Shown here: positions 1 through 64,000 of the stretch, one piece after another | Layout of the letters: every line of letters begins with the position of its first letter | Position numbering within the stretch: position 1 is the stretch's first letter | Source: Prochlorococcus sp. AG-409-L21 | GTDB taxonomy: Bacteria > Cyanobacteriota > Cyanobacteriia > PCC-6307 > Cyanobiaceae | Assembly (NCBI GenBank): GCA_003215475.1 | Contig: QCKH01000007.1 | Coordinates: 1 to 64,000, forward strand | Reading direction: 5' to 3' | Length of the DNA stretch: 64,000 nt | The notes under the pieces: generated by a model | Databases searched by the model: none | Seen by the model: the letters and a program-made list of their open reading frames with translations, nothing else | Told to the model about the DNA's origin: nothing | Translations under genes and position numbers: made by a program

Positions 1-136
1 AATCTCTAATTATTGCTATTAATATAAACCAAATGAGTCTAATTCTAGAAATCAAACTTTTCCTTGAGGCAAGTTCGTGAAATTTGGCTCTTCCACATTC
101 AGTTTTAATTAAATTGTAGATCTTTGGCTCAGTCAT
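1..136 (-). CDS. Partial ORF, unknown product, cut by the left window edge
   Basis: The minus strand reads ATG at 136-134 and stays open to the window edge, giving 45 residues that begin [19 protein letters not shown] and run into a hydrophobic stretch ([12 protein letters not shown]). The start overlaps the ligA stop as ATGA, which is typical of translational coupling, so it is probably co-transcribed downstream of ligA. It is absent from the ORF track because it is truncated. I do not recognise the family. The hydrophobic segment suggests a membrane-associated protein, but the rest lies outside the window. Confidence 0.5.
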
Positions 137-2187
137 GATTTTAAAAGATTCATTAGCTCTTTCTCGTTAATTATTTTTACACCTAGTTCTTGAGCTTTTT
201 TATATTTACTGCCAGATTTTTTTCCGGCAACTAGGAAGGTTGTTTTGGAGCTAACTGAGTTGGTGACTTTGCCACCAGCACTTTCAATCATATCTTTTGC
301 TTGTTCCCTACTCAAAGATTCTAAAGTACCTGTGATAACAATCATGTCACCCGATATTCTCGTGACTTGATTAATTTCTAGAGAGTCTTCTTGCTGATTA
401 CTTGCAAAGGAAATACCTTCTTTTTGTAGATTGATAATTAGCTGTTGGTTGCTTGCAGTATTAAACCAATTTTGTAATGAGTCTAGAATTTCTTCGCCAA
501 TACCAAAAATTTTGGATATTGATTCAGGAGAATTTTTTAAAGAGAAATCAAGTTTAGAAGCACTAGGGAAGACTTTTGCAATAGCTTTGGCATTAGCTTC
601 ACCTATATGCAAAATCCCAAGAGCATACAGTTGTTTATGCCAAGGTTGATTTTTTGAATTTTTAATTGCAATTAAAAGTTTCTCTCCGGATTTTTCACCC
701 ATTCTCTCTAGATTTGTGATTGATTTCTTGTTCAACTTATAAAGGTCGGCAATTGATTTAACTAGATTTTTTTTAACTAATTGCTCTATGAGTTTTGATC
801 CAAATCCATCTATATTCATTGCTCCTTTGCTCACCCAATGACGTAAAGCTCCACGCAAAATAGCTGGACAATGATGATTAGTACATTTTGTGATAGCTTC
901 TGTGGCTTCTTGTATAAGTTTTGAATTACATTCTGGACAGTTTTCAGGTAAAAATAATTTGTTTGTTTCTTCTGGCCTGAGATCCTTTATAACACGAACT
1001 ACTTCTGGAATAATTTCCCCAGCCTTACGTATTACAATTGTGTCTCCTGAATGAATATCAAGGTCAGCAATTCTTTTAGCATTATGTAATGTTGCTCTAC
1101 TGACTAAAGTTCCAGCAAGAGAAATTGGTTTAAATTCTGCTACTGGTGTTATTGCACCTGTTCTACCTACTTGAAAAGTTAATTTTTTTAGTATGGTCGG
1201 GGCTTCTTCCGCAGGATATTTCAAGGCAATGGCCCATCTAGGTGCCTTATTTGTTGTGCCTACATAATTTTGTATTTTAAAATTTTCGATTTTAACAACA
1301 ACTCCATCTGTCGCATAAGGCATATTGTGTCGATTTGATTCCCATTCACTGCAAAAGGCAGTTACTGCTTTTATATCATTCATTAGTTGAGTATTTGGAT
1401 TCACTTTGAACCCTGCGGTCTTTAGCCATTGCAAAGCTTCCCATTGTCCTTTTGGTTTGCTTGGTTCAGTTTCTTCTGGTTCCCAATCTTCTGGAAGATG
1501 AATTGTGTAGGCAAAAAAGTCCAGACGTCTGGCTGCTACTACTCGAGGATCTAATTGTCTGAGTGTTCCAGAACAAGCATTTCTAGGGTTTGCAAAAATC
1601 TGTTTACCTTCTTTTAGCCTTAATGCATTGATTTGCTGAAAAGTTGAGTTTGGTATAAATGCTTCTCCTCTAACTTCAAGCCAAGGTGGGGGGTTTTTGA
1701 GGTGAAGTGATAGCGGTATCGATGCAATGGTTTTAACATTGGGCGTGATTTCTTCTCCTTCAGTTCCATCCCCTCTAGTTGCTCCGGTTTGCAAAAAACC
1801 ATTTATATAGCTAAGTGCAACTGCATTTCCGTCTATTTTGAGTTCACAAACTAGTTGGGAATTATTGGCGTGTAATTTATCAATTCTTGAATACCAATCA
1901 TTCAGTTCAGTAATATTAAAAGCATTGTCTAAACTCTGTAATGGAATACGATGTTTAACGCTTTGGAAGCCTTTGGATGGCCTTCCTCCTAGCCTTTGAG
2001 AGGGGCTGTCTAAAGTAATTAAAGAAGGATTTTGTTTTTCTAGTTCTAAAAGTTCTCTGTAAAGACGATCAAATACAGCATCTTCTATTAAGGGAGTATC
2101 CAGTATGTAATATGCATGATTAGCTTTGTTCAGGAGATTTCTAAGCTCAGAAATACGATCAGCCTGATTCCTAGAAGGTGTTGGCAC
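133..2187 (-). CDS. ligA: NAD-dependent DNA ligase LigA
   Basis: This enzyme seals nicks in duplex DNA using NAD+, joining Okazaki fragments and completing repair. The 684 residues have the family's usual length and order. An N-terminal Ia/adenylation domain carries the KxDG nucleotidyl-lysine motif ([11 protein letters not shown]). An OB fold follows, then a four-cysteine zinc finger (CPECNSK and CTNHHC), helix-hairpin-helix repeats ([12 protein letters not shown]), and a C-terminal BRCT domain beginning near [14 protein letters not shown]. The start is GTG with no clear Shine-Dalgarno sequence. Its stop overlaps the start of the partial ORF downstream, and a small anchored protein gene lies 29 bp upstream on the same strand. 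Confidence 0.97.
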
Positions 2188-2216
2188 GGATTTTTAGGAG
2201 GAGCTTTTGTTCTTTT

Positions 2217-2639
2217 TTAGCGGTTTGCTTTTATTATTCGATTGATTTTCCACTCTTTGTCAATTTTGACAAAAGTAAAATCTAAAGGTAGTTCAGTCTT
2301 TTTATCCGCTGATTTAAGATTTAAAGTCAGTTTGATCTGATCATTCTCGATCTTAGGTCGTCCTGATTTTAGATTTGTGTATTTGTTGAGTTGTAGTCCT
2401 GTTAAAAACTTTAGGAAATCTTGACGGTTGACATGTTGTTTATATGTTTTTGTGGTGAGTCTGTATGCACCATCAATTCTTCCAGAAGCTATTTGATCAA
2501 AGAATTGCTTAACTAGAGGATTGATGCCTCGTGCTCCAATGACCAATTTTATTGCGTTGAAAGTCCAAAAAAGAAGCAAGGCACCACTTCCATAAAGCAG
2601 TGTTTTGATGCCGATTGCTTTGACTAGTGCCCCATCCAT
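2217..2639 (-). CDS. Conserved hypothetical protein with N-terminal membrane anchor
   Basis: This 140-residue protein has one hydrophobic helix near residues 12-32 (LLYGSGALLLFWTFNAIKL). A soluble domain follows in which a helical part (FFDQIASGRIDGAYRLTT) precedes alternating beta-like segments ending KEWKINRIIK. That pattern resembles the NTF2-like DUF4864/DUF4878 type, but this is inference from shape, not a recognised match. It lies 29 bp upstream of ligA on the same strand and may share its transcript. No catalytic motif is visible. Confidence 0.7.
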   Translation of the reverse strand: MDGALVKAIGIKTLLYGSGALLLFWTFNAIKLVIGARGINPLVKQFFDQIASGRIDGAYRLTTKTYKQHVNRQDFLKFLTGLQLNKYTNLKSGRPKIENDQIKLTLNLKSADKKTELPLDFTFVKIDKEWKINRIIKANR

Positions 2640-2663
2640 TGTTTCAGTGTTGTTAATTGAAAG

Positions 2664-2680
2664 AGTTAGTTTTTCTAACT
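2664..2680. repeat. Short perfect hairpin in a divergent intergenic region
   Basis: AGTTAG and CTAACT form a perfect 6-bp inverted repeat around a TTTTT loop, in the roughly 120-bp gap between the divergent anchored-protein and SprT-like genes. It could be an operator or the 5' leader of either transcript. A stem this short can occur by chance in AT-rich DNA. Confidence 0.25.
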
Positions 2681-2762
2681 TTAGGAATAAGAGTATTTTA
2701 CAGTCACTACTTTGTAGACAGAATGTTATGGGTTGGGTGCGGTATTTGCCTTAAATAAATTC

Positions 2763-3311
2763 ATGCCTCTTATTCCTCTTTTACCAATATTTCATCGTTT
2801 TAATCGCCAATTTTTTGATGGTTTATTAGTTAAAGGTACTAAGCCCCTTGTTTCGGTGAGATGGAGTGATGGCAGATTACGAAATACTGCTGGTTTCTAT
2901 CGTCATAGTAAAAGGTTGGGAGGACAAAAAGTTTGTGAAATTGTTTTGTCTAGCCCAGTGCTGGAAAACCTTCCAGAAAGTGCAGTAGAAAGCACTCTTT
3001 GTCATGAAATGATTCATGCTTGGATTGATCTTGTATTAAAAGTTCCTGAGGGACATGGACCTAATTTTTTCGCACGCATGAAAACTATTAATTCTTCTCA
3101 GAATCGTTTTCAAGTAACTGTCCGACATAAATACCCTGTACCTATTAAATTGCCTAAGTGGTGGGCCATTTGTCCTTCTTGCGGATTAAAATCTCCCTAT
3201 AAACGAAGAGTGAAAGGCGTTGCTTGCAGACATTGTTGCGAGACTTTTCATGGGGGCAAGTGGCATGCAAGTTGTGTCCTTCATTTTGAGCCATTGCGTT
3301 ATGAACATTGA
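2763..3311 (+). CDS. SprT-like zinc metalloprotease family protein
   Basis: The protein carries the gluzincin-type HExxH motif in LCHEMIHAWID. Its C-terminal half has a zinc-ribbon pattern of paired cysteines (CPSCGLKSPY and CRHCCETFH), the architecture of the SprT/Spartan-like family. Eukaryotic SPRTN cleaves DNA-protein crosslinks; the bacterial homologues are less well characterised, so the substrate here is unknown. The ORF track begins at TTG 2733. I prefer ATG 2763, because MPLIPLLPIFHRFNRQFF is where SprT-type similarity begins and an ATG is available there. It is transcribed divergently from the neighbouring anchored-protein gene. Confidence 0.85.
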   Translation: MPLIPLLPIFHRFNRQFFDGLLVKGTKPLVSVRWSDGRLRNTAGFYRHSKRLGGQKVCEIVLSSPVLENLPESAVESTLCHEMIHAWIDLVLKVPEGHGPNFFARMKTINSSQNRFQVTVRHKYPVPIKLPKWWAICPSCGLKSPYKRRVKGVACRHCCETFHGGKWHASCVLHFEPLRYEH

Positions 3312-3390
3312 AAAATGATCTTTTTGGGATTGTTTTAAGCCTTTTCTAAAATTAGTTTTGATTTTCCACTCATCCTATAAATTTGATTAT

Positions 3391-3903
3391 ATGAAAAGAA
3401 ATCGTTTTTTAAATCAACGGCCTCAGAGATATAAGGATTCACTGGAACGCCGAATGGACCAATGGGTTGAAACTGGAAGGCAAGTTGTTGATGGGGTGGC
3501 TGGAAATAGACCAGGTTTAAGAAAAAAAGATAACCGTTTAGGCCTTAATGATATGGGACGTTGGGTAGGAGAGAAAATAGATTGGTTTTTGGAAGAAGAA
3601 GAAGATTGGTCTGAACCTGTAAAATCGTTGAGTGATATTCAAGAGACATTCCCCATTAAAAAAAGACCTTTAACAGCTATTTCTTTGAGAGTACAGAAAG
3701 TACTTTCCTCATCTGCTTCAGCTGATGAGGAAAGTACTCTCGAGGACAAATGGCCTGAAGAATCTTCTTTTAAAGTAGATAGATGGGAAAGAGATAATTC
3801 TAAAGATGTAGATTTGAAAGAATCTAAATCTATTTCATTAAGTGAAAATGCTGAAAATCTGCGTCGATTGCCTCGATCTAGTCGAAGAAGAAACAATTAT
3901 TGA
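3391..3903 (+). CDS. Conserved hypothetical charged protein, picocyanobacterial type
   Basis: The track starts at TTG 3358. ATG 3391 (MKRNRFLNQRPQRYKDSLER) is the more natural start and gives 170 residues. The N-terminal part is basic and helical, followed by an ordered-looking segment (DMGRWVGEKIDWFLEEEEDW). The rest is low-complexity, rich in Ser, Glu and Lys, ends in an Arg-rich tail (LPRSSRRRNNY), and is probably disordered. I do not recognise a function. Codons for the segment LSSSASADEEST form a striking inverted repeat, listed separately. The 3' end overlaps the convergent chorismate lyase gene by 7 bp. Confidence 0.7.
   Translation: MKRNRFLNQRPQRYKDSLERRMDQWVETGRQVVDGVAGNRPGLRKKDNRLGLNDMGRWVGEKIDWFLEEEEDWSEPVKSLSDIQETFPIKKRPLTAISLRVQKVLSSSASADEESTLEDKWPEESSFKVDRWERDNSKDVDLKESKSISLSENAENLRRLPRSSRRRNNY
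3699..3738. repeat. 15-bp perfect inverted repeat inside a coding sequence
   Basis: AGTACTTTCCTCATC (3699-3713) and GATGAGGAAAGTACT (3724-3738) are exact reverse complements around a 10-base spacer. The right arm continues to CTC, and GAGAGTAC lies just left of the left arm. The full 18-bp palindrome is therefore interrupted on the left only by a 9-base in-frame insertion. The hairpin falls in the low-complexity part of the host protein, which is where an inserted palindrome would be tolerated. No T-run follows on either strand, so it is not a standard terminator. Confidence 0.8.
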
Positions 3904-4481
3904 ATAGTTTTTAGTTGATGTCGATGTGAGTCGCCAAGCCAAATCTCCAGTTCTGGGTTGAAAACTTCTCTTATAACAGTTAATTCTTTTTCATGCCGGA
4001 AAAATCTATAATGTCTACTCCAAAAAGGACCTTCTTTTTGGAATTTAGTTTCTAGCCATTTTGCTTGCACTAAAGAGAGCCCATCCACTTCACGAAATAA
4101 TTCTGAACGACCTTGTGTGAGACTTTGCCATATTGGTTGGTTTTTATTTTTTAGATGATGCTCTGCTTCTGACTGATTCCACCAACTTTCAGCCCATGCA
4201 AGAGTTTTTGATCCACATTCTAGCCAAACTTGTCGTCTTAAAAGTGGAGGGTTCAGCTCTTGTACTTCGTATGGTGCATTTTGATTGGGCTTTGGCTCTG
4301 ATTCCATTGCAATAATCTTTATTTTTACCTCATGACCGGTGAGCAAATTGAGATGCCTTGTTGGACTTCCATCGCCTAGTAACATTAATTGCCAGGCTCC
4401 TGGTAGTTGAATTGGAATTTGGCCAGATAAGACTGAGGATGTTAGGGCTTCCCAGACTGGTTTAGGAGATGGTAATAACAT
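3897..4481 (-). CDS. Chorismate lyase family protein (DUF98/Ycf21)
   Basis: The enzyme is predicted to remove pyruvate from chorismate to give 4-hydroxybenzoate, the head-group precursor of plastoquinone in cyanobacteria. At 194 residues it shows the family's landmarks: an arginine-rich strand LLRRQVWLEC followed by LAWAESWWN, then PIWQSLTQGRSELFREV, and a C-terminal FWSRHYRFFRHEKELTVIREVF. It is last in the minus-strand run dnaB-mnmG, starting 12 bp after mnmG ends. The convergent hypothetical gene overlaps its stop by 7 bp. The assignment rests on motif recognition. Confidence 0.8.
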   Translation of the reverse strand: MLLPSPKPVWEALTSSVLSGQIPIQLPGAWQLMLLGDGSPTRHLNLLTGHEVKIKIIAMESEPKPNQNAPYEVQELNPPLLRRQVWLECGSKTLAWAESWWNQSEAEHHLKNKNQPIWQSLTQGRSELFREVDGLSLVQAKWLETKFQKEGPFWSRHYRFFRHEKELTVIREVFNPELEIWLGDSHRHQLKTIQ

Positions 4482-4493
4482 TTGAAGATGAAC

Positions 4494-6485
4494 TTATTGA
4501 GAAGCTTTTCCCGATAGTGATTTATTTAAAGTCTTCCTTTTTGAACCTATATTACCCTTTTGATTTTGTATCTTTAGCCAAATAAGTAATGCAGTTAAAT
4601 CAGCTTTACTAACTCCTGGTAATTGTGCTGCTTCTCCAAATGTTTTTGGTCGTACTTTATCTAGTTTTTCGCGGGCTTCTTTAGAAAGAGTTTTGATTTT
4701 TGAATACTCTAATGTCTTAGGAAGAAATCTTTTATTTTGCCTTTTAATTTGTTCAATTTGAAGATTTTGACGTTCTAAATATCCACTATATTTAATATCT
4801 ATTTCTACTCCTTCCTTTACGGATAATGCCAAACCATTGCTAACTAGTTGATGTTGAATAAGATTAGACATATGGATTCCTGGACGTCGTAGGAGGTTCG
4901 CCAGTGTTATAGAACCTTTTATTGAACCCTTACTTTCTCTTTCTAAAGTTAATGCTAGTGGATCATTTTCTTTAACTCTTTCTTGTTCTAATCTTTTTAT
5001 CTCTTCTCTAATTGATTGTTGCTTTGCTTGAAAAATTTTCCATCTACGCTCATCAATAAGTCCTATTTTATAGCCTAATGGTGTAAGTCTTCTATCAGCA
5101 TTATCTCCTCTAAGAACTAGTCTATACTCACTTCTACTTGTTAAGACTCTATAAGGTTCTCTTAGATCTTTTGATACAAGATCATCTATCATAGTTCCAA
5201 TGTAGCTTTCTTCTCTTGAAAAATAAATCATATCTTTGTTTTCAATAACTCTTGCTGCATTTATTCCAGCAACCAGCCCTTGAGCTGCGGCTTCTTCATA
5301 GCCTGTTGTGCCATTGAGTTGTCCTGCACTAAATAAACCTTTGATTTTTTTTGTTTCTAAAGACGCTAGAAGCTGGTTAGCTGGTAAATAGTCATATTCA
5401 ACTGCATAAGCAGGCCGAAGCATTACACAATTTTGTAGACCAGGCAGTGTTCTTAGTAATTTTAATTGAATATTTTCAGGTAGTCCTGTCGAGAATCCTT
5501 GTACATATATCTCTGGCGTATCTCTTCCTTCTGGTTCAAGAAAAATTTGGTGGGATTCTTTGTCAGCAAAACGGACAATTTTATCTTCTATTGAAGGGCA
5601 ATATCTTGGTCCTTTGCTATTGATAAAGCCCCCATAGATTGGTGTGAGATGAAGATTATCTTTGATAAGTTTATGAGTAGCTTTTGTTGTACGAGTCATA
5701 TAACAAGTCATTTGCTCTCCACTAGTCCATACTTCTGGATCAAAAGAAAAATATCTATCTGAAGCATCGCTGACTTGCTTTTCTAAAGAATGAAAATCAA
5801 TACTTCTTCGATCTACTCTTGCAGGAGTTCCTGTTTTGAGACGATCAGTCTCAAAACCAAGTTTTTGTAGTGCTTCTGTAAGACCTGTTGCAGGTTGTTC
5901 TCCTGCTCGGCCAGCATCCATTGATTGACTTCCAATCCAAATTTTCCCACGCAAAAAAGTTCCAGTAGTTAAAATTACGGCTTTAGCAAGAAAAACAGTA
6001 CCAAAATAAGTTCTGATTCCTTTGATTTCCCCAATTTTTTCTTGATATGTATTGAGAGGATCTTTGCGGTGGCTAATATTTTCGACTTCTAAATCTGTGA
6101 CCATTGCTTCACGAAGAGTCAAATTAGGCGTTTCTTGAAGTATTTGAAGCATTTTGCGAGAATATTCTCTTTTATCTGTTTGAGCTCTTAGTGCCCAAAC
6201 AGCTGGTCCTCTACTAGAATTTAAAATTCTTTTTTGTATTGCAGTCATATCCGCTAATTGGCCAATAATTCCACCAAGGGCATCTATTTCATGAACTAAT
6301 TGACTTTTAGCTGGACCACCAACTGCAGGATTACATGGTTGCCAGGCTATACGATCTAAATTGAGTGTAAATAACGCAGTTGAAAGGCCTAACTTTGCAG
6401 TAGTTAAAGCAGCTTCACAACCTGCATGACCCCCTCCTACAACAATTACATCAAATATTTCGTTGTTTTCGTATAGATGACTCAT
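4494..6485 (-). CDS. mnmG: tRNA uridine 5-carboxymethylaminomethyl modification enzyme MnmG
   Basis: Also called GidA. With MnmE it installs the cmnm5 group on wobble uridine 34 of several tRNAs, using FAD and methylene-tetrahydrofolate. The N-terminus has the dinucleotide-binding motif [13 protein letters not shown]. The two MnmG signatures follow: [12 protein letters not shown] in the middle and [17 protein letters not shown] further on. The helical MnmE-binding tail ends near [18 protein letters not shown]. The length of 663 residues is normal. It lies between dnaB and the chorismate lyase gene with short gaps, so one transcript is likely. Confidence 0.97.
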
Positions 6486-6522
6486 TTCACTATGGTCATT
6501 GCCATCGCAATGACTTTATCTA

Positions 6523-7938
6523 TTAGTTTGCAAGGTTTCTGAACCTTGTAAATTGAGGCTCAAAAAGTAATTTAACTGTTCCTATAGGCCCATTTCTATG
6601 CTTTGTAACGATCACTTCTGTAACTCCTCTGTCTGGAGTGTCGGGATTGTAGTACTCATCTCGATAAATCATTAAGACTAGATCTGCATCTTGTTCAATA
6701 GAACCCGATTCCCTTAGATCACTAAGCATTGGCCTTTTATTAGTTCGTGATTCTACACCTCGACTTAATTGAGAAAGAGCTATAACGGGCACTTTTAGTT
6801 CGCGGGCCATTGCTTTTAAACCTCTGGTAATTCTCGATAGTTCTTGTACTCTGTTATCAGGGGTAGAGCCTTCCATTAGTTGAAGGTAGTCGATAACTAT
6901 TAACCCAAGGTCTTTTCCCTGCTCTGCAATTAGACGTCTACAAAGTGATCGCATTTCTAGGACGCCTAGATTTGGTTTATCATCTATAAACATTGGTAGT
7001 TGACCAAGAGTATTAATTCCCTGGCCTAACAAAGGCCATTCATCTTGATTTAAGCGTCCTGTTCTAAGTCTCCCACTTTCAATACCAACTTCCATGGATA
7101 GAAGCCGATAAGTTAGTTGCTCTTTGCTCATCTCTAGACTAAACACGCAAACGGGTAGATCATGAAGCTGAGCAACATTTTTTGCAAGATTCAGAACAAT
7201 AGATGTTTTACCCATTGCTGGCCTTCCGGCAACAATTATTAAGTCGCTGCGTTGCAAACCTTGAGTCATTGCATCAAGGTCATAGAAATTAACTGGAATA
7301 CCAGCTACTGCTGTACCTAGCGAGCGACTTTCTATTTCATTGAATGTACTGGTTAGGATTTCTGAGGTTGGGATCAGACCTTTTGATGGCTTTTCCTGAC
7401 TAATCGAAAATATTTTTTGTTCAGCTTTATCTAGTAATTCTTCCATTGGCATACTTTGATCAAAGCTAAGCTTGATAACTTCATTCCCTGAACGAATGAG
7501 TTGTCGTCTCAGAAATTTATCCGTAATTAACTTTGCAACTTGTTCTATCGATGCAGTAGAGGAAATTTTCTCCACTAATTCCACTAAACGATTATTTCCT
7601 CCAATACCTTCTAGTTCGCCAGTATCTGCGAGCCAAGCACTCATTGAAGTTAGATCTGTTGGCTTTCCCTGGCTATGTAACATTAAAGCTGTTCTATAAA
7701 TTTGACGATGTGCGTTTAAGTAGAAAGCTTCTGGTTGTACTAAATCTGCTATACGACTGATTGCATCAGGGTCTAGCAAAATTCCACCAATTACTGCCTC
7801 TTCAGCTTCTATATTTTGGGGAGGTACTAAATCTTGCTGCCCATCAAAATTACGAGGTTGTAAGTTTTTCGATCGTTTAGTGTCTAGGACTTCCTTATTT
7901 GATTGTTCTTCTTTTTTGGGGAACGGAATATTAACCAT
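6523..7938 (-). CDS. dnaB: Replicative DNA helicase DnaB
   Basis: This hexameric helicase unwinds DNA 5' to 3' ahead of the fork and loads primase. The N-terminal domain begins PPQNIEAEEAVIGGILLDPDAI. The RecA-like C-terminal domain contains Walker A AGRPAMGKTSIVLN, the Walker B region GLIVIDYLQLM, and the motif around LSDLRESGSIEQDADLVLMIYR. The length of 471 residues indicates no intein. It follows rplI by 57 bp, the widespread rplI-dnaB pairing, and is followed after 37 bp by mnmG. Confidence 0.97.
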   Translation of the reverse strand: MVNIPFPKKEEQSNKEVLDTKRSKNLQPRNFDGQQDLVPPQNIEAEEAVIGGILLDPDAISRIADLVQPEAFYLNAHRQIYRTALMLHSQGKPTDLTSMSAWLADTGELEGIGGNNRLVELVEKISSTASIEQVAKLITDKFLRRQLIRSGNEVIKLSFDQSMPMEELLDKAEQKIFSISQEKPSKGLIPTSEILTSTFNEIESRSLGTAVAGIPVNFYDLDAMTQGLQRSDLIIVAGRPAMGKTSIVLNLAKNVAQLHDLPVCVFSLEMSKEQLTYRLLSMEVGIESGRLRTGRLNQDEWPLLGQGINTLGQLPMFIDDKPNLGVLEMRSLCRRLIAEQGKDLGLIVIDYLQLMEGSTPDNRVQELSRITRGLKAMARELKVPVIALSQLSRGVESRTNKRPMLSDLRESGSIEQDADLVLMIYRDEYYNPDTPDRGVTEVIVTKHRNGPIGTVKLLFEPQFTRFRNLAN

Positions 7939-7995
7939 TAGAAATTGTAATTAGCAAAAACATATTGATTTGGAAGCCTGTTTTTGCATGTGATT

Positions 7996-8454
7996 TTAAT
8001 TACCAATTACTTCGAGATTAATTTCAGCTGTGACTTCACTATGAAGCTTCACTTGCACTTTATAAGTTCCTGTTCCATGAATCTCAGGAACAATTATGTT
8101 TCTACGATCAATTTCTTTTTTAGTTGCAACTTGTATGACTTCGGCAACATCACCATTTGTAACTGTGCCAAATAAGACACCATCTTCTCCAGTTTGTTTT
8201 TTGATGCTAAATCTTCCAATAGTTTTTAGTGCTGTTTCAAAATCAATAGCTTGTTGCTTAAGAGCAGCTTCATGTTCAGCTTTTTTGGCTAAACGATGTT
8301 CTACTTGTTTTAAGACTGCAGGAGTTACTGCTAAAGCTTTTCCGTGGGAAAGAAGAAAGTTTCTTGCGTAGCCTGGCGCTACTTCAACAACATCCCCATC
8401 CTTACCAAGGCTAAGAACATCTTCTTTTAGAACCACTTTTACTCTTTTCGCCAT
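7996..8454 (-). CDS. rplI: 50S ribosomal protein L9
   Basis: L9 binds 23S rRNA and extends from the large subunit below the L1 stalk, helping to hold reading frame. The start [20 protein letters not shown] and the signature [21 protein letters not shown] are diagnostic. A long linker helix ([19 protein letters not shown]) separates the N domain from the C domain ([19 protein letters not shown]). The 152 residues are the usual length. It sits directly upstream of dnaB on the same strand. Confidence 0.97.
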
Positions 8455-8521
8455 CGTTGTTTTTTAGAAAATGGAATCGAATTAACGAAGTTGAATTTCA
8501 GTTAATAATTTTAACCTAATT

Positions 8522-9451
8522 TTAAGGCCTCATAGGCAGACGAATTTTTTTAGCAAGGCCTAAAGCATTTAAAAATCGTATGTGTTGCCATGTCAGATCT
8601 ATTTGGCCTTTAAAGAGTCCCTGTTTTGCAGAATTTGGATAAGCGTGATGATTATTGTGCCAGCCTTCTCCAAAAGTGAGTGCTGCTACCCACCAATTAT
8701 TTTTTGATCGATCTCCACTTTCAAAAGCAACATTCCCCCAGCAATGAGTTGCTGAATTTACAAGCCATGTGATGTGATACACCCAAACCAGTCTTAGAGG
8801 TATTCCCCACAGAACCATTGACCATCCACCAATCCAGAAAAGTAATGCACCCAATGGAATTTGTAGTAATAAAAAGTTTTTGTTTAAAAATCTATAATAG
8901 GGATCTCGTATTAGATCACCACTGAAATTAGGCACTGTACTTAACGCTGGAATGGGTTCAAACATCCATCCCATATGGCTCCACCAAAACCCTTTTTTGC
9001 TGTTGTGATGGTCAGCATCTGTATCTGAAAATGTGTGATGATGTCTATGAAGGCCTACCCAGTCAATTGGACCATGTTGGCAACTTAAAGCACCACAAGT
9101 TGCAAAAAATCTTTCTAACCAATGAGGTACTTTGAACGCTCTGTGTGAAAGGAGTCTGTGATATCCAAGAGTTACCCCTAAGCATGCTGTTACCCAATAT
9201 AAAATTACTAGAGCTGAAAAATTTTGTAAACTCCAGAATTTTGGCTGTAGAGCAAATATTGTTAAGGCGTGAATTGCAAACATGAAACCTACGGTTCCCC
9301 AGCGTCGTTTGAATTTCTGCGGGTATCTCAATTCTCTCTCTGTTTTCACTTGTAACTTTTCTGACGCAGCAAGAGCTGTATCTGCGGATACTGGCCTTTT
9401 TAACGGAGCCGTTGCTTCAATCACCCTGGAAACCACGTTGTAGTATTTCAC
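8522..9451 (-). CDS. desC: Delta-9 acyl-lipid/acyl-CoA type fatty acid desaturase
   Basis: This membrane di-iron enzyme introduces a double bond at C9 of membrane lipid acyl chains, which maintains fluidity in the cold. All three histidine boxes are present: HRLLSH, HRHHH and HNNHH. Hydrophobic spans lie between and before them (FMFAIHALTIFAL, LVILYWVTACLGVTLG, IPLGALLFWIGGWSMVLWG). The N-terminal 45 residues are polar. The neighbouring gene on the left, rplI, is on the same strand with a 67-bp gap; the right-hand neighbour is divergent. Whether the substrate is lipid- or CoA-linked cannot be read from sequence. DesC is the cyanobacterial convention. Confidence 0.92.
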   Translation of the reverse strand: MKYYNVVSRVIEATAPLKRPVSADTALAASEKLQVKTERELRYPQKFKRRWGTVGFMFAIHALTIFALQPKFWSLQNFSALVILYWVTACLGVTLGYHRLLSHRAFKVPHWLERFFATCGALSCQHGPIDWVGLHRHHHTFSDTDADHHNSKKGFWWSHMGWMFEPIPALSTVPNFSGDLIRDPYYRFLNKNFLLLQIPLGALLFWIGGWSMVLWGIPLRLVWVYHITWLVNSATHCWGNVAFESGDRSKNNWWVAALTFGEGWHNNHHAYPNSAKQGLFKGQIDLTWQHIRFLNALGLAKKIRLPMRP

Positions 9452-9466
9452 AATAGCGTATAGTGG

Positions 9467-9486
9467 CTGATAACGATCAGTATCAG
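9467..9486. promoter_or_regulatory. Operator-like inverted repeat between divergent genes
   Basis: CTGATA-N8-TATCAG forms a 6-8-6 palindrome in the 63-bp gap between desC and the divergent 9515 gene. It also contains the nested pair CTGAT/ATCAG, and a GATCA-N5-TGATC pair follows immediately. The clustering of related half-sites in such a short divergent gap suggests regulator binding. No regulator can be assigned from sequence alone. Confidence 0.35.
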
Positions 9487-9514
9487 ATCATCAATTGATC
9501 TTTTGTATGATTAA

Positions 9515-10231
9515 GTGATTATTGGTTTTCGCGATCGATTAGCAAAGGGTAGGCGAGCTATGGCCCACCTCATTCACGTATGGCATGAGCGTAATGGCTG
9601 GTCTCATAAAGTATTGCCAGCACTTGCCGAGTCTCTAGATTTAGGAAGAGTTCATAATTCACAAATTTCTAATCTTCGTAATGGGAAGCTTTCATCCCCC
9701 GGACCAGAGGTTTTCCTAGCATTATCTCAAGTTAATCATGTTCTTTATCAGGGTGTTGATCAGATCAGGGATCGTCTTATCCCTGATCATCCTGAGTTGT
9801 TAAGAGTGCTTCTAGATTCAGCTATTCCTTTACTTGGAGATGATCAGCAGCCACTTTCTGCAGGGGATTTATTTGAAATTTTTATTGGATTGAGCCCTTT
9901 ACCTTCTTTTTTCGATTGGTTTATTGAAGAAGAAGAAGCGGGAACTCTTAGTGCAGTTTTGGCCGATTATTTGTGCAATAGACAACCATGGAGACAATGC
10001 CGTGAAAAAGTGATGGAAGCTTATCCTGTCCAGAAGCCTGATAGACGGGACCGATTTGCAGCTGTAATGGCAGGTTTAAGGGATTATACGGCTGAAGAAT
10101 TAGATGGAGAGTTGTTAGATTTATTTGCTACGCATCAAAAGATCTCTTCCTCGAATATTCAAAGTGTAGATATGTTTTTAGATCAGTTAAGATCTAGAGT
10201 TTCATTATTAGAGACTGTAGCAAAGTATTGA
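9515..10231 (+). CDS. Conserved hypothetical protein with possible N-terminal HTH
   Basis: The 238 residues begin at GTG 9515; ATG 9560 (MAHLIHVWHERNGWSHKVLP) is an equally credible start. The segment ALAESLDLGRVHNSQISNLRNGKLSSPGPEVFLALSQV has the spacing and character of a Cro/C1-type helix-turn-helix, which would make it a DNA-binding protein. The remainder is helical and acidic, with no known motif I recognise. It is transcribed towards the PLP enzyme gene after 42 bp and could share its transcript. The operator-like palindrome just upstream is a candidate self-regulation site. Confidence 0.7.
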   Translation: MIIGFRDRLAKGRRAMAHLIHVWHERNGWSHKVLPALAESLDLGRVHNSQISNLRNGKLSSPGPEVFLALSQVNHVLYQGVDQIRDRLIPDHPELLRVLLDSAIPLLGDDQQPLSAGDLFEIFIGLSPLPSFFDWFIEEEEAGTLSAVLADYLCNRQPWRQCREKVMEAYPVQKPDRRDRFAAVMAGLRDYTAEELDGELLDLFATHQKISSSNIQSVDMFLDQLRSRVSLLETVAKY

Positions 10232-10273
10232 ACAATATAGCTCTAATTTTATTCAATAATAATCTTCTATAGT

Positions 10274-11542
10274 ATGTCTGAGATTGATCAACAAGTTTTA
10301 AACTTAGTTTTTAAAGTTGAAAAACGTTTTCAAGAAATAGCTAATAGAAGAACTAATGATGTATCTAGAAAAATGGAAAAGATTCTTAAGGCATTTTCTC
10401 GAGAAAGATTAGGAACCCAACACTTTGCGTCTGTTAGTGGATATGGACATGGAGATTTAGGCAGGGAGTTAATAGATAAAGTCTTTGCACATGTATTTGG
10501 TTCAGAAAAAGCTGCAGTTCGGATGCAATTTGTTAGTGGAACTCACGCAATATCATCAGCTTTATTTGGTGTTTTAAGGCCTGGAGATAATTTATTATCA
10601 GTTACAGGAAGACCCTATGATACTCTTGAGGAAGTAATAGGTTTAAGAGGAAAAGATCAAGGATCTTTGATAGATTTTGGAATAAATTATGATGAAATAT
10701 CTATTTTCAAAGATGGAAAAATTGATTACCATATTTTAGAGAGATCATTGGATGTTCCTAGATCAATGGTTTTCATTCAGAGGAGTTGTGGTTATTCACC
10801 TAAAGGATCTTTATCTATAAATAATATTTATGATATTTGTCGATTTATTCATAGAAAAAAATCTAATTGTATTTGTTTTGTTGATAATTGTTATGGAGAA
10901 TTTGTTGAAGACAAGGAGCCTAATGAGGTAGGTGCTGATTTAATTGCAGGCTCTCTACTTAAAAACCCTGGAGGAACGATTGTTCCTGCTGGAGGATATA
11001 TAGCTGGTCGAGCTGATTTAGTGGAAAAAGCATGTCATAGATTAACAGCACCTGGAATAGGAATGGATGCTGGTACTGGATTTAATTTAAATAGGCTTGT
11101 TTTGCAAGGTTTATTTCTTTCTCCTCAAATGGTTTCGGAAGCGTTAATTGGTGCAGATATTATTGCTGGTGTTTTTCAGGAATTAGGTTTTGATGTGAAT
11201 CCCTTACCTGGGGCTTTTCGAGGTGATGTTATTCAAACCGTTTGTTTAGGAAACTCTCATCTTCTTCAACTCGTCTGTAAATCGTTTCAAATGTCTTCTC
11301 CAGTTGGTTCTTTTTTAAATCCTATTGCTTCTGCAATGCCAGGGTATGAAAGTGATTTGGTTATGGCAGGAGGAACATTTATTGATGGAAGCACTAGTGA
11401 ATTTTCTGCTGATGCACCTTTAAGGTCTCCTTACAACCTTTATGTTCAAGGAGGCATACATAGATCACATATTAAAATTGCACTGACACATGCAGTGATT
11501 GCAATGGCTAGGGAAGGTTTTGTAAAATTACCTAAGATTTAA
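10274..11542 (+). CDS. PLP-dependent enzyme, aluminium-resistance / methionine gamma-lyase-like family
   Basis: This is a fold-type I pyridoxal-phosphate enzyme of the family annotated as aluminium resistance protein or Met_gamma_lyase (Bacillus YnbB type). Typical elements are GTQHFASVSGYGHGDLGRE near the N-terminus, VSGTHAISSALFGVLRPGD, the aspartate strand CFVDNCYGEFVE, and the probable Schiff-base lysine in AGSLLKNPGGTIVPAGGYI. The true substrate of this family is not settled; sulfur amino acids are a guess. It lies just upstream of gcvH (26 bp), so co-expression with the glycine cleavage genes is plausible. Confidence 0.88.
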   Translation: MSEIDQQVLNLVFKVEKRFQEIANRRTNDVSRKMEKILKAFSRERLGTQHFASVSGYGHGDLGRELIDKVFAHVFGSEKAAVRMQFVSGTHAISSALFGVLRPGDNLLSVTGRPYDTLEEVIGLRGKDQGSLIDFGINYDEISIFKDGKIDYHILERSLDVPRSMVFIQRSCGYSPKGSLSINNIYDICRFIHRKKSNCICFVDNCYGEFVEDKEPNEVGADLIAGSLLKNPGGTIVPAGGYIAGRADLVEKACHRLTAPGIGMDAGTGFNLNRLVLQGLFLSPQMVSEALIGADIIAGVFQELGFDVNPLPGAFRGDVIQTVCLGNSHLLQLVCKSFQMSSPVGSFLNPIASAMPGYESDLVMAGGTFIDGSTSEFSADAPLRSPYNLYVQGGIHRSHIKIALTHAVIAMAREGFVKLPKI

Positions 11543-11568
11543 TTTAGTGGTTCATTTTTTAAGTTTTC

Positions 11569-11958
11569 ATGTCTTTTGATTTTCCAGGAAATTTCCGTTT
11601 TGCTGATAGCCATGAGTATGCATCTGTGGAAGCAGATTTAGTGCGTATTGGTATAAGCGCTTTTGCCGTTGATCAATTAGGAGACATAGTATTTGTAGAT
11701 TTACCTGACGTAGGATCTTCTGTAAATCAAGGAAGTAGTTTTGGGTCTGTTGAATCAGTAAAGGCTGTTGAAGATATGAATGCTCCCATCAGTGGCGAAG
11801 TAGTTGAAATCAATCAAACTGTTCTAGATAATCCTGAAGAGTTGCAGAATGATCCCCATGGTAAGGGTTGGTTATTGTTAGTTAAGCCTTCAGATCCAAA
11901 GCAAATGAATGACTTGATGACCTCGGACTCATATTCGCTAAAGATTGCCTCTCAATAA
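11569..11958 (+). CDS. gcvH: Glycine cleavage system H protein
   Basis: GcvH is the lipoyl-carrier of the glycine cleavage complex. It shuttles the aminomethyl intermediate from the P protein to the T protein during photorespiratory glycine breakdown. The lipoylated lysine sits in the conserved segment GSVESVKAVEDMNAPISGEV. The flanking HEYA near the N-terminus and NDPHGKGWLL near the C-terminus are also typical. The length is 129 residues. It is followed by the gcvP reading frames on the same strand; gcvT is not in the window. Confidence 0.97.
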   Translation: MSFDFPGNFRFADSHEYASVEADLVRIGISAFAVDQLGDIVFVDLPDVGSSVNQGSSFGSVESVKAVEDMNAPISGEVVEINQTVLDNPEELQNDPHGKGWLLLVKPSDPKQMNDLMTSDSYSLKIASQ

Positions 11959-12021
11959 TTTTCGTTTGGAGACTTCTCTCAAAATAGCTTTAAAGGTTAT
12001 AGCATTCCCAAATAAATTTAT

Positions 12022-13413
12022 TTGCTTTCCTTAGGAAAGCGTTTGGTTTTGGTTGAATTTCTCACTGAAAAGTTTGCAGATCGTCATCTTGGCCTTGATG
12101 AGAATGCACAAAAAGAACTATTAGATGCTTTGGGGCATAGTGATTTAGATAATTTCATTTCTTCAGTTGTCCCTGCAGAAATTCTTGATTCTCATCCTCC
12201 AGATTCCTTGCTTCCAGAATGCAATGAAATAGAAGCTTTAGAAGAATTGCGATTAATTTCTGAAAAAAATCAAATTAAAAGGTCTTTAATTGGTCAGGGA
12301 TATTACGGAACGGCAACACCTGCAGTAATTCAGCGCCATGTTTTTGAGAATCCTGCTTGGTATACCTCATATACTCCATATCAAGCAGAAATTGCGCAAG
12401 GCAGATTAGAAGCTCTCTTTAATTTTCAGACTTTAATTAGTGAATTAACTGGTTTACCAATAGCAAATGCCTCACTTTTAGATGAAGGTACGGCTTCAGC
12501 TGAAGCAATGAGTCTTAGTTTTGCAGTTAGAAAGAAATCTACTGCAAAGAAATTTCTTGTTGACAAGGAAGTGTTTCCACAGACGTTATCTGTTCTTAAA
12601 ACCCGTGCAGAGCCTTTAGGGATTGTTTTAGAAGAAATTGATCCTAAACAAGTTGAAATTACTGAAGAAGTATTTGGATTATTTCTTCAGTTACCAGGTA
12701 ATCATGGAGAGATGTGGGATCCTACGCCAGTAATTTCTAAGTCTCATATTGTTGATGCGTTGGTCACAGTAGCAATAGATCCTTTGGCTCAAGTATTGAT
12801 GCAACCTATTGCTGAATTAGGAGCAGATATAGCAGTTGGAAGTTCACAACGTCTGGGAATCCCTTTGGGTTTTGGTGGCCCTCATGCTGCTTTCTTTGCA
12901 ACTAAAGAGATATATAAACGACAAATACCTGGGAGGTTGGTTGGAGAATCAGTTGATTGTGAAGGCAATCCAGCTTTAAGGCTTGCATTGCAAACTCGGG
13001 AACAACATATAAGAAGAGATAAAGCTACAAGTAATATATGTACTGCGCAAGCTTTATTGGCTATTATTTCTTCTTTTTATGCTGTATATCATGGTCCTCA
13101 TGGATTAGAAGCTATATCAAAGAGAATTGTTTTTTTTAGAGCAGAATTAGAAGCATTTTTAAAAGATTTTGGTTATATAGTCGAACCTTTGTCTCGTTTT
13201 GACACTCTCGCTATTTATTGTGATGAAGCTGAAGAAATTCATCAGTCTGCGCAATTAAATGGTTTTAATTTTAGAATTCTTCCCTTTGGAAGCCCCATTA
13301 AAGAAGCTAAAGGCTTTGCAGTTTCTTTTGATGAATTGACTACCAGGAATGAACTAAATAAAGTATGTCAAATTCTTGCAGATATTAAGAAAAAAAATTT
13401 AATAAAAGTCTAA
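12022..13413 (+). CDS. gcvP: Glycine dehydrogenase (decarboxylating), N-terminal part of frameshifted GcvP
   Basis: This frame encodes the N-terminal half of the P protein, the PLP-dependent decarboxylase of glycine cleavage ([58 protein letters not shown]). No in-frame ATG exists near the start. TTG 12043 is better than 12022 because AGGA lies 6 bases before it. The frame stops at TAA 13413 after a run of eight A residues (13390-13397). Adding one A joins it in frame to the next ORF through [19 protein letters not shown]. The two ORFs together are about 960 residues, the normal size of one-chain GcvP. It could be a real two-frame gene rescued by slippage, a disabled gene, or a sequencing error. 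Confidence 0.88.
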
Positions 13414-13439
13414 AAAGAGAGTTTAATCTTAAAGATTTA

Positions 13440-14939
13440 ATGAGATCTGTTCCTTTAAGAAATAAGCCTTGGTTAAACACTCCAGTTTTTAAAAAATATA
13501 GAAGCGAAATGGAATTAATACGATATATTCAAACATTAGCTAGTCGAGACTTTTCATTAATTAATGGAATGATTCCGTTAGGAAGTTGCACAATGAAATT
13601 AAACGCGACTTCTCAACTGCTTCCAGTGAGTTGGAAAGAATTTTCTTCAATTCATCCATTTGTGCCTACTCAGCAATCTCAAGGATATATTGCTTTAACT
13701 AATCAACTAGAAGATTGGCTCTGTGCTTTAACTGGTTTTAAGGGAGTTTCTCTGCAACCTAATGCCGGCTCTCAAGGAGAGTTTGCTGGCCTTCTTGTAA
13801 TTCGAGCATGGCATCAATCCTGTGGTCAGAGTAATAGGAATGTTTGCTTGATTCCTAAGAGTGCGCATGGAACAAACCCTGCGAGTGCTGTTATGGCTGG
13901 TTTTAGAGTTGTATCGGTTGCATGTGATCAGTATGGAAATATTGATTTTCAGGATCTTTCGGTGAAGGTTGAAAAATATTCTTCTCAATTAGGAGCTTTG
14001 ATGATTACATACCCATCTACGCATGGTGTATTTGAACCAAATATTAAGCAGATTTGTGAACAAGTGCATAATCATGGTGGGCAAGTTTATTTAGATGGAG
14101 CGAATCTGAATGCTCAAGTAGGTCTTTGTAGACCAGCTGCTTTTGGAGCAGATGTATGTCATTTGAATTTACATAAAACATTTTGCATTCCACATGGTGG
14201 CGGTGGGCCAGGAGTTGGCCCTATAGCTGTATCAAGTCATTTAGTACCTTTTTTGCCTTCGAAAAAAATTGATTGTTCAATAGAAAGCTCTGCAATTGGT
14301 TCAATTTCTTCGGCTCCATTTGGTAGTGCAAGTATTTTGCCAATTAGTTGGATGTATATCCGGATGATGGGTGCAGAAGGACTAAGAAAAGCAAGTGCCT
14401 TAGCTATTCTTTCTGCAAACTTTATTGCTAGTCGCCTTGAACCTTATTACAAGGTTTTATTTAAAGCGCCAAATGGCAAGGTAGCTCATGAATGCATTTT
14501 AGATTTTCGTGATATTAAAAAAAAGACAGGTATTGAAGTGGATGATATTGCAAAAAGACTTATGGATTATGGCTTCCATGCACCAACTATAAGTTGGCCT
14601 GTAGCTGGTACTTTGATGATTGAACCTACTGAAAGTGAAAGCTTGGAGGAAATAAATCGTTTTTGCTTAGCCATGATTTCTATTCATTCAGAAATTAAAG
14701 CAATTGAATCAGGTCGGACAGATGTTTCTAATAATCCTTTACGCTTAGCTCCACATACTATGTCAATAGTAACTTCTGAGAATTGGGATAGACCCTATTC
14801 TCGTAAGCAAGCTGCCTTTCCATTAGAGGATCAGCTTAAAAATAAGTTTTGGCCTTCGGTTTCTAGAATAGATAATGCATTTGGAGATAGGAATTTAATC
14901 TGCTCTTGTAGAACAGTTGAAGAAATTGCAGAAGAATAA
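13440..14939 (+). CDS. gcvP: Glycine dehydrogenase, C-terminal part of frameshifted GcvP
   Basis: This is the catalytic half of the P protein. It has the conserved [20 protein letters not shown], the PLP pocket and the Schiff-base lysine in [16 protein letters not shown], then [20 protein letters not shown]. The frame is already open at 13389, so 17 codons before the ATG also match the GcvP linker ([11 protein letters not shown]). That argues the ATG at 13440 is not a natural start and that the protein is meant to be continuous with the preceding ORF. In organisms with genuine two-subunit P proteins (GcvPA/GcvPB), the halves have different lengths and linker ends. Confidence 0.9.
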
Positions 14940-14982
14940 TTTTTCAAAAGCACTAGCTAATTTCTAATTTAATAGTTAAATT

Positions 14983-15333
14983 TTGAGCGAAAACCAAAAT
15001 ATTGGTTTTAAATGCTGCAAACAAGTAGAAATTAATTTCTCTTTAGCAGTTTTACCGTTGCATGGGGGCAACTTGGTTAAAGATGTTTCTTTAGAACAAA
15101 GAGTAAAAGACTTAGCAAAAAATGATGTGAACTTGCCATCATTTTCTGGAATACTTGAGTCGACTTTAAGCCAAGGAAAATTATTGCAAGTTGATGGTAC
15201 TAATGTTGTTAGAGTTCCATTTGGAGTTCGAGAGCCAAGACGTAAGAGACCTCATCACACACCAAGACTGGCTACTTTAGTTTTACCTTTTCAAACTAGT
15301 GGCTCACCTAATCCACCACCGCATGCTGCTTAA
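14983..15333 (+). CDS. Conserved hypothetical protein, proline/arginine-rich C-terminus
   Basis: The 116-residue frame starts at TTG, with no ATG available upstream. The central part (LEQRVKDLAKNDVNLPSFSG) is helical, followed by strand-like ILESTLSQGKLLQVDGTNVVRVPFG. A basic turn (REPRRKRPHHTP) precedes a proline-rich end. I do not recognise a family. It starts 43 bp after gcvP and converges on sqdX. The last codons, HAA-stop, form one arm of a palindrome shared with the sqdX end. Confidence 0.6.
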   Translation: MSENQNIGFKCCKQVEINFSLAVLPLHGGNLVKDVSLEQRVKDLAKNDVNLPSFSGILESTLSQGKLLQVDGTNVVRVPFGVREPRRKRPHHTPRLATLVLPFQTSGSPNPPPHAA

Positions 15334-15350
15334 TTAACAATTAAGCAGCA
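15324..15350. terminator. Perfect 12-bp palindrome shared by two convergent gene ends
   Basis: TGCTGCTTAATT and AATTAAGCAGCA pair perfectly around the 3-base loop AAC. The left arm holds the last codons of the 116-aa ORF and the right arm the last codons of sqdX, so both proteins end Ala-Ala-stop. A hairpin of this strength between convergent genes most likely ends transcription or protects 3' ends in both directions. No U-run follows on either side, so classic intrinsic termination is uncertain. Confidence 0.6.
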
Positions 15351-16489
15351 ATTTGATTAGATTCTTTGTTTAGAATTTTCTTATAAAAACCTCTGAGTTG
15401 ATCAGTAGCACTAGGCCATCCCCAACGTTCAGCTTCTAATCTTGCAGATTCTCTCATGGTCTGTCTTTCATTTTGATTACCTAACAATTTTTTTGTTGCT
15501 GCAACAAGACTTTCTGTACCGTTATTTTTTCCATCAGGATCGTAAAGACATCCATTTGTTCCATCTGTAATGATGTCAGGAATTCCTCCCTTATTCGCAC
15601 CGACTACAGGGCAGCCTGCTGCCATTGCTTCTAAAAGGACTAATCCCAAGGTTTCAGTACTTGATGGGAATAAAAAAGCATCTCCTGAGGCATAGGCACT
15701 AGCAAGCTCTTTTCCTGATAAATAGCCTACGAAGGTGGTTGATGTATTTTCAAAGATTTTTTCCAGTTGATTTCTATAAGGTCCATCTCCTACTAGGGCT
15801 AATCTTGCATTGGGTAAAGCATCAAGTACAGGTTTGATCCGTTCAATTTGCTTTTCGGCAGATAATCTTCCGACATAGATTAATAGTTCTCCAGTATCAC
15901 TAAATTTTCCTAGAAGTTTTTTACGCATTTTTTCGCTTCTTAGTTCTGGACGAAAAATATCTGTGTCAACTCCTCTTTGCCATAACTCTGTATTTTGAAT
16001 GCCTTTTTCACTTAGCTCTTTGACCATTGCTGTTGAAGTACATAAGTTTATCAATGCTTGATTATGAGCTGCTTTTAGAAGCTCCCAAAGTAATGGTTCT
16101 AACATTCCCATTCCATAGTGTTCAAGGTATTTAGGGAGATGTGTGTGATAACTAGCTACTAAAGGAATTCCATTAGTTTTTGCAAGCCAAATACCTCCTA
16201 AACCAAGTACGGCAGGGTTTACAACATGAATGAGATCTGGTTGGAAAATTTCCAGAGCATCTGAGACCGCAGCACCTGGAAGACCCAGTTTTAGTTCTGG
16301 ATAAAGAGGAAGGGGCATTGCTGGTACACCAATCACTTGGGCACCCATGAATTCTTCTGGACAACCTTCCGGACAAAAAATAATAACTTCGTCTCCTGCA
16401 GTGATTAGACTTTCAATAGTTTTTGTTAGTCGCGTAACAATCCCATCTACTTTCGGGAGAAAAGTTTCTGTAAAAAAAGCTATCTTCAC
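15341..16489 (-). CDS. sqdX: Sulfoquinovosyltransferase SqdX (GT4 family)
   Basis: SqdX transfers sulfoquinovose from the UDP-sugar to diacylglycerol, completing synthesis of the thylakoid lipid SQDG. The 382 residues have the GT-B double Rossmann layout. The N-terminus is MKIAFFTETFLPKVDGIVTR, with HVVNPAVLGLGG and SYHTHLPKYLEHYG in the acceptor half. The donor half has LIYVGRLSAEKQIERIKPVL and the GT4 nucleotide site FLFPSSTETLGLVLLEAMAAG. It follows sqdB by 9 bp, clearly one operon, and that pairing is what fixes the substrate. Confidence 0.95.
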   Translation of the reverse strand: MKIAFFTETFLPKVDGIVTRLTKTIESLITAGDEVIIFCPEGCPEEFMGAQVIGVPAMPLPLYPELKLGLPGAAVSDALEIFQPDLIHVVNPAVLGLGGIWLAKTNGIPLVASYHTHLPKYLEHYGMGMLEPLLWELLKAAHNQALINLCTSTAMVKELSEKGIQNTELWQRGVDTDIFRPELRSEKMRKKLLGKFSDTGELLIYVGRLSAEKQIERIKPVLDALPNARLALVGDGPYRNQLEKIFENTSTTFVGYLSGKELASAYASGDAFLFPSSTETLGLVLLEAMAAGCPVVGANKGGIPDIITDGTNGCLYDPDGKNNGTESLVAATKKLLGNQNERQTMRESARLEAERWGWPSATDQLRGFYKKILNKESNQIAA

Positions 16490-16498
16490 TTGATTAAT

Positions 16499-17695
16499 TT
16501 ACTTCGTCTTTTTTATTGCTTGTGCTTGGGTTGAAGTCCATGCAGATATACATGGTATTCGTTTGCGATCGCATCTGTCCGACCAACGTCTAGCTACTTC
16601 TACAACCTCTGTTAAAAGGCCATCATCCAAAGTGGTTGGTTTCAAACCTAATTCAATAAAGCAGCGATTATCGACAATCAAGTCATTTTCAACAGCTTCA
16701 TTGCGTGGATTAGGTAAATAATTGACCTCAGCATCGGTTAATGCCGCTACTTTTTTTGCTAATTCACCAACTTGATGACTCTCAGTCATTTGGTTGAAAA
16801 TCTTGACCCTTTCTCCTTCTTTGGGAGGATTCTCCAGTGCTAACTGAACGCATTTGACTGAATCACGAATATGAATAAAAGCTCTTGTCTGGCCCCCTGT
16901 GCCATGAACAGTGAGAGGGTAATTTATAGCAGCTTGCATAAGAAATCTATTTAAAACAGTACCGTAGTCGCCGTCATAGTCGAATCTATTGGTTAATCGG
17001 GGATCCTTAGAGGTTGCTTCTGTATTTGTTCCCCAAACAATCCCTTGATGTAAATCAGTAATTTTGACTTGGTCGTTTTTGTTGTAATAAAGAAAAAGCA
17101 ACTGATCTAGGGTCTTAGTCATATGGTAAACACTACCTGGACTGGCTGGATGAAGAATTTCCTCTTCAAATCGGGTGCCATCTGGTTGAGGGACTTCGAC
17201 TTTTAAATAGCCCTCAGGGATCGTTGCACCCCGATGAGATCCATATCCATAAACCCCCATTGTTCCTAGATGAACTACATGGATATCTAAACCTGATTCA
17301 ACTATTGCTGCTAATAGGTTGTGGGTTCCATTTACATTGTTATCAACGGTGTATCTCTTTGTAGCACTATTTTTCATTGAATAAGGAGCTGCACGTTGTT
17401 CAGCAAAATGAACAATTGCGTCAGGCTTTTCTTCAATAATTAGATCTAGTAAGCGTTGGTACTCACTGGCAATATCAAGTTGACTAAAACGTATAGGATG
17501 ACCACCAACTTCTTGCCAAGCTTTTAAACGATCTCCAATACTACTGATTGGAGTTAATGACTCCACTTCTAAATCAATATCTATTTTTCGTCGACTGAGA
17601 TTGTCAACGATTAAAACATCGTGACCGTGCTCTGCCAAGTTCACTGAACAAGGCCAACCGCAGAAGCCGTCACCACCAAGAACAAAAACTTTCAA
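16499..17695 (-). CDS. sqdB: UDP-sulfoquinovose synthase SqdB
   Basis: SqdB converts UDP-glucose and sulfite to UDP-sulfoquinovose, the head-group donor for sulfolipid. It is an extended short-chain dehydrogenase with the NAD-binding start MKVFVLGGDGFCGWPCSVNL and the sulfolipid-specific continuation VDNLSRRKIDIDLEVESLTPI. The catalytic threonine region is HLGTMGVYGYG and the YxxxK is YHMTK. The 398 residues are the expected length. SQDG matters in oligotrophic picocyanobacteria because it replaces phospholipids when phosphate is scarce. The gene is first of the sqdB-sqdX pair. Confidence 0.97.
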   Translation of the reverse strand: MKVFVLGGDGFCGWPCSVNLAEHGHDVLIVDNLSRRKIDIDLEVESLTPISSIGDRLKAWQEVGGHPIRFSQLDIASEYQRLLDLIIEEKPDAIVHFAEQRAAPYSMKNSATKRYTVDNNVNGTHNLLAAIVESGLDIHVVHLGTMGVYGYGSHRGATIPEGYLKVEVPQPDGTRFEEEILHPASPGSVYHMTKTLDQLLFLYYNKNDQVKITDLHQGIVWGTNTEATSKDPRLTNRFDYDGDYGTVLNRFLMQAAINYPLTVHGTGGQTRAFIHIRDSVKCVQLALENPPKEGERVKIFNQMTESHQVGELAKKVAALTDAEVNYLPNPRNEAVENDLIVDNRCFIELGLKPTTLDDGLLTEVVEVARRWSDRCDRKRIPCISAWTSTQAQAIKKTK

Positions 17696-17760
17696 TCTAA
17701 ACTCCAGTAGTGAAGATCTAATGACCCAATAATAGGAAAACTACTATAAGAAGCTCTCAA

Positions 17761-17925
17761 TTAAATAATGAAATAAATACCAATAATACTAATTAATGCT
17801 AATCCAGCAATTAACCCAAAAAATTTAAGTTGATTGGAAATACTAGTTTCTGAAGCTATTAGGTCAATTTCTGGTTCATTTGGAAATGCATTTAATCTCC
17901 CTCCAGATTCGTTAGTTACTGTCAT
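17761..17925 (-). CDS. 54-aa single-span membrane protein, not in ORF track
   Basis: The minus strand reads ATG at 17925-17923 and stops at 17761, giving MTVTNESGGRLNAFPNEPEI followed by one hydrophobic helix (FFGLIAGLALISIIGIYFII) at the C-terminus. A weak purine-rich ribosome site (GAAGAA) precedes the ATG. The tail GGRLNAFPNEPEI resembles the N-terminal tails of high-light-inducible (Hli) proteins. The chlorophyll-binding ExxNxR motif is missing from the helix, so this is at most a degenerate relative. It lies between thiG and sqdB on the same strand, 65 bp before sqdB on the coordinate axis. Confidence 0.55.
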   Translation of the reverse strand: MTVTNESGGRLNAFPNEPEIDLIASETSISNQLKFFGLIAGLALISIIGIYFII

Positions 17926-18007
17926 TTCTTCAATATTGATCGAAAGAGGCTATGAACTTACTCAGGTTTCTTTCGCGTTCTGTTACTTACCGTTACTCTC
18001 TTTATCT

Positions 18008-18814
18008 TTATATAGGTTTTGATATACCACCCATTGGTGAACTTGCAGAAGCTTTAGAGCGTTTCTCTAAGCGTCCAGCTAGGAAAGCTGAGCGTCCTGC
18101 TTGAACTCCTTTAGACATTGCTTCTGCCATAAGTTTTGGATCTTTAGCTAAAGCAATGGCACTATTAATTAGGACTGCATCAGCACCTATTTCCATTGCA
18201 TAAGCAGCATGACTTGGAACTCCAATTCCAGCATCTACAATTACAGGAACTTTGGAGTTTTCAATAATGATTTTAATATTGCTTTCATTAAGGATTCCTT
18301 GGGCTGATCCTATTGCAGATCCAAGGGGCATAACTGATGCACAGCCAATCTCTTCTAATCTTTTTGCTAATAAAGGATCTGCATTGATATAAGGTAGGAC
18401 AACAAAATCTTCTTTAATTAATTGTTCAGCAGCTTCTAATGTTCCAAATGGATCAGGCAGGAGATATTTTTGATCTGGAATTACCTCAAGTTTGATGAAA
18501 TTGTTGTCTTGTTGACCTGAAAGTTTTGCAAGTTCTCTTCCCATTCTCGCTATGCGTATTGCTTCTTCTGCGTTTTTGCAGCCTGCAGTATTAGGCAGCA
18601 TCCAAACTTTCTTCCAATTAATTGCTTCCAAAAGTCCTTTATGCGAATTCTCTAATGCTTGGATTCTCCTAACAGCTACTGTTACTATTTGACATTCTGA
18701 ACTTTCAATACTTTCATTCATTTCTTGAATATTTTGATACTTTCCTGTTCCAGTAAGTAACCTACTTTGAAAAAATTTTCCCCCAATTTGTAACGAAGAA
18801 GAACTTTTATTCAT
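18008..18814 (-). CDS. thiG: Thiazole synthase ThiG
   Basis: ThiG forms the thiazole phosphate ring of thiamine from 1-deoxy-xylulose 5-phosphate, dehydroglycine and ThiS thiocarboxylate. The TIM-barrel shows the expected landmarks: [11 protein letters not shown] at the start, [42 protein letters not shown] with the imine-forming lysine region, and [21 protein letters not shown] followed by [12 protein letters not shown]. The length of 268 residues is normal. It starts 27 bp after the TPR protein gene on the same strand. Confidence 0.95.
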
Positions 18815-18841
18815 TGATTTTATAGTTGATTTTCTCTTGAA

Positions 18842-19399
18842 TTAGAAACCTTTTTTATACACTATATTCTGAGAATTATTGTTTTTAAGCCTTGTAATTT
18901 TTTCAACTTGTCTTTTTGCGGTTTTATTATTTGGATCGATTTCTAAGACAGATTGATATATTGCAAGTGCCTCACCGTCTTGAGAGATTTTTTGTTTTGC
19001 GAATGCCAAATTATTCATTGCAACAAGATAATTACTTTTGACTTTAATAGCATTTTGATAATGCTTGATTGCTGCTTCAAAATTATCTTGGGCTGCCAAC
19101 GAGAATCCTAAGGCATTTTCTATAATTGCTTTTGCTTCATCAGGCTCATCTTTAATTTGCTTTAAGGCTTTCTGTAATGTATTTGTTGCTTGAGGATATA
19201 ACCTTTTATTTAACTGCGCAGAACCTAACTCATAAAGATTTTCTGGATTGCTCGAATCAATTGATCCATCTTTCTCAAGTTTTAAAAGTTTGATTTCATT
19301 TCTTCTTACTTTGAAAACCTGACGACCTACTACAATTGCTAGAATGAACAATAAGCTACTAAGTATAATTAAATAGGTTTGTGGTAATGATGATGGCAT
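18842..19399 (-). CDS. Membrane-anchored TPR repeat protein
   Basis: The 185 residues have an N-terminal transmembrane helix (YLIILSSLLFILAIVVG), then about three tetratricopeptide repeats between residues 55 and 165. Repeat consensus positions are visible in YELGSAQLNKRLYPQATNTLQKAL, AIKHYQNAIKVKSNYLVAMNNLA and ALAIYQSVLEIDPNN. TPRs mediate protein-protein contacts, so a scaffold or assembly role at the membrane is likely; the partner is unknown. It sits just upstream of thiG and may share its transcript, without an obvious functional link. Confidence 0.85.
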   Translation of the reverse strand: MPSSLPQTYLIILSSLLFILAIVVGRQVFKVRRNEIKLLKLEKDGSIDSSNPENLYELGSAQLNKRLYPQATNTLQKALKQIKDEPDEAKAIIENALGFSLAAQDNFEAAIKHYQNAIKVKSNYLVAMNNLAFAKQKISQDGEALAIYQSVLEIDPNNKTAKRQVEKITRLKNNNSQNIVYKKGF

Positions 19400-19513
19400 T
19401 GATAATGAAAATTAATCTATTCAGAATTAATGATGAAAAAAATTAAATGCTTTTGAAACTATTAATTTAAAACAATATCTATTTCTTAACTTATAACATA
19501 ATTCTTCTAAAAT

Positions 19514-19861
19514 CTATGTTTGGACAATTGTTGTAATTTCTTTAAAGTTTTTAGGATCAACAACGGCTATTTGAGCTAGCATTTTCCTATTAATTTTGAT
19601 CTCAGCTTTCTTTAGGTTACCTATTAGTTTGCTATAGCTCATTCCATTTATTCTTGCTGCAGCATTAATCCTAGCTATCCATAGTCTTCTAAAGTCACGT
19701 TTACGACGCTTCCTATCCCTATAAGCATTGCAAAGGGCTTTCATGACTCGTTGATTAGCAGTTCTAAATAGAGATCCATTGCTTCCTTGAAACCCTTTAG
19801 CTAATCGGAGAATTTTATTTCTCCTTTTTCTTGCAACATTGCCTCTTTTAACTCTTGACAT
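19514..19861 (-). CDS. rplT: 50S ribosomal protein L20
   Basis: L20 binds 23S rRNA early in large-subunit assembly. The basic N-terminal extension [20 protein letters not shown] and the globular domain ([20 protein letters not shown]) are diagnostic, and the 115 residues match the usual length. It follows rpmI by 51 bp. Unlike the common infC-rpmI-rplT operon, infC lies about 30 kb away in this window (49663-50268). Confidence 0.97.
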
Positions 19862-19912
19862 GATTAATTAGGTGAATGATTAATGGAAAAACTGGTTGAA
19901 TTAAAAGAATAG

Positions 19913-20110
19913 TTAGCTGTATGGCAGCATTAGGCTAACGTTTTCTGAATCACTATCATCAACAACAGCTTTTGTTGCAAGATGCCGCTTTAGTTTAGTG
20001 CTCTTATGATCTAGAAGGTGATTGCGAAAAGCTCTTCTCCGCATGAACTTACCTGTCCCAGTAGCTTTAAACCGTTTTGCAGCTGCTTTGCGAGTCTTTA
20101 ATTTAGGCAT
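19913..20110 (-). CDS. rpmI: 50S ribosomal protein L35
   Basis: L35 is a small, very basic large-subunit protein. The sequence [20 protein letters not shown], followed by [20 protein letters not shown], is diagnostic, and 65 residues is the normal length. It is the first gene of the rpmI-rplT pair and has its own upstream promoter-like region. Confidence 0.97.
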
Positions 20111-20132
20111 TTTTTGTCAAACACACAAATAC

Positions 20133-20178
20133 GATCCAACACCCTACTGCTTAGTATACCCATAAGCAAAATTGGATC
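20133..20178 (-). promoter_or_regulatory. Probable rpmI-rplT promoter with nested inverted repeats
   Basis: On the minus strand a strong -10 hexamer TATACT (20158-20153) lies about 40 bp before the rpmI start. It is embedded in two inverted repeats: GCTTA/TAAGC (20149-20153 and 20163-20167) and, outside them, GATCCAA/TTGGATC (20133-20139 and 20172-20178). No good -35 is seen, which is common in this group. The repeats may be an operator or a leader structure for L20 autoregulation. Confidence 0.4.
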
Positions 20179-20218
20179 ATTGATTAATTGTTTTTGGTGA
20201 TTTAGTCTTCTTTGCTAA

Positions 20219-21760
20219 ATGCACAAAGCAATTCTCGAGCGATTAATTATTGGCGGCTGCTTATTCTTGTTGAGCGGAATAGATCATTTTGTCAAAGCAG
20301 AATTATTGCTTTCCAATGTTTCGTCAGCCCCTATTACTCATCGGCATGTTTCTAAACCTATTTTGCTGAGTGAAACGAAAAGGCTTTTGGTAAGTTTAGA
20401 ACAATATTTGGGAAGCAATTATCCTAAGGGGTCAGATAAAACGACAATTAAGCTTGTAAGTGCTGGAAGACCATTAGTTTTAAAAGATTCTACGGGTTTG
20501 GTTCATAAATCCTCGACAGTGAGGATTGCATGGCAGAAGGTTCCCTTGGAATCTCCTATTAATATTGCTCGAAAGGTTATTGGCCCTTTTTCAAGTTTTG
20601 AGTCTGCAGAAAGAATAGCGAGTTTGTTATCTGAATATGGAATTGAAAACATTATTGCTCATCCGGCAGATTGGGAGATTTGGATTGCTAATGAAACCTC
20701 CTTACCAAAGGGAATGCAATCAAGATTATTTCGCAAAACAATTTTAAAAGAGTTAAGACCAGTTTTGAAAGTAGGTTCTAGTGAATATTTGTTGTCTGAT
20801 GACCTTGTAATTCATGCTCCTGATGGAATGTTTTGGAAAGGTGGCCTGTATTCAGGTCCATTTCTTCTAAAACCTGATGCTTATGGCACTTGGACCCTTC
20901 TTGAAGATGTATCGCTTGAGAAATATTTGCATGGTGTTCTTCCTCATGAAATAGGGAGCTCATCACCTCCAACCGCATTAGCTGCGCAGGCGGTTTTGGC
21001 TAGAACATGGGCCATTTCTAATAGTCATCGATTTGAGATAGATGGATATCATTTATGCAGTGATACTCAGTGTCAAGTTTATAAAGATCCTGCAAAAGCA
21101 AATAAAGCAGTTGCCATTGCAATTGCTCAAACTGCAGGAAAGGTACTTAATTGGCAAGGAGAACCTATTCATGCTGTTTATCATGCAACTAATGGAGGAG
21201 TCAGTGCATCAGCTAATGAAGCTTGGGCTATGAAAAATCTTCCTTATTTAAAAACCTTTTTGGATGGTTCTTCAAGATGGAAAAAACAGTTTCTATTACC
21301 ACTTAATCAAACCTCTAATTTAAAGAGATTCTTGGCTAAAAGAGATGGTGCGTTTGGTAACAGTCATCATCGATTTCGATGGAGGAGAATTTTGACAGCA
21401 GAAGAAATAAAAAAACTTTTAAAATTTCCCAATTCTAAGAACTCAGAGGTCAAAAATGTATTTGTTTTAGAAAGAGGTAATAGCGGGAGGGTTTTGGCCT
21501 TGCAAATTGAAAGCAATAGGGACGATTTAAAAGTGATTCTTCGATTAGACGATATTCGTAGAAAGTTAAGAAATCTTCCTAGTACTCTATTTTATATTCA
21601 AGAAATAAAGAAGGGAGAGTGGGAATTTATTGGTGGAGGATTTGGACATGGTGCAGGTTTATCTCAAGCTGGTGCAATAGATTTGGCGCTTCGGGGTTGG
21701 ACTACTCCTAGAATTCTGCAGCATTATTATCCAGGAACAACATATGAACCTTTTAAATAG
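20219..21760 (+). CDS. SpoIID/LytB-domain protein (cell-wall amidase enhancer type)
   Basis: The 513 residues begin with a hydrophobic signal-like segment (LIIGGCLFLLSGIDHFVKA). An SPOR-like region follows (IARKVIGPFSSFESAERIASLL). The SpoIID domain then occupies the centre and C-terminus: LEKYLHGVLPHEIGSSSPPTALAAQAVLARTWA, HAVYHATNGGVSASANEAW, and the ending FIGGGFGHGAGLSQAGAIDLA. SpoIID proteins of Bacillus cleave denuded peptidoglycan glycan strands, so a periplasmic role in wall turnover is inferred. It is divergent from rpmI and followed after 46 bp by a glycosyltransferase gene. Confidence 0.85.
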   Translation: MHKAILERLIIGGCLFLLSGIDHFVKAELLLSNVSSAPITHRHVSKPILLSETKRLLVSLEQYLGSNYPKGSDKTTIKLVSAGRPLVLKDSTGLVHKSSTVRIAWQKVPLESPINIARKVIGPFSSFESAERIASLLSEYGIENIIAHPADWEIWIANETSLPKGMQSRLFRKTILKELRPVLKVGSSEYLLSDDLVIHAPDGMFWKGGLYSGPFLLKPDAYGTWTLLEDVSLEKYLHGVLPHEIGSSSPPTALAAQAVLARTWAISNSHRFEIDGYHLCSDTQCQVYKDPAKANKAVAIAIAQTAGKVLNWQGEPIHAVYHATNGGVSASANEAWAMKNLPYLKTFLDGSSRWKKQFLLPLNQTSNLKRFLAKRDGAFGNSHHRFRWRRILTAEEIKKLLKFPNSKNSEVKNVFVLERGNSGRVLALQIESNRDDLKVILRLDDIRRKLRNLPSTLFYIQEIKKGEWEFIGGGFGHGAGLSQAGAIDLALRGWTTPRILQHYYPGTTYEPFK

Positions 21761-21806
21761 TTTTCTGAAGACCCCTTAGAGTCTCTCCTGAAAGCTGGGG
21801 ATTTCT

Positions 21807-23117
21807 ATGCCAGTTGTTTGTGTGAATGGAGAAAATAGACGTGCTAAAGCACTATTATTTTTGATTTGCTGCGCTTTGGCAGGTTCATTGCCTCATTTTA
21901 TTGAGAATCCTAAAAGCTTTTTACCAGCCATTACACTTGCTTTTTTCTTAGGAATTTATGGTGTACGAGTAGTTTGGTTTGGCTCTCGCAGTCCAGAAGA
22001 AACTCGCTCTTTCGAGTCTGATGAAAAATACTTGACCCAAAACCTTCCTTCTGTAGATGTGCTGGTTTCTGCTAGAGATGAAGAGGCAGTAGTCGGAAAA
22101 CTAGTTCATCGATTGGCTGCTATTAAATATCCAAAAGAAAAAATTAAAATCTGCATTATTGATGATGGGAGTAATGATCAGACACCATTAATTTTAGAAA
22201 AGTTAAATCAAAATTTTCCGAATTTGCAAATCATCAAAAGATCTAGAAATTCAGGGGGAGGAAAATCTGGTGCTCTCAATCATGCTTTAAAGAATATTCA
22301 TGGAGATTGGGTTTTTATTTTGGATGCAGATGCTGATTTTAATGATGAAATTTTATTGAGGCTGATTCCATTTGCGCTAGAAGGAGGATGGTCGGCTGTT
22401 CAATTAAGAAAAGCAGTTGTTAATTCACAAAATAATCTTTTGACTTGTTGCCAAGCTATGGAGATGGCAATGGATGCAGTTATTCAACAAGGCCGTCAGA
22501 ATATTGGAGGAGTTGTTGAATTAAGAGGAAATGGAGCATTATTAAAACGAAAGGCTTTGGATAGTTGCGGAGGTTTTAATGAGGAAACTGTTACGGATGA
22601 TCTGGACCTAAGTTTTCGTTTATTGATTTCTGGTGCATTAGTAGGGATTCTTTGGGATCCTCCTATTTATGAAGAAGGTGTTGAAACATTAATTGCACTG
22701 CTTCGGCAGCGACAAAGATGGGCTGAAGGAGGGTTACAGCGCTTTTTCGATTACTGGACTTTATTGACTTCAAAAAGATTAAATATTACTCAAAATATTG
22801 ATTTAACAGCATTTTTTCTTCTTCAATATGTTTTACCGATAATTTCATTTGTTGATTTTGTTATAAGTATTCTTACACAAACCGTGCCAACTTTTTGGCC
22901 ACTTTCTTTTGTAGCTTTTAGCATTTCTGGCTTAGCATATTTTAAAGGGTGTAGAAGAAGAAGCCTAGGACCCAAAATACCTTTCCCAAACTTACTTAAT
23001 TTGTTAATGTCTATGATTTATTTGTTGCATTGGTTTTTTGTTATACCAATTACAACTTTAAAAATGGCGGTTATAGAAAAAAAATTAGTATGGGTAAAGA
23101 CAATCCATAAAGGCTAA
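21807..23117 (+). CDS. Membrane glycosyltransferase, GT2 family
   Basis: This is an inverting GT-A glycosyltransferase. The donor and metal residues are seen as DVLVSARDEE, CIIDDGSNDQT, FILDADADF and VTDDLDLSFRL. The QxxRW motif (RQRQRWAEGG) marks a processive or cellulose-synthase-like subgroup. Two hydrophobic helices at the N-terminus (LLFLICCALAGSLPHF, AITLAFFLGIYGVRVVWFG) and several at the C-terminus anchor it. The product is unknown; extracellular polysaccharide or a glycolipid is likely. It follows the SpoIID-like gene on the same strand, which hints at a cell-envelope function. Confidence 0.88.
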   Translation: MPVVCVNGENRRAKALLFLICCALAGSLPHFIENPKSFLPAITLAFFLGIYGVRVVWFGSRSPEETRSFESDEKYLTQNLPSVDVLVSARDEEAVVGKLVHRLAAIKYPKEKIKICIIDDGSNDQTPLILEKLNQNFPNLQIIKRSRNSGGGKSGALNHALKNIHGDWVFILDADADFNDEILLRLIPFALEGGWSAVQLRKAVVNSQNNLLTCCQAMEMAMDAVIQQGRQNIGGVVELRGNGALLKRKALDSCGGFNEETVTDDLDLSFRLLISGALVGILWDPPIYEEGVETLIALLRQRQRWAEGGLQRFFDYWTLLTSKRLNITQNIDLTAFFLLQYVLPIISFVDFVISILTQTVPTFWPLSFVAFSISGLAYFKGCRRRSLGPKIPFPNLLNLLMSMIYLLHWFFVIPITTLKMAVIEKKLVWVKTIHKG

Positions 23118-23129
23118 AATTTGTTTTAT

Positions 23130-24815
23130 TTAATTTTTCTTTTCTAGGTCAATAACTTTTCCATTGAAAAAGTTTGCAAATTCTTCTGTATCTTTATTGG
23201 CCAAATTTTGCTTATCATCCTTTTGATTGGTGTTCGCTTCTTTATTTTGAACAACTTCTTTAAAAGAGATTTCTTGTTCTTTTATACGTTGACTACTTTC
23301 TAAAGAAGATCCTTGACTTACATTGCTCAATTGCTTTGTTAAGATTAATTCTCTTTCTTCACCCAGGCATTGATTAATTGCTTTTTGAATAATATTTTTT
23401 CTACTTTCAATCATTCCTATCCAATTTGAAGATATAGAGATTTCAGCTTTACTTTTAGTTAAATTAGTTAATTTAGCCTGTTGTGATAAAAGCATTCGAG
23501 TAGATGGCAGTTCAACCTGGGAAAGAATCTGTTCCCAAATATTTGATAGTTCATCATAAGAGTTAGAATTATCTATATTATCGTTCTGTGTTTGATTTGC
23601 TTCAGGCTCTTTCTGCTTAGATTGGATTAAACCTTGTGAATTTTCTTTATGATTTATTTGAACTTTAGATTGTATTTGATCTGCTTTTGAGTAACTATTA
23701 TTCTCATAGCTTGAATTATCTGCGTTCCCAAGAATTCCAAGGAAAAGTACTTCCAGCCATAGGCGAGGTTGAAAACTTAGCCGAATTTGAGATTCTGTCC
23801 CTTTTAAATATGCCTGCCAAGATAAGACTTTTTCTAACGTTAGATTAGCAGATATTTTTTTTAAATCTCCATAAGATTGACTAGATATGCTACATAAATT
23901 TGATTCATCTGGCAGTGCTTTTATTATAACGATATCTCTTAAAATAGATGTAAATCCTTGTAAGATCGCTGTTGGATCTTTTCCAATATCAAATAGTTTT
24001 CTACATGTTTTTAATAAAGCGATGGGATTATTTGAAGATAATGAATCTATTAATAAAATTAACTCTTTTTCAGGAACTTCTCCCAGTAATTCCCAGACTG
24101 ATTCTAATTTAATTGGAGGTTTCAAAAGACTGAGTTGGTCTAGTAAACGCTCAGCATCACGCAATCCTCCTTCGGATCTTTCTGCAATTAAAGTAATAGC
24201 TTCTTGATTAATATTAATTTGCTCTTCTTTTGCAATCATTGTTAAATGACTAATTAACGAACTTAATGGAATCCTACGGAAGTCAAATTTTTGACATCGG
24301 CTTAATATAGTTTGCAAAAGACGTTGAGGATCAGTTGTAGCTAAAACGAAAACTGTTTTGGAGGGAGGTTCTTCAAGGGTTTTTAATAATGCATTAAATG
24401 CAGCGGATGAAAGCATATGACATTCATCAATAACATATACTTTCCATCGTGCTTTTACTGGAGCAAATTGTGCTCTTTCTATTAGCTCTCGAATATTATC
24501 AACACCAGTATTTGAAGCAGCATCAATTTCGATGATATCTAGTGCTGTGCCTTGTCCAATCTCTTTACATAGATTGCATTGGCCACATGGTTCAATAGTG
24601 GGCTGATCACTTTTAAGACAATTTAATGATCTAGCTAAAATTCTTGCACTAGATGTTTTGCCTGTACCTCGAGGACCACAAAATAGATATGCAGGAGCAA
24701 TTCTATTTGTTATTAGAGCTTGTTTGAGTGTGGATACTATTGATTCTTGTCCGACAAGATCATCAAATCGAGTTGGTCGATACTTATGATGCAGCGGTTG
24801 GTAAGTTTTGCTCAT
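23130..24815 (-). CDS. dnaX: DNA polymerase III subunits gamma/tau DnaX
   Basis: DnaX is the ATPase of the clamp loader that places the beta clamp on primed DNA. The N-terminal AAA+ module shows Walker A FCGPRGTGKTSSARI, a four-cysteine zinc module (CLKSDQPTIEPCGQCNLC), Walker B VYVIDECHML and sensor 1 VFVLATTDPQRL. After about residue 380 comes a low-complexity Gln/Asn/Lys linker, then a C-terminal domain (LWEQ-like NIWEQILSQVELPSTRMLL). An A8 run near codon 318 (23855-23862) could let slippage produce a short form. The gene follows clpX on the same strand after 144 bp. Confidence 0.96.
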   Translation of the reverse strand: MSKTYQPLHHKYRPTRFDDLVGQESIVSTLKQALITNRIAPAYLFCGPRGTGKTSSARILARSLNCLKSDQPTIEPCGQCNLCKEIGQGTALDIIEIDAASNTGVDNIRELIERAQFAPVKARWKVYVIDECHMLSSAAFNALLKTLEEPPSKTVFVLATTDPQRLLQTILSRCQKFDFRRIPLSSLISHLTMIAKEEQININQEAITLIAERSEGGLRDAERLLDQLSLLKPPIKLESVWELLGEVPEKELILLIDSLSSNNPIALLKTCRKLFDIGKDPTAILQGFTSILRDIVIIKALPDESNLCSISSQSYGDLKKISANLTLEKVLSWQAYLKGTESQIRLSFQPRLWLEVLFLGILGNADNSSYENNSYSKADQIQSKVQINHKENSQGLIQSKQKEPEANQTQNDNIDNSNSYDELSNIWEQILSQVELPSTRMLLSQQAKLTNLTKSKAEISISSNWIGMIESRKNIIQKAINQCLGEERELILTKQLSNVSQGSSLESSQRIKEQEISFKEVVQNKEANTNQKDDKQNLANKDTEEFANFFNGKVIDLEKKN

Positions 24816-24953
24816 GCTGCCTTTTGGACAAGATTATTAGGATACTCAAATTTGATTAATCCAGAAGAAATTCATTTAAAATTGGATTTGTTTTGCGATA
24901 AATGTCTGCATAAATTTATTGAATTCGGAAAATATGCCCAATTTCCTCCTTAG
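24786..24953 (+). CDS. Doubtful small ORF opposite the dnaX start
   Basis: The plus-strand frame from ATG 24786 gives about 55 residues (MMQRLVSFAHAAFWTRLLGY ... GKYAQFPP) with one CxxC (CDKC). It runs across the whole dnaX-clpX gap without a stop, and its codons look like the AT-rich usage of its neighbours. It overlaps the first 30 bp of dnaX antisense. Against it: no visible ribosome site and no recognised family. It may be a remnant or chance. Confidence 0.2.
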   Translation: MMQRLVSFAHAAFWTRLLGYSNLINPEEIHLKLDLFCDKCLHKFIEFGKYAQFPP

Positions 24954-24959
24954 ATTTTT

Positions 24960-26312
24960 TTAAGCAGATTCTTTTTTTTCATTTTTTCCAGATGCAGGTA
25001 AAGGAACTATTTTCCCACCTTTTATTGCTTCTACCATTTCCTTGGTAATGGTACAGCTAGTTATTTCTTCTTGAGAAGGAAGTTTATACATTAATTCCAG
25101 CATTAATTCTTCTACTATGCCTCGCAAAGCTCTTGCTCCAGTTTTCCTTCTAAAAGCTTCTTGGGCAATTGTTTTGATAGCACTTTTCTCGAAAGTCAGT
25201 TTGACATTATCCATACCCATAAGTGTTATAAATTGCTTGATTACTGCGTCTCTAGGCTCTTGAAGGATTGCTTCTAATGCTTCAGCGTTCAGTGGTTCCA
25301 AGACAGCACTTACAGGCATTCGGCCTATAAATTCAGGAATTAAACCATATCTCACTAAATCATCGGGCTCTAGATTATTTAATACCTGGTTAATTTTAGA
25401 GTCAAGGTTTTTTCTGTTTTTTCCTCGACCATCATTGGTCATAAAACCGATTGAGTTTTTCCCAAGTCTTTTTTGAACAATATCTTCTAAGCCAACAAAT
25501 GCTCCGCCACATATAAATAAAATTTGACTGGTATCAATTTGAATACAGTCATGATAAGGATGCTTTCTCCCTCCTTGCGGTGGGACATTAGCGAGTGTAC
25601 CTTCCAGCATTTTTAATAATGCTTGCTGAACCCCTTCCCCTGAAACATCCCTAGTAATTGAAGGGTTTTCACTTTTGCGAGCAATTTTATCTATTTCATC
25701 AATATAAATAATTCCTCTTTGAGCCAATTCAACATCCATATCAGATTTCTGAAGAAGTCTTAGAAGAATATTTTCAACGTCTTCGCCGACGTAACCAGCT
25801 TCAGTCAGTGTTGTTGCATCCGCTACTGCAAAAGGAACATCCAATAATTCTGCAAGAGTTTGAGCAAGAAGTGTTTTACCACTTCCAGTGGGACCAATTA
25901 GTAAAATATTTGATTTATGAAGTTTGGTCTCTTTGAGATCTATTTCGTTTGCCTCATTTCCTTTCCAGGTAAGGCGTTTGTAATGATTGTAAACAGCAAC
26001 AGAAAGAATTTTCTTTGCTTCTTCTTGACCTACTACTTGTTTGTCTAGAAAATTTTTGATTTCTATAGGCTTAGGTATTGATTCCAACGTTGGCATTGGT
26101 TTGTTTGCTGCTGATGAAGTTGCAGGAATTTTGGAATCATTTTCTTGTTTGGCTTTTCCAGGACTTTCTAGAAGCTCATCATCTAAGATTTCATTGCATA
26201 GATCGATACATTCATCACATATATAGACTCCTGGCCCTGCAATTAATTTTCTCACTTGCTCTTGAGATTTACCACAGAAGGAGCATTTGAGATGAGCTTC
26301 AAATTTTGCCAT
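24960..26312 (-). CDS. clpX: ATP-dependent Clp protease ATP-binding subunit ClpX
   Basis: ClpX unfolds tagged substrates and feeds them to ClpP. The N-terminal zinc-binding domain ([27 protein letters not shown]) is followed by an AAA+ module with Walker [18 protein letters not shown], the pore-loop motif GYVGEDVEN, Walker [12 protein letters not shown], and the ClpP-docking loop at KNSIGF. The length of 450 residues is normal. It lies downstream of clpP (112 bp) in the tig-clpP-clpX order. Confidence 0.97.
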
Positions 26313-26424
26313 CGACTTTAATAGGGTTCCAGGATTAGAAGAAGATCTGTCAAGAATGATCAGCTCTTAACTAATAGGATCGCTATGAATTGAGGGTTAG
26401 TCTGTTTTCCGTAACGATTCCGTT

Positions 26425-27081
26425 TTAGTTGATGCTGCTCACCACTTTATCTATCAGGCCGTATTCAACCGCTTCTTGAGGAGAAAGAAAGTGGTCTCTG
26501 TCAGTATCTTCAGAAATTTTCTCAAGTGATTGACCAGTATGCTGTGATAGCAAGCGATTTAAAGTATCTTTTAGAAAAAGAATTTCCTTTGCTTGGATTT
26601 CGATTTCAACAGCTTGACCTTGTGCACCCCCTAATGGTTGATGAATCATTATTCGTGAGTTAGGTAAAGCTAATCTTTTCCCTTTTGCACCTCCAGTTAA
26701 CAAAAAGGCTCCCATACTTGCAGCTAATCCATAACATATGGTTACCAAATCAGGAGCTACTTGCTGCATTGTGTCGTAAATGGCAAGGCCAGCTGTGACT
26801 GACCCCCCTGGGGAATTGATGTATAACTGTATGTCTTTTTCAGGATCTTCAGCTTCTAGAAAAAGCATTTGAGCAACTAAAGCATCTGCAACTTGATCAT
26901 TGACATCAGTACCGAGAAAAATGATCCTTTCTCTCAACAGTCGTGAATAAATATCAAATGCCCTTTCTCCTCTTCCTGACTGTTCTACCACTGTTGGAAT
27001 TATTCCATTATGAGAATTTGGTTGATAGCCCTTCCATAAATTCTGAATTGGATGGCTGCAATTGGCTTGAATTACCTTCAT
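26425..27081 (-). CDS. clpP: ATP-dependent Clp protease proteolytic subunit ClpP
   Basis: This serine peptidase forms the double-ring chamber that degrades substrates delivered by ClpX or ClpC. The catalytic serine is in [11 protein letters not shown], the histidine in [11 protein letters not shown] and the aspartate in [10 protein letters not shown]. The propeptide-like N-terminus is about 30 residues longer than usual before [20 protein letters not shown]. Picocyanobacteria carry several clpP paralogues. The location next to tig and clpX suggests this is the ClpX partner. It starts 37 bp after tig. Confidence 0.96.
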
Positions 27082-27118
27082 GCTGTAAGTCCTCTAATGA
27101 ATAATCTATAAGTGGAAT

Positions 27119-28549
27119 TTATTTTTCGGGGGAATCTGTATTTGTTTTGTCAGTTTTTGGCTTTGTTTTTTTTGCTTTTTTTTGCGTTGTTTTAGTTTGG
27201 CTGCTTTCTTCTTTTTGTTTTGAATTTTTGGTTGGATCCTTTTCTATAACAGTATTATTTGCTTCTAACCAATCAAATAATTTCTCTTGTAGTAGATCAT
27301 CAAGAACTGCTTGACGTAATTTCTCTTGGTCAATATTTTTTTCTGTTGCGAGTTCTTTTTTGACTTCCTGAAGTTTCTTTTCTAGTACTTTTTGATCTAT
27401 CTCGATATTTTCAGCTTTTGCAAGAGCATTAAGTGCAAAATGGTTTTTCAAATTAGTTTCTGCTTCAGGTCTAGAAGACTCCATTAGTGAGTTAACCAGT
27501 TCTGGAGTAAAGGTTGATTTAACATCCATTCCTTGCTGAGAAAAAGTCCTAGCCATTTGTTCGATTAAATTACGTATTTCTTGTTCAACAAGAGTTTTTG
27601 GTAGTTCTACTTCTAATTGTTCGACAAGTGATTTTAGTAAGGCTTCTTGACGGTTTTTTTTATGGCGTTTTTGAGCATCTTCTTTAAGTCTGCTGATTAG
27701 ATCATTGCGGAGTTCAGACATATTTTTTTTATCACTTGCTTGCTGCGCAAAAGCATCATCTAGTTTTGGAAGCTCTCTGGTTTTTAGATCTTTTAATTGG
27801 ATTTCAAATTTAGCTTTTCTCCCTCGCGCCTTCTCATCTTGGTAATCTTCAGGAAAGGTGCAATTAATATTTTTTGACTCATCAATTTTCATTCCAAACA
27901 CACCTTCAATGAATCCTGGAATCATTCGACCTTCTTCAAGCTCAATGTCCATAGATTCACCACTACCACCTTCAATTTCACTGCCATCATCTAGAAAAGT
28001 GCCTTTGAAATTGAGAACGGCAATATCTCCCTGTTCTGCCGGTCGATTCTCTACCGGTATCACTGTTGCGAGTTGTTTGCGAGATTGCTCAATTAGTTCA
28101 TCTACTTTACTTTCGTCATAATTTACTGATTCCGCTTCGCTTATTAGCCCTTTTGAAGCTTTTAGAACGGGTATTGGTGTGATATCTGTTTCTAAAGTAA
28201 GTGAGAGTTTTTTGTCAGGATTGAACTTTTCTAACAAATTATCAAAACCACCGGTTAGTTCGGGATCACAAAGAGGTTCTATGGATTCTTCTTTTAGAGC
28301 TTGTCTCCAAATACTTTCTAATAATTTTTCTAGAGCAGAAGCTTGTATTCTTTTAGACCCAACTTGTTGCAAAATTACAGCTTTTGGAACTTTCCCTTTT
28401 CTGAAGCCAGGAAGGTTTGCTGATTTGCAGAGAGTGGTTAATGCTTCTTCAAAACTGATTTTGCATTGTTCAGAAGGAACTTCAAATTCAATTGCAATAC
28501 GGCTATTGGGAAGGGACTTAGTTTTTATTTGTAATTTAGAATTACTCAT
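27119..28549 (-). CDS. tig: Trigger factor, ribosome-associated chaperone and peptidyl-prolyl isomerase
   Basis: Trigger factor docks at the ribosomal exit tunnel and shields nascent chains. The ribosome-binding signature is LPGFRKGKVPKAVILQQVG. The FKBP-type domain follows (GDIAVLNFKGTFLDDGSEIEGG ... MIPGFIEGVFGMKIDESKNI), then the helical C-terminal arms. The last 35 residues are a Lys/Thr/Ser-rich tail and probably disordered. The length of 476 residues is slightly above the bacterial norm because of that tail. It begins the tig-clpP-clpX cluster, a widespread arrangement. Confidence 0.96.
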   Translation of the reverse strand: MSNSKLQIKTKSLPNSRIAIEFEVPSEQCKISFEEALTTLCKSANLPGFRKGKVPKAVILQQVGSKRIQASALEKLLESIWRQALKEESIEPLCDPELTGGFDNLLEKFNPDKKLSLTLETDITPIPVLKASKGLISEAESVNYDESKVDELIEQSRKQLATVIPVENRPAEQGDIAVLNFKGTFLDDGSEIEGGSGESMDIELEEGRMIPGFIEGVFGMKIDESKNINCTFPEDYQDEKARGRKAKFEIQLKDLKTRELPKLDDAFAQQASDKKNMSELRNDLISRLKEDAQKRHKKNRQEALLKSLVEQLEVELPKTLVEQEIRNLIEQMARTFSQQGMDVKSTFTPELVNSLMESSRPEAETNLKNHFALNALAKAENIEIDQKVLEKKLQEVKKELATEKNIDQEKLRQAVLDDLLQEKLFDWLEANNTVIEKDPTKNSKQKEESSQTKTTQKKAKKTKPKTDKTNTDSPEK

Positions 28550-28701
28550 TGGTTAGCAGAGGATCGAAATTCATTGGGCTATTACACTAAGAAAGAGTAA
28601 GACCATCTATCACAAACTATTCTTGTTTTCTCGATTTTTGGACATTATTTGTTTGAGCTTCTAAAAAATTTTATGGCTTCTACATCTTTAAAAACTAATT
28701 T

Positions 28702-29751
28702 TTGCTTTCTATCAGTTTGACTATTCAATCTTCTTTCCCTGATAGACCTCTTACAGTGGCTGTTCTTGGCGCAAGTGGAGCAGTTGGATTAGAAATGCTT
28801 AAAATTCTTGAAGAACGTTCTTTTCCTATTAAGGAATTGAGGTTATTAGCATCTGAACGATCTGCAGGAAAAATCCAATTATGGAGAGGAGAGTCCTTAA
28901 CGGTAGAAAAAGTTTCTCCTCAAAAATTTGAAGATGTTGATTTAGTTTTAGCTTCAGCAGGTGGATCGATTTCTCGTCAATGGAGAGATGTTATAAATTC
29001 TTCAGGAGCGTTGATAATTGATAATTCAAATGCTTTTCGAATGGAAGAGAATGTTCCTTTGATTGTTCCTGAAGTTAATCCAAAAGAAGTTTTTACTCAT
29101 CAAGGTGTAATTGCAAATCCAAATTGCACAACTATTTTATTGTCCTTAGTTTTAGCTCCATTAGCGTCTAAATTGCCTATTAAAAGAGTTGTTGTTTCTA
29201 CTTATCAATCTGCTAGTGGAGCAGGAGCAAGAGCTATGGAAGAGTTGAAAAATCTGAGTCAAGAAGTTTTGAATGGAAAAACTCCCAAAAGTCAGGTTTT
29301 GCCTTATTCACTGGCATTTAATCTTTTTTTGCATAATTCACCTTTACAATCCAACTCTTATTGTGAAGAGGAAATGAAAATGGTGAATGAAATGCGCAAG
29401 ATTATGGGCCAACCAAATCTTGCTCTTACCGCAACTTGTGTCAGAGTGCCTGTTTTAAGATCTCATTCAGAGTCAATAAATATTGAATTTACTGAACCTT
29501 TTTCAGTGGAGGTTGCGCGAGAAGTTTTGCTAAATGCTGATGGTATTGAATTTTTGGAGGATTTAGAGGCTAATAGGTTCCCCATGCCCACTGATGTCAA
29601 TGGTAAGGATTCTATTGCTGTAGGAAGATTGCGCCAAGACTTAAGTCATCCGAATGCTTTGGAAATGTGGTTATGCGGAGATCAAATTAGAAAAGGTGCT
29701 GCATTAAATGCTGTTCAGATAGCTGAGCTATTATTGCCAAACAAATTATGA
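28702..29751 (+). CDS. asd: Aspartate-semialdehyde dehydrogenase
   Basis: Asd reduces aspartyl phosphate to aspartate semialdehyde with NADPH, the branch point to lysine, threonine and methionine. The N-terminal Rossmann motif is [18 protein letters not shown]. The catalytic cysteine is in [12 protein letters not shown], with the [10 protein letters not shown] loop and the catalytic histidine region [11 protein letters not shown]. No ATG is available near the start. TTG 28702 or TTG 28717 ([11 protein letters not shown]) are the candidates. The stop overlaps dapA as ATGA, so the two are translationally coupled. Confidence 0.96.
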
Positions 29752-30656
29752 GTATCGTAAAAGAATTATCTTCTCCTCCTTTTGGACGTTTATTAACGGC
29801 AATGGTGACCCCATTTGATGCTGAAGGAGCTGTTGATTTTGATTTAGCGGCTCGTCTTGCAAATTATTTAGTTGAAGAAGGTTCTGATGGCATTGTGGTT
29901 TGTGGTACCACAGGTGAGTCGCCCACACTTAGCTGGGATGAACAACAAAAGCTGTTAGAAATAGTCAAGACTACTGTTAATTCTGAAGTTAAGGTATTGG
30001 TTGGTACTGGTAGCAATAGTACTTCTGAAGCAATTCATGCAACCGTTAAAGCTGCAGCTGCTGGAGCTGATGGTGCTTTAGTTGTTGTTCCTTATTACAA
30101 TAAACCTCCTCAAGAAGGATTAGAATCTCATTTCCGTGCAATTGCTCACGCTGCACCTGATTTGCCATTAATGCTTTACAATATCCCAGGGAGAACTGGA
30201 TGCTCAATATTTCCAAAAACTGTCCAAAAACTTATGGATTGTGCAAATATAATCAGCTTCAAAGCAGCTAGTGGTACTACTAGCGAGGTTACAGAACTGA
30301 GGATGAATTGTGGATCAAATTTATCGATTTACAGTGGAGATGATGCGCTTTTACTACCGATGCTATCTGTTGGTGCAGTTGGAGTTGTAAGCGTTGCTAG
30401 TCATATTGTAGGTAAAAAATTGAGAGAAATGATTGACTCATTTTGCTCAGGACAATGTAATGTTGCACTTAAGTACCATGAACAGTTACAGCCACTTTTT
30501 AAAGCTTTATTTGCTACAACTAATCCTATCCCTGTTAAAGCCGCTCTTGATTTGATTGGTTGGCCAGTAGGAGCACCACGTAGTCCATTAACCCCTTTAA
30601 ATAATCAAATGAAACAAGAACTTATGGAAATCATCGCAGCCTTGCGCCAAACCTAA
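29748..30656 (+). CDS. dapA: 4-hydroxy-tetrahydrodipicolinate synthase DapA
   Basis: DapA condenses aspartate semialdehyde with pyruvate in the first committed step of lysine and diaminopimelate synthesis. The TIM-barrel shows [15 protein letters not shown], the substrate-loop tyrosine in [11 protein letters not shown] and the Schiff-base lysine in [11 protein letters not shown]. The length of 302 residues is normal. Overlap with asd by 4 bp couples two consecutive enzymes of the pathway. The lysC gene that feeds them is elsewhere in the window (36731-38485). Confidence 0.97.
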
Positions 30657-30664
30657 AAAGGTTT
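30649..30664 (+). terminator. Weak hairpin at the dapA end
   Basis: AAACCT-AAAA-AGGTTT forms a 6-bp stem that includes the dapA stop codon and is followed by CTTTTGC and, further on, CTTTTTT. It could attenuate transcription between dapA and the RNase J gene. The short stem and broken U-run make this tentative. Confidence 0.3.
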
Positions 30665-30735
30665 CTTTTGCATTTGGCTTTTTTGAGAGCCTTATCTCAT
30701 TAACAAATCCAGTTTGTTTTTCTCATACTTTTCTT

Positions 30736-32718
30736 ATGACCATCAGTTCTTCAAATCCCAAGATAAATCTTGCTAGTGAAGCTAGCTCGGACCAACTCCC
30801 TTTAAGGGTAATACCTTTAGGTGGACTGCATGAAATTGGAAAAAACACCTGTGTTTTTGAATATGGCGATGAACTAATGCTTGTTGATGCAGGTTTGGCT
30901 TTCCCAAGTGATGGAATGCATGGAGTGAATGTTGTTATGCCTGATACAAGCTATCTACGAGAGAACCAAAGAAGAATAAGAGGAATGATTGTGACTCATG
31001 GCCATGAAGACCATATTGGAGGAATTTCTCATCACCTTAAGCATTTCAATATTCCAGTTATCTATGGTCCTCGTTTAGCAATGTCGATGCTTCAGGGCAA
31101 AATGGAAGAAGCAGGAGTAACTGATAGAACCAATATTCAAACAGTGGGTCCAAGGGACATAGTAAAAGTTGGACAATCATTCACTGTTGAGTTTATAAGG
31201 AATACTCATTCAATGGCTGATAGCTTCTCTTTGGCTATTAAGACTCCAGTAGGAACAATCATTTTTACAGGTGATTTTAAGTTCGACCATACTCCGGTTG
31301 ATGGAGAGCATTTTGATCTTTCACGTCTTGCTTATCATGGTAAGGAAGGAGTTTTATGTTTGTTTAGTGATTCCACTAATGCTGAGGTTCCAGGTTGGTG
31401 TCCATCCGAGAGAACAGTTTTTCCTGCCTTAGAACGACATGTTGCCGAGGCTGAAGGTCGAGTAATCATTACTACCTTTGCTAGTTCGATACATCGAGTG
31501 GCAATGATTTTGGAACTTGCTTTAAAGCATGGTCGGAAGGTTGGTTTACTGGGTAGATCAATGTTGAATGTAATAGCCAAAGCTAGAGAAATTGGATATA
31601 TGAAGGCACCAGATGAGTTGTTTGTCCCTATAAAACAAATTAGAGATATGCCTGATCGAGAGACATTGCTTTTGATGACTGGTAGTCAAGGAGAACCATT
31701 AGCTGCTCTTAGTCGAATTTCACGTGGTGAGCATCAGCATGTACAAGTGAAAACTTCTGATACGATTATCTTTTCGGCAAGTCCTATTCCAGGCAATACA
31801 ATTTCTGTAGTTAATACTATTGACCGTTTAATGCAACTTGGAGCAAAAGTTGTTTACGGGAAGGGTGAAGGAATTCATGTTTCTGGACATGGTTTCCAAG
31901 AAGACCAGAAGTTGATGTTGGCTCTAACAAAGCCAAAGTATTTTGTTCCAGTTCATGGTGAGCACAGAATGCTTGTTTGCCACAGTAAAAGTGCACAATC
32001 AATGGGTGTACCTGAAAACAATATTTTGATTATTGAGAATGGTGATGTAGTTCAGCTAACTAAAAACGCAATTACAAGGGGACAACCTGTCAAAGCAGGT
32101 ATAGAGCTTTTAGATGCATCTAGAAATGGAATTGTTGATGCTCGTGTTTTGAAGGAGCGTCAACAATTAGCGGAAGATGGAGTGATTACTCTTTTAGTTG
32201 CAGTAAGCACTGATGGAGTGATGGTTGCTCCACCTAGGGTGAATTTGCGAGGAGTTATTACTACCGCGGATCCTAAGAAAATGTCTTTTTGGACAGAAAA
32301 AGAGATAGTTTGGGTTCTACAGAATCGATGGAAACAACTGTCTAGGCAAGTAAGTGCCAACTCAGTTGAAGTCGATTGGATTGGATTTCAGAGAGAAGTT
32401 GAATCTGGTATAGCTAGAAGAATGCGAAGAGAATTCCAAGTTGAGCCTTTAATTCTTTGTTTGGTTCAGCCAGCACCAAGTGGTACTCCTGCTTATAAGG
32501 GTAGAGCTGATGAAGAAATGAATTCAAAGCCAAGCCCTCAACAAAGACAAAGTTCCAATATTTCTCGTAATGAGCCACTTCAGAAGAGCATAAGTGCTAC
32601 AGATGATCACCAATTAAGTAAGAAGGTTACTGATGTAGGTGTAAGTAATAAAGATCAAAATCAAGATACTGAAGAGCCATTAGGAAGGACTAGAAGACGT
32701 CGATCAGCCGTTGTCTAG
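30736..32718 (+). CDS. rnj: Ribonuclease J
   Basis: RNase J is a metallo-beta-lactamase/beta-CASP nuclease with 5'-exonuclease and endonuclease activity in mRNA turnover and rRNA processing. The zinc ligands are in THGHEDHIGGISHHL, NTHSMADSF and FTGDFKFDH. The beta-CASP part has TTFASSIHRV and MTGSQGEPLAALSRI, and the final histidine is in VPVHGEHRML. The 660 residues include a C-terminal disordered tail rich in Gln, Ser and Arg. Its last 15 bp overlap the convergent tilS gene. Confidence 0.95.
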   Translation: MTISSSNPKINLASEASSDQLPLRVIPLGGLHEIGKNTCVFEYGDELMLVDAGLAFPSDGMHGVNVVMPDTSYLRENQRRIRGMIVTHGHEDHIGGISHHLKHFNIPVIYGPRLAMSMLQGKMEEAGVTDRTNIQTVGPRDIVKVGQSFTVEFIRNTHSMADSFSLAIKTPVGTIIFTGDFKFDHTPVDGEHFDLSRLAYHGKEGVLCLFSDSTNAEVPGWCPSERTVFPALERHVAEAEGRVIITTFASSIHRVAMILELALKHGRKVGLLGRSMLNVIAKAREIGYMKAPDELFVPIKQIRDMPDRETLLLMTGSQGEPLAALSRISRGEHQHVQVKTSDTIIFSASPIPGNTISVVNTIDRLMQLGAKVVYGKGEGIHVSGHGFQEDQKLMLALTKPKYFVPVHGEHRMLVCHSKSAQSMGVPENNILIIENGDVVQLTKNAITRGQPVKAGIELLDASRNGIVDARVLKERQQLAEDGVITLLVAVSTDGVMVAPPRVNLRGVITTADPKKMSFWTEKEIVWVLQNRWKQLSRQVSANSVEVDWIGFQREVESGIARRMRREFQVEPLILCLVQPAPSGTPAYKGRADEEMNSKPSPQQRQSSNISRNEPLQKSISATDDHQLSKKVTDVGVSNKDQNQDTEEPLGRTRRRRSAVV

Positions 32719-33735
32719 TTTTTGATCATTATTCAGTTTTATTAAATTTTTATCCCATTTAATTTGCCAATTTTCAGATAGGTTGATAGATCCTGGAGGT
32801 TTAGTGTGAGCAACTTTTTGACTTAATTCTTGAAGTTGGTTCGAAGATAAAACAGGAGCTTTCTGCTCTTGAAACCATTTTGCAAAGACAATTGCCCTAG
32901 CTGATAAGCTTAGGCTTGCAATTTTGTTTCTATTAAGTCCTTGCTTTTCTCTTATGGCTTCAATAGCAAGCTTGGTTAATTGATTTTGATCATTATTTAA
33001 ATGAGAAAGTCTAGCGGAAAGTTTTGCGATTCTAATCGTGCTTCCAGGATGGAGATTTTCAAGCACTGGCAATATTTCTTTTCTAACTCTGTTGCGAGTG
33101 AATTTAGAACTTTCATTAGAAGGATCAATCCATATTGGAATAGCAAGTTCTTGACATATTTTCAAAGTCTCTTCTCTACTAAAATTTAACATTGGTCTAA
33201 TTAGTTTAATTTTATCTTCAAGTGTTCTGCACTCTTTAAGACTACTTAAACCTCCAAGACTGCTTCCTCGAGCAAGATTCATTATAAAAGTTTCTGCTTT
33301 ATCACTTCCTGTATGACCTGTTAAAACATAATGACAAGCTAATGATGGGTTTTCCTTAGTTATAGATCTTGCTTGATTAATTAGACTTTGATAGCGCCAT
33401 TCTCTTGCTTGGTTTTCTGTAGATACCTTCTGTTTAACTGTTTTTGAACAAACAAAACTGATTTGATTGTTCTCACACCAAAGTTTGAGCTCTTGGCATA
33501 TTTGTTTGGATTTGTTATGCCATCCATGATCTCCATGCCAAACATGAATTTTCCATTCATAAATTCTTTGCAAATCAAGAATTAATTTCAGTAATGCCAT
33601 GGAATCTTGGCCACCAGAAATTGACAGTAAAAGTGTTGATCCAGGAGGAAGAAGATTGCTTTTATGTTTTAGTGACTTGTGAAGCTTTTCATGCCATTTG
33701 CTCCAGGATGTTTTTGAGTCGATAGGTAATGGCAT
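32704..33735 (-). CDS. tilS: tRNA(Ile)-lysidine synthase TilS
   Basis: TilS attaches lysine to C34 of tRNA-Ile(CAU), switching its codon from AUG to AUA. The N-type ATP pyrophosphatase PP-loop is LLLSISGGQDSMALLKLIL. Further motifs are VWHGDHGWHNKS, LTGHTGSDKAETFIMNLARG and the downstream FTRNRVRKEILPVLENLHPG. At 343 residues it is the short cyanobacterial form, lacking the long C-terminal extension of E. coli TilS. It converges on and slightly overlaps rnj, and is divergent from the DUF561 gene. Confidence 0.94.
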   Translation of the reverse strand: MPLPIDSKTSWSKWHEKLHKSLKHKSNLLPPGSTLLLSISGGQDSMALLKLILDLQRIYEWKIHVWHGDHGWHNKSKQICQELKLWCENNQISFVCSKTVKQKVSTENQAREWRYQSLINQARSITKENPSLACHYVLTGHTGSDKAETFIMNLARGSSLGGLSSLKECRTLEDKIKLIRPMLNFSREETLKICQELAIPIWIDPSNESSKFTRNRVRKEILPVLENLHPGSTIRIAKLSARLSHLNNDQNQLTKLAIEAIREKQGLNRNKIASLSLSARAIVFAKWFQEQKAPVLSSNQLQELSQKVAHTKPPGSINLSENWQIKWDKNLIKLNNDQKLDNG

Positions 33736-33821
33736 CTTTCTTTAGCTAAATCATTAGATTGATTTTGTTTAGTTCTTGAAGTAGAACTAATATCTCTATT
33801 AGGTTATTCGTTCTGTAATTA

Positions 33822-34601
33822 ATGTCCCGTCTTCACAACCTTCCTGATGAACTTCAACAAAGTTTTTCCAAGCATTCTGTTTTGAAAGTGATTAGTGGAT
33901 TAAATAACTTTGATGAAAGTTTAGTAACTCAAATTGCAAGAGCTTCATCTATAGGTGGAGCAGATTTGCTTGATATAGCTTGTGACACTGAATTAGTGAA
34001 AGCAGCGATTAAGAACTCTCGAGTACCAATTTGTGTGAGTTCGGTTGAACCAGATTGTTTTCCAGCAGCCGTTAAAGCAGGTGCAACGATGATTGAGATA
34101 GGAAATTTTGATTCTTTTTATCCACAAGGAAGGGTTTTTGATGAAACGGAAGTCCTTGCTTTAACTAAACAAACTAGAAAATTGCTTCCTGATATTGTTT
34201 TGTCTGTCACAGTACCTCATGTCTTACCTCTAGATAAGCAGGCGAAATTAGCTTTAAATTTAATAGATGCAGGAGCAGATGTAATTCAGACTGAAGGTGG
34301 CACTAGCGCGAATCCTCATCAACCAGGTTCGATTGGACTAATTGAAAAAGCTACTCCAACATTGGCAGCTCTACATAGCATCTCTAAAAGCTTTTTGGAA
34401 GAAGGTTGTAAAGCCCCAGTTTTATGCGCTTCAGGATTATCCGAAGTAACTATTCCAATGGCTCTTTCTATAGGTGCTTCAGGAGTTGGTGTTGGTTCAG
34501 TAATTAACCGTCTTGATAATGAATTGGAAATGATTGCTATGGTGAGAACTATTCGTGAAGCAATTTGTTCGCAAAAGTCAAGAGTTTCTTCTACTAAATA
34601 A
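33822..34601 (+). CDS. DUF561 / Ycf23-type TIM-barrel protein
   Basis: The 259 residues belong to the family found in cyanobacteria and in some algal plastids as ycf23. A TIM-barrel resembling phosphate-binding biosynthetic enzymes is indicated by repeated strand motifs: GGADLLDIACD, VPICVSSVEP, GATMIEIGNFDSFYPQGRVF, AGADVIQTEGGTSANPHQ and the phosphate-site-like ASGVGVGSVINRL. The molecular function is unknown. It sits between the divergent tilS and the downstream uvrB with a 77-bp gap. Confidence 0.88.
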   Translation: MSRLHNLPDELQQSFSKHSVLKVISGLNNFDESLVTQIARASSIGGADLLDIACDTELVKAAIKNSRVPICVSSVEPDCFPAAVKAGATMIEIGNFDSFYPQGRVFDETEVLALTKQTRKLLPDIVLSVTVPHVLPLDKQAKLALNLIDAGADVIQTEGGTSANPHQPGSIGLIEKATPTLAALHSISKSFLEEGCKAPVLCASGLSEVTIPMALSIGASGVGVGSVINRLDNELEMIAMVRTIREAICSQKSRVSSTK

Positions 34602-34678
34602 GATTTTAAGCAATATATCCTTGATAAAGAGTTGGTTGAATTGATATCCAACCAACAAAAATCATTTTTTCATCAATA

Positions 34679-36712
34679 ATGAGTGAATATTACTTACAAG
34701 CACCATATGAGCCCAAAGGTGATCAGCCACAAGCAATATCTAAACTCAGTGATGGAATTATTTCGGGTAAGGAATATCAAACTCTTTTAGGTGCTACTGG
34801 TACTGGTAAGACATTCACTATTGCAAATGTTATTGCTAAAACTGGTAGACCCGCATTAGTTTTAGCTCATAATAAAACTCTTGCTGCTCAACTTTGTAAT
34901 GAGTTGCGTGAATTTTTTCCTAATAATGCTGTTGAATATTTTATTTCTTATTATGACTATTATCAACCAGAAGCTTATGTTCCTGTAAGTGACACATATA
35001 TAGCAAAGACATCTTCTATTAATGAAGAAATAGATATGCTTAGACATTCTGCTACTCGCTCTTTATTTGAACGTGATGATGTCATTGTAGTTGCTTCAAT
35101 TAGTTGTATTTACGGATTGGGTATTCCTAGTGAATATTTAAAAGCAGCTATTAAATTTCATGTAGGACAAGAGTTAAATATTCGATCTTCTTTGAGAGAA
35201 TTAGTTAATAATCAATATTTTCGTAATGATGTTGAAATTTCTCGTGGGAAATTTAGAGTTAGAGGGGATGTATTGGAGATTGGACCTGCTTATGATGACA
35301 GATTAGTTAGAATAGAATTGTTTGGTGATGAAGTTGAAGCAATTAGGTTTGTTGATCCAATAACTGGAAGTATTTTAGAGAGTCTTGAATCAATTAGTAT
35401 TTATCCAGCAAAACACTTTGTCACTCCAAAAGATAGGCTATTAATTGCAATAGAGTCAATTAAAAAGGAATTAAAAGAACAATTAGATTTTTTTAATAAA
35501 GAGGGCAAACTGCTTGAAGCTCAGAGATTGGAGCAAAGGACAAAATATGATTTAGAGATGTTAAGAGAGGTTGGATATTGTAATGGTGTAGAAAATTATG
35601 CGCGACATTTATCTGGCAGAAATCCAGGCTCGCCTCCAGAATGCCTGATTGATTATTTTCCTAAGGATTGGTTATTAGTTGTTGATGAAAGTCATGTTAC
35701 TTGTTCGCAATTAATTGCTATGTATAACGGTGATCAATCTAGAAAGAAAGTTCTCATAGATCATGGCTTTCGATTACCTAGTGCTGCTGATAATCGTCCA
35801 TTAAAAGCAGAAGAGTTTTGGATGAAGGCTAATCAAACAGTTTTTATTAGTGCCACGCCAGGAAAGTGGGAATTAGGAATTAGTGATCAGGATATTGTTG
35901 AACAAGTTATTAGACCGACAGGTGTATTAGATCCATTGGTAGAAGTACGTCCTACAAAAGGTCAAGTTGAAGATTTATTGGAAGAGATTAGTAAAAGAAC
36001 TGCTAAGGATCAAAGGGTTTTGATTACTACTTTAACTAAAAGGATGGCAGAGGACTTAACTGATTACTTATCTGAAAATAATGTTAGAGTTCGGTATCTT
36101 CATTCTGAGATTCATTCCATTGAAAGAATAGAGATAATTCAAGATTTAAGAATTGGAGAATATGATGTTTTAGTAGGAGTAAATTTATTAAGAGAAGGTT
36201 TAGATCTACCAGAAGTTTCTTTAGTAGTAATCTTAGATGCTGATAAAGAGGGTTTTTTACGTGCTGAAAGGTCCTTAATTCAAACAATAGGAAGAGCTGC
36301 TCGGCATGTTGAAGGAATGGCTTTGCTTTATGCAGATAACATGACTGATTCTATGGCGAATGCAATTAATGAAACTGAAAGAAGAAGACTGATTCAGGAC
36401 TCTTATAATAAGGAGAATAATATTACTCCTAAGCCAGCAGGTAAAAAAGCTAACAACTCAATACTTTCTTTTTTAGAACTTTCTCGAAGGTTGCAAAAGG
36501 AAGGTGTTGATAATGATTTAATAGAAATAGCTGGTAATGTAGTTGAGGATTTAAAATCTAGTAATAATAAGGATATACCTATTGAATCTTTACCTGAATT
36601 GATTGATGAATTAGAAATTAAAATGAAGCAAGCTGCTAAAGATTTGGATTTTGAAAAAGCTACAAAATTGAGAGATAAAATTTATGAGTTTAGGAAGAAA
36701 TTAATTAGATAA
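34679..36712 (+). CDS. uvrB: Excinuclease ABC subunit UvrB
   Basis: UvrB verifies damage and loads UvrC in nucleotide excision repair of UV photoproducts, a key pathway for a surface-ocean phototroph. Helicase motif I is [16 protein letters not shown], and the beta-hairpin region includes [21 protein letters not shown]. The motif II region is [10 protein letters not shown], motif V is [19 protein letters not shown] and motif VI is [12 protein letters not shown]. The C-terminal UVR domain for UvrC contact is [20 protein letters not shown]. The length of 677 residues is standard. Confidence 0.98.
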
Positions 36713-36730
36713 TTGTATGAAATTCTTAAA

Positions 36731-38485
36731 CTATGATTTATTCAGCTCAAAGAAATTATGAACTTCTTGAAGCGCTTTAGTTCCATCCTTCTCAGACACA
36801 ATACACGTGGTCCTTATCTCACTAGTAGCAATCATCTTGATATTAATATTTGCATTTGCTAAAGCTCTAAACATCTTCCCAGCAGTTCCTATGCTAGATG
36901 CCATTCCTGCTCCAACAGCACTAATTTTTACTATTGAGGAACCATCTTCAATGACAGTATTAGGCCACATTTTTAAGAGTGGTGTTAATGCATCATCAGC
37001 ATTTATCCTGTCAGATTTTTCTAATGTAAAGCTTATAATCTTACCATTTTTATCTGTAATCCTTTCTGATTGAACAATAGTATCTAAGCTAATTCCAGAA
37101 TTAGCAAATGATTTACATATAATAGCTGCTGAGCCTGGAATATCAGGAATATTAATGACACTAACTTGCACTTGATTTGGATCTAATGCAATTCCTCGAA
37201 CTTCAGGTTCTCCAGTTGATTCATTTTTTGGATTTTTTGTAATTTGATTTTCTTTTAGATCAAAAATTTCACTTACACACCTAAGTCCTTTTGTTCCTAA
37301 TTCTGAATTTATAACACAACTAACTTTTACTTCACTAGTTGCTATTAGTCTGAGATTGATTCCAGACATTGATAAAGACTCAAAGAACTTTGCTGCAATT
37401 CCAGGCCTGCCCATTATCCCTGCACCTCTAATACTTAATTTCGCCATTTGACCTTGAGTTGTTAATTCTCCTCCTAACTTTTTAATTAGCTTTTCACATA
37501 ATGATTTAGTTATTTCGAGTTGCTCTTCAGAAATAGTAAAAGTTATATCATTACTGGCACCATGATGTGTTGATTGAATAATTAGATCTACGTTTATTCC
37601 TCCAGCAGATAGAGTCTCAAATAAATCTGCTGCAATTCCAGGTTGATCTGGAATATGTGATAGTCCAATAACTGCTTGATTTTCAACTAATTCAATTCCA
37701 TTAACAGGACGACTAAGTTCTAATCCTTTCTTACCTAATGATTTTTTCACTTCACTTGTAAGAATAGTCCCTGCATGATTATCCCAGCTAGAACGAACTA
37801 CAAGATTTACTCCATAATTTCTGGCTATTTCTACTGCTCGTGGATGCAATACCGCTGCTCCCAGACTAGCTAATTCAAGCATTTCATCACAACTCACTTT
37901 TTTCATGAGTTGTGCATCACTAACTTTGCGTGGGTCAGTGGTGAAAACTCCAGGCACATCGGTATATATCTCACATAAATCAGCATTCAGAGCTGTTGCC
38001 AGTGCGACGGCTGAGGTATCGGAGCCACCGCGACCTAATGTTGTGATCTCCGCAGTTTTCCCACTACTTGTTCCTTGAAAGCCTGCAACTACTACAACTT
38101 GACCAGCAGCAATTAACTCTTTAATTTTCTCAGTTTTTATTTCAAGAATTCTGGCTTTTCCATGCTTTGATTCAGTAATGATCCCCACTTGTGCCCCTGT
38201 CAGTGATTTAGCAGGAATACCTATTTCTTGAAGAGCAATTGCCAGTAGAGCTATTGTGACTTGCTCTCCAGTGGAAATAAGCATATCCATTTCTCGAGCA
38301 CACGGATTATTGCTGATTTCGGAGGCTAGTTGTGTTAACTCGTCGGTACTATCGCCCATTGCTGAAACAACAACTACGATGTCATTTCCACTCTGTCTGC
38401 ATAATGCAATTCTTTTTGCAACTGCTTTAATGCGCTCAACATTGCCAACAGAGGTGCCACCAAATTTTTGCACCAAAAGAGTCAT
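36731..38485 (-). CDS. lysC: Aspartate kinase with four ACT domains
   Basis: This enzyme phosphorylates aspartate, the entry step to lysine, threonine and methionine. The kinase domain starts LVQKFGGTSVGNVERIKAVA and has TTLGRGGSDTSAVALA. The C-terminal half, residues about 265-584, carries two duplicated ACT pairs: DQPGIAADLFETLSAGGINVDL and GRPGIAAKFFESLSMSGINLRL, then DIPGSAAIICKSFANSGISLDT and SIGTAGKMFRALANANINIKM. Most bacterial enzymes have only one pair, while the duplicated set is the cyanobacterial form, linked to lysine/threonine feedback. It converges on uvrB across an 18-bp gap. Confidence 0.97.
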   Translation of the reverse strand: MTLLVQKFGGTSVGNVERIKAVAKRIALCRQSGNDIVVVVSAMGDSTDELTQLASEISNNPCAREMDMLISTGEQVTIALLAIALQEIGIPAKSLTGAQVGIITESKHGKARILEIKTEKIKELIAAGQVVVVAGFQGTSSGKTAEITTLGRGGSDTSAVALATALNADLCEIYTDVPGVFTTDPRKVSDAQLMKKVSCDEMLELASLGAAVLHPRAVEIARNYGVNLVVRSSWDNHAGTILTSEVKKSLGKKGLELSRPVNGIELVENQAVIGLSHIPDQPGIAADLFETLSAGGINVDLIIQSTHHGASNDITFTISEEQLEITKSLCEKLIKKLGGELTTQGQMAKLSIRGAGIMGRPGIAAKFFESLSMSGINLRLIATSEVKVSCVINSELGTKGLRCVSEIFDLKENQITKNPKNESTGEPEVRGIALDPNQVQVSVINIPDIPGSAAIICKSFANSGISLDTIVQSERITDKNGKIISFTLEKSDRINADDALTPLLKMWPNTVIEDGSSIVKISAVGAGMASSIGTAGKMFRALANANINIKMIATSEIRTTCIVSEKDGTKALQEVHNFFELNKS

Positions 38486-38533
38486 TGATTTAGGTATTTA
38501 AGAATTTGATTCTTCAAGGAATGGCTCATTAAC

Positions 38534-39538
38534 TCAGCATTTTATTAGTAGACCATCTCTAAAGGCATTCTTGGGGTGAACACCTTTTTTTAATAATGCT
38601 TCTATCTCTAATATTTTGTTGAGAAGTTCAATAAAAAATATAGGTGTTTTTCCTTGTATTTGTTTACGAATCACATAAACTCGCTTTGGATTTGCAATGC
38701 CTGCTTGCTTAGCAATAAAACTTACGTCTTTTTGCTTTTCTTTTTCTAAAAGGCTTACCCAAAGCCAACCTCTTACTTGGGTGGTTAATGAAGCAATGAT
38801 TTTGAGTGCTGGTTCCCCTTGATTTAACAATGAATCAATTCTTCTGATAGCGTGGCCCCAATTGTTTGAAAGAAGACAGTCACCAATTTGAAAAGTGTTG
38901 CTTGAAATGCCATGAATAAGTTCGTTGACCGTTTTCTTGTGAATGAGAATTCTTTCATTTCTATTTCCTTTTAGCTTTGCTTCTTCTAAAAGAACTAGTT
39001 TCTGTAGTTCTATTGAAACTCTTTGAATGTCATTACCTAAAACTTCTAATAAGGCAAAAATCGTATCATCATTCAATAGGATATTCATTTGATCAGCAAT
39101 TCTTTGGATATATTTTTTTTGACCTTGTTCGTCCCAGATAGCTGGTAGTGAGAAATTTTTTTCTGTTGCTTGTTTGGTTTTAATTAGATTATTGATTAAT
39201 TTTGTTGTTTTTAAACGATTATCTGGTTTGTTTTGATTATTTAAGATTAAATGACTGTTCTCTGGAATGACATTGACTACACTTTCAAAATGCTTCGCAA
39301 GTTCCGGTGAACATCCATTGCAAAATGGACTTCTTTTCAAAAGAACTATTCTTTCACCACAACAAAAGGGAGGAGTACGAACTTCTTCAAGCGCTTGATG
39401 GGATTGGGTAGGGTTTTGACCATCCAATCGACTTAAGTTGATGCTGCTCCAATTACTATCAACTTTATTCTTAATGAACTTTTCGATTGATCTATCAATA
39501 CAACCAAAGTCATCACCCCATATCAAATGTATTGGCAT
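38534..39538 (-). CDS. holA: DNA polymerase III subunit delta HolA
   Basis: Delta opens the sliding beta clamp within the clamp loader. The family is divergent, but the pattern fits. MPIHLIWGDDFGCIDRSIEKF starts an AAA+-like domain without a Walker A. The clamp-binding region (RLDGQNPTQSHQALEEVRTPPFCCGERIVLLK) and NDIQRVSIELQKLVLL follow, then a helical collar domain (GEPALKIIASLTTQVRGWLWVSLLE). The length of 334 residues is typical. It lies 48 bp upstream of lysC on the same strand and is divergent from cobH. Confidence 0.88.
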   Translation of the reverse strand: MPIHLIWGDDFGCIDRSIEKFIKNKVDSNWSSINLSRLDGQNPTQSHQALEEVRTPPFCCGERIVLLKRSPFCNGCSPELAKHFESVVNVIPENSHLILNNQNKPDNRLKTTKLINNLIKTKQATEKNFSLPAIWDEQGQKKYIQRIADQMNILLNDDTIFALLEVLGNDIQRVSIELQKLVLLEEAKLKGNRNERILIHKKTVNELIHGISSNTFQIGDCLLSNNWGHAIRRIDSLLNQGEPALKIIASLTTQVRGWLWVSLLEKEKQKDVSFIAKQAGIANPKRVYVIRKQIQGKTPIFFIELLNKILEIEALLKKGVHPKNAFRDGLLIKC

Positions 39539-39603
39539 GACAAATAAATTATTTGATTTTTATAAATCATGGCTGAAAAATTCTTTTTGCGACAGAAAAA
39601 GTG

Positions 39604-40227
39604 ATGACAATTGATCATCCAATTTTTCTTCAAAGCCTACGATATATTCGTAGAAGGTTGCATTGCACAGAATTAGATGGTTTAGAAACACAAGTGCTTG
39701 AAAGATTAATCCATTCAAGTGGTGATTTTAGTATCCAAAACGACTTGAAATTTTCTCCAAATGCATGCCTTTTAGGAGTATCTGCATTACAAGCTGGTGC
39801 ACCAATTTTGACTGATACTTTTATGGCTGCTGCTGCTGTGACTCCAATGGCTTCGAAAACATTGAAAACTGCAGTACATTGTATGTTGGATTGGGCCCCT
39901 TCTAAAGATGAGAAAGGTTCTACTAGAACTGCCCTTGGTTTAGAAAAAGCATGGAATGATTTATCAAAGAAAACATCTAGACACCAATCACCATTGGTTT
40001 TATTTGGAAGTGCTCCTAAAGCTTTAGAACTTTTACTAGATCTAATTTCTGAAGGGAAAAATAAACCTAGTCTAATTATTGGTATGCCAGTAGGATTTAT
40101 TAGTGTACTTGAAAGTAAAAAACGACTTTCTAAAACAGATTTACCACAGATAAGAATAGATGGCCATCGAGGAGGAGCTGCTATGGCTTCGGCAACTGTT
40201 AATGCTTTATTAAGAGCTTCTCTTTGA
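39604..40227 (+). CDS. cobH: Precorrin-8X methylmutase CobH/CbiC
   Basis: This enzyme moves the C11 methyl group to C12 of precorrin-8X, giving hydrogenobyrinate or the cobyrinate precursor in B12 (here pseudocobalamin) synthesis. The catalytic histidine is in RLIHSSGDFSIQNDL. The substrate-pocket segments are AGAPILTDTFMAAAAV and IIGMPVGFISVLESK with the C-terminal GGAAMASATVNALL. The track starts at GTG 39601; ATG 39604 one codon later is the likely start. It is isolated from other cob genes, as is common in streamlined cyanobacterial genomes. Confidence 0.93.
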   Translation: MTIDHPIFLQSLRYIRRRLHCTELDGLETQVLERLIHSSGDFSIQNDLKFSPNACLLGVSALQAGAPILTDTFMAAAAVTPMASKTLKTAVHCMLDWAPSKDEKGSTRTALGLEKAWNDLSKKTSRHQSPLVLFGSAPKALELLLDLISEGKNKPSLIIGMPVGFISVLESKKRLSKTDLPQIRIDGHRGGAAMASATVNALLRASL

Positions 40228-40249
40228 TGGTTAAGAATTTAAATTAGTA

Positions 40250-43021
40250 TTAATTGCTATTTTTGGTTTCTAATTTTTGGAGGATTGTACGAGCTCTGCT
40301 AATTACTTTTTGAGGGACACCAGCTAAGCGAGCTGCTTCAATTCCATAACTTCTATTTGAACCGCCTGGAATCACCTGGTGGAGAAACGATAGCTCTTCT
40401 CCAGTTTCTTTTACAAGAACTTGATAATTAATCACATTTTCTAATTGCTTGGATAAATCATTTAGTTCGTGATAGTGAGTTGCAAATATTGTTCTGCTTC
40501 TGATCTTCTCTGCAAGGAATTCACTTACTGACCATGCTATAGAAAGGCCATCAAATGTAGATGTACCTCGACCAATTTCATCTAAAAGAACTAAAGACCT
40601 TTCAGTGGCTTGATTTAATATGAAAGCAGTTTCTGTCATTTCAACCATAAAAGTTGATTGGCCTGCTGCTAAATCATCTACAGCACCAACCCTTGTAAAT
40701 AATTTATCAGCAATGCTAATTGTAGCTTCTTCGGCTGGAACCCAACTCCCAATCTGTGATAATATTTGAACTAAACCAACTTGTCTTAAATAACAACTTT
40801 TGCCACTGGCGTTTGGTCCAGTTAGTATAATAAGATCGTTATCTTTACCTATTTCAATGTCATTTGGTTGAAACACTTCTTCGACTAAAATTTGTTCAAC
40901 AACGGGATGCCTGCATTTTTTAATGCTTATACTTCTTGAAGAATTTTGTTTATTATTTATAATATTTGGCGCACAATAGTTATTTGTAGCAGCTAATTGA
41001 GCTAAACCCGAAATTACATCTAGAGAAGCAATTGCTTTAGATGTTTTTCTAATAGATTGAGCAAATTTCCCTACTTCTTCTCTAAGTTTGCAAAATAATT
41101 CATACTCCCTGTTCGCGACTTTTAATTTTAAATAAAGGATTTTACCTTCTCTTTCTTTTAACTCTGGCGTGATAAATCTTTCTTCATTAGCTAAAGTTTG
41201 CCTTCTAATCCAATGTTGAGGGACATTGTTTGCTTTTGATTTTCTTACGGCTAGGAAATAGCCAAATGTTCTATGATACTGCAGCTTTAAATTGTTATTT
41301 CCACTATTTTCTCTTTCTTTTAATTCTTGACTACTTAACCATTGATTTTGATCATCAAGTTGATTTCTAAGACCATCTAATATTGGATCTACCCCATCAT
41401 AAATTAAGTTTCCTTCTGTAATATTTAGAGGAGGATTATCTATTAACTCATTTTTAATTTTATGGGCTATTTTTAATAGCTTAGGGTCTATATCTTTAAT
41501 TTCTGATAACCAGTTAGGTAGATTAATAGAAAGAGTTTTTAGATGTGATGATAAATTCGGTAATTTTTGCAAACTATCTGCGATAGCAATAAGGTCTCTT
41601 CCGCCTGCTTGTCCTGCACTTGCTCTACCAGAAAGCCTTTCAAGGTCTCCCATGGCTCTTAATAAATTGCGCAGAACTTGCCTGAGTGATCTCTTTTCTA
41701 CTAATAAACTGACAATATTTTGTCTTGCAAGAATTTCATTTGTATTTACTAGAGGGTTCTCTAACCAACGTCTTAGGCATCTGCCACCCATTGCCGTAAG
41801 GGTATGGTCAATAGCCCATAAAAGAGATCCTTGAAATTGCCCATCTCTTTGTGTTTTTGTTATTTCAAGATTTCTTCTCGTTTGTGAGTCAATTATTAAT
41901 GATTCAGTTGAGAAGTTTATTTTTGGAAACTCTAAATTAACTGGAGAAGTCCTACTGTCAGTTTTAATTGTAATTGGATTTGTTTCATATAAATATCCTA
42001 AAAGTCCTCCGGCAGCTCGCTGAGATAACTTTAATTCATTAAGACCAAGACCATCAACACTAGTTATCTTGTAATGTTTTTTTAGGATTGCTTTAGCTTC
42101 TTGAAGACTAAAGGAAGTTTTTGTTTTTTGAGTTAATTTTATATTTTTGGATTTCCATTTTTGATAGATTTTATCTTCTAATTGTTCAAAAATAATTTCT
42201 GAAGCTTCTATATTCAATAAATCTTGTTCTAGGAAATCTATGTCATTACCTTCTTTAACAATAAATTCGCCTGTACTTATATCAGCACTAGCTAAACCCC
42301 ATGTGACATCTGTATTTTCAGAATTTTTTTCAATTACAACTGCTGCTAACCAATTATTTTTTTTGGCTTGCAGCATTCCTTCTTCCAGGATTGTCCCAGG
42401 AGTAAGAATTCTTGTGATTCCTCTTTTGAGGAGCTTGCCTTCTTTATTAGCAATACTTTCTAGTTGATCACATATCGCTACTGAGTATCCTTTTTGTATA
42501 AGTGTTGAGCAGTAACGTTCTGATGCATGATGAGGTATACCTGCCATAGGTACTCTCCCAATCGTTTTGCCACCTTCTTTGCTAGTAAGAGTGAGCTCTA
42601 ATATTTGCGATAAATTGATTGCATCTTCAAAGAAGCATTCAAAAAAATCTCCAAGTCTATATAGCAAAACTCTATCTGGATTTTTAGTTTTAAGGTCTAC
42701 ATAGTGACGAAGTACAGTAGTTAGTTTGCTTTTATCAACCTGACTATGATGAGTCCATGAACGCAATTCATCATTAGAATCATTTTTCTGACTGTCTAAA
42801 GAGATTTTTAGCTTTTCTTGAGATTGTTTCCGCTTTCTAGGTCTAGTTTTTGCATCTTTGATTAGTGATTCTTCATTGACATTTGAATCTTCAAGATTAT
42901 TTGTATTTTGTAACGAGGAAGTATTAAGTAGTTTGTTTTGGGATTCAACAAACAAATTTCCCTGTAAAGGTCTGCTTTCGGCAGTCATAGATGCTTTTCT
43001 GCCATGGTGTTTAGTTCGCAT
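40250..43021 (-). CDS. mutS: DNA mismatch repair protein MutS
   Basis: MutS recognises mismatches and small loops after replication. The mismatch-binding domain has the Phe-x-Glu motif in YRLGDFFECFFEDA. The core follows, and the ABC ATPase has Walker A LTGPNASGKSCYLRQVGLVQI, the signature STFMVEMTETAFIL, Walker B LVLLDEIGRGTSTFDGLSIA and TIFATHYHEL. The 923 residues include a non-conserved charged N-terminal extension of about 90 residues (TRPRKRKQSQEKLKISLD). ATG 42988 (MTAESRPLQGN) is an alternative start. It converges on cobH across 22 bp. Confidence 0.97.
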   Translation of the reverse strand: MRTKHHGRKASMTAESRPLQGNLFVESQNKLLNTSSLQNTNNLEDSNVNEESLIKDAKTRPRKRKQSQEKLKISLDSQKNDSNDELRSWTHHSQVDKSKLTTVLRHYVDLKTKNPDRVLLYRLGDFFECFFEDAINLSQILELTLTSKEGGKTIGRVPMAGIPHHASERYCSTLIQKGYSVAICDQLESIANKEGKLLKRGITRILTPGTILEEGMLQAKKNNWLAAVVIEKNSENTDVTWGLASADISTGEFIVKEGNDIDFLEQDLLNIEASEIIFEQLEDKIYQKWKSKNIKLTQKTKTSFSLQEAKAILKKHYKITSVDGLGLNELKLSQRAAGGLLGYLYETNPITIKTDSRTSPVNLEFPKINFSTESLIIDSQTRRNLEITKTQRDGQFQGSLLWAIDHTLTAMGGRCLRRWLENPLVNTNEILARQNIVSLLVEKRSLRQVLRNLLRAMGDLERLSGRASAGQAGGRDLIAIADSLQKLPNLSSHLKTLSINLPNWLSEIKDIDPKLLKIAHKIKNELIDNPPLNITEGNLIYDGVDPILDGLRNQLDDQNQWLSSQELKERENSGNNNLKLQYHRTFGYFLAVRKSKANNVPQHWIRRQTLANEERFITPELKEREGKILYLKLKVANREYELFCKLREEVGKFAQSIRKTSKAIASLDVISGLAQLAATNNYCAPNIINNKQNSSRSISIKKCRHPVVEQILVEEVFQPNDIEIGKDNDLIILTGPNASGKSCYLRQVGLVQILSQIGSWVPAEEATISIADKLFTRVGAVDDLAAGQSTFMVEMTETAFILNQATERSLVLLDEIGRGTSTFDGLSIAWSVSEFLAEKIRSRTIFATHYHELNDLSKQLENVINYQVLVKETGEELSFLHQVIPGGSNRSYGIEAARLAGVPQKVISRARTILQKLETKNSN

Positions 43022-43150
43022 CGTAAAGCCCTTTTCATGTTTTGGATGTGAAGGCTCGCGACAACCATCGACATCTTTGTAAAAAATGTCCTTTCTCGTG
43101 TGAAAATAGTCCCATTGAAAAGAGCATTTGCTCCATCGCGCCCATTCCCC

Positions 43151-43348
43151 ATGCAGGTACTTAGTTCTGTTGCTATTAACGCCCTTCTATTTGCTTCACT
43201 CTTATTAGTTGTTGGTGTTCCAGTGCTTTATATGACTCAATCTGATCCTCAAGACCGTCGCAATGGGGAGATTAAGAAAATAGAAATAATTGGTGGGGTC
43301 TGGTTCCACCTTGTTTTATTAAACGGTTTACTTGACTTCTTTGTTTGA
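43151..43348 (+). CDS. psbZ: Photosystem II protein PsbZ
   Basis: PsbZ (Ycf9) is a small two-helix subunit at the PSII periphery that affects antenna and core interaction. From ATG 43151 the protein has 65 residues. Helix 1 is AINALLFASLLLVVGVPVLY, a polar loop carries SDPQDRRNGE, and helix 2 is GGVWFHLVLLNGLLDFFV. This matches the PsbZ pattern of LxVxVPV before the loop. The track start at GTG 43100 adds 17 basic residues that do not fit the family. It is divergent from mutS and followed by ribH. Confidence 0.9.
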   Translation: MQVLSSVAINALLFASLLLVVGVPVLYMTQSDPQDRRNGEIKKIEIIGGVWFHLVLLNGLLDFFV

Positions 43349-43404
43349 ATTTGAACACGTTGCATGCGAAAGTGGATATCAATTGGAGTTTTGGTTAGTT
43401 AGAC

Positions 43405-43881
43405 ATGGTTTCCATTGAAGGACGTTTTACCGAAGCGTCTGATTTGAAAGTAGGAGTTGTTGCAGCTCGTTTCAATGACTTAATTACTAATAAACTGCTG
43501 AGTGGTTGTCTTGACTGTCTCAGTCGTCATGGTATAGATATTTCTGAATCCAGTAGTCAATTAGATGTTGCGTGGGTTCCAGGGTCTTTTGAATTACCTT
43601 TGGTTTGCCAATCTCTAGCAAGAACTGGTCGATATCAAGTATTGATTACACTGGGTGCAGTTATTCGAGGAGATACTCCTCATTTTGATGTTGTTATTAA
43701 TGAATCTAGTAAAGGTATTGCAGCAGTCTCAAGAGAGACAGGGGTTCCAATAATTTTTGGGGTTCTAACAACCGATACTATGCAACAAGCTTTAGAAAGA
43801 GCTGGAATTAAAAGCAATCTTGGCTGGAATTATGCTTTGCAAGCTATTGAAATGGGTTCTTTAATGAAATCCTTGAATTGA
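43405..43881 (+). CDS. ribH: 6,7-dimethyl-8-ribityllumazine synthase
   Basis: RibH condenses the ribitylaminouracil and dihydroxybutanone phosphate intermediates to give lumazine, the next-to-last step to riboflavin. Conserved motifs are [31 protein letters not shown] and [22 protein letters not shown]. The C-terminal [13 protein letters not shown] matches the usual RxxNKGxEAA-type region in a divergent form. It has 158 residues. The gene follows psbZ by 56 bp, with tRNA-Gly about 90 bp downstream. Confidence 0.96.
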
Positions 43882-43971
43882 TTATCGCGTATCAATTGGA
43901 AGTATTCATTGACCATCTCCCCATTTTTAAGGCATGCTGCTTAAAAGAACTTTATTTCTTACTTAACTAAT

Positions 43972-44043
43972 GCGGATGTAGCTCAGTGGTAGAGCATCTC
44001 CTTGCCAAGGAGAGGGTCGAGAGTTCGAATCTCTTCATCCGCT
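43972..44043 (+). tRNA. trnG: tRNA-Gly (GCC anticodon)
   Basis: The 72-base gene folds cleanly. The acceptor is GCGGATG/CATCCGC, the D arm is GCTCAGTGGTAGAGC, and the anticodon stem TCTCC/GGAGA encloses TTGCCAA with anticodon GCC. A 5-base variable loop follows, then the T arm GAGAG-TTCGAAT-CTCTT with one G-U pair. The discriminator is T, and CCA is not encoded. It reads GGC and GGU codons. The sequence downstream to 44280 is AT-rich and holds no convincing gene. Confidence 0.97.
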
Positions 44044-44280
44044 TTGAAAATCTTTGTTTTTTAAAAGATATTTGTCTTGCCTAGCTAGAGATATTAATTT
44101 TTCTGTTGAACAAATACATATTAATTTCAGTAGTAATCTTTCCAATTAAAACCACTATTTTTTAGTATTATTACTAATTAAGTCTTCCTTCAAATCTAGG
44201 CTATTATTTAATTCTATTCCTTTTAGCTTGCAAAATATCTATTCGTTTTCTCTTAGCAGGAGAGAGGCAATCATTTCTAT
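44044..44280. other. 237-bp AT-rich intergenic region, no gene seen
   Basis: This gap lies 3' of both the tRNA-Gly gene and the convergent GNAT gene, and is among the longest in the window without a gene. I find no ORF with coding character. A weak 6-bp hairpin (ATCTTT/AAAGAT) follows the tRNA, and a 5-bp TCTCT/AGAGA stem lies near the GNAT end. Either may help end transcription, but neither has a good U-run. Confidence 0.5.
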
Positions 44281-44763
44281 TTAACTTTTCTTTTTTACCT
44301 TTACTAATAAATCTTGATTTATGGGGCTTTTAAATCCAATTTGTTTGTAGAACTCTGTCCTTTTAGTTGTCATCAGATAAATTTTTTCGACAGGTTTTAC
44401 TTTGGGAGTTGATAAAAGAGCTTCGACTACCTTTCGCCCTAGCCCTTTACCTTGTAGATCATCAGCCACAACAATATCCCATAACACAGCTCGATAGATA
44501 CCATCACTTGTTGCTCTTCCGAAACCAATCATTCTATTTCCTCGCCAGAGAGTTATTACTACTGAGCTTCCTGCCAGTAACTTGCGAAGACTTTGGTAAT
44601 TGCGATTTTTTGCCCAGAATGCATGCTTTTCAAGTAAGTTTTTTAGCTGCGATAGTCCCTGGCAAGGAAAAAAACATGGTCCAAGACCCAATAATCGAAG
44701 TCCAGGTGCCCCATCAGCATGTTTTATGAGTCTTAATCGTTGCATTTTGACAGCTTTAGGCAT
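44281..44763 (-). CDS. GNAT family N-acetyltransferase
   Basis: The 160 residues hold a Gcn5-related acetyltransferase fold. The acetyl-CoA pyrophosphate loop is VVADDLQGKGLGRKVVEALL (Q/RxxGxG/A). The preceding strands are VVITLWRGNRMIGFGRATSDG and RAVLWDIVV, and the C-terminal TTKRTEFYKQIGFKSP is typical. The SDGxxxAxLWDIVV pattern resembles plastid-type GNATs that acetylate lysines or N-termini, so a protein substrate is possible but unproven. It is divergent from secA. Confidence 0.88.
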   Translation of the reverse strand: MPKAVKMQRLRLIKHADGAPGLRLLGLGPCFFPCQGLSQLKNLLEKHAFWAKNRNYQSLRKLLAGSSVVITLWRGNRMIGFGRATSDGIYRAVLWDIVVADDLQGKGLGRKVVEALLSTPKVKPVEKIYLMTTKRTEFYKQIGFKSPINQDLLVKVKKKS

Positions 44764-44882
44764 TAGCTTTGGCCATGTAATTTTTAAGAAATTTGCATAT
44801 TTCTTTTATAGCGCTTAATCGTTTTATGACGTCTTGGTGTTTTGGTCGTTAGTCTGTGTAAGTCTTTATATTTGCTGTAATT

Positions 44883-47741
44883 ATGCTCAAGCTTTTGCTG
44901 GGAGATCCAAATGCCAGGAAGCTCAAGCGTTATCAGCCTATTTTAACTGATATCAATCTGTTAGAGGAGGAGGTAGTTTCTCTTTCAGATGATGAATTGA
45001 GAGCTAAAACAGCTGATTTTAAAAATCGTTTAGATAATTCTTCAGAATCTTCACTTCAAGATTCTCTGAATGATCTTCTTCCCGAAGCTTTTGCAGTGGT
45101 TAGGGAAGCAAGTAAAAGAGTTTTGGGTATGCGTCATTTTGATGTTCAACTAATTGGTGGGATGGTTTTACATGAAGGTCAAATAGCAGAAATGAAAACT
45201 GGTGAGGGAAAAACTTTGGTTGCAACGTTGCCATGTTTCCTTAATGCCCTTACTGGCAGAGGAGTGCATGTTGTCACTGTCAATGATTATTTAGCTCGTC
45301 GCGATGCAGAATGGATGGGGCAAGTCCATAGATTTTTAGGTTTATCAGTTGGCCTAATTCAACAAGATATGAGTCCTATTGAAAGAAAAAAGAATTATCA
45401 ATGTGATATCACTTACGCTACAAATTCTGAGCTTGGTTTTGATTATTTAAGAGATAATATGGCTAGTGATATGAATGAAATTGTTCAGAGAAATTTTCAA
45501 TTTTGTATTATTGATGAAGTTGACTCTATCTTGATTGATGAAGCCAGAACACCCCTAATTATTTCTGGCCAAGTTGAAAGACCTCAAGAGAAATATCAAA
45601 AGGCTGCTCAACTTGTTTCATCATTAGAACGAGCAGCTGAAATGGGAAAAGATGGGATTGATCCCGATGGTGATTATGAAGTTGATGAAAAGCAGCGAAC
45701 ATGCACACTTACTGATGAAGGTTTCGCTAAGGCAGAGGAATTATTAAAAATAAATGATTTATTTGATCCCAAAGATCCTTGGGCTCACTATATAACTAAT
45801 GCCTTAAAGGCAAAAGAATTATTTGTTAAAGATGTTAATTATATCGTTCGCAATAATGAAGCTGTAATTGTTGATGAGTTTACGGGGCGTGTTATGCCTG
45901 GTAGGAGATGGAGTGATGGCCAACATCAGGCAATAGAAGCAAAAGAGGATTTGCCAATTCAACCTGAGACACAAACACTTGCTTCTATTACCTATCAAAA
46001 TTTCTTTCTTTTATACCCTCGTCTTGCTGGTATGACTGGTACAGCTAAAACAGAAGAAGTTGAATTCGAAAAGACCTATAAATTAGAAACGACAGTTATT
46101 CCTACTAATCGACCTCGTTCAAGACAGGACTGGGTTGATCAAGTTTTTAAAACAGAAGCTGCTAAGTGGCGTGCAGTTGCTAATGAGACTGTTGATATTC
46201 ACAAAAAAGGTAGGCCAGTTCTTGTAGGAACAACTAGTGTTGAAAAGAGTGAGGTATTAAGTTCTCTGCTTTCAGAGCAAAATGTACCTCATAATCTTTT
46301 GAACGCTAAGCCTGAGAATGTAGAACGAGAGGCTGAGATCATTGCTCAGGCAGGAAGAGCAGGAGCAGTCACTATTGCAACAAATATGGCTGGTCGTGGT
46401 ACAGATATTATTCTCGGGGGTAATAGTGATTACATGGCGAGACTTAAGGTAAGAGAAGCACTTTTGCCAAAGTTAGTTAAGCCAGAAGATGAACATAAAC
46501 CACCTGTTCCATTGCAGCGTCGTCAGGACACTTCTACTGGGTTTGGCAAAGAAGAATTAGGAAATACAAAAAGTGAAAAATCTAAAATTACTAATGATCA
46601 GAATTTAGTTAGTAACCTTTATCCTTGTACCTTGACTGAAGAAACTGAGGAAGTTCTTTTAACTTTAGAACGTGAATTAGTTAAAAAGTGGGGAGATAGA
46701 ACATTGACTTCAATAGATTTAGAAGATCGTATCTCCACTGCGGCAGAAAAAGCTCCAACAAAAGATCCCTTAATTCAATCATTAAGAAAAGCGATTTCCT
46801 TGGTTAAATCTGAATACGAAGTTGTTGTTAAACAAGAAGAAGTGCATGTACGTGAAGCTGGAGGCTTACATGTGATTGGTACAGAACGTCATGAATCTCG
46901 TCGCGTAGATAATCAATTAAGAGGAAGAGCAGGCCGTCAAGGAGACTTGGGAAGTACAAGGTTCTTTTTATCCTTGGGAGATAATTTACTTCGCATTTTT
47001 GGTGGGGACAGAGTCGCTGCTTTAATGAATGCTTTTAGAGTAGATGAAGATATGCCTATAGAGTCAGGAATGCTGACAAGGTCTTTAGAAAGTGCTCAAA
47101 AGAAAGTTGAAACTTATTATTTTGATATAAGAAAACAAGTCTTTGAATATGATGAGGTAATGAATAACCAAAGACGTGCTGTTTATACTGAACGTAGAAG
47201 AGTATTAGATGGAATTGGGTTAAAAAAACAAGTTATAGGCTATGGAGAGAGAACTATGCAGGAAATTGTTTATGCTTATGTTAATCCAGACTTGCCTTCA
47301 GAAGAATGGGACCTAAATCAACTAGTTGGGAAGGTCCAAGAGTTTGTTTATTTGCTTGATGATTTAAAACCTGAACATTTGGAAGGTTTAAATATTGATG
47401 AACTTCAGATATTTCTTCAGGAGCAATTAAGGAATGCTTATGATTTAAAGGAGGCTCAAATTGAAGAACAGAAACCAGGGCTAATGAGAGAGGCAGAAAG
47501 ATTTTTCATTCTTCAGCAAATTGATACTCTTTGGCGTGAACATTTGCAAGCGATGGATGCTTTAAGAGAATCTGTTGGTTTAAGAGGTTATGGACAAAAA
47601 GATCCCTTAATTGAATACAAGAATGAGGGTTATGATATGTTCCTTGAAATGATGACAAATATGAGAAGGAATGTTATTTATTCAATGTTTATGTTTCAAC
47701 CAGCTCCCTCATCTGACTCATCTGAAACGACTCAGAATTGA
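44883..47741 (+). CDS. secA: Preprotein translocase subunit SecA
   Basis: SecA is the ATPase motor that pushes unfolded proteins through SecYEG, in cyanobacteria at both plasma and thylakoid membranes. Walker A is [16 protein letters not shown], Walker B is [20 protein letters not shown], and NBD2 has [14 protein letters not shown] and [20 protein letters not shown]. About 125 residues (roughly 525-650) insert in NBD2, a cyanobacterial feature. The C-terminus ends [13 protein letters not shown] and lacks the CxCxSG zinc motif that binds SecB, fitting the absence of SecB in this group. It is adjacent to convergent cysE. Confidence 0.98.
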
Positions 47742-47742
47742 G

Positions 47743-48489
47743 TTATTCATTTTCTAAATTGTCTCCAAGAAATTCAATAATCTCTCGGTCTTTGAGATTT
47801 TGAGATTCCCCTGAGAAGATTTTGCTGGATGAATTGCCTTCGCTAATTTGTTGAAAACTGTTATTTAGGACCCTTACCTGACTTTCCAGATAGTCAATTC
47901 TCTCCATCAGATTTCTTATGATAGTAGCTTCAGCATCTGGAAGTGCTGAGTGGGCTAATGGATTAATTCTTACGCCACTTTGATGAACCACTCTTCCTGG
48001 AATGCCTACTACTGTGCTATCAGCCCCTACATCTCTTACGACAACTGATCCAGCACCAATTCTTGTATTTTCACCCACAGTTATAGCTCCTAACACTTTT
48101 GCTCCAGCTCCAATCACCACATTTTCAGATAATGTTGGATGCCTTTTCCCGTGACTTTTACCTGTTCCTCCAAGTGTTACTCCTTGATATAACAAACAAC
48201 GATTTCCTATTTCTGTTGTTTCCCCTATAACAACTCCCATTCCATGATCTATAAAAACTCCTTTGCCAATTTTTGCACCTGGATGGATTTCTATACCAGT
48301 TAAAGAACGTGTGAATTGGCTAAGAATTCTAGGTAAAAGAGGTAATCCGATTTTCCAAAGTTTATGACTGATACGATGCATTACCAAAGCTTGGAAACCT
48401 GGATAACAAAGAACTATTTCCAGAATGCCTCTAGCTGCTGGATCTCGTTCGCGGATGATTGCTAAATCTGATTGAAAGGCTTTAAGCAT
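47743..48489 (-). CDS. cysE: Serine O-acetyltransferase CysE
   Basis: CysE acetylates serine to O-acetylserine, the substrate for cysteine synthase and the control point of sulfur assimilation. The N-terminal helical part begins MLKAFQSDLAIIRERDPAAR. The left-handed beta-helix has hexapeptide repeats, with the catalytic His/Asp region FIDHGMGVVIGETTEIG and TLGGTGKSHGKRHPTL. About 65 residues of non-conserved C-terminus follow. It starts 20 bp after the GntR-type regulator on the same strand, so the two are probably one operon. Confidence 0.95.
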   Translation of the reverse strand: MLKAFQSDLAIIRERDPAARGILEIVLCYPGFQALVMHRISHKLWKIGLPLLPRILSQFTRSLTGIEIHPGAKIGKGVFIDHGMGVVIGETTEIGNRCLLYQGVTLGGTGKSHGKRHPTLSENVVIGAGAKVLGAITVGENTRIGAGSVVVRDVGADSTVVGIPGRVVHQSGVRINPLAHSALPDAEATIIRNLMERIDYLESQVRVLNNSFQQISEGNSSSKIFSGESQNLKDREIIEFLGDNLENE

Positions 48490-48509
48490 TTGCCCAAAGA
48501 AATAATGGG

Positions 48510-49496
48510 TTATTTAAGGAGACCAATTTCTTTTTGGAGTCTTTCAAGGGTAGAGTCGCTTAGATATTTCTCCGCACAATGTACTTGAGGCATACGGATT
48601 AGTTGTGACTGATTTGTTCGGAGTGACTTTTCCACTAAAGAAAGACTAGGACTATCGCATAGAACATAATTTGTTGCTCGGAGAAGAGCTAGTAAACGAT
48701 TTTCTTCGTCAGGTTTAGCAGTCATTAGTAACAGTTCATTTCCTCTCATGCTGTGTAAAATTACTTCTGCAGCTCGTAGTATTCCAGGACTAATACTTAC
48801 AATTCCTACACAACTACCTGTACGTAATTCTTTTAGCATTGCCAGTTCCTTTGCAAAATCACTTAAATCAACGGCGATTGCCCTAACCCCATGGCGTTTT
48901 GCAACTTCTTCTAATGGTTGGAGGAAATAACGACTAGTTACGACTGTGCCAATGTTGGAATTTTCTAGAACAGTTTCGAGCTCTTCCATTGGAACGACTT
49001 CGATAGGTACTTCAAGACTAGGTTCTAATTCTGCAGCAATTAACATCGATGCTCCTAAGTCTTCTTGAGGAGTACTAACTAATACTCTTGCTCCACAGCG
49101 AAGTCTCCAATCAATTTCTTGAATAAAAAGCTCTCTAATGTGTTGCAGTGTGCATCCAGCATTTAGGAGACTATCAATACTTTTTCGAACCTCTTGGTCG
49201 ATGTCACGAATTTCTTTTTTACGAAAATTATTGGTTTTGGTGGCTTCTCGTTTTTTTTGTTGATCGCGAACATAAATTCCTGATCCAGCAATTGCTTCTA
49301 CTACTCCATCTGTTTCTAATTGTCGATATACCTTGCTAATGGTGTTTCTATGCAAACCAGTTTGCATGGCCAGTTGGCGAGTGCTAGGTAGTCTTTGCCC
49401 TGGGGGGTAGTATCTCGCTGCTATAGCAAAACATATTTGATTATATAACTGTGTTGAAGCAGGGATTTCACTATCCTGCTGAATATGGAATTTCAC
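48510..49496 (-). CDS. GntR-family transcriptional regulator with unusual effector domain
   Basis: The N-terminal winged HTH is unmistakable: ASTQLYNQICFAIAARYYPPGQRLPSTRQLAMQTGLHRNTISKVYRQLETDGVV. It matches the YtrA/MocR side of the family. The remaining 240 residues are not a MocR aminotransferase. They look like an alternating alpha/beta ligand-binding fold (LGASMLIAAELEPSLEVPIEVVPMEEL, NIGTVVTSRYFLQPLEEVAKRHGVRAIAVDL). Position 20 bp upstream of cysE suggests control of cysteine synthesis, by inference only. Confidence 0.88.
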   Translation of the reverse strand: MKFHIQQDSEIPASTQLYNQICFAIAARYYPPGQRLPSTRQLAMQTGLHRNTISKVYRQLETDGVVEAIAGSGIYVRDQQKKREATKTNNFRKKEIRDIDQEVRKSIDSLLNAGCTLQHIRELFIQEIDWRLRCGARVLVSTPQEDLGASMLIAAELEPSLEVPIEVVPMEELETVLENSNIGTVVTSRYFLQPLEEVAKRHGVRAIAVDLSDFAKELAMLKELRTGSCVGIVSISPGILRAAEVILHSMRGNELLLMTAKPDEENRLLALLRATNYVLCDSPSLSLVEKSLRTNQSQLIRMPQVHCAEKYLSDSTLERLQKEIGLLK

Positions 49497-49544
49497 GCCT
49501 TTTTGCCAGGTTTCAATGTGGCCACAATAAAAATAGATACTTGG

Positions 49545-49580
49545 GTGACAATTGTTTGTTTGTCCTAAGCATATGTGACA
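49545..49580. promoter_or_regulatory. Direct repeat GTGACA upstream of the GntR-type gene
   Basis: GTGACA occurs at 49545-49550 and again at 49575-49580, 30 bases (about three helical turns) apart, in the 166-bp gap before the GntR-type gene. Equal phasing on the helix could suit cooperative binding, possibly self-regulation. Six-base direct repeats are weak evidence. Confidence 0.2.
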
Positions 49581-49662
49581 GGGCAGGAAATCTGTTCATA
49601 AAACCAAAGATTTTAATGAAAGATTATTTTTAAAGGTATAACAATTTTCTATTGCAAATTCA

Positions 49663-50268
49663 TTAGATTGTTCTCTCTGCCTTGGAAATTGTTTCTACTT
49701 CTTTTTCTTTTTTTATAAGTGGAGTTTTGCGTGGAGTTAAGAACATGATCATATTTCTACCTTCTCTTTTGGCTGCTTGTTGAATCTCTGCTTTCTCTTC
49801 AAGATCTTTTGCCATTCGAGCAAGAAGTGATTCTGCAAGGTTTGTATGTTGAATCTCTCTACCACGAAAAATTACTGTGCACTTAACTTTGTCTCCTGCT
49901 TTTAGGAAACGAGTTGCTTGGCCAATGCGAACTTGGTAATCATGTTGGTCAATTTTATAACGCATTTTTACCTCTTTTACTTCTGTTTGGTGAGATTTTT
50001 TTTTGGCTTCCTTGGCTTTCTTCTCTTGTTCAAATTTGAATTTCCCATAATTCATAATTCTGCAAACCGGTGGATCTGCTTTTTCACTCACTAAAACCAG
50101 ATCTAGCTCTCTTTCTTGAGCTACATCTAAGGCTTCTTCTCGACTAATTACTCCAAGTTGTGATCCATCAGAATCAACTACCCTTAGTTTTGGATATTTG
50201 ATACGATCATTAATGTTTGGGAGCTCTCTGACAGGAGCGCGTCTATCGAACCGGGGACGTGGGGGCAT
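49663..50268 (-). CDS. infC: Translation initiation factor IF-3
   Basis: IF-3 keeps the 30S subunit free and checks start-codon pairing. The N-terminal domain has [23 protein letters not shown], the linker is lysine-rich ([16 protein letters not shown]), and the C-terminal domain shows [21 protein letters not shown] and [15 protein letters not shown]. The 201 residues have a charged tail. It is separated from rpmI-rplT, with which it usually forms an operon, and instead follows miaA by 65 bp. Confidence 0.97.
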
Positions 50269-50333
50269 TCAATGTGATTGGGGAATAAAGCAGATCAAAG
50301 TAGGATTGGTCCATTCTTCATATCTACTTACTT

Positions 50334-51233
50334 CTACCCTATAACGTTTTTGATCAAAGAGAGAGCTTCTTCAAGTGAGTTTTTTTCATTTAGCCATTTT
50401 GGATTATGTTGCCTTCGAAACCATGTACGTTGTTTTTTAGCAAATTGCTTAGTTCTTTGAGTTGCTATTTCAATTGCAGTAGGCATTGTAGAACTACCTT
50501 GAATCACCGTGAAAGCCTCTTTATAACCTATTGTTTGCAGTAAGGAATTGGATTTTCCATATCTCTGAATTAACTCTTGAGTTTCTTCAATTAAACCATT
50601 ATTAAATAAATTTTTTGTTCGCTTCTCAATTCTTTCATGAAGATTACTGGGGTCTAAGCCTAGTTCTATTAAATTCCAATCAGGAGGTTTGGAAGATTGT
50701 AAAGAACTTATTCTTTTTCCTGTTGAATAGAATACTTCTAGTGCCCGTATTGTTCGTATTGAGTCTCTTGGAGAAATTTTTTTTGATGCATCAGGATCAC
50801 ATTTCTCAAGTATTTGATGACATTCTAGTTGACCAATCTGTTCAAGATATTGGCGCAGTTTCTTTTGAGGGGGAACTTCTGGTGGGCAGAGACCACTAGT
50901 AATAGCTTTTAAATAAAGTCCACTTCCACCGACTAAAAACCCTACTTTATCTTTATTGAAGGTATTTTCTAAGCTAGATTCTGCTTCTTTTTTGAATTCA
51001 TGTAATGTCATTGGAATATTCGGTTCTCTAAGGTCAAGAAGATAATGTTTAATCTGTTTTTGCTGACTTAAGGTTGGTTTTGCTGTGCCTATATTCATCC
51101 CTTTATATATTTGCCGTGAATCGACATTATGAATATCAATTTTGACTTGCTTGGCAATTTCTATAGCTAGATCAGTTTTGCCGCTAGCTGTGGGCCCTAG
51201 TAAAACTATTACTGCTGGTTTGGGTTTAGTCAT
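50334..51233 (-). CDS. miaA: tRNA dimethylallyltransferase MiaA
   Basis: MiaA adds an isopentenyl group to A37 of tRNAs reading UNN codons. The P-loop is VIVLLGPTASGKTDLAIEIA, with DSRQIYKGMNIGTAKPTLSQ, HYLLDLREPN, the catalytic FLVGGSGLYLKAI and the C-terminal TKQFAKKQRTWFRRQ. The length of 299 residues is typical. It is divergent from gyrB across 173 bp and lies upstream of infC. Confidence 0.96.
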   Translation of the reverse strand: MTKPKPAVIVLLGPTASGKTDLAIEIAKQVKIDIHNVDSRQIYKGMNIGTAKPTLSQQKQIKHYLLDLREPNIPMTLHEFKKEAESSLENTFNKDKVGFLVGGSGLYLKAITSGLCPPEVPPQKKLRQYLEQIGQLECHQILEKCDPDASKKISPRDSIRTIRALEVFYSTGKRISSLQSSKPPDWNLIELGLDPSNLHERIEKRTKNLFNNGLIEETQELIQRYGKSNSLLQTIGYKEAFTVIQGSSTMPTAIEIATQRTKQFAKKQRTWFRRQHNPKWLNEKNSLEEALSLIKNVIG

Positions 51234-51337
51234 TAATAATCATCTGAGTTTTGATTATAGATTTCTTAATTTCCTAGAATGTTTATTTTGTTAGCAATTT
51301 CTTTTAGGCCTTTTTTGGTGACCAGTGGTACATTTAA

Positions 51338-53380
<2,043 letters not shown>

Positions 53381-53387
53381 GATCAAA

Positions 53388-53717
53388 ATGAAATTTTTTC
53401 TTAATTGTGGTTGTTTATTAATGCTTGCTTTAATTGCACCAATTGCTTTACCTGCGGGCGGAGGAAATAGAATTAAATCTGAAATTGTTGTTTGTAAAGA
53501 AAAAGAATTTTATTTAGCTGGAAACTCTTGCATCTTATTTAGCAGTCCTTCTTTGTCAGCTACTGCTTTGCGCTCAATTGAGCTTGGAACTCCTATTAGA
53601 GTTGTAAGATTGTGGAAAAATAATGAGAGTTTTAGGTGGGCCCAAGTTCAAGTATCTAATCCTAACCCTATAGATATCAGTTCTCCCACGGTAACTCGTG
53701 GATGGATTAATGTTTAA
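53388..53717 (+). CDS. Secreted SH3-like domain protein
   Basis: The 109 residues start with a signal peptide (MKFFLNCGCLLMLALIAPIALPA). A small domain follows (CILFSSPSLSATALRSIELGTPIRVVRLWKNNESFRWAQVQV ending TRGWINV), which has the beta pattern of bacterial SH3 domains. The GTPIRVVRxW and RGWI elements are characteristic. A periplasmic, wall-binding role is plausible. It is packed tightly between gyrB and the first fluoride channel gene, which it overlaps by 8 bp. Confidence 0.75.
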   Translation: MKFFLNCGCLLMLALIAPIALPAGGGNRIKSEIVVCKEKEFYLAGNSCILFSSPSLSATALRSIELGTPIRVVRLWKNNESFRWAQVQVSNPNPIDISSPTVTRGWINV

Positions 53718-54105
53718 TTCGTTAGAAGATTATAGCCCTAGTATTTTTGTTGCAATTGGAGCTATACCTGGTGCAATTTTTAGAATGCAAATTTTTAATA
53801 GATTAGCTTCAAATACCCAATCTAATTTATATGGCCTAATATTAGTTAATACTATTGCTACTTTTTTCTTAGGTTTTTGTTTAGCTATCCAAAAAAATAT
53901 CTTTTATATGCAAAATAATCAACCTTTATACTTGTTGATATGTGTAGGTTTTCTAGGTAGTCTGAGCACTTTTTCATCTTTCATTCTAGAGTTTTTTTCT
54001 TGTTATATAAAAAGGAAGTGGCATGATTTTTATTTAACTATCTTTAGTTCAATTATTTTTGGTCTCTTATTTGCATCGTTAGGGTATTATTTCGGCAATG
54101 AATAA
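53710..54105 (+). CDS. crcB: Fluoride channel protein Fluc/CrcB, first copy
   Basis: Fluc channels export fluoride. Each subunit has four helices, and two assemble in opposite orientations. The motifs here are GAIPGAIFRMQIF, LVNTIATFFLG and GFLGSLSTFSSF, matching GxxGAxxR, the Asn helix and the GFxGxxTTFSTF region. The track starts at GTG 53698; ATG 53710 is likelier. The gene overlaps its paralogue by 8 bp. Two consecutive distinct copies suggest a heterodimeric channel. Confidence 0.88.
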   Translation: MFNSLEDYSPSIFVAIGAIPGAIFRMQIFNRLASNTQSNLYGLILVNTIATFFLGFCLAIQKNIFYMQNNQPLYLLICVGFLGSLSTFSSFILEFFSCYIKRKWHDFYLTIFSSIIFGLLFASLGYYFGNE

Positions 54106-54472
54106 CTTTTTGCCTGAAGTTATTTTACGAAAAAATCAATTATTTTTTGTTCTATTTGGTGCAATTCCAGGTGCCTTATTGAGATGGAATTTAAATAATG
54201 ATTTCCAGGCAAATATCATAGGATCAGTTCTGGTCGGGTTAATTACTGGATTGAAAGTTAGTAAATCTATTCAGTGGCTCTTCGTAATAGGTTTCTGTGG
54301 ATCCTTGACAACATTTAGTGGGTGGATGATTAATTTATTAGAATTGATAAATACGGGTTATTTTCTAAACGCAGCTTTTGTTTTGATCTCAACCTTGTTT
54401 CTAGGTTTCTTAGGCATAATGCTGGGTTTTGTCATTGGATATAAAATTAAGCAATCATTTGCGCACTTATAG
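54098..54472 (+). CDS. crcB: Fluoride channel protein Fluc/CrcB, second copy
   Basis: This is the second Fluc subunit. The motifs GAIPGALLRWNLN, ANIIGSVLVGLITG and GFCGSLTTFSGWM are present, with four hydrophobic helices in 124 residues. It differs from copy 1 in the loop after the arginine motif and in the pore helix (FSGW against FSSF). Heterodimeric Fluc pairs are known in other bacteria, and the overlap here is consistent with that. It is followed by mgtE after 20 bp. Confidence 0.88.
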   Translation: MNNFLPEVILRKNQLFFVLFGAIPGALLRWNLNNDFQANIIGSVLVGLITGLKVSKSIQWLFVIGFCGSLTTFSGWMINLLELINTGYFLNAAFVLISTLFLGFLGIMLGFVIGYKIKQSFAHL

Positions 54473-54492
54473 ACATAAAATCGTTAAGCCTT

Positions 54493-55917
54493 TTGGGTGC
54501 GCCAATGAATGAAGGAATAGGTGCATTTAATGATGGCGATTCTGTTGTCAATGGTCCGCATATTGCAGAAGTTGTCACTCAGCAACTTGAAGCGATGTTA
54601 TCTGCGGGTAATTATGACGGGGTCAAGACTTTGCTTGAGCCTGTTCAACCTGTAGATATTGCAGAATCAATTGGGAACTTACCTTTGATTTTGCAGGCAT
54701 TAGCTTTTCGATTATTAAATAAGAATGAAGCTATAGAGGTTTATGAATATTTAGATCCAGCTGTCCAACAAAGTTTGCTTGATCGTCTTCGCTCTGGGGA
54801 GGTTTTGGAATTAGTCGAAAGAATGTCTCCTGATGACAGGGTTAGGTTGTTTGACGAATTGCCAGCAAAAGTTGTTCGCAGGTTGTTGGCTGAATTAAGT
54901 CCTGATGAAAGAAGTGTAACTGCCCAAATGTTGGGTTATGAGGCTGAGACAGCTGGAAGATTAATGACCAATGAATTTATAGATTTAAAGGAATTTCATA
55001 GTGCTGTAGATGCTTTGAAGATTGTTAGAAGACAAGCTCCATATACGGAAACGATCTATAGCCTTTATGTGACTGATCGAGAAAGGCATTTAACAGGAAT
55101 TTTGTCTTTGAGAGATTTAGTCACTGCCGATCCTGATACCAAAATTGGTGATGTAATGACCAAAGAAGTAGTGAATGTTCAAACAGATACTGATCAAGAA
55201 GAAGTAGCTAGAGCGATCCAAAGATATGATTTTTTAGCATTACCCGTTGTTGATAAAGAAAGGCGCTTGGTTGGTATTGTCACCGTCGATGATGTGATTG
55301 ATGTAATTGAACAAGAAGCTACTAGAGATATTTATGCGGCTGGAGCCGTTCAAGCGGGTGATGAAGACGATTATTTTCAAAGTAATTTATTTGATGTTGC
55401 ACGCAGAAGGGTTGTATGGCTGATAGTTTTGGTCTTTGCTAATGGACTGACTACAAATGTAATCGCTACTAATGATGATGTATTGAAGAAAGTTGTTTTG
55501 TTGGCAGCATTTATTCCTCTTTTAATTGGTACAGGGGGCAATGTTGGCGCCCAAAGCTCAACAGTTGTAATTAGAGGATTAAGTACCCAGCGAATTCAAA
55601 CTCTAGGCTTCTTTAAGGCGGTTTTTAGGGAAGCTGTTGCAGGAGCCTTATTGGGTTTGTTGATGCTTATTTTTGTTGTTCCTTTTGCATGGTGGCAAGG
55701 CGAAGGACCCCTGGTTGGTGCTGCCGTTGGTATAAGTCTTATGGCTATTACAACTTTGGCAGCTACTGCAGGTGCTTCTTTGCCTTTGTTATTTCATCGT
55801 ATGGGTCTAGACCCTGCTTTGATGTCAGCTCCTTTTATTACTACTGCAACTGATGTTGCAGGGGTATGGATTTATTTGAGAACTGCTTCTTGGCTTCTCT
55901 CAAATATCAATAATTAA
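54493..55917 (+). CDS. mgtE: Magnesium transporter MgtE
   Basis: MgtE is a magnesium-selective channel gated by cytoplasmic Mg2+. The N-terminal superhelical domain (LAFRLLNKNEAIEVYEYLDP, FDELPAKVVRRLLAELSPDE) is followed by CBS domains (YSLYVTDRERHLTGILSLRDLV, FLALPVVDKERRLVGIVTVDDV). Five helices then include TGGNVGAQSSTVVIRGL, the selectivity region typical of the family. The track begins at TTG 54493; ATG 54505 is an alternative. The length of 474 residues is normal. Confidence 0.95.
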   Translation: MGAPMNEGIGAFNDGDSVVNGPHIAEVVTQQLEAMLSAGNYDGVKTLLEPVQPVDIAESIGNLPLILQALAFRLLNKNEAIEVYEYLDPAVQQSLLDRLRSGEVLELVERMSPDDRVRLFDELPAKVVRRLLAELSPDERSVTAQMLGYEAETAGRLMTNEFIDLKEFHSAVDALKIVRRQAPYTETIYSLYVTDRERHLTGILSLRDLVTADPDTKIGDVMTKEVVNVQTDTDQEEVARAIQRYDFLALPVVDKERRLVGIVTVDDVIDVIEQEATRDIYAAGAVQAGDEDDYFQSNLFDVARRRVVWLIVLVFANGLTTNVIATNDDVLKKVVLLAAFIPLLIGTGGNVGAQSSTVVIRGLSTQRIQTLGFFKAVFREAVAGALLGLLMLIFVVPFAWWQGEGPLVGAAVGISLMAITTLAATAGASLPLLFHRMGLDPALMSAPFITTATDVAGVWIYLRTASWLLSNINN

Positions 55918-55979
55918 CTGTTTTAAATACTGATCGCGTTGAGTCCAAGATGCTGAATTGTTGAACTTTACAGTTCTTA

Positions 55980-57020
55980 ATGATATTCTTTACAAAACTC
56001 AATAGAGTTATCAGCGTGACTCCCCTTAAATCAATGTCTGTTCAGAAATCTGAGGTTAGTTCAACTAGTAATCTTTTAAACGACGTGGATTTAGTACGTT
56101 CTTATCTAAGGGATATTGGAAGAGTCCCACTTTTGACTAATGAGCAGGAAATAACATTGGGTCGTAAAGTTCAAGATCTAATGCATTTAGAAAAGCTAGA
56201 AAAAGAATTAGAAACTTATAAAGGAGATAAGTCTTCGCAAGAAGAATTAGCAAATGCAGCAGGATTAAGCGTTAAACAATTACAAAAAAAATTGAAACTT
56301 GGCAATCGGGCAAAAGAAAGAATGGTTTCAGCCAATTTGCGTTTAGTGGTTAGCGTTGCAAAAAAATACACTAAGAGAAATATGGAACTTTTAGATTTGA
56401 TTCAAGAGGGGACGATAGGCTTGGTTAGAGGAGTTGAGAAATTTGATCCCTCTAGGGGCTATAAATTTTCTACATATGCTTATTGGTGGATCAGACAAGG
56501 AATCACTAGAGCTATAGCTGAAAAGAGCAGGTTGATTCGCTTACCAATTCATATTACTGAGGCTCTAAATAAATTGAAGAAAGGACAAAGAGAGCTGAGC
56601 CAGCAATTAGCCCGCACTCCATCTATGCAGCAACTTGCAGATTATGTAGATATACCTGTTGAAGAAGTCAAGGAACTAATGTTTAGAGCAAGTCAGCCTG
56701 TCAGTTTGCAAACAAAAGTGGGTGATGGAGAGGATACAGTTTTGTTAGATTTATTATCTTCAGATACTGATGTTCCTAATCAGCAAATCGAAAGTGATTG
56801 TATGAAAGGTGATTTAGAAGTTCTATTGCACAAATTACCCGAAATGCAAAATAGAGTTTTGAGAATGCGTTATGGAATGGATGGAGAAGAACCAAATACT
56901 CTTACGGGAATTGGTCGTATTCTAGGCATCAGTAGAGATCGTGTTAGAAATCTTGAGCGAGATGGTCTTAGAGGATTGCGGAGATATGGGAATTCAGTAG
57001 AAGCTTATATGGCTTGTTGA
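55980..57020 (+). CDS. RNA polymerase sigma factor, group 2 (RpoD/SigA-like)
   Basis: The 346 residues have regions 1.2 to 4 but lack the long N-terminus of the primary factor. Region 1.2 is DLVRSYLRDIGRVPLLTNEQEI. Region 2 is RMVSANLRLVVSVAKKYTKRNMELLDLIQEG with FDPSRGYKFSTYAYWWIRQGITRAI. Region 4.2 is GIGRILGISRDRVRNLERDGLRGLRR. That places it in the cyanobacterial group 2 set used in stress and circadian adjustment. ATG 56034 (MSVQKSEVS) is an alternative start. The end overlaps the convergent hydrolase by 16 bp. Confidence 0.93.
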   Translation: MIFFTKLNRVISVTPLKSMSVQKSEVSSTSNLLNDVDLVRSYLRDIGRVPLLTNEQEITLGRKVQDLMHLEKLEKELETYKGDKSSQEELANAAGLSVKQLQKKLKLGNRAKERMVSANLRLVVSVAKKYTKRNMELLDLIQEGTIGLVRGVEKFDPSRGYKFSTYAYWWIRQGITRAIAEKSRLIRLPIHITEALNKLKKGQRELSQQLARTPSMQQLADYVDIPVEEVKELMFRASQPVSLQTKVGDGEDTVLLDLLSSDTDVPNQQIESDCMKGDLEVLLHKLPEMQNRVLRMRYGMDGEEPNTLTGIGRILGISRDRVRNLERDGLRGLRRYGNSVEAYMAC

Positions 57021-57916
57021 AGAATTTTTAGCAATATTGGATTTACTTTTTCAGGAGTTTCGTCATGTGGACAATGGCCAGCGTCTTTAATTATTTCAAG
57101 AGATCGAATACATTTAATAGTAGATAACCATTTCTGAGCTTCTGCAACTGATTCCCAAGGATCATTTTCTCCCCAGACCATATCCACAGGAATAGAAAGA
57201 TTTTTCATTAGTTCAGGAGCTAAATAGTCATCAAAAATATTTATGAAGCCATGAAATGCTTCTGAAGCACCCAATCGTTTTGTAGGTTCATAAAGAAGTT
57301 CGATTAGTGTTTGATCTATATTTGCACCGCTTGGATAAGCTTTCTTCAAGATTTTTTCAATGAACTTAGGATTAGCAGCATTTCTAAAGAGATTTTTACT
57401 TATCCAGCGTTGCCTAGTTAATATTTTAAAGACTGGTCTGATTGATGATTGCCATTGTGGTTGATTGATGAGTTGTTTGTCATCCATTAAACGCTGAGCA
57501 CAATTTATTAAAACAACTCCTTTACAATTATTTTGTAATATATGAGCAGCTCTTAATGCGATTACGCCGCCAATTGAATTCCCAATTAGTAAAACAGGCT
57601 TTTTTATGATTTGTCGAGAAAAATCTGCAACTTGTTGCCCCCAATTGTCGAAGTTATAGAAAAAATTCTGTTCTTTTGCTTTCTCACCTATTAGCTGAGA
57701 TGCTGGCTGGCTACTTTCTCCAAAGCCAATTAAATCTATTGCATAAGATATGCTTTTTCTTCCAAGTAGATTTTGGTTGTGACGCCAATGTTTTTTATTT
57801 GCTCCAAAACCATGTATTAATAAGGTTGAAAAAGCAGCATTCTTCTCTTCTCCTTTTTTATTCCAGGCTACTTTTAAGCCATTCCAGTCCCAAATATGTG
57901 TTCTCGAATTAGTCAA
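57005..57916 (-). CDS. Alpha/beta hydrolase fold protein
   Basis: The 303 residues have the alpha/beta hydrolase pattern: LLIHGFGANKKHWRHN for the oxyanion region, the nucleophile elbow VLLIGNSIGGVIALRAA with GxSxG serine, an acidic residue in VDMVWGENDPWE and histidine in IKDAGHCPHDETPEKV. This subgroup is common in cyanobacteria and plant plastids; the substrate is unknown. The only plausible start is TTG 57916, which makes its 5' end overlap mutY by 21 bp head-to-head. The 3' end overlaps the sigma factor gene. Confidence 0.88.
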   Translation of the reverse strand: MTNSRTHIWDWNGLKVAWNKKGEEKNAAFSTLLIHGFGANKKHWRHNQNLLGRKSISYAIDLIGFGESSQPASQLIGEKAKEQNFFYNFDNWGQQVADFSRQIIKKPVLLIGNSIGGVIALRAAHILQNNCKGVVLINCAQRLMDDKQLINQPQWQSSIRPVFKILTRQRWISKNLFRNAANPKFIEKILKKAYPSGANIDQTLIELLYEPTKRLGASEAFHGFINIFDDYLAPELMKNLSIPVDMVWGENDPWESVAEAQKWLSTIKCIRSLEIIKDAGHCPHDETPEKVNPILLKILQQAI

Positions 57917-59098
57917 GATAATTATTTAATAGAAGTTTTTGGGAATATTGCCACCATAGAAGATATTAGGGCTGCTCTTCTTCAATGGTTTGAATTTAAT
58001 GGAAGACATTGGATTCCTTGGAAACTTAATAGAAAAGGGATTTTGCCAAAAAACAAAGAATGTTTACCTGTATATCCAATTTGGATTGCTGAAGTGATGC
58101 TTCAGCAAACACAATTAAAAGTTGTTTTGCCTTATTGGGAAAAATGGATGGAAGCTTTTCCTGATTTGGTTGATTTGTCTTCTGCTTTAAACCAAGAGGT
58201 TTTGTTATTTTGGCAAGGATTAGGGTATTACTCTAGGGCACATCGACTTCATAAGGCATCAAAAGATTTGGTCCAAATTCTTTGGAATAAGAATTGCTGT
58301 GACAATGATTTATGGCCAATGGATATAGATACTTGGATGTCATTACCTGGTATCGGCCGGACTACAGCTGCCAGTATTCTTTCATCTGCATTTGATATAC
58401 CCGAGGCTATTTTGGATGGCAATGTAAAAAGAATTCTTTCTCGGTTAGTTGGAAAACAAGAACCACTATCTAATAATTCCAAACAACTTTGGGAGTTAAG
58501 CATTGGTTTACTTGATCATAATCAACCTAGAAATTTTAATCAGGCTCTAATGGATCTTGGAGCAACTATTTGTACCAAAAATAGTCCAAAATGTGATATT
58601 TGCCCGTGGAAATCATTTTGTTTAGCTTATGATCAAGGTAATACTGGAATTATCCCACTTAGCAAGCCTAGTAAAGTGTTAAAGAAGTTAGTTATTGGTC
58701 TTGGTATAGTTTTTAATGATTCAGGAGAAGTTCTTATTGATCAACGACTTAATAATACTAGTATGGCTGGCATGTGGGAATTTCCAGGAGGTAAAAAAGA
58801 AGAAGATGAAGTAATCAAAAATACGATTTCTAGAGAACTTTTGGAGGAATTAGGTGTCGAGGTAAAAGTTGGCAAGAAGCTTATAGAGTTTGATCATTTT
58901 TATACTCATAAAAAACTCCATTTTGTTGTTCATTTTTGTTCAATTATTAGTGGAATGCCTAAAGCTTTAGCAAGCATTCAAATTAAATGGGTTAAGCCAG
59001 ATGAGTTAATTAATTATCCTTTCCCTGCAGCGAATAAACGTATAATTGATGCGTTAGAAAATTATCTACTTTTATCAAAAGATAAGTTAATTTTATAG
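57896..59098 (+). CDS. mutY: MutY adenine glycosylase fused to a MutT-type Nudix domain
   Basis: MutY removes adenine opposite 8-oxoguanine. The catalytic glutamate is in IWIAEVMLQQTQLKVV, the helix-hairpin-helix is LPGIGRTTAASILSSA, the aspartate is in ILDGNVKRILSRL, and the [4Fe-4S] cysteines are C-x6-C-x2-C-x5-C. After about residue 263 lies a MutT-like domain with GKKEED-E-VIKNTIS-RELLEELGV, an intact Nudix box, and the MutT end YPFPAANKRII. Standard MutY keeps only a catalytically dead relative of this domain. The fusion could combine repair with 8-oxo-dGTP clean-up. The start is ATG 57896. Confidence 0.93.
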   Translation: MCSRISQDNYLIEVFGNIATIEDIRAALLQWFEFNGRHWIPWKLNRKGILPKNKECLPVYPIWIAEVMLQQTQLKVVLPYWEKWMEAFPDLVDLSSALNQEVLLFWQGLGYYSRAHRLHKASKDLVQILWNKNCCDNDLWPMDIDTWMSLPGIGRTTAASILSSAFDIPEAILDGNVKRILSRLVGKQEPLSNNSKQLWELSIGLLDHNQPRNFNQALMDLGATICTKNSPKCDICPWKSFCLAYDQGNTGIIPLSKPSKVLKKLVIGLGIVFNDSGEVLIDQRLNNTSMAGMWEFPGGKKEEDEVIKNTISRELLEELGVEVKVGKKLIEFDHFYTHKKLHFVVHFCSIISGMPKALASIQIKWVKPDELINYPFPAANKRIIDALENYLLLSKDKLIL

Positions 59099-59143
59099 CT
59101 TTAAAGTATTTTGTATTGAAAGAAATTCTGATTTTTTTGGAAA

Positions 59144-60145
59144 ATGAATAATCCTAAGATAATTTGCTTAGGTGAGGCTTTGGTTGATCGATTGGGCCCA
59201 CTGGGCGGTGACCCAGCTTTTGATGAACCAATTGATGACTGTTTAGGCGGAGCACCTGCGAATGTTGCATGTGGCTTGGCTAAATTAGGCTTAGATGTTG
59301 CCTTTATTGGTTGTCTAGGCAATGATGCTATTGGTCAGAAATTTGATAATTTATTTAAATCTCGTGGAATCAATTTGAATGGTGTACAAATCCATGAGAC
59401 TTTGCCAACGCGAATTGTTCTAGTTAGGAGAGATATTGATGGTGAGAGAACATTTGGAGGTTTTTTAGGAAGTGAGGAAAATACTTTTGCTGACATGTCT
59501 TTAAACTTAGAAGCTTTAAAAGAAAGATGGCCGTTACTTGATATGAAAGCAAAATGGCTTTTATTAGGTACTATTCCTTTAGCTAATAAGACTTCGCGCA
59601 AAGTAGTTGAATGGACAATTCAAAAAGCATTGCAAAAAAATATTTATATTGCAATTGATATAAATTGGCGCCCTACTTTTTGGGATGCAAATTGTTCTCC
59701 AGATACCCCTCCTGATATAAATACTCAAAATTTAATTAAGCCATTTTTAGAAACTGCGTCTTTGATAAAATTGGCAAAAGAAGAAGCACATTATTTTTTT
59801 AATACAGAAGATCCTAATGAGGTCTCTAAATCCTTGCCTCAAGTCCCAAGTGTAGTAATAACTGATGGCTCTAATCCGATTAGATGGGTTTTGGGAAACT
59901 TTATTGGACAAACACAACCATTAAAGCCTTCAGTTGTTCTTGATACAACAGGAGCTGGAGATGCTTTCCTGGCGGGACTGATATCTCAAACTTTGATTTA
60001 TTCTTTAGATCCTAGGAGTCAGACTCAAGCAGAAGAAATGATTAGGTTTGCAGCAGCTTGTGGTGCTTTGGTTTGTGCAGGGGCAGGTGCAATTGACCCT
60101 CAGCCAGATTCTCTCGAAGTGGAAAATTTTTTATCTTCTTCTTAA
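59144..60145 (+). CDS. PfkB-family sugar kinase, probable fructokinase
   Basis: The 333 residues match ribokinase/fructokinase-type kinases. The N-terminal motif IICLGEALVDRL and GGAPANVACGLAKLGLDVAFIG form the sugar pocket. The C-terminal PfkB signature DTTGAGDAFLAGLISQ holds the catalytic aspartate and anion hole. Fructose is the likeliest substrate because the GGDPAFDEPIDDCLGGAPAN start resembles fructokinases, and marine picocyanobacteria accumulate sucrose. The final bases overlap convergent tsaE by 4 bp. Confidence 0.87.
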   Translation: MNNPKIICLGEALVDRLGPLGGDPAFDEPIDDCLGGAPANVACGLAKLGLDVAFIGCLGNDAIGQKFDNLFKSRGINLNGVQIHETLPTRIVLVRRDIDGERTFGGFLGSEENTFADMSLNLEALKERWPLLDMKAKWLLLGTIPLANKTSRKVVEWTIQKALQKNIYIAIDINWRPTFWDANCSPDTPPDINTQNLIKPFLETASLIKLAKEEAHYFFNTEDPNEVSKSLPQVPSVVITDGSNPIRWVLGNFIGQTQPLKPSVVLDTTGAGDAFLAGLISQTLIYSLDPRSQTQAEEMIRFAAACGALVCAGAGAIDPQPDSLEVENFLSSS

Positions 60146-60612
60146 GAAATTACTTGAATCGATCGTCCCCCTTCAGATTGATATTTTAATTCCAATCTGC
60201 ATGCATCATCGATCTGAATATTTAAACGTGATGGCCATTCAATGACCATTAGACCGCCGCATTGTTTTGCTATCTCTTCTTCTTGTAAAAACAATTCATC
60301 TGCCTCGAAAGCCTCTTCTAACCTATAAAGATCTAAATGAAATAAGGCTCTATCTCCATTTAAATATTGATGAGCTAAAGCAAAAGTTGGACTTGTAATG
60401 GTTTCTTTTATAGAGAGCCCTTGTGCAATTCCTTTTACCAGAGATGTTTTTCCAGCTCCTAATGCTCCTTTCAAAAGCAGGATGTTGGTATTTTCAAGAG
60501 ATTTAACTAATACTTGGCCAAATTGAATTGTGGCTGAGTGATCTTTAAGGAACCAACTGGATTGGTCATTGCACCAAGCTATTGTATTAGGAACTTCTTT
60601 TAGGTGAAACAC
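60142..60612 (-). CDS. tsaE: tRNA threonylcarbamoyladenosine synthesis ATPase TsaE
   Basis: TsaE is the ATPase partner of TsaD/TsaB in forming t6A37 on ANN-decoding tRNAs. Walker A is LLLKGALGAGKTSLVKGIAQG. SPTFALAHQYLNGDRALFHLDLYRL and the C-terminal GGLMVIEWPSRL are family signatures. The 156 residues are normal. It is divergent from ahcY across 36 bp and convergent with the sugar kinase gene. Confidence 0.94.
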   Translation of the reverse strand: MFHLKEVPNTIAWCNDQSSWFLKDHSATIQFGQVLVKSLENTNILLLKGALGAGKTSLVKGIAQGLSIKETITSPTFALAHQYLNGDRALFHLDLYRLEEAFEADELFLQEEEIAKQCGGLMVIEWPSRLNIQIDDACRLELKYQSEGGRSIQVIS

Positions 60613-60648
60613 ATCACTTCTTTGTTTCCCTTCTTTTCATAACTAATT

Positions 60649-62079
60649 ATGGTGGCAGCAACAGTATCAACTTCACAAGTAGTTGGAGATTTTGCTTATG
60701 AAGTTGCGGATATCCAACTCGCAGACTTTGGTCGTAAAGAGCTTGCTATAGCTGAGACAGAAATGCCTGGTTTAATGGCTCTTCGTACGAAATATGGCAA
60801 AAGTCATCCTTTGAAAGGTGCCAGGATCGCTGGGAGTCTTCATATGACTATTCAAACAGGAGTATTAATAGAGACCTTGATTGCTTTGGGTGCAAAGGTT
60901 CGTTGGGCTTCATGTAATATTTTTTCAACACAAGATCATGCAGCGGCTGCAATTGCTAAAGCAGGTGTTCCTGTTTTTGCAAAGAAAGGAGAATCTCTTT
61001 CTGAATATTGGTCATATACACATCGCATTTTGGAATGGGGTGATTTGGAAGGCCCTAATATGATTTTGGATGACGGAGGAGATGCGACAGGATTAGTAAT
61101 ACTTGGAAGTAAAGCAGAAAAAGATATATCTGTTTTGGAAAATCCTTCTAATGAAGAAGAAACTGCTTTATTTAATTCTATCCGTGAAAAATTGTCTGAA
61201 GACTCATCTTTTTATTCTCGAATTCAAGCAATGATTAAGGGAGTTACGGAAGAAACTACTACTGGTGTTGCGAGGTTGTATCAGATGCAAAAAACCAGGG
61301 AACTTACTTTTCCTGCTATTAATGTCAATGATTCAGTAACTAAGAGCAAATTCGACAATCTTTATGGATGTAGAGAATCTCTCGTAGATGGAATTAAACG
61401 AGCCACAGATGTCATGGTTGCTGGCAAGGTAGCTTTAGTAATGGGGTATGGAGATGTTGGTAAAGGATCTGCTCAGTCATTAAGAGGGTTAGGGGCAACG
61501 GTAATGATTGCTGAGATTGATCCTATCTGTGCATTACAAGCTGCCATGGAAGGTTATAGAGTTGTTCGCTTGGATGATGTAGTGCAAGATATTGATATTT
61601 TTGTTACTGCTACGGGTAATTTCCAAGTGATATGTCATAAGCATCTTTTACAAATGAAAGATGAAGCAATTGTGGCTAATATTGGACATTTTGATAATGA
61701 GATTGATGTAGCCTCTCTAAAGTCATATAAATGGGAAAATATTAAACCTCAAGTAGATCACATTACTCTTCCAAGTGGTAATAAAATTATTCTATTAGCA
61801 GAAGGTCGTTTAGTTAATTTGGGTTGTGCGACTGGTCATCCGAGTTTTGTTATGAGTAATTCTTTTACTAATCAAGTTCTAGCTCAAATAGAATTATTTA
61901 CTAAAGGCAATAAGTATAAAAATAATGTCTATGTTTTGCCAAAACATCTTGATGAAATGGTTGCTCGCCTTCATCTAGAAAAGATTGGAGCTAAGTTGAC
62001 TGACCTTAGTAAAGAACAAGCAGATTACATTAATGTCCCAGTTGAAGGTCCTTATAAATCTGACCATTATCGGTATTAA
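60649..62079 (+). CDS. ahcY: Adenosylhomocysteinase
   Basis: AhcY hydrolyses S-adenosylhomocysteine to adenosine and homocysteine, relieving product inhibition of methyltransferases. The substrate region includes [21 protein letters not shown] and [16 protein letters not shown]. The NAD-binding signature is [17 protein letters not shown], followed by [20 protein letters not shown] and the C-terminal KSDHYRY lysine/tyrosine pair. The 476 residues include the insertion typical of bacterial enzymes. No SAH riboswitch fits in the 36-bp leader. Confidence 0.97.
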
Positions 62080-62105
62080 TGAAATCAGAAATTTTTATAG
62101 ATTAA

Positions 62106-62756
62106 GTGAACATTACAGAATTTATCTTTTCATTGCCTGATTTAATTGGCAGCGCTGTAGAAACAAATCAATTTATAGGTTATGCGGCAATATTAGTAGC
62201 AATGTTTTTGGAAAATCTGTTTCCTCCAATTCCTTCTGAAGTAATAATACCTCTTGGTGGATTTTATGTCTCTCAGGGACAGCTATCATTCTTACCAGTT
62301 ATTTTGGCAGGATTGATAGGAACTGTTTTAGGTGCATTTCCATGGTATGGCATTGGAAGACTAATTAATGAAGAGAAATTGGAGCATCTTTCAAGAAAAT
62401 ATGGTAAGTGGATTGGTATTACTCCTAATGAACTATATAAAAGTAGACTTTGGTTTGGAAAGTATGGGACAGCTTTAGTTTTTTGGGGTCGTTTGATTCC
62501 TGGTATTCGGACATTAATTTCTGTACCTGCTGGGATTGAATTAATGCCTATAATTCCTTTTGTAATTTGGACTACTGCAGGAAGTTTAATTTGGATTATA
62601 TGTTTAACTTTTGCAGGAATCTTTCTTGGAGAAAGCTATAGCATAGTTGCGGTATGGATAGAACCAATTTCAGTGATTATTAAGTACATATTATTAATAG
62701 CTTTATTTGCTATTTTAATCTGGATAATACTAAATGTATTTCGTCGAAGAAGTTAA
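62106..62756 (+). CDS. DedA family membrane protein
   Basis: This polytopic inner-membrane protein belongs to the DedA/SNARE-associated (VTT) family, some members of which flip polyprenyl or phospholipid carriers. Signature segments are AMFLENLFPPIPSEVIIPLGG, AGLIGTVLGAFPWYGIGR and the arginine motif WGRLIPGIRTLISVPAG. Four to five hydrophobic spans occupy 216 residues. The start is GTG 62106, 26 bp after ahcY. It ends 1 bp from the convergent ssb stop. Confidence 0.92.
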   Translation: MNITEFIFSLPDLIGSAVETNQFIGYAAILVAMFLENLFPPIPSEVIIPLGGFYVSQGQLSFLPVILAGLIGTVLGAFPWYGIGRLINEEKLEHLSRKYGKWIGITPNELYKSRLWFGKYGTALVFWGRLIPGIRTLISVPAGIELMPIIPFVIWTTAGSLIWIICLTFAGIFLGESYSIVAVWIEPISVIIKYILLIALFAILIWIILNVFRRRS

Positions 62757-62757
62757 A

Positions 62758-63132
62758 CTAGAAAGGAATATCATTTGCGGATTGTGTATTATTATTCATT
62801 CCATCATTCAAAGAATCTTTTTTTGATCCTAGCAATTCTAATCTATCAACTCTAATTACCGGTTTAGATTTATTTTCTCCACTTGCCTTATCTTTCCATT
62901 GATCTAACTTGAAGCTCCCACTTATTCCTATAAGAGAGCCTTTTTTGACATAATCAGCAGCAACTTGTGCTTGTTTGCCCCATATTTCTAAATTGAACCA
63001 ATCAGGATCATCATTTCGACTCCTTCTGTTAACAGCCATTGTTAAATTTGCAACTATTGATCCAGATTCGAAATATCTAACTTCCGGATCTCTGCCAGCT
63101 CGACCAACCAGATTAATAGAATTAATACTCAT
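62758..63132 (-). CDS. ssb: Single-stranded DNA-binding protein
   Basis: SSB coats single-stranded DNA and recruits repair and replication proteins. The OB fold is seen in MSINSINLVGRAGRDPEVRY, NLTMAVNRRSRNDDPDWFNLEIWGKQA and GSLIGISGSFKLDQWKDKASGE. The C-terminal tip DIPF is the protein-docking motif. At 124 residues it is short, with a linker of only about 20 residues. It is divergent from mreB across about 126 bp. Confidence 0.95.
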   Translation of the reverse strand: MSINSINLVGRAGRDPEVRYFESGSIVANLTMAVNRRSRNDDPDWFNLEIWGKQAQVAADYVKKGSLIGISGSFKLDQWKDKASGENKSKPVIRVDRLELLGSKKDSLNDGMNNNTQSANDIPF

Positions 63133-63258
63133 CGCTCATATATTTACTTATGTCACTATAGCTTTATTTTTGGGCATTCTTTTAAAAGTTCTTTTGGACA
63201 ATTTCATGCGTTTTGCAAAGACATTTATTATTCTTAGGACTTCTCATCAAAATAAACC

Positions 63259-64000
63259 GTGTTTTTAAGACGTTTTAGGCTGTCCCGTGATATAGGGATT
63301 GATCTTGGTACAGCTAATACTTTGATTTATGTTCAAGGTAAAGGCATTGTTTTAGAAGAACCTTCTGTAGTTGCAATGGATCTAGAAGAAGGAGAGCCTT
63401 TAGCGGTTGGTGATGATGCAAAAATGATGCTTGGTCGGACTCCGGGAAATATTCGAGCAGTGAGACCTTTGAGAGATGGGGTAATTGCAGATTTTGATGC
63501 TGCTGAGCAAATGCTTAAAACATTTATTCAAAAGTGCAATGAGGGGCGTGGAATTATCGCTCCTAGATTAGTTGTTGGAATACCAAGTGGTGTCACTAGC
63601 GTTGAGCGCCGTGCAGTTCGAGAGGCTGGATTAGCAGGTGCAAGAGAAGTTCATTTGATTGATGAACCAGTCGCAGCGGCTATTGGAGCCCATCTTCCAG
63701 TAACTGAACCTATAGGAACAATGATTGTTGATATTGGTGGTGGAACTACTGAAGTAGCAGTTTTAAGTCTCGGCGGTACAGTATTAAGTGAATCAGTTCG
63801 TGTGGCTGGTGATGAAATAAATGATTCAATAGCTATGTATTTAAAGAAGGTTCATAACCTTGTTGTAGGAGAACGAACTGCTGAAGAAATTAAAATTCGC
63901 ATTGGTTCAGCATTCCCTAATAATGAATTTGATGTAAATACTATGGATGTGCGTGGGCTTCATTTACTTTCTGGCTTGCCCCGTTCTATTACTTTGCAGG
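63259..64000 (+). CDS. mreB: Rod shape-determining protein MreB, 5' part, cut by right edge
   Basis: This reading frame is missing from the track because it runs off the window. From GTG 63259 it reads [20 protein letters not shown] and continues for 247 codons. Actin-fold motifs are visible: [19 protein letters not shown] (phosphate 1), [18 protein letters not shown] (connect 1), [20 protein letters not shown] and [11 protein letters not shown], then [19 protein letters not shown] (phosphate 2). MreB filaments guide lateral wall synthesis. The GTG start is chosen because family similarity begins within a few residues of it. Confidence 0.95.

Follow-up and report, generated by a model that had tools for sequence, protein, structure and literature searches.

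The P-protein of the glycine cleavage system has been described in two arrangements. Cyanobacteria use a fused, homodimeric GcvP (4lgl, 4lhc and 4lhd; TIGR00461), whereas in two-subunit bacteria the same domains reside on separate chains, GcvPA and GcvPB (1wyt chains A and B), which are encoded by an established arrangement of two genes. For a gene interrupted by one base in a homopolymer, two kinds of precedent exist. In the endosymbionts Buchnera and Blochmannia, genes that have one indel in a poly(A) tract but are otherwise intact are rescued by transcriptional slippage (PMC3017870), and in E. coli indels within an 8A repeat are bypassed at basal expression (PMC3812077). Frameshifted genes can also be created spuriously by assembly (PMC11017572). 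Spurious frameshifts of this kind appear in draft genomes as isolated homopolymer indels in conserved genes, scattered across taxa.

The locus analysed here resembles each of these systems in part. The window, which denotes the whole stretch of 64,000 nucleotides under analysis (contig C7 of its assembly), comes from a Prochlorococcus of the SS120 genus, a free-living cyanobacterium with a genome of 35% GC. Its gcvP, a photorespiration gene (window positions of about 12043–14939, forward strand, as for its parts and for gcvH below), is broken once, at or beside a run of eight A. The first-pass annotation had placed this run at 13390–13397, which is its exact position in the sequence, and had read the two adjacent open reading frames as complementary halves of GcvP. 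The profile matches bear this out: ORF1 (12043–13413, stop codon TAA at 13411–13413) covers positions 1–427 of TIGR00461 and matches PF02347 with 513 bits, and ORF2 (13440–14939), which has the PLP-lysine motif of fused GcvP, covers positions 452–939 of the same profile with 807 bits, the GcvPB model NF003346 with 455 bits and residues 487–979 of 4lgl_A. No single open frame extends over the 939-position TIGR00461 profile at more than 859 bits; the match is distributed over two frames with 502 and 807–810 bits. One additional A (A9) at the presumed site of a one-base loss restores a single frame of 963 codons without an internal stop, in agreement with the approximately 960 residues proposed earlier. 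With A9 the linker stretch that is open in the ORF2 frame 5' of its ATG (13398–13439) also aligns without gaps to the homologue of SS120, in keeping with the match to the GcvP linker that had been noted for the residues preceding the ATG. For SS120 we used a complete genome of 1,751,080 bases (G001), which we take to be Prochlorococcus marinus SS120. The linker itself is poorly conserved (mean identity of 25% in the alignment with relatives). The break goes beyond what a fortuitous arrangement of ORFs would give, but A/T runs of eight are common in this genome, which has 312 of exactly that length in 1.34 Mb. Together the ORFs cover nearly the whole profile of a fused GcvP, with one interruption of the frame that lies in the linker.

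Only the start of the gene needs revision. The TTG at 12022 probably lies too far upstream, and a TTG at 12043 or 12049 fits better: an AGGA at 12033–12036 precedes both of these likely starts, and homology begins near 12079. Directly upstream of gcvP lies an intact gcvH (11569–11958; NF002270 with 155.8 bits at a cut-off of 117, TIGR00527 with 138.4 bits). The gcvH gene is itself directly preceded by a frame (10274–11542) weakly matching methionine gamma-lyase/cystathionine gamma-synthase families, of which it is not a true member (31 bits at a cut-off of 600), and an ORF of 116 amino acids (14983–15333) is located just downstream of gcvP. Relatives of ORF2 are also encoded by about 305 stretches of “viral” contigs in IMG/VR, the best 80 of which (L277–L356) are about 60% identical over nearly the full length; they may be contigs of cellular origin that entered the viral collection, or else genes carried by phages.

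To place the break within the genus, we compared the locus with genus relatives of other species. All seven relatives with a complete gcvP (G001, G002, G003, G004, G007, G011 and G012) have it fused in one open frame of 968–982 amino acids; an eighth gene (G005) is cut by a contig end and was not counted among the complete ones. At the junction, the longest A/T run in all eight sequences, the cut gene included, is 3–5 nucleotides versus eight in the window. This comparison of tract lengths had been proposed with the original reading, as had the possibility that relatives would turn out to carry two separately started subunits; none of the complete genes does, and the interpretation as one gene with a one-base frameshift at A8 holds. 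Judged against these relatives, all of other species, both the tract and the break thus appear to be confined to this genome. As the tract is absent from every one of them, it is not a conserved recoding site, and there is no sign of its maintenance. A scan of genome contigs for conspecific copies returned other species only, and one exact pattern of the junction flanks searched in viral contigs found no match.

Neither half of the gene shows decay in the genus comparison. The N-terminal half is on average 70.9% and the C-terminal half 78.5% identical to genus members (71–78% and 78–83%, respectively, for intact relatives in the same comparison). The first-pass annotation had described all catalytic residues as intact, and conserved residues are indeed so: 349 of the 351 columns that are invariant in 21 relatives are kept, the two differences lying within the range of 0–12 seen in other sequences. 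With no decay on either side, the change should be very recent, harmless or tolerated, or technical.

Extending the survey to 400 Cyanobiaceae genomes, in a screen that breaks near gene ends would escape, we found in-contig frame breaks of gcvP in four genomes, all of them drafts and together about 1% of the genomes with the gene. Besides the genome under study (G000), G373 (genus g17, 99% complete) has an extra A in an A7 run (GCTTTAAAAAAACGG; L377, about 1446–1456) in a well-conserved stretch of the N domain, where relatives keep the frame. G135, a nearly complete draft, has T6 where the frame needs T7 (GCTTTTTTGCC; L359, about 1506–1512), and G230 (6% contamination) is broken in a GC-rich stretch with no homopolymer (L369, about 3165–3210). 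None of about 71 single-contig genomes (counted by eye) has a broken gcvP. Two-piece matches near E = 1e-240 had suggested splits in several genomes and hence a recurrent fission at the linker; most of these proved to be either unbroken genes in which the linker has diverged (G148, G174, G194, G196 and G113) or cuts at contig ends, and the genuine breaks in G373, G135 and G230 lie at places other than the linker, so that recurrent linker fission is rejected. The sequences rather suggest a family pattern of sporadic, unrelated indels, as would be expected of draft errors and transient mutations.

In sum, the gene has one frame break, is otherwise intact, and has intact relatives. The explanation that we favour, at a confidence just short of an even chance, is a technical error: an ordinary gcvP would have undergone a single-base length change, most simply from A9 to A8, in the poly(A) of the interdomain linker in one draft assembly. 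The indel would have arisen in the whole-genome amplification, sequencing or assembly of an apparent single-cell genome, and the living species would keep a normal fused GcvP. The assembly probably is of the single-cell type, judging from its contig statistics and its neighbours: it consists of 27 contigs, all longer than 2 kb, with a total of 1.34 Mb and a completeness of 70%, and several of the nearest species representatives are AG- genomes of single-cell type (e.g. AG-402-G10). These contigs fit a published single-cell workflow with a cut-off of 2,000 bp, whose reported mean is 3.0 indels per 100 kbp and for whose set the reads are stated to be deposited (PMC6122165). A technical error is further favoured by the single break in an otherwise perfect gene, by the fusion of all complete genes in the genus and by the restriction of broken family members to drafts, the single-contig genomes being unbroken.

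Against a technical error stands the quality of the remaining assembly. Mechanical calling in 1.2 Mb of SS120 gave 1,051 ORFs, which we compared with almost all of the genome under study (1,339,292 bases, among them three small contigs read as N), counting genes with at least 40% identity. In the resulting 505 conserved genes (489 kb), where about 15 frameshifts would be expected at 3.0 indels per 100 kb, no other convincing frameshift was found, and the rate of single-base frameshifts is thus not raised elsewhere in this conserved coding DNA. In control simulations, one-base deletions at least 75 nucleotides from the ends of a match were detected in 126 of 128 cases, and those nearer the ends in 5 of 22. 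A generally error-ridden assembly is not supported, the sole candidate frameshift (S0398) being a spurious ORF that is matched across stop codons. All 72 A/T runs of 8–9 nucleotides inside conserved genes are in frame, although zero broken tracts among 72 bounds the rate per tract only to below about 4%. The assembly is better than the single-cell benchmark, yet one error in one A8 run is easily possible, and the appearance of a frameshift-free remainder is the point in which the locus differs from typical spurious draft frameshifts. That the break sits in the linker, which could tolerate a genuine mutation, also counts against an error. Taken together, a technical error and a real, recent private deletion, its three forms summed, are about equally likely.

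The first of these forms is a recent one-base deletion tolerated in the linker, after which the chains encoded by ORF1 and ORF2 would assemble like GcvPA and GcvPB, with ORF2 translated through re-initiation or internal initiation at the ATG at 13440. The break falls in the interdomain linker (TIGR00461 positions 427 to 452), close to where two-subunit bacteria have the boundary of GcvPA and GcvPB, so that, by analogy with the place of division in two-gene bacteria, two separate chains could be functional. Taken one by one, the halves have matches to the models of GcvPA and GcvPB and to 1wyt chains A and B; ORF2 with its 455 bits exceeds the GcvPB cut-off of 441, whereas ORF1 stays with 309.5 bits below the GcvPA cut-off of 364. 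Neither half is decayed, the ORF1 stop and the ORF2 ATG are just 26 nucleotides apart, and the absence of a Shine-Dalgarno-like motif before ORF2 says little because such a motif precedes only 40 of 320 genes here. However, none of the genus relatives with a complete gene is split, and ORF2 does not have much of the N-terminal extension that precedes the aligned region in 1wyt_B, residue 46 of that chain being paired with residue 22 of ORF2. The position of the break can also be explained by chance, at about 1 in 5, since one of the five A/T runs of 7–8 nucleotides in gcvP lies within the linker. In contrast to natural GcvPA/GcvPB, the halves here belong to one gene of the fused type that a single base has broken. 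We regard two working chains as unlikely, the least so of the three forms of a real deletion. That a fused GcvP has recently become a working two-chain enzyme, perhaps with some full-length protein made by slippage, and thereby taken the first step of a gene fission, is somewhat less likely again.

The deletion might instead have abolished glycine cleavage, as a null allele that arose very recently in this cell or its lineage. Single-cell genomes show the unselected mutations of one cell, and A/T runs are mutation hotspots. Mutants of Synechocystis in gcvT, the gene of the T-protein, are viable, though growth-retarded (PMC3025020). Deletions of photorespiratory-pathway genes, on the other hand, make Synechocystis dependent on high CO2 (PMC7133116), and a null should therefore be rare; here, gcvP has no second lesion and gcvH is intact. 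No gcvT was found in the assembly, which could be taken as a sign of decaying glycine cleavage. This was rejected, as the edge of contig C1 falls at aspS (the aspS match starts at base 46 of the contig; L142), next to which relatives have gcvT; the latter is probably missing from the assembly only, at a contig edge. We consider a null allele improbable, if by a trace less so than the fission step.

Least probable among the forms of a real deletion is one that is rescued, either because transcriptional slippage occurs on A8 or because the ribosome shifts by −1; both would yield some full-length GcvP. As in slippage-rescued genes, the gcvP indel falls in a long A/T run and the rest of the gene is intact. 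Unlike Buchnera and Blochmannia, however, the host is no endosymbiont, the tract is at the short end, efficient slippage being usually described for runs of about 9–10 or more, and the tract is absent from all genus relatives examined, the frameshift from all those with a complete gene. The heptamer A_AAT_TTA (13395–13401), which follows the X_XXY_YYZ pattern in the zero frame of ORF1, has the right frame and direction for a −1 shift; it is probably fortuitous, and a programmed frameshift with a stimulator is rejected, since a search for pseudoknot-free folds downstream of it found no stimulatory structure (fold z-score of −0.16). Rescue by slippage is possible, and nothing observed here speaks positively for it. 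The first-pass annotation had listed an error and a mutation as alternatives to slippage, and since these account for everything seen, they are the cheaper explanation.

Most likely, the A8 break is no new mechanism and stems from an error in copying or assembly or from a mutation that is recent and private. As matters stand, it adds to the homopolymer frameshifts in conserved genes of draft genomes and serves mainly as a caution for pseudogene calls that are based on single genomes. If A8 is true, the locus would be a natural experiment on whether a P-protein of the fused type can work as two chains, and also on the tolerance for slippage of a free-living AT-rich bacterium.
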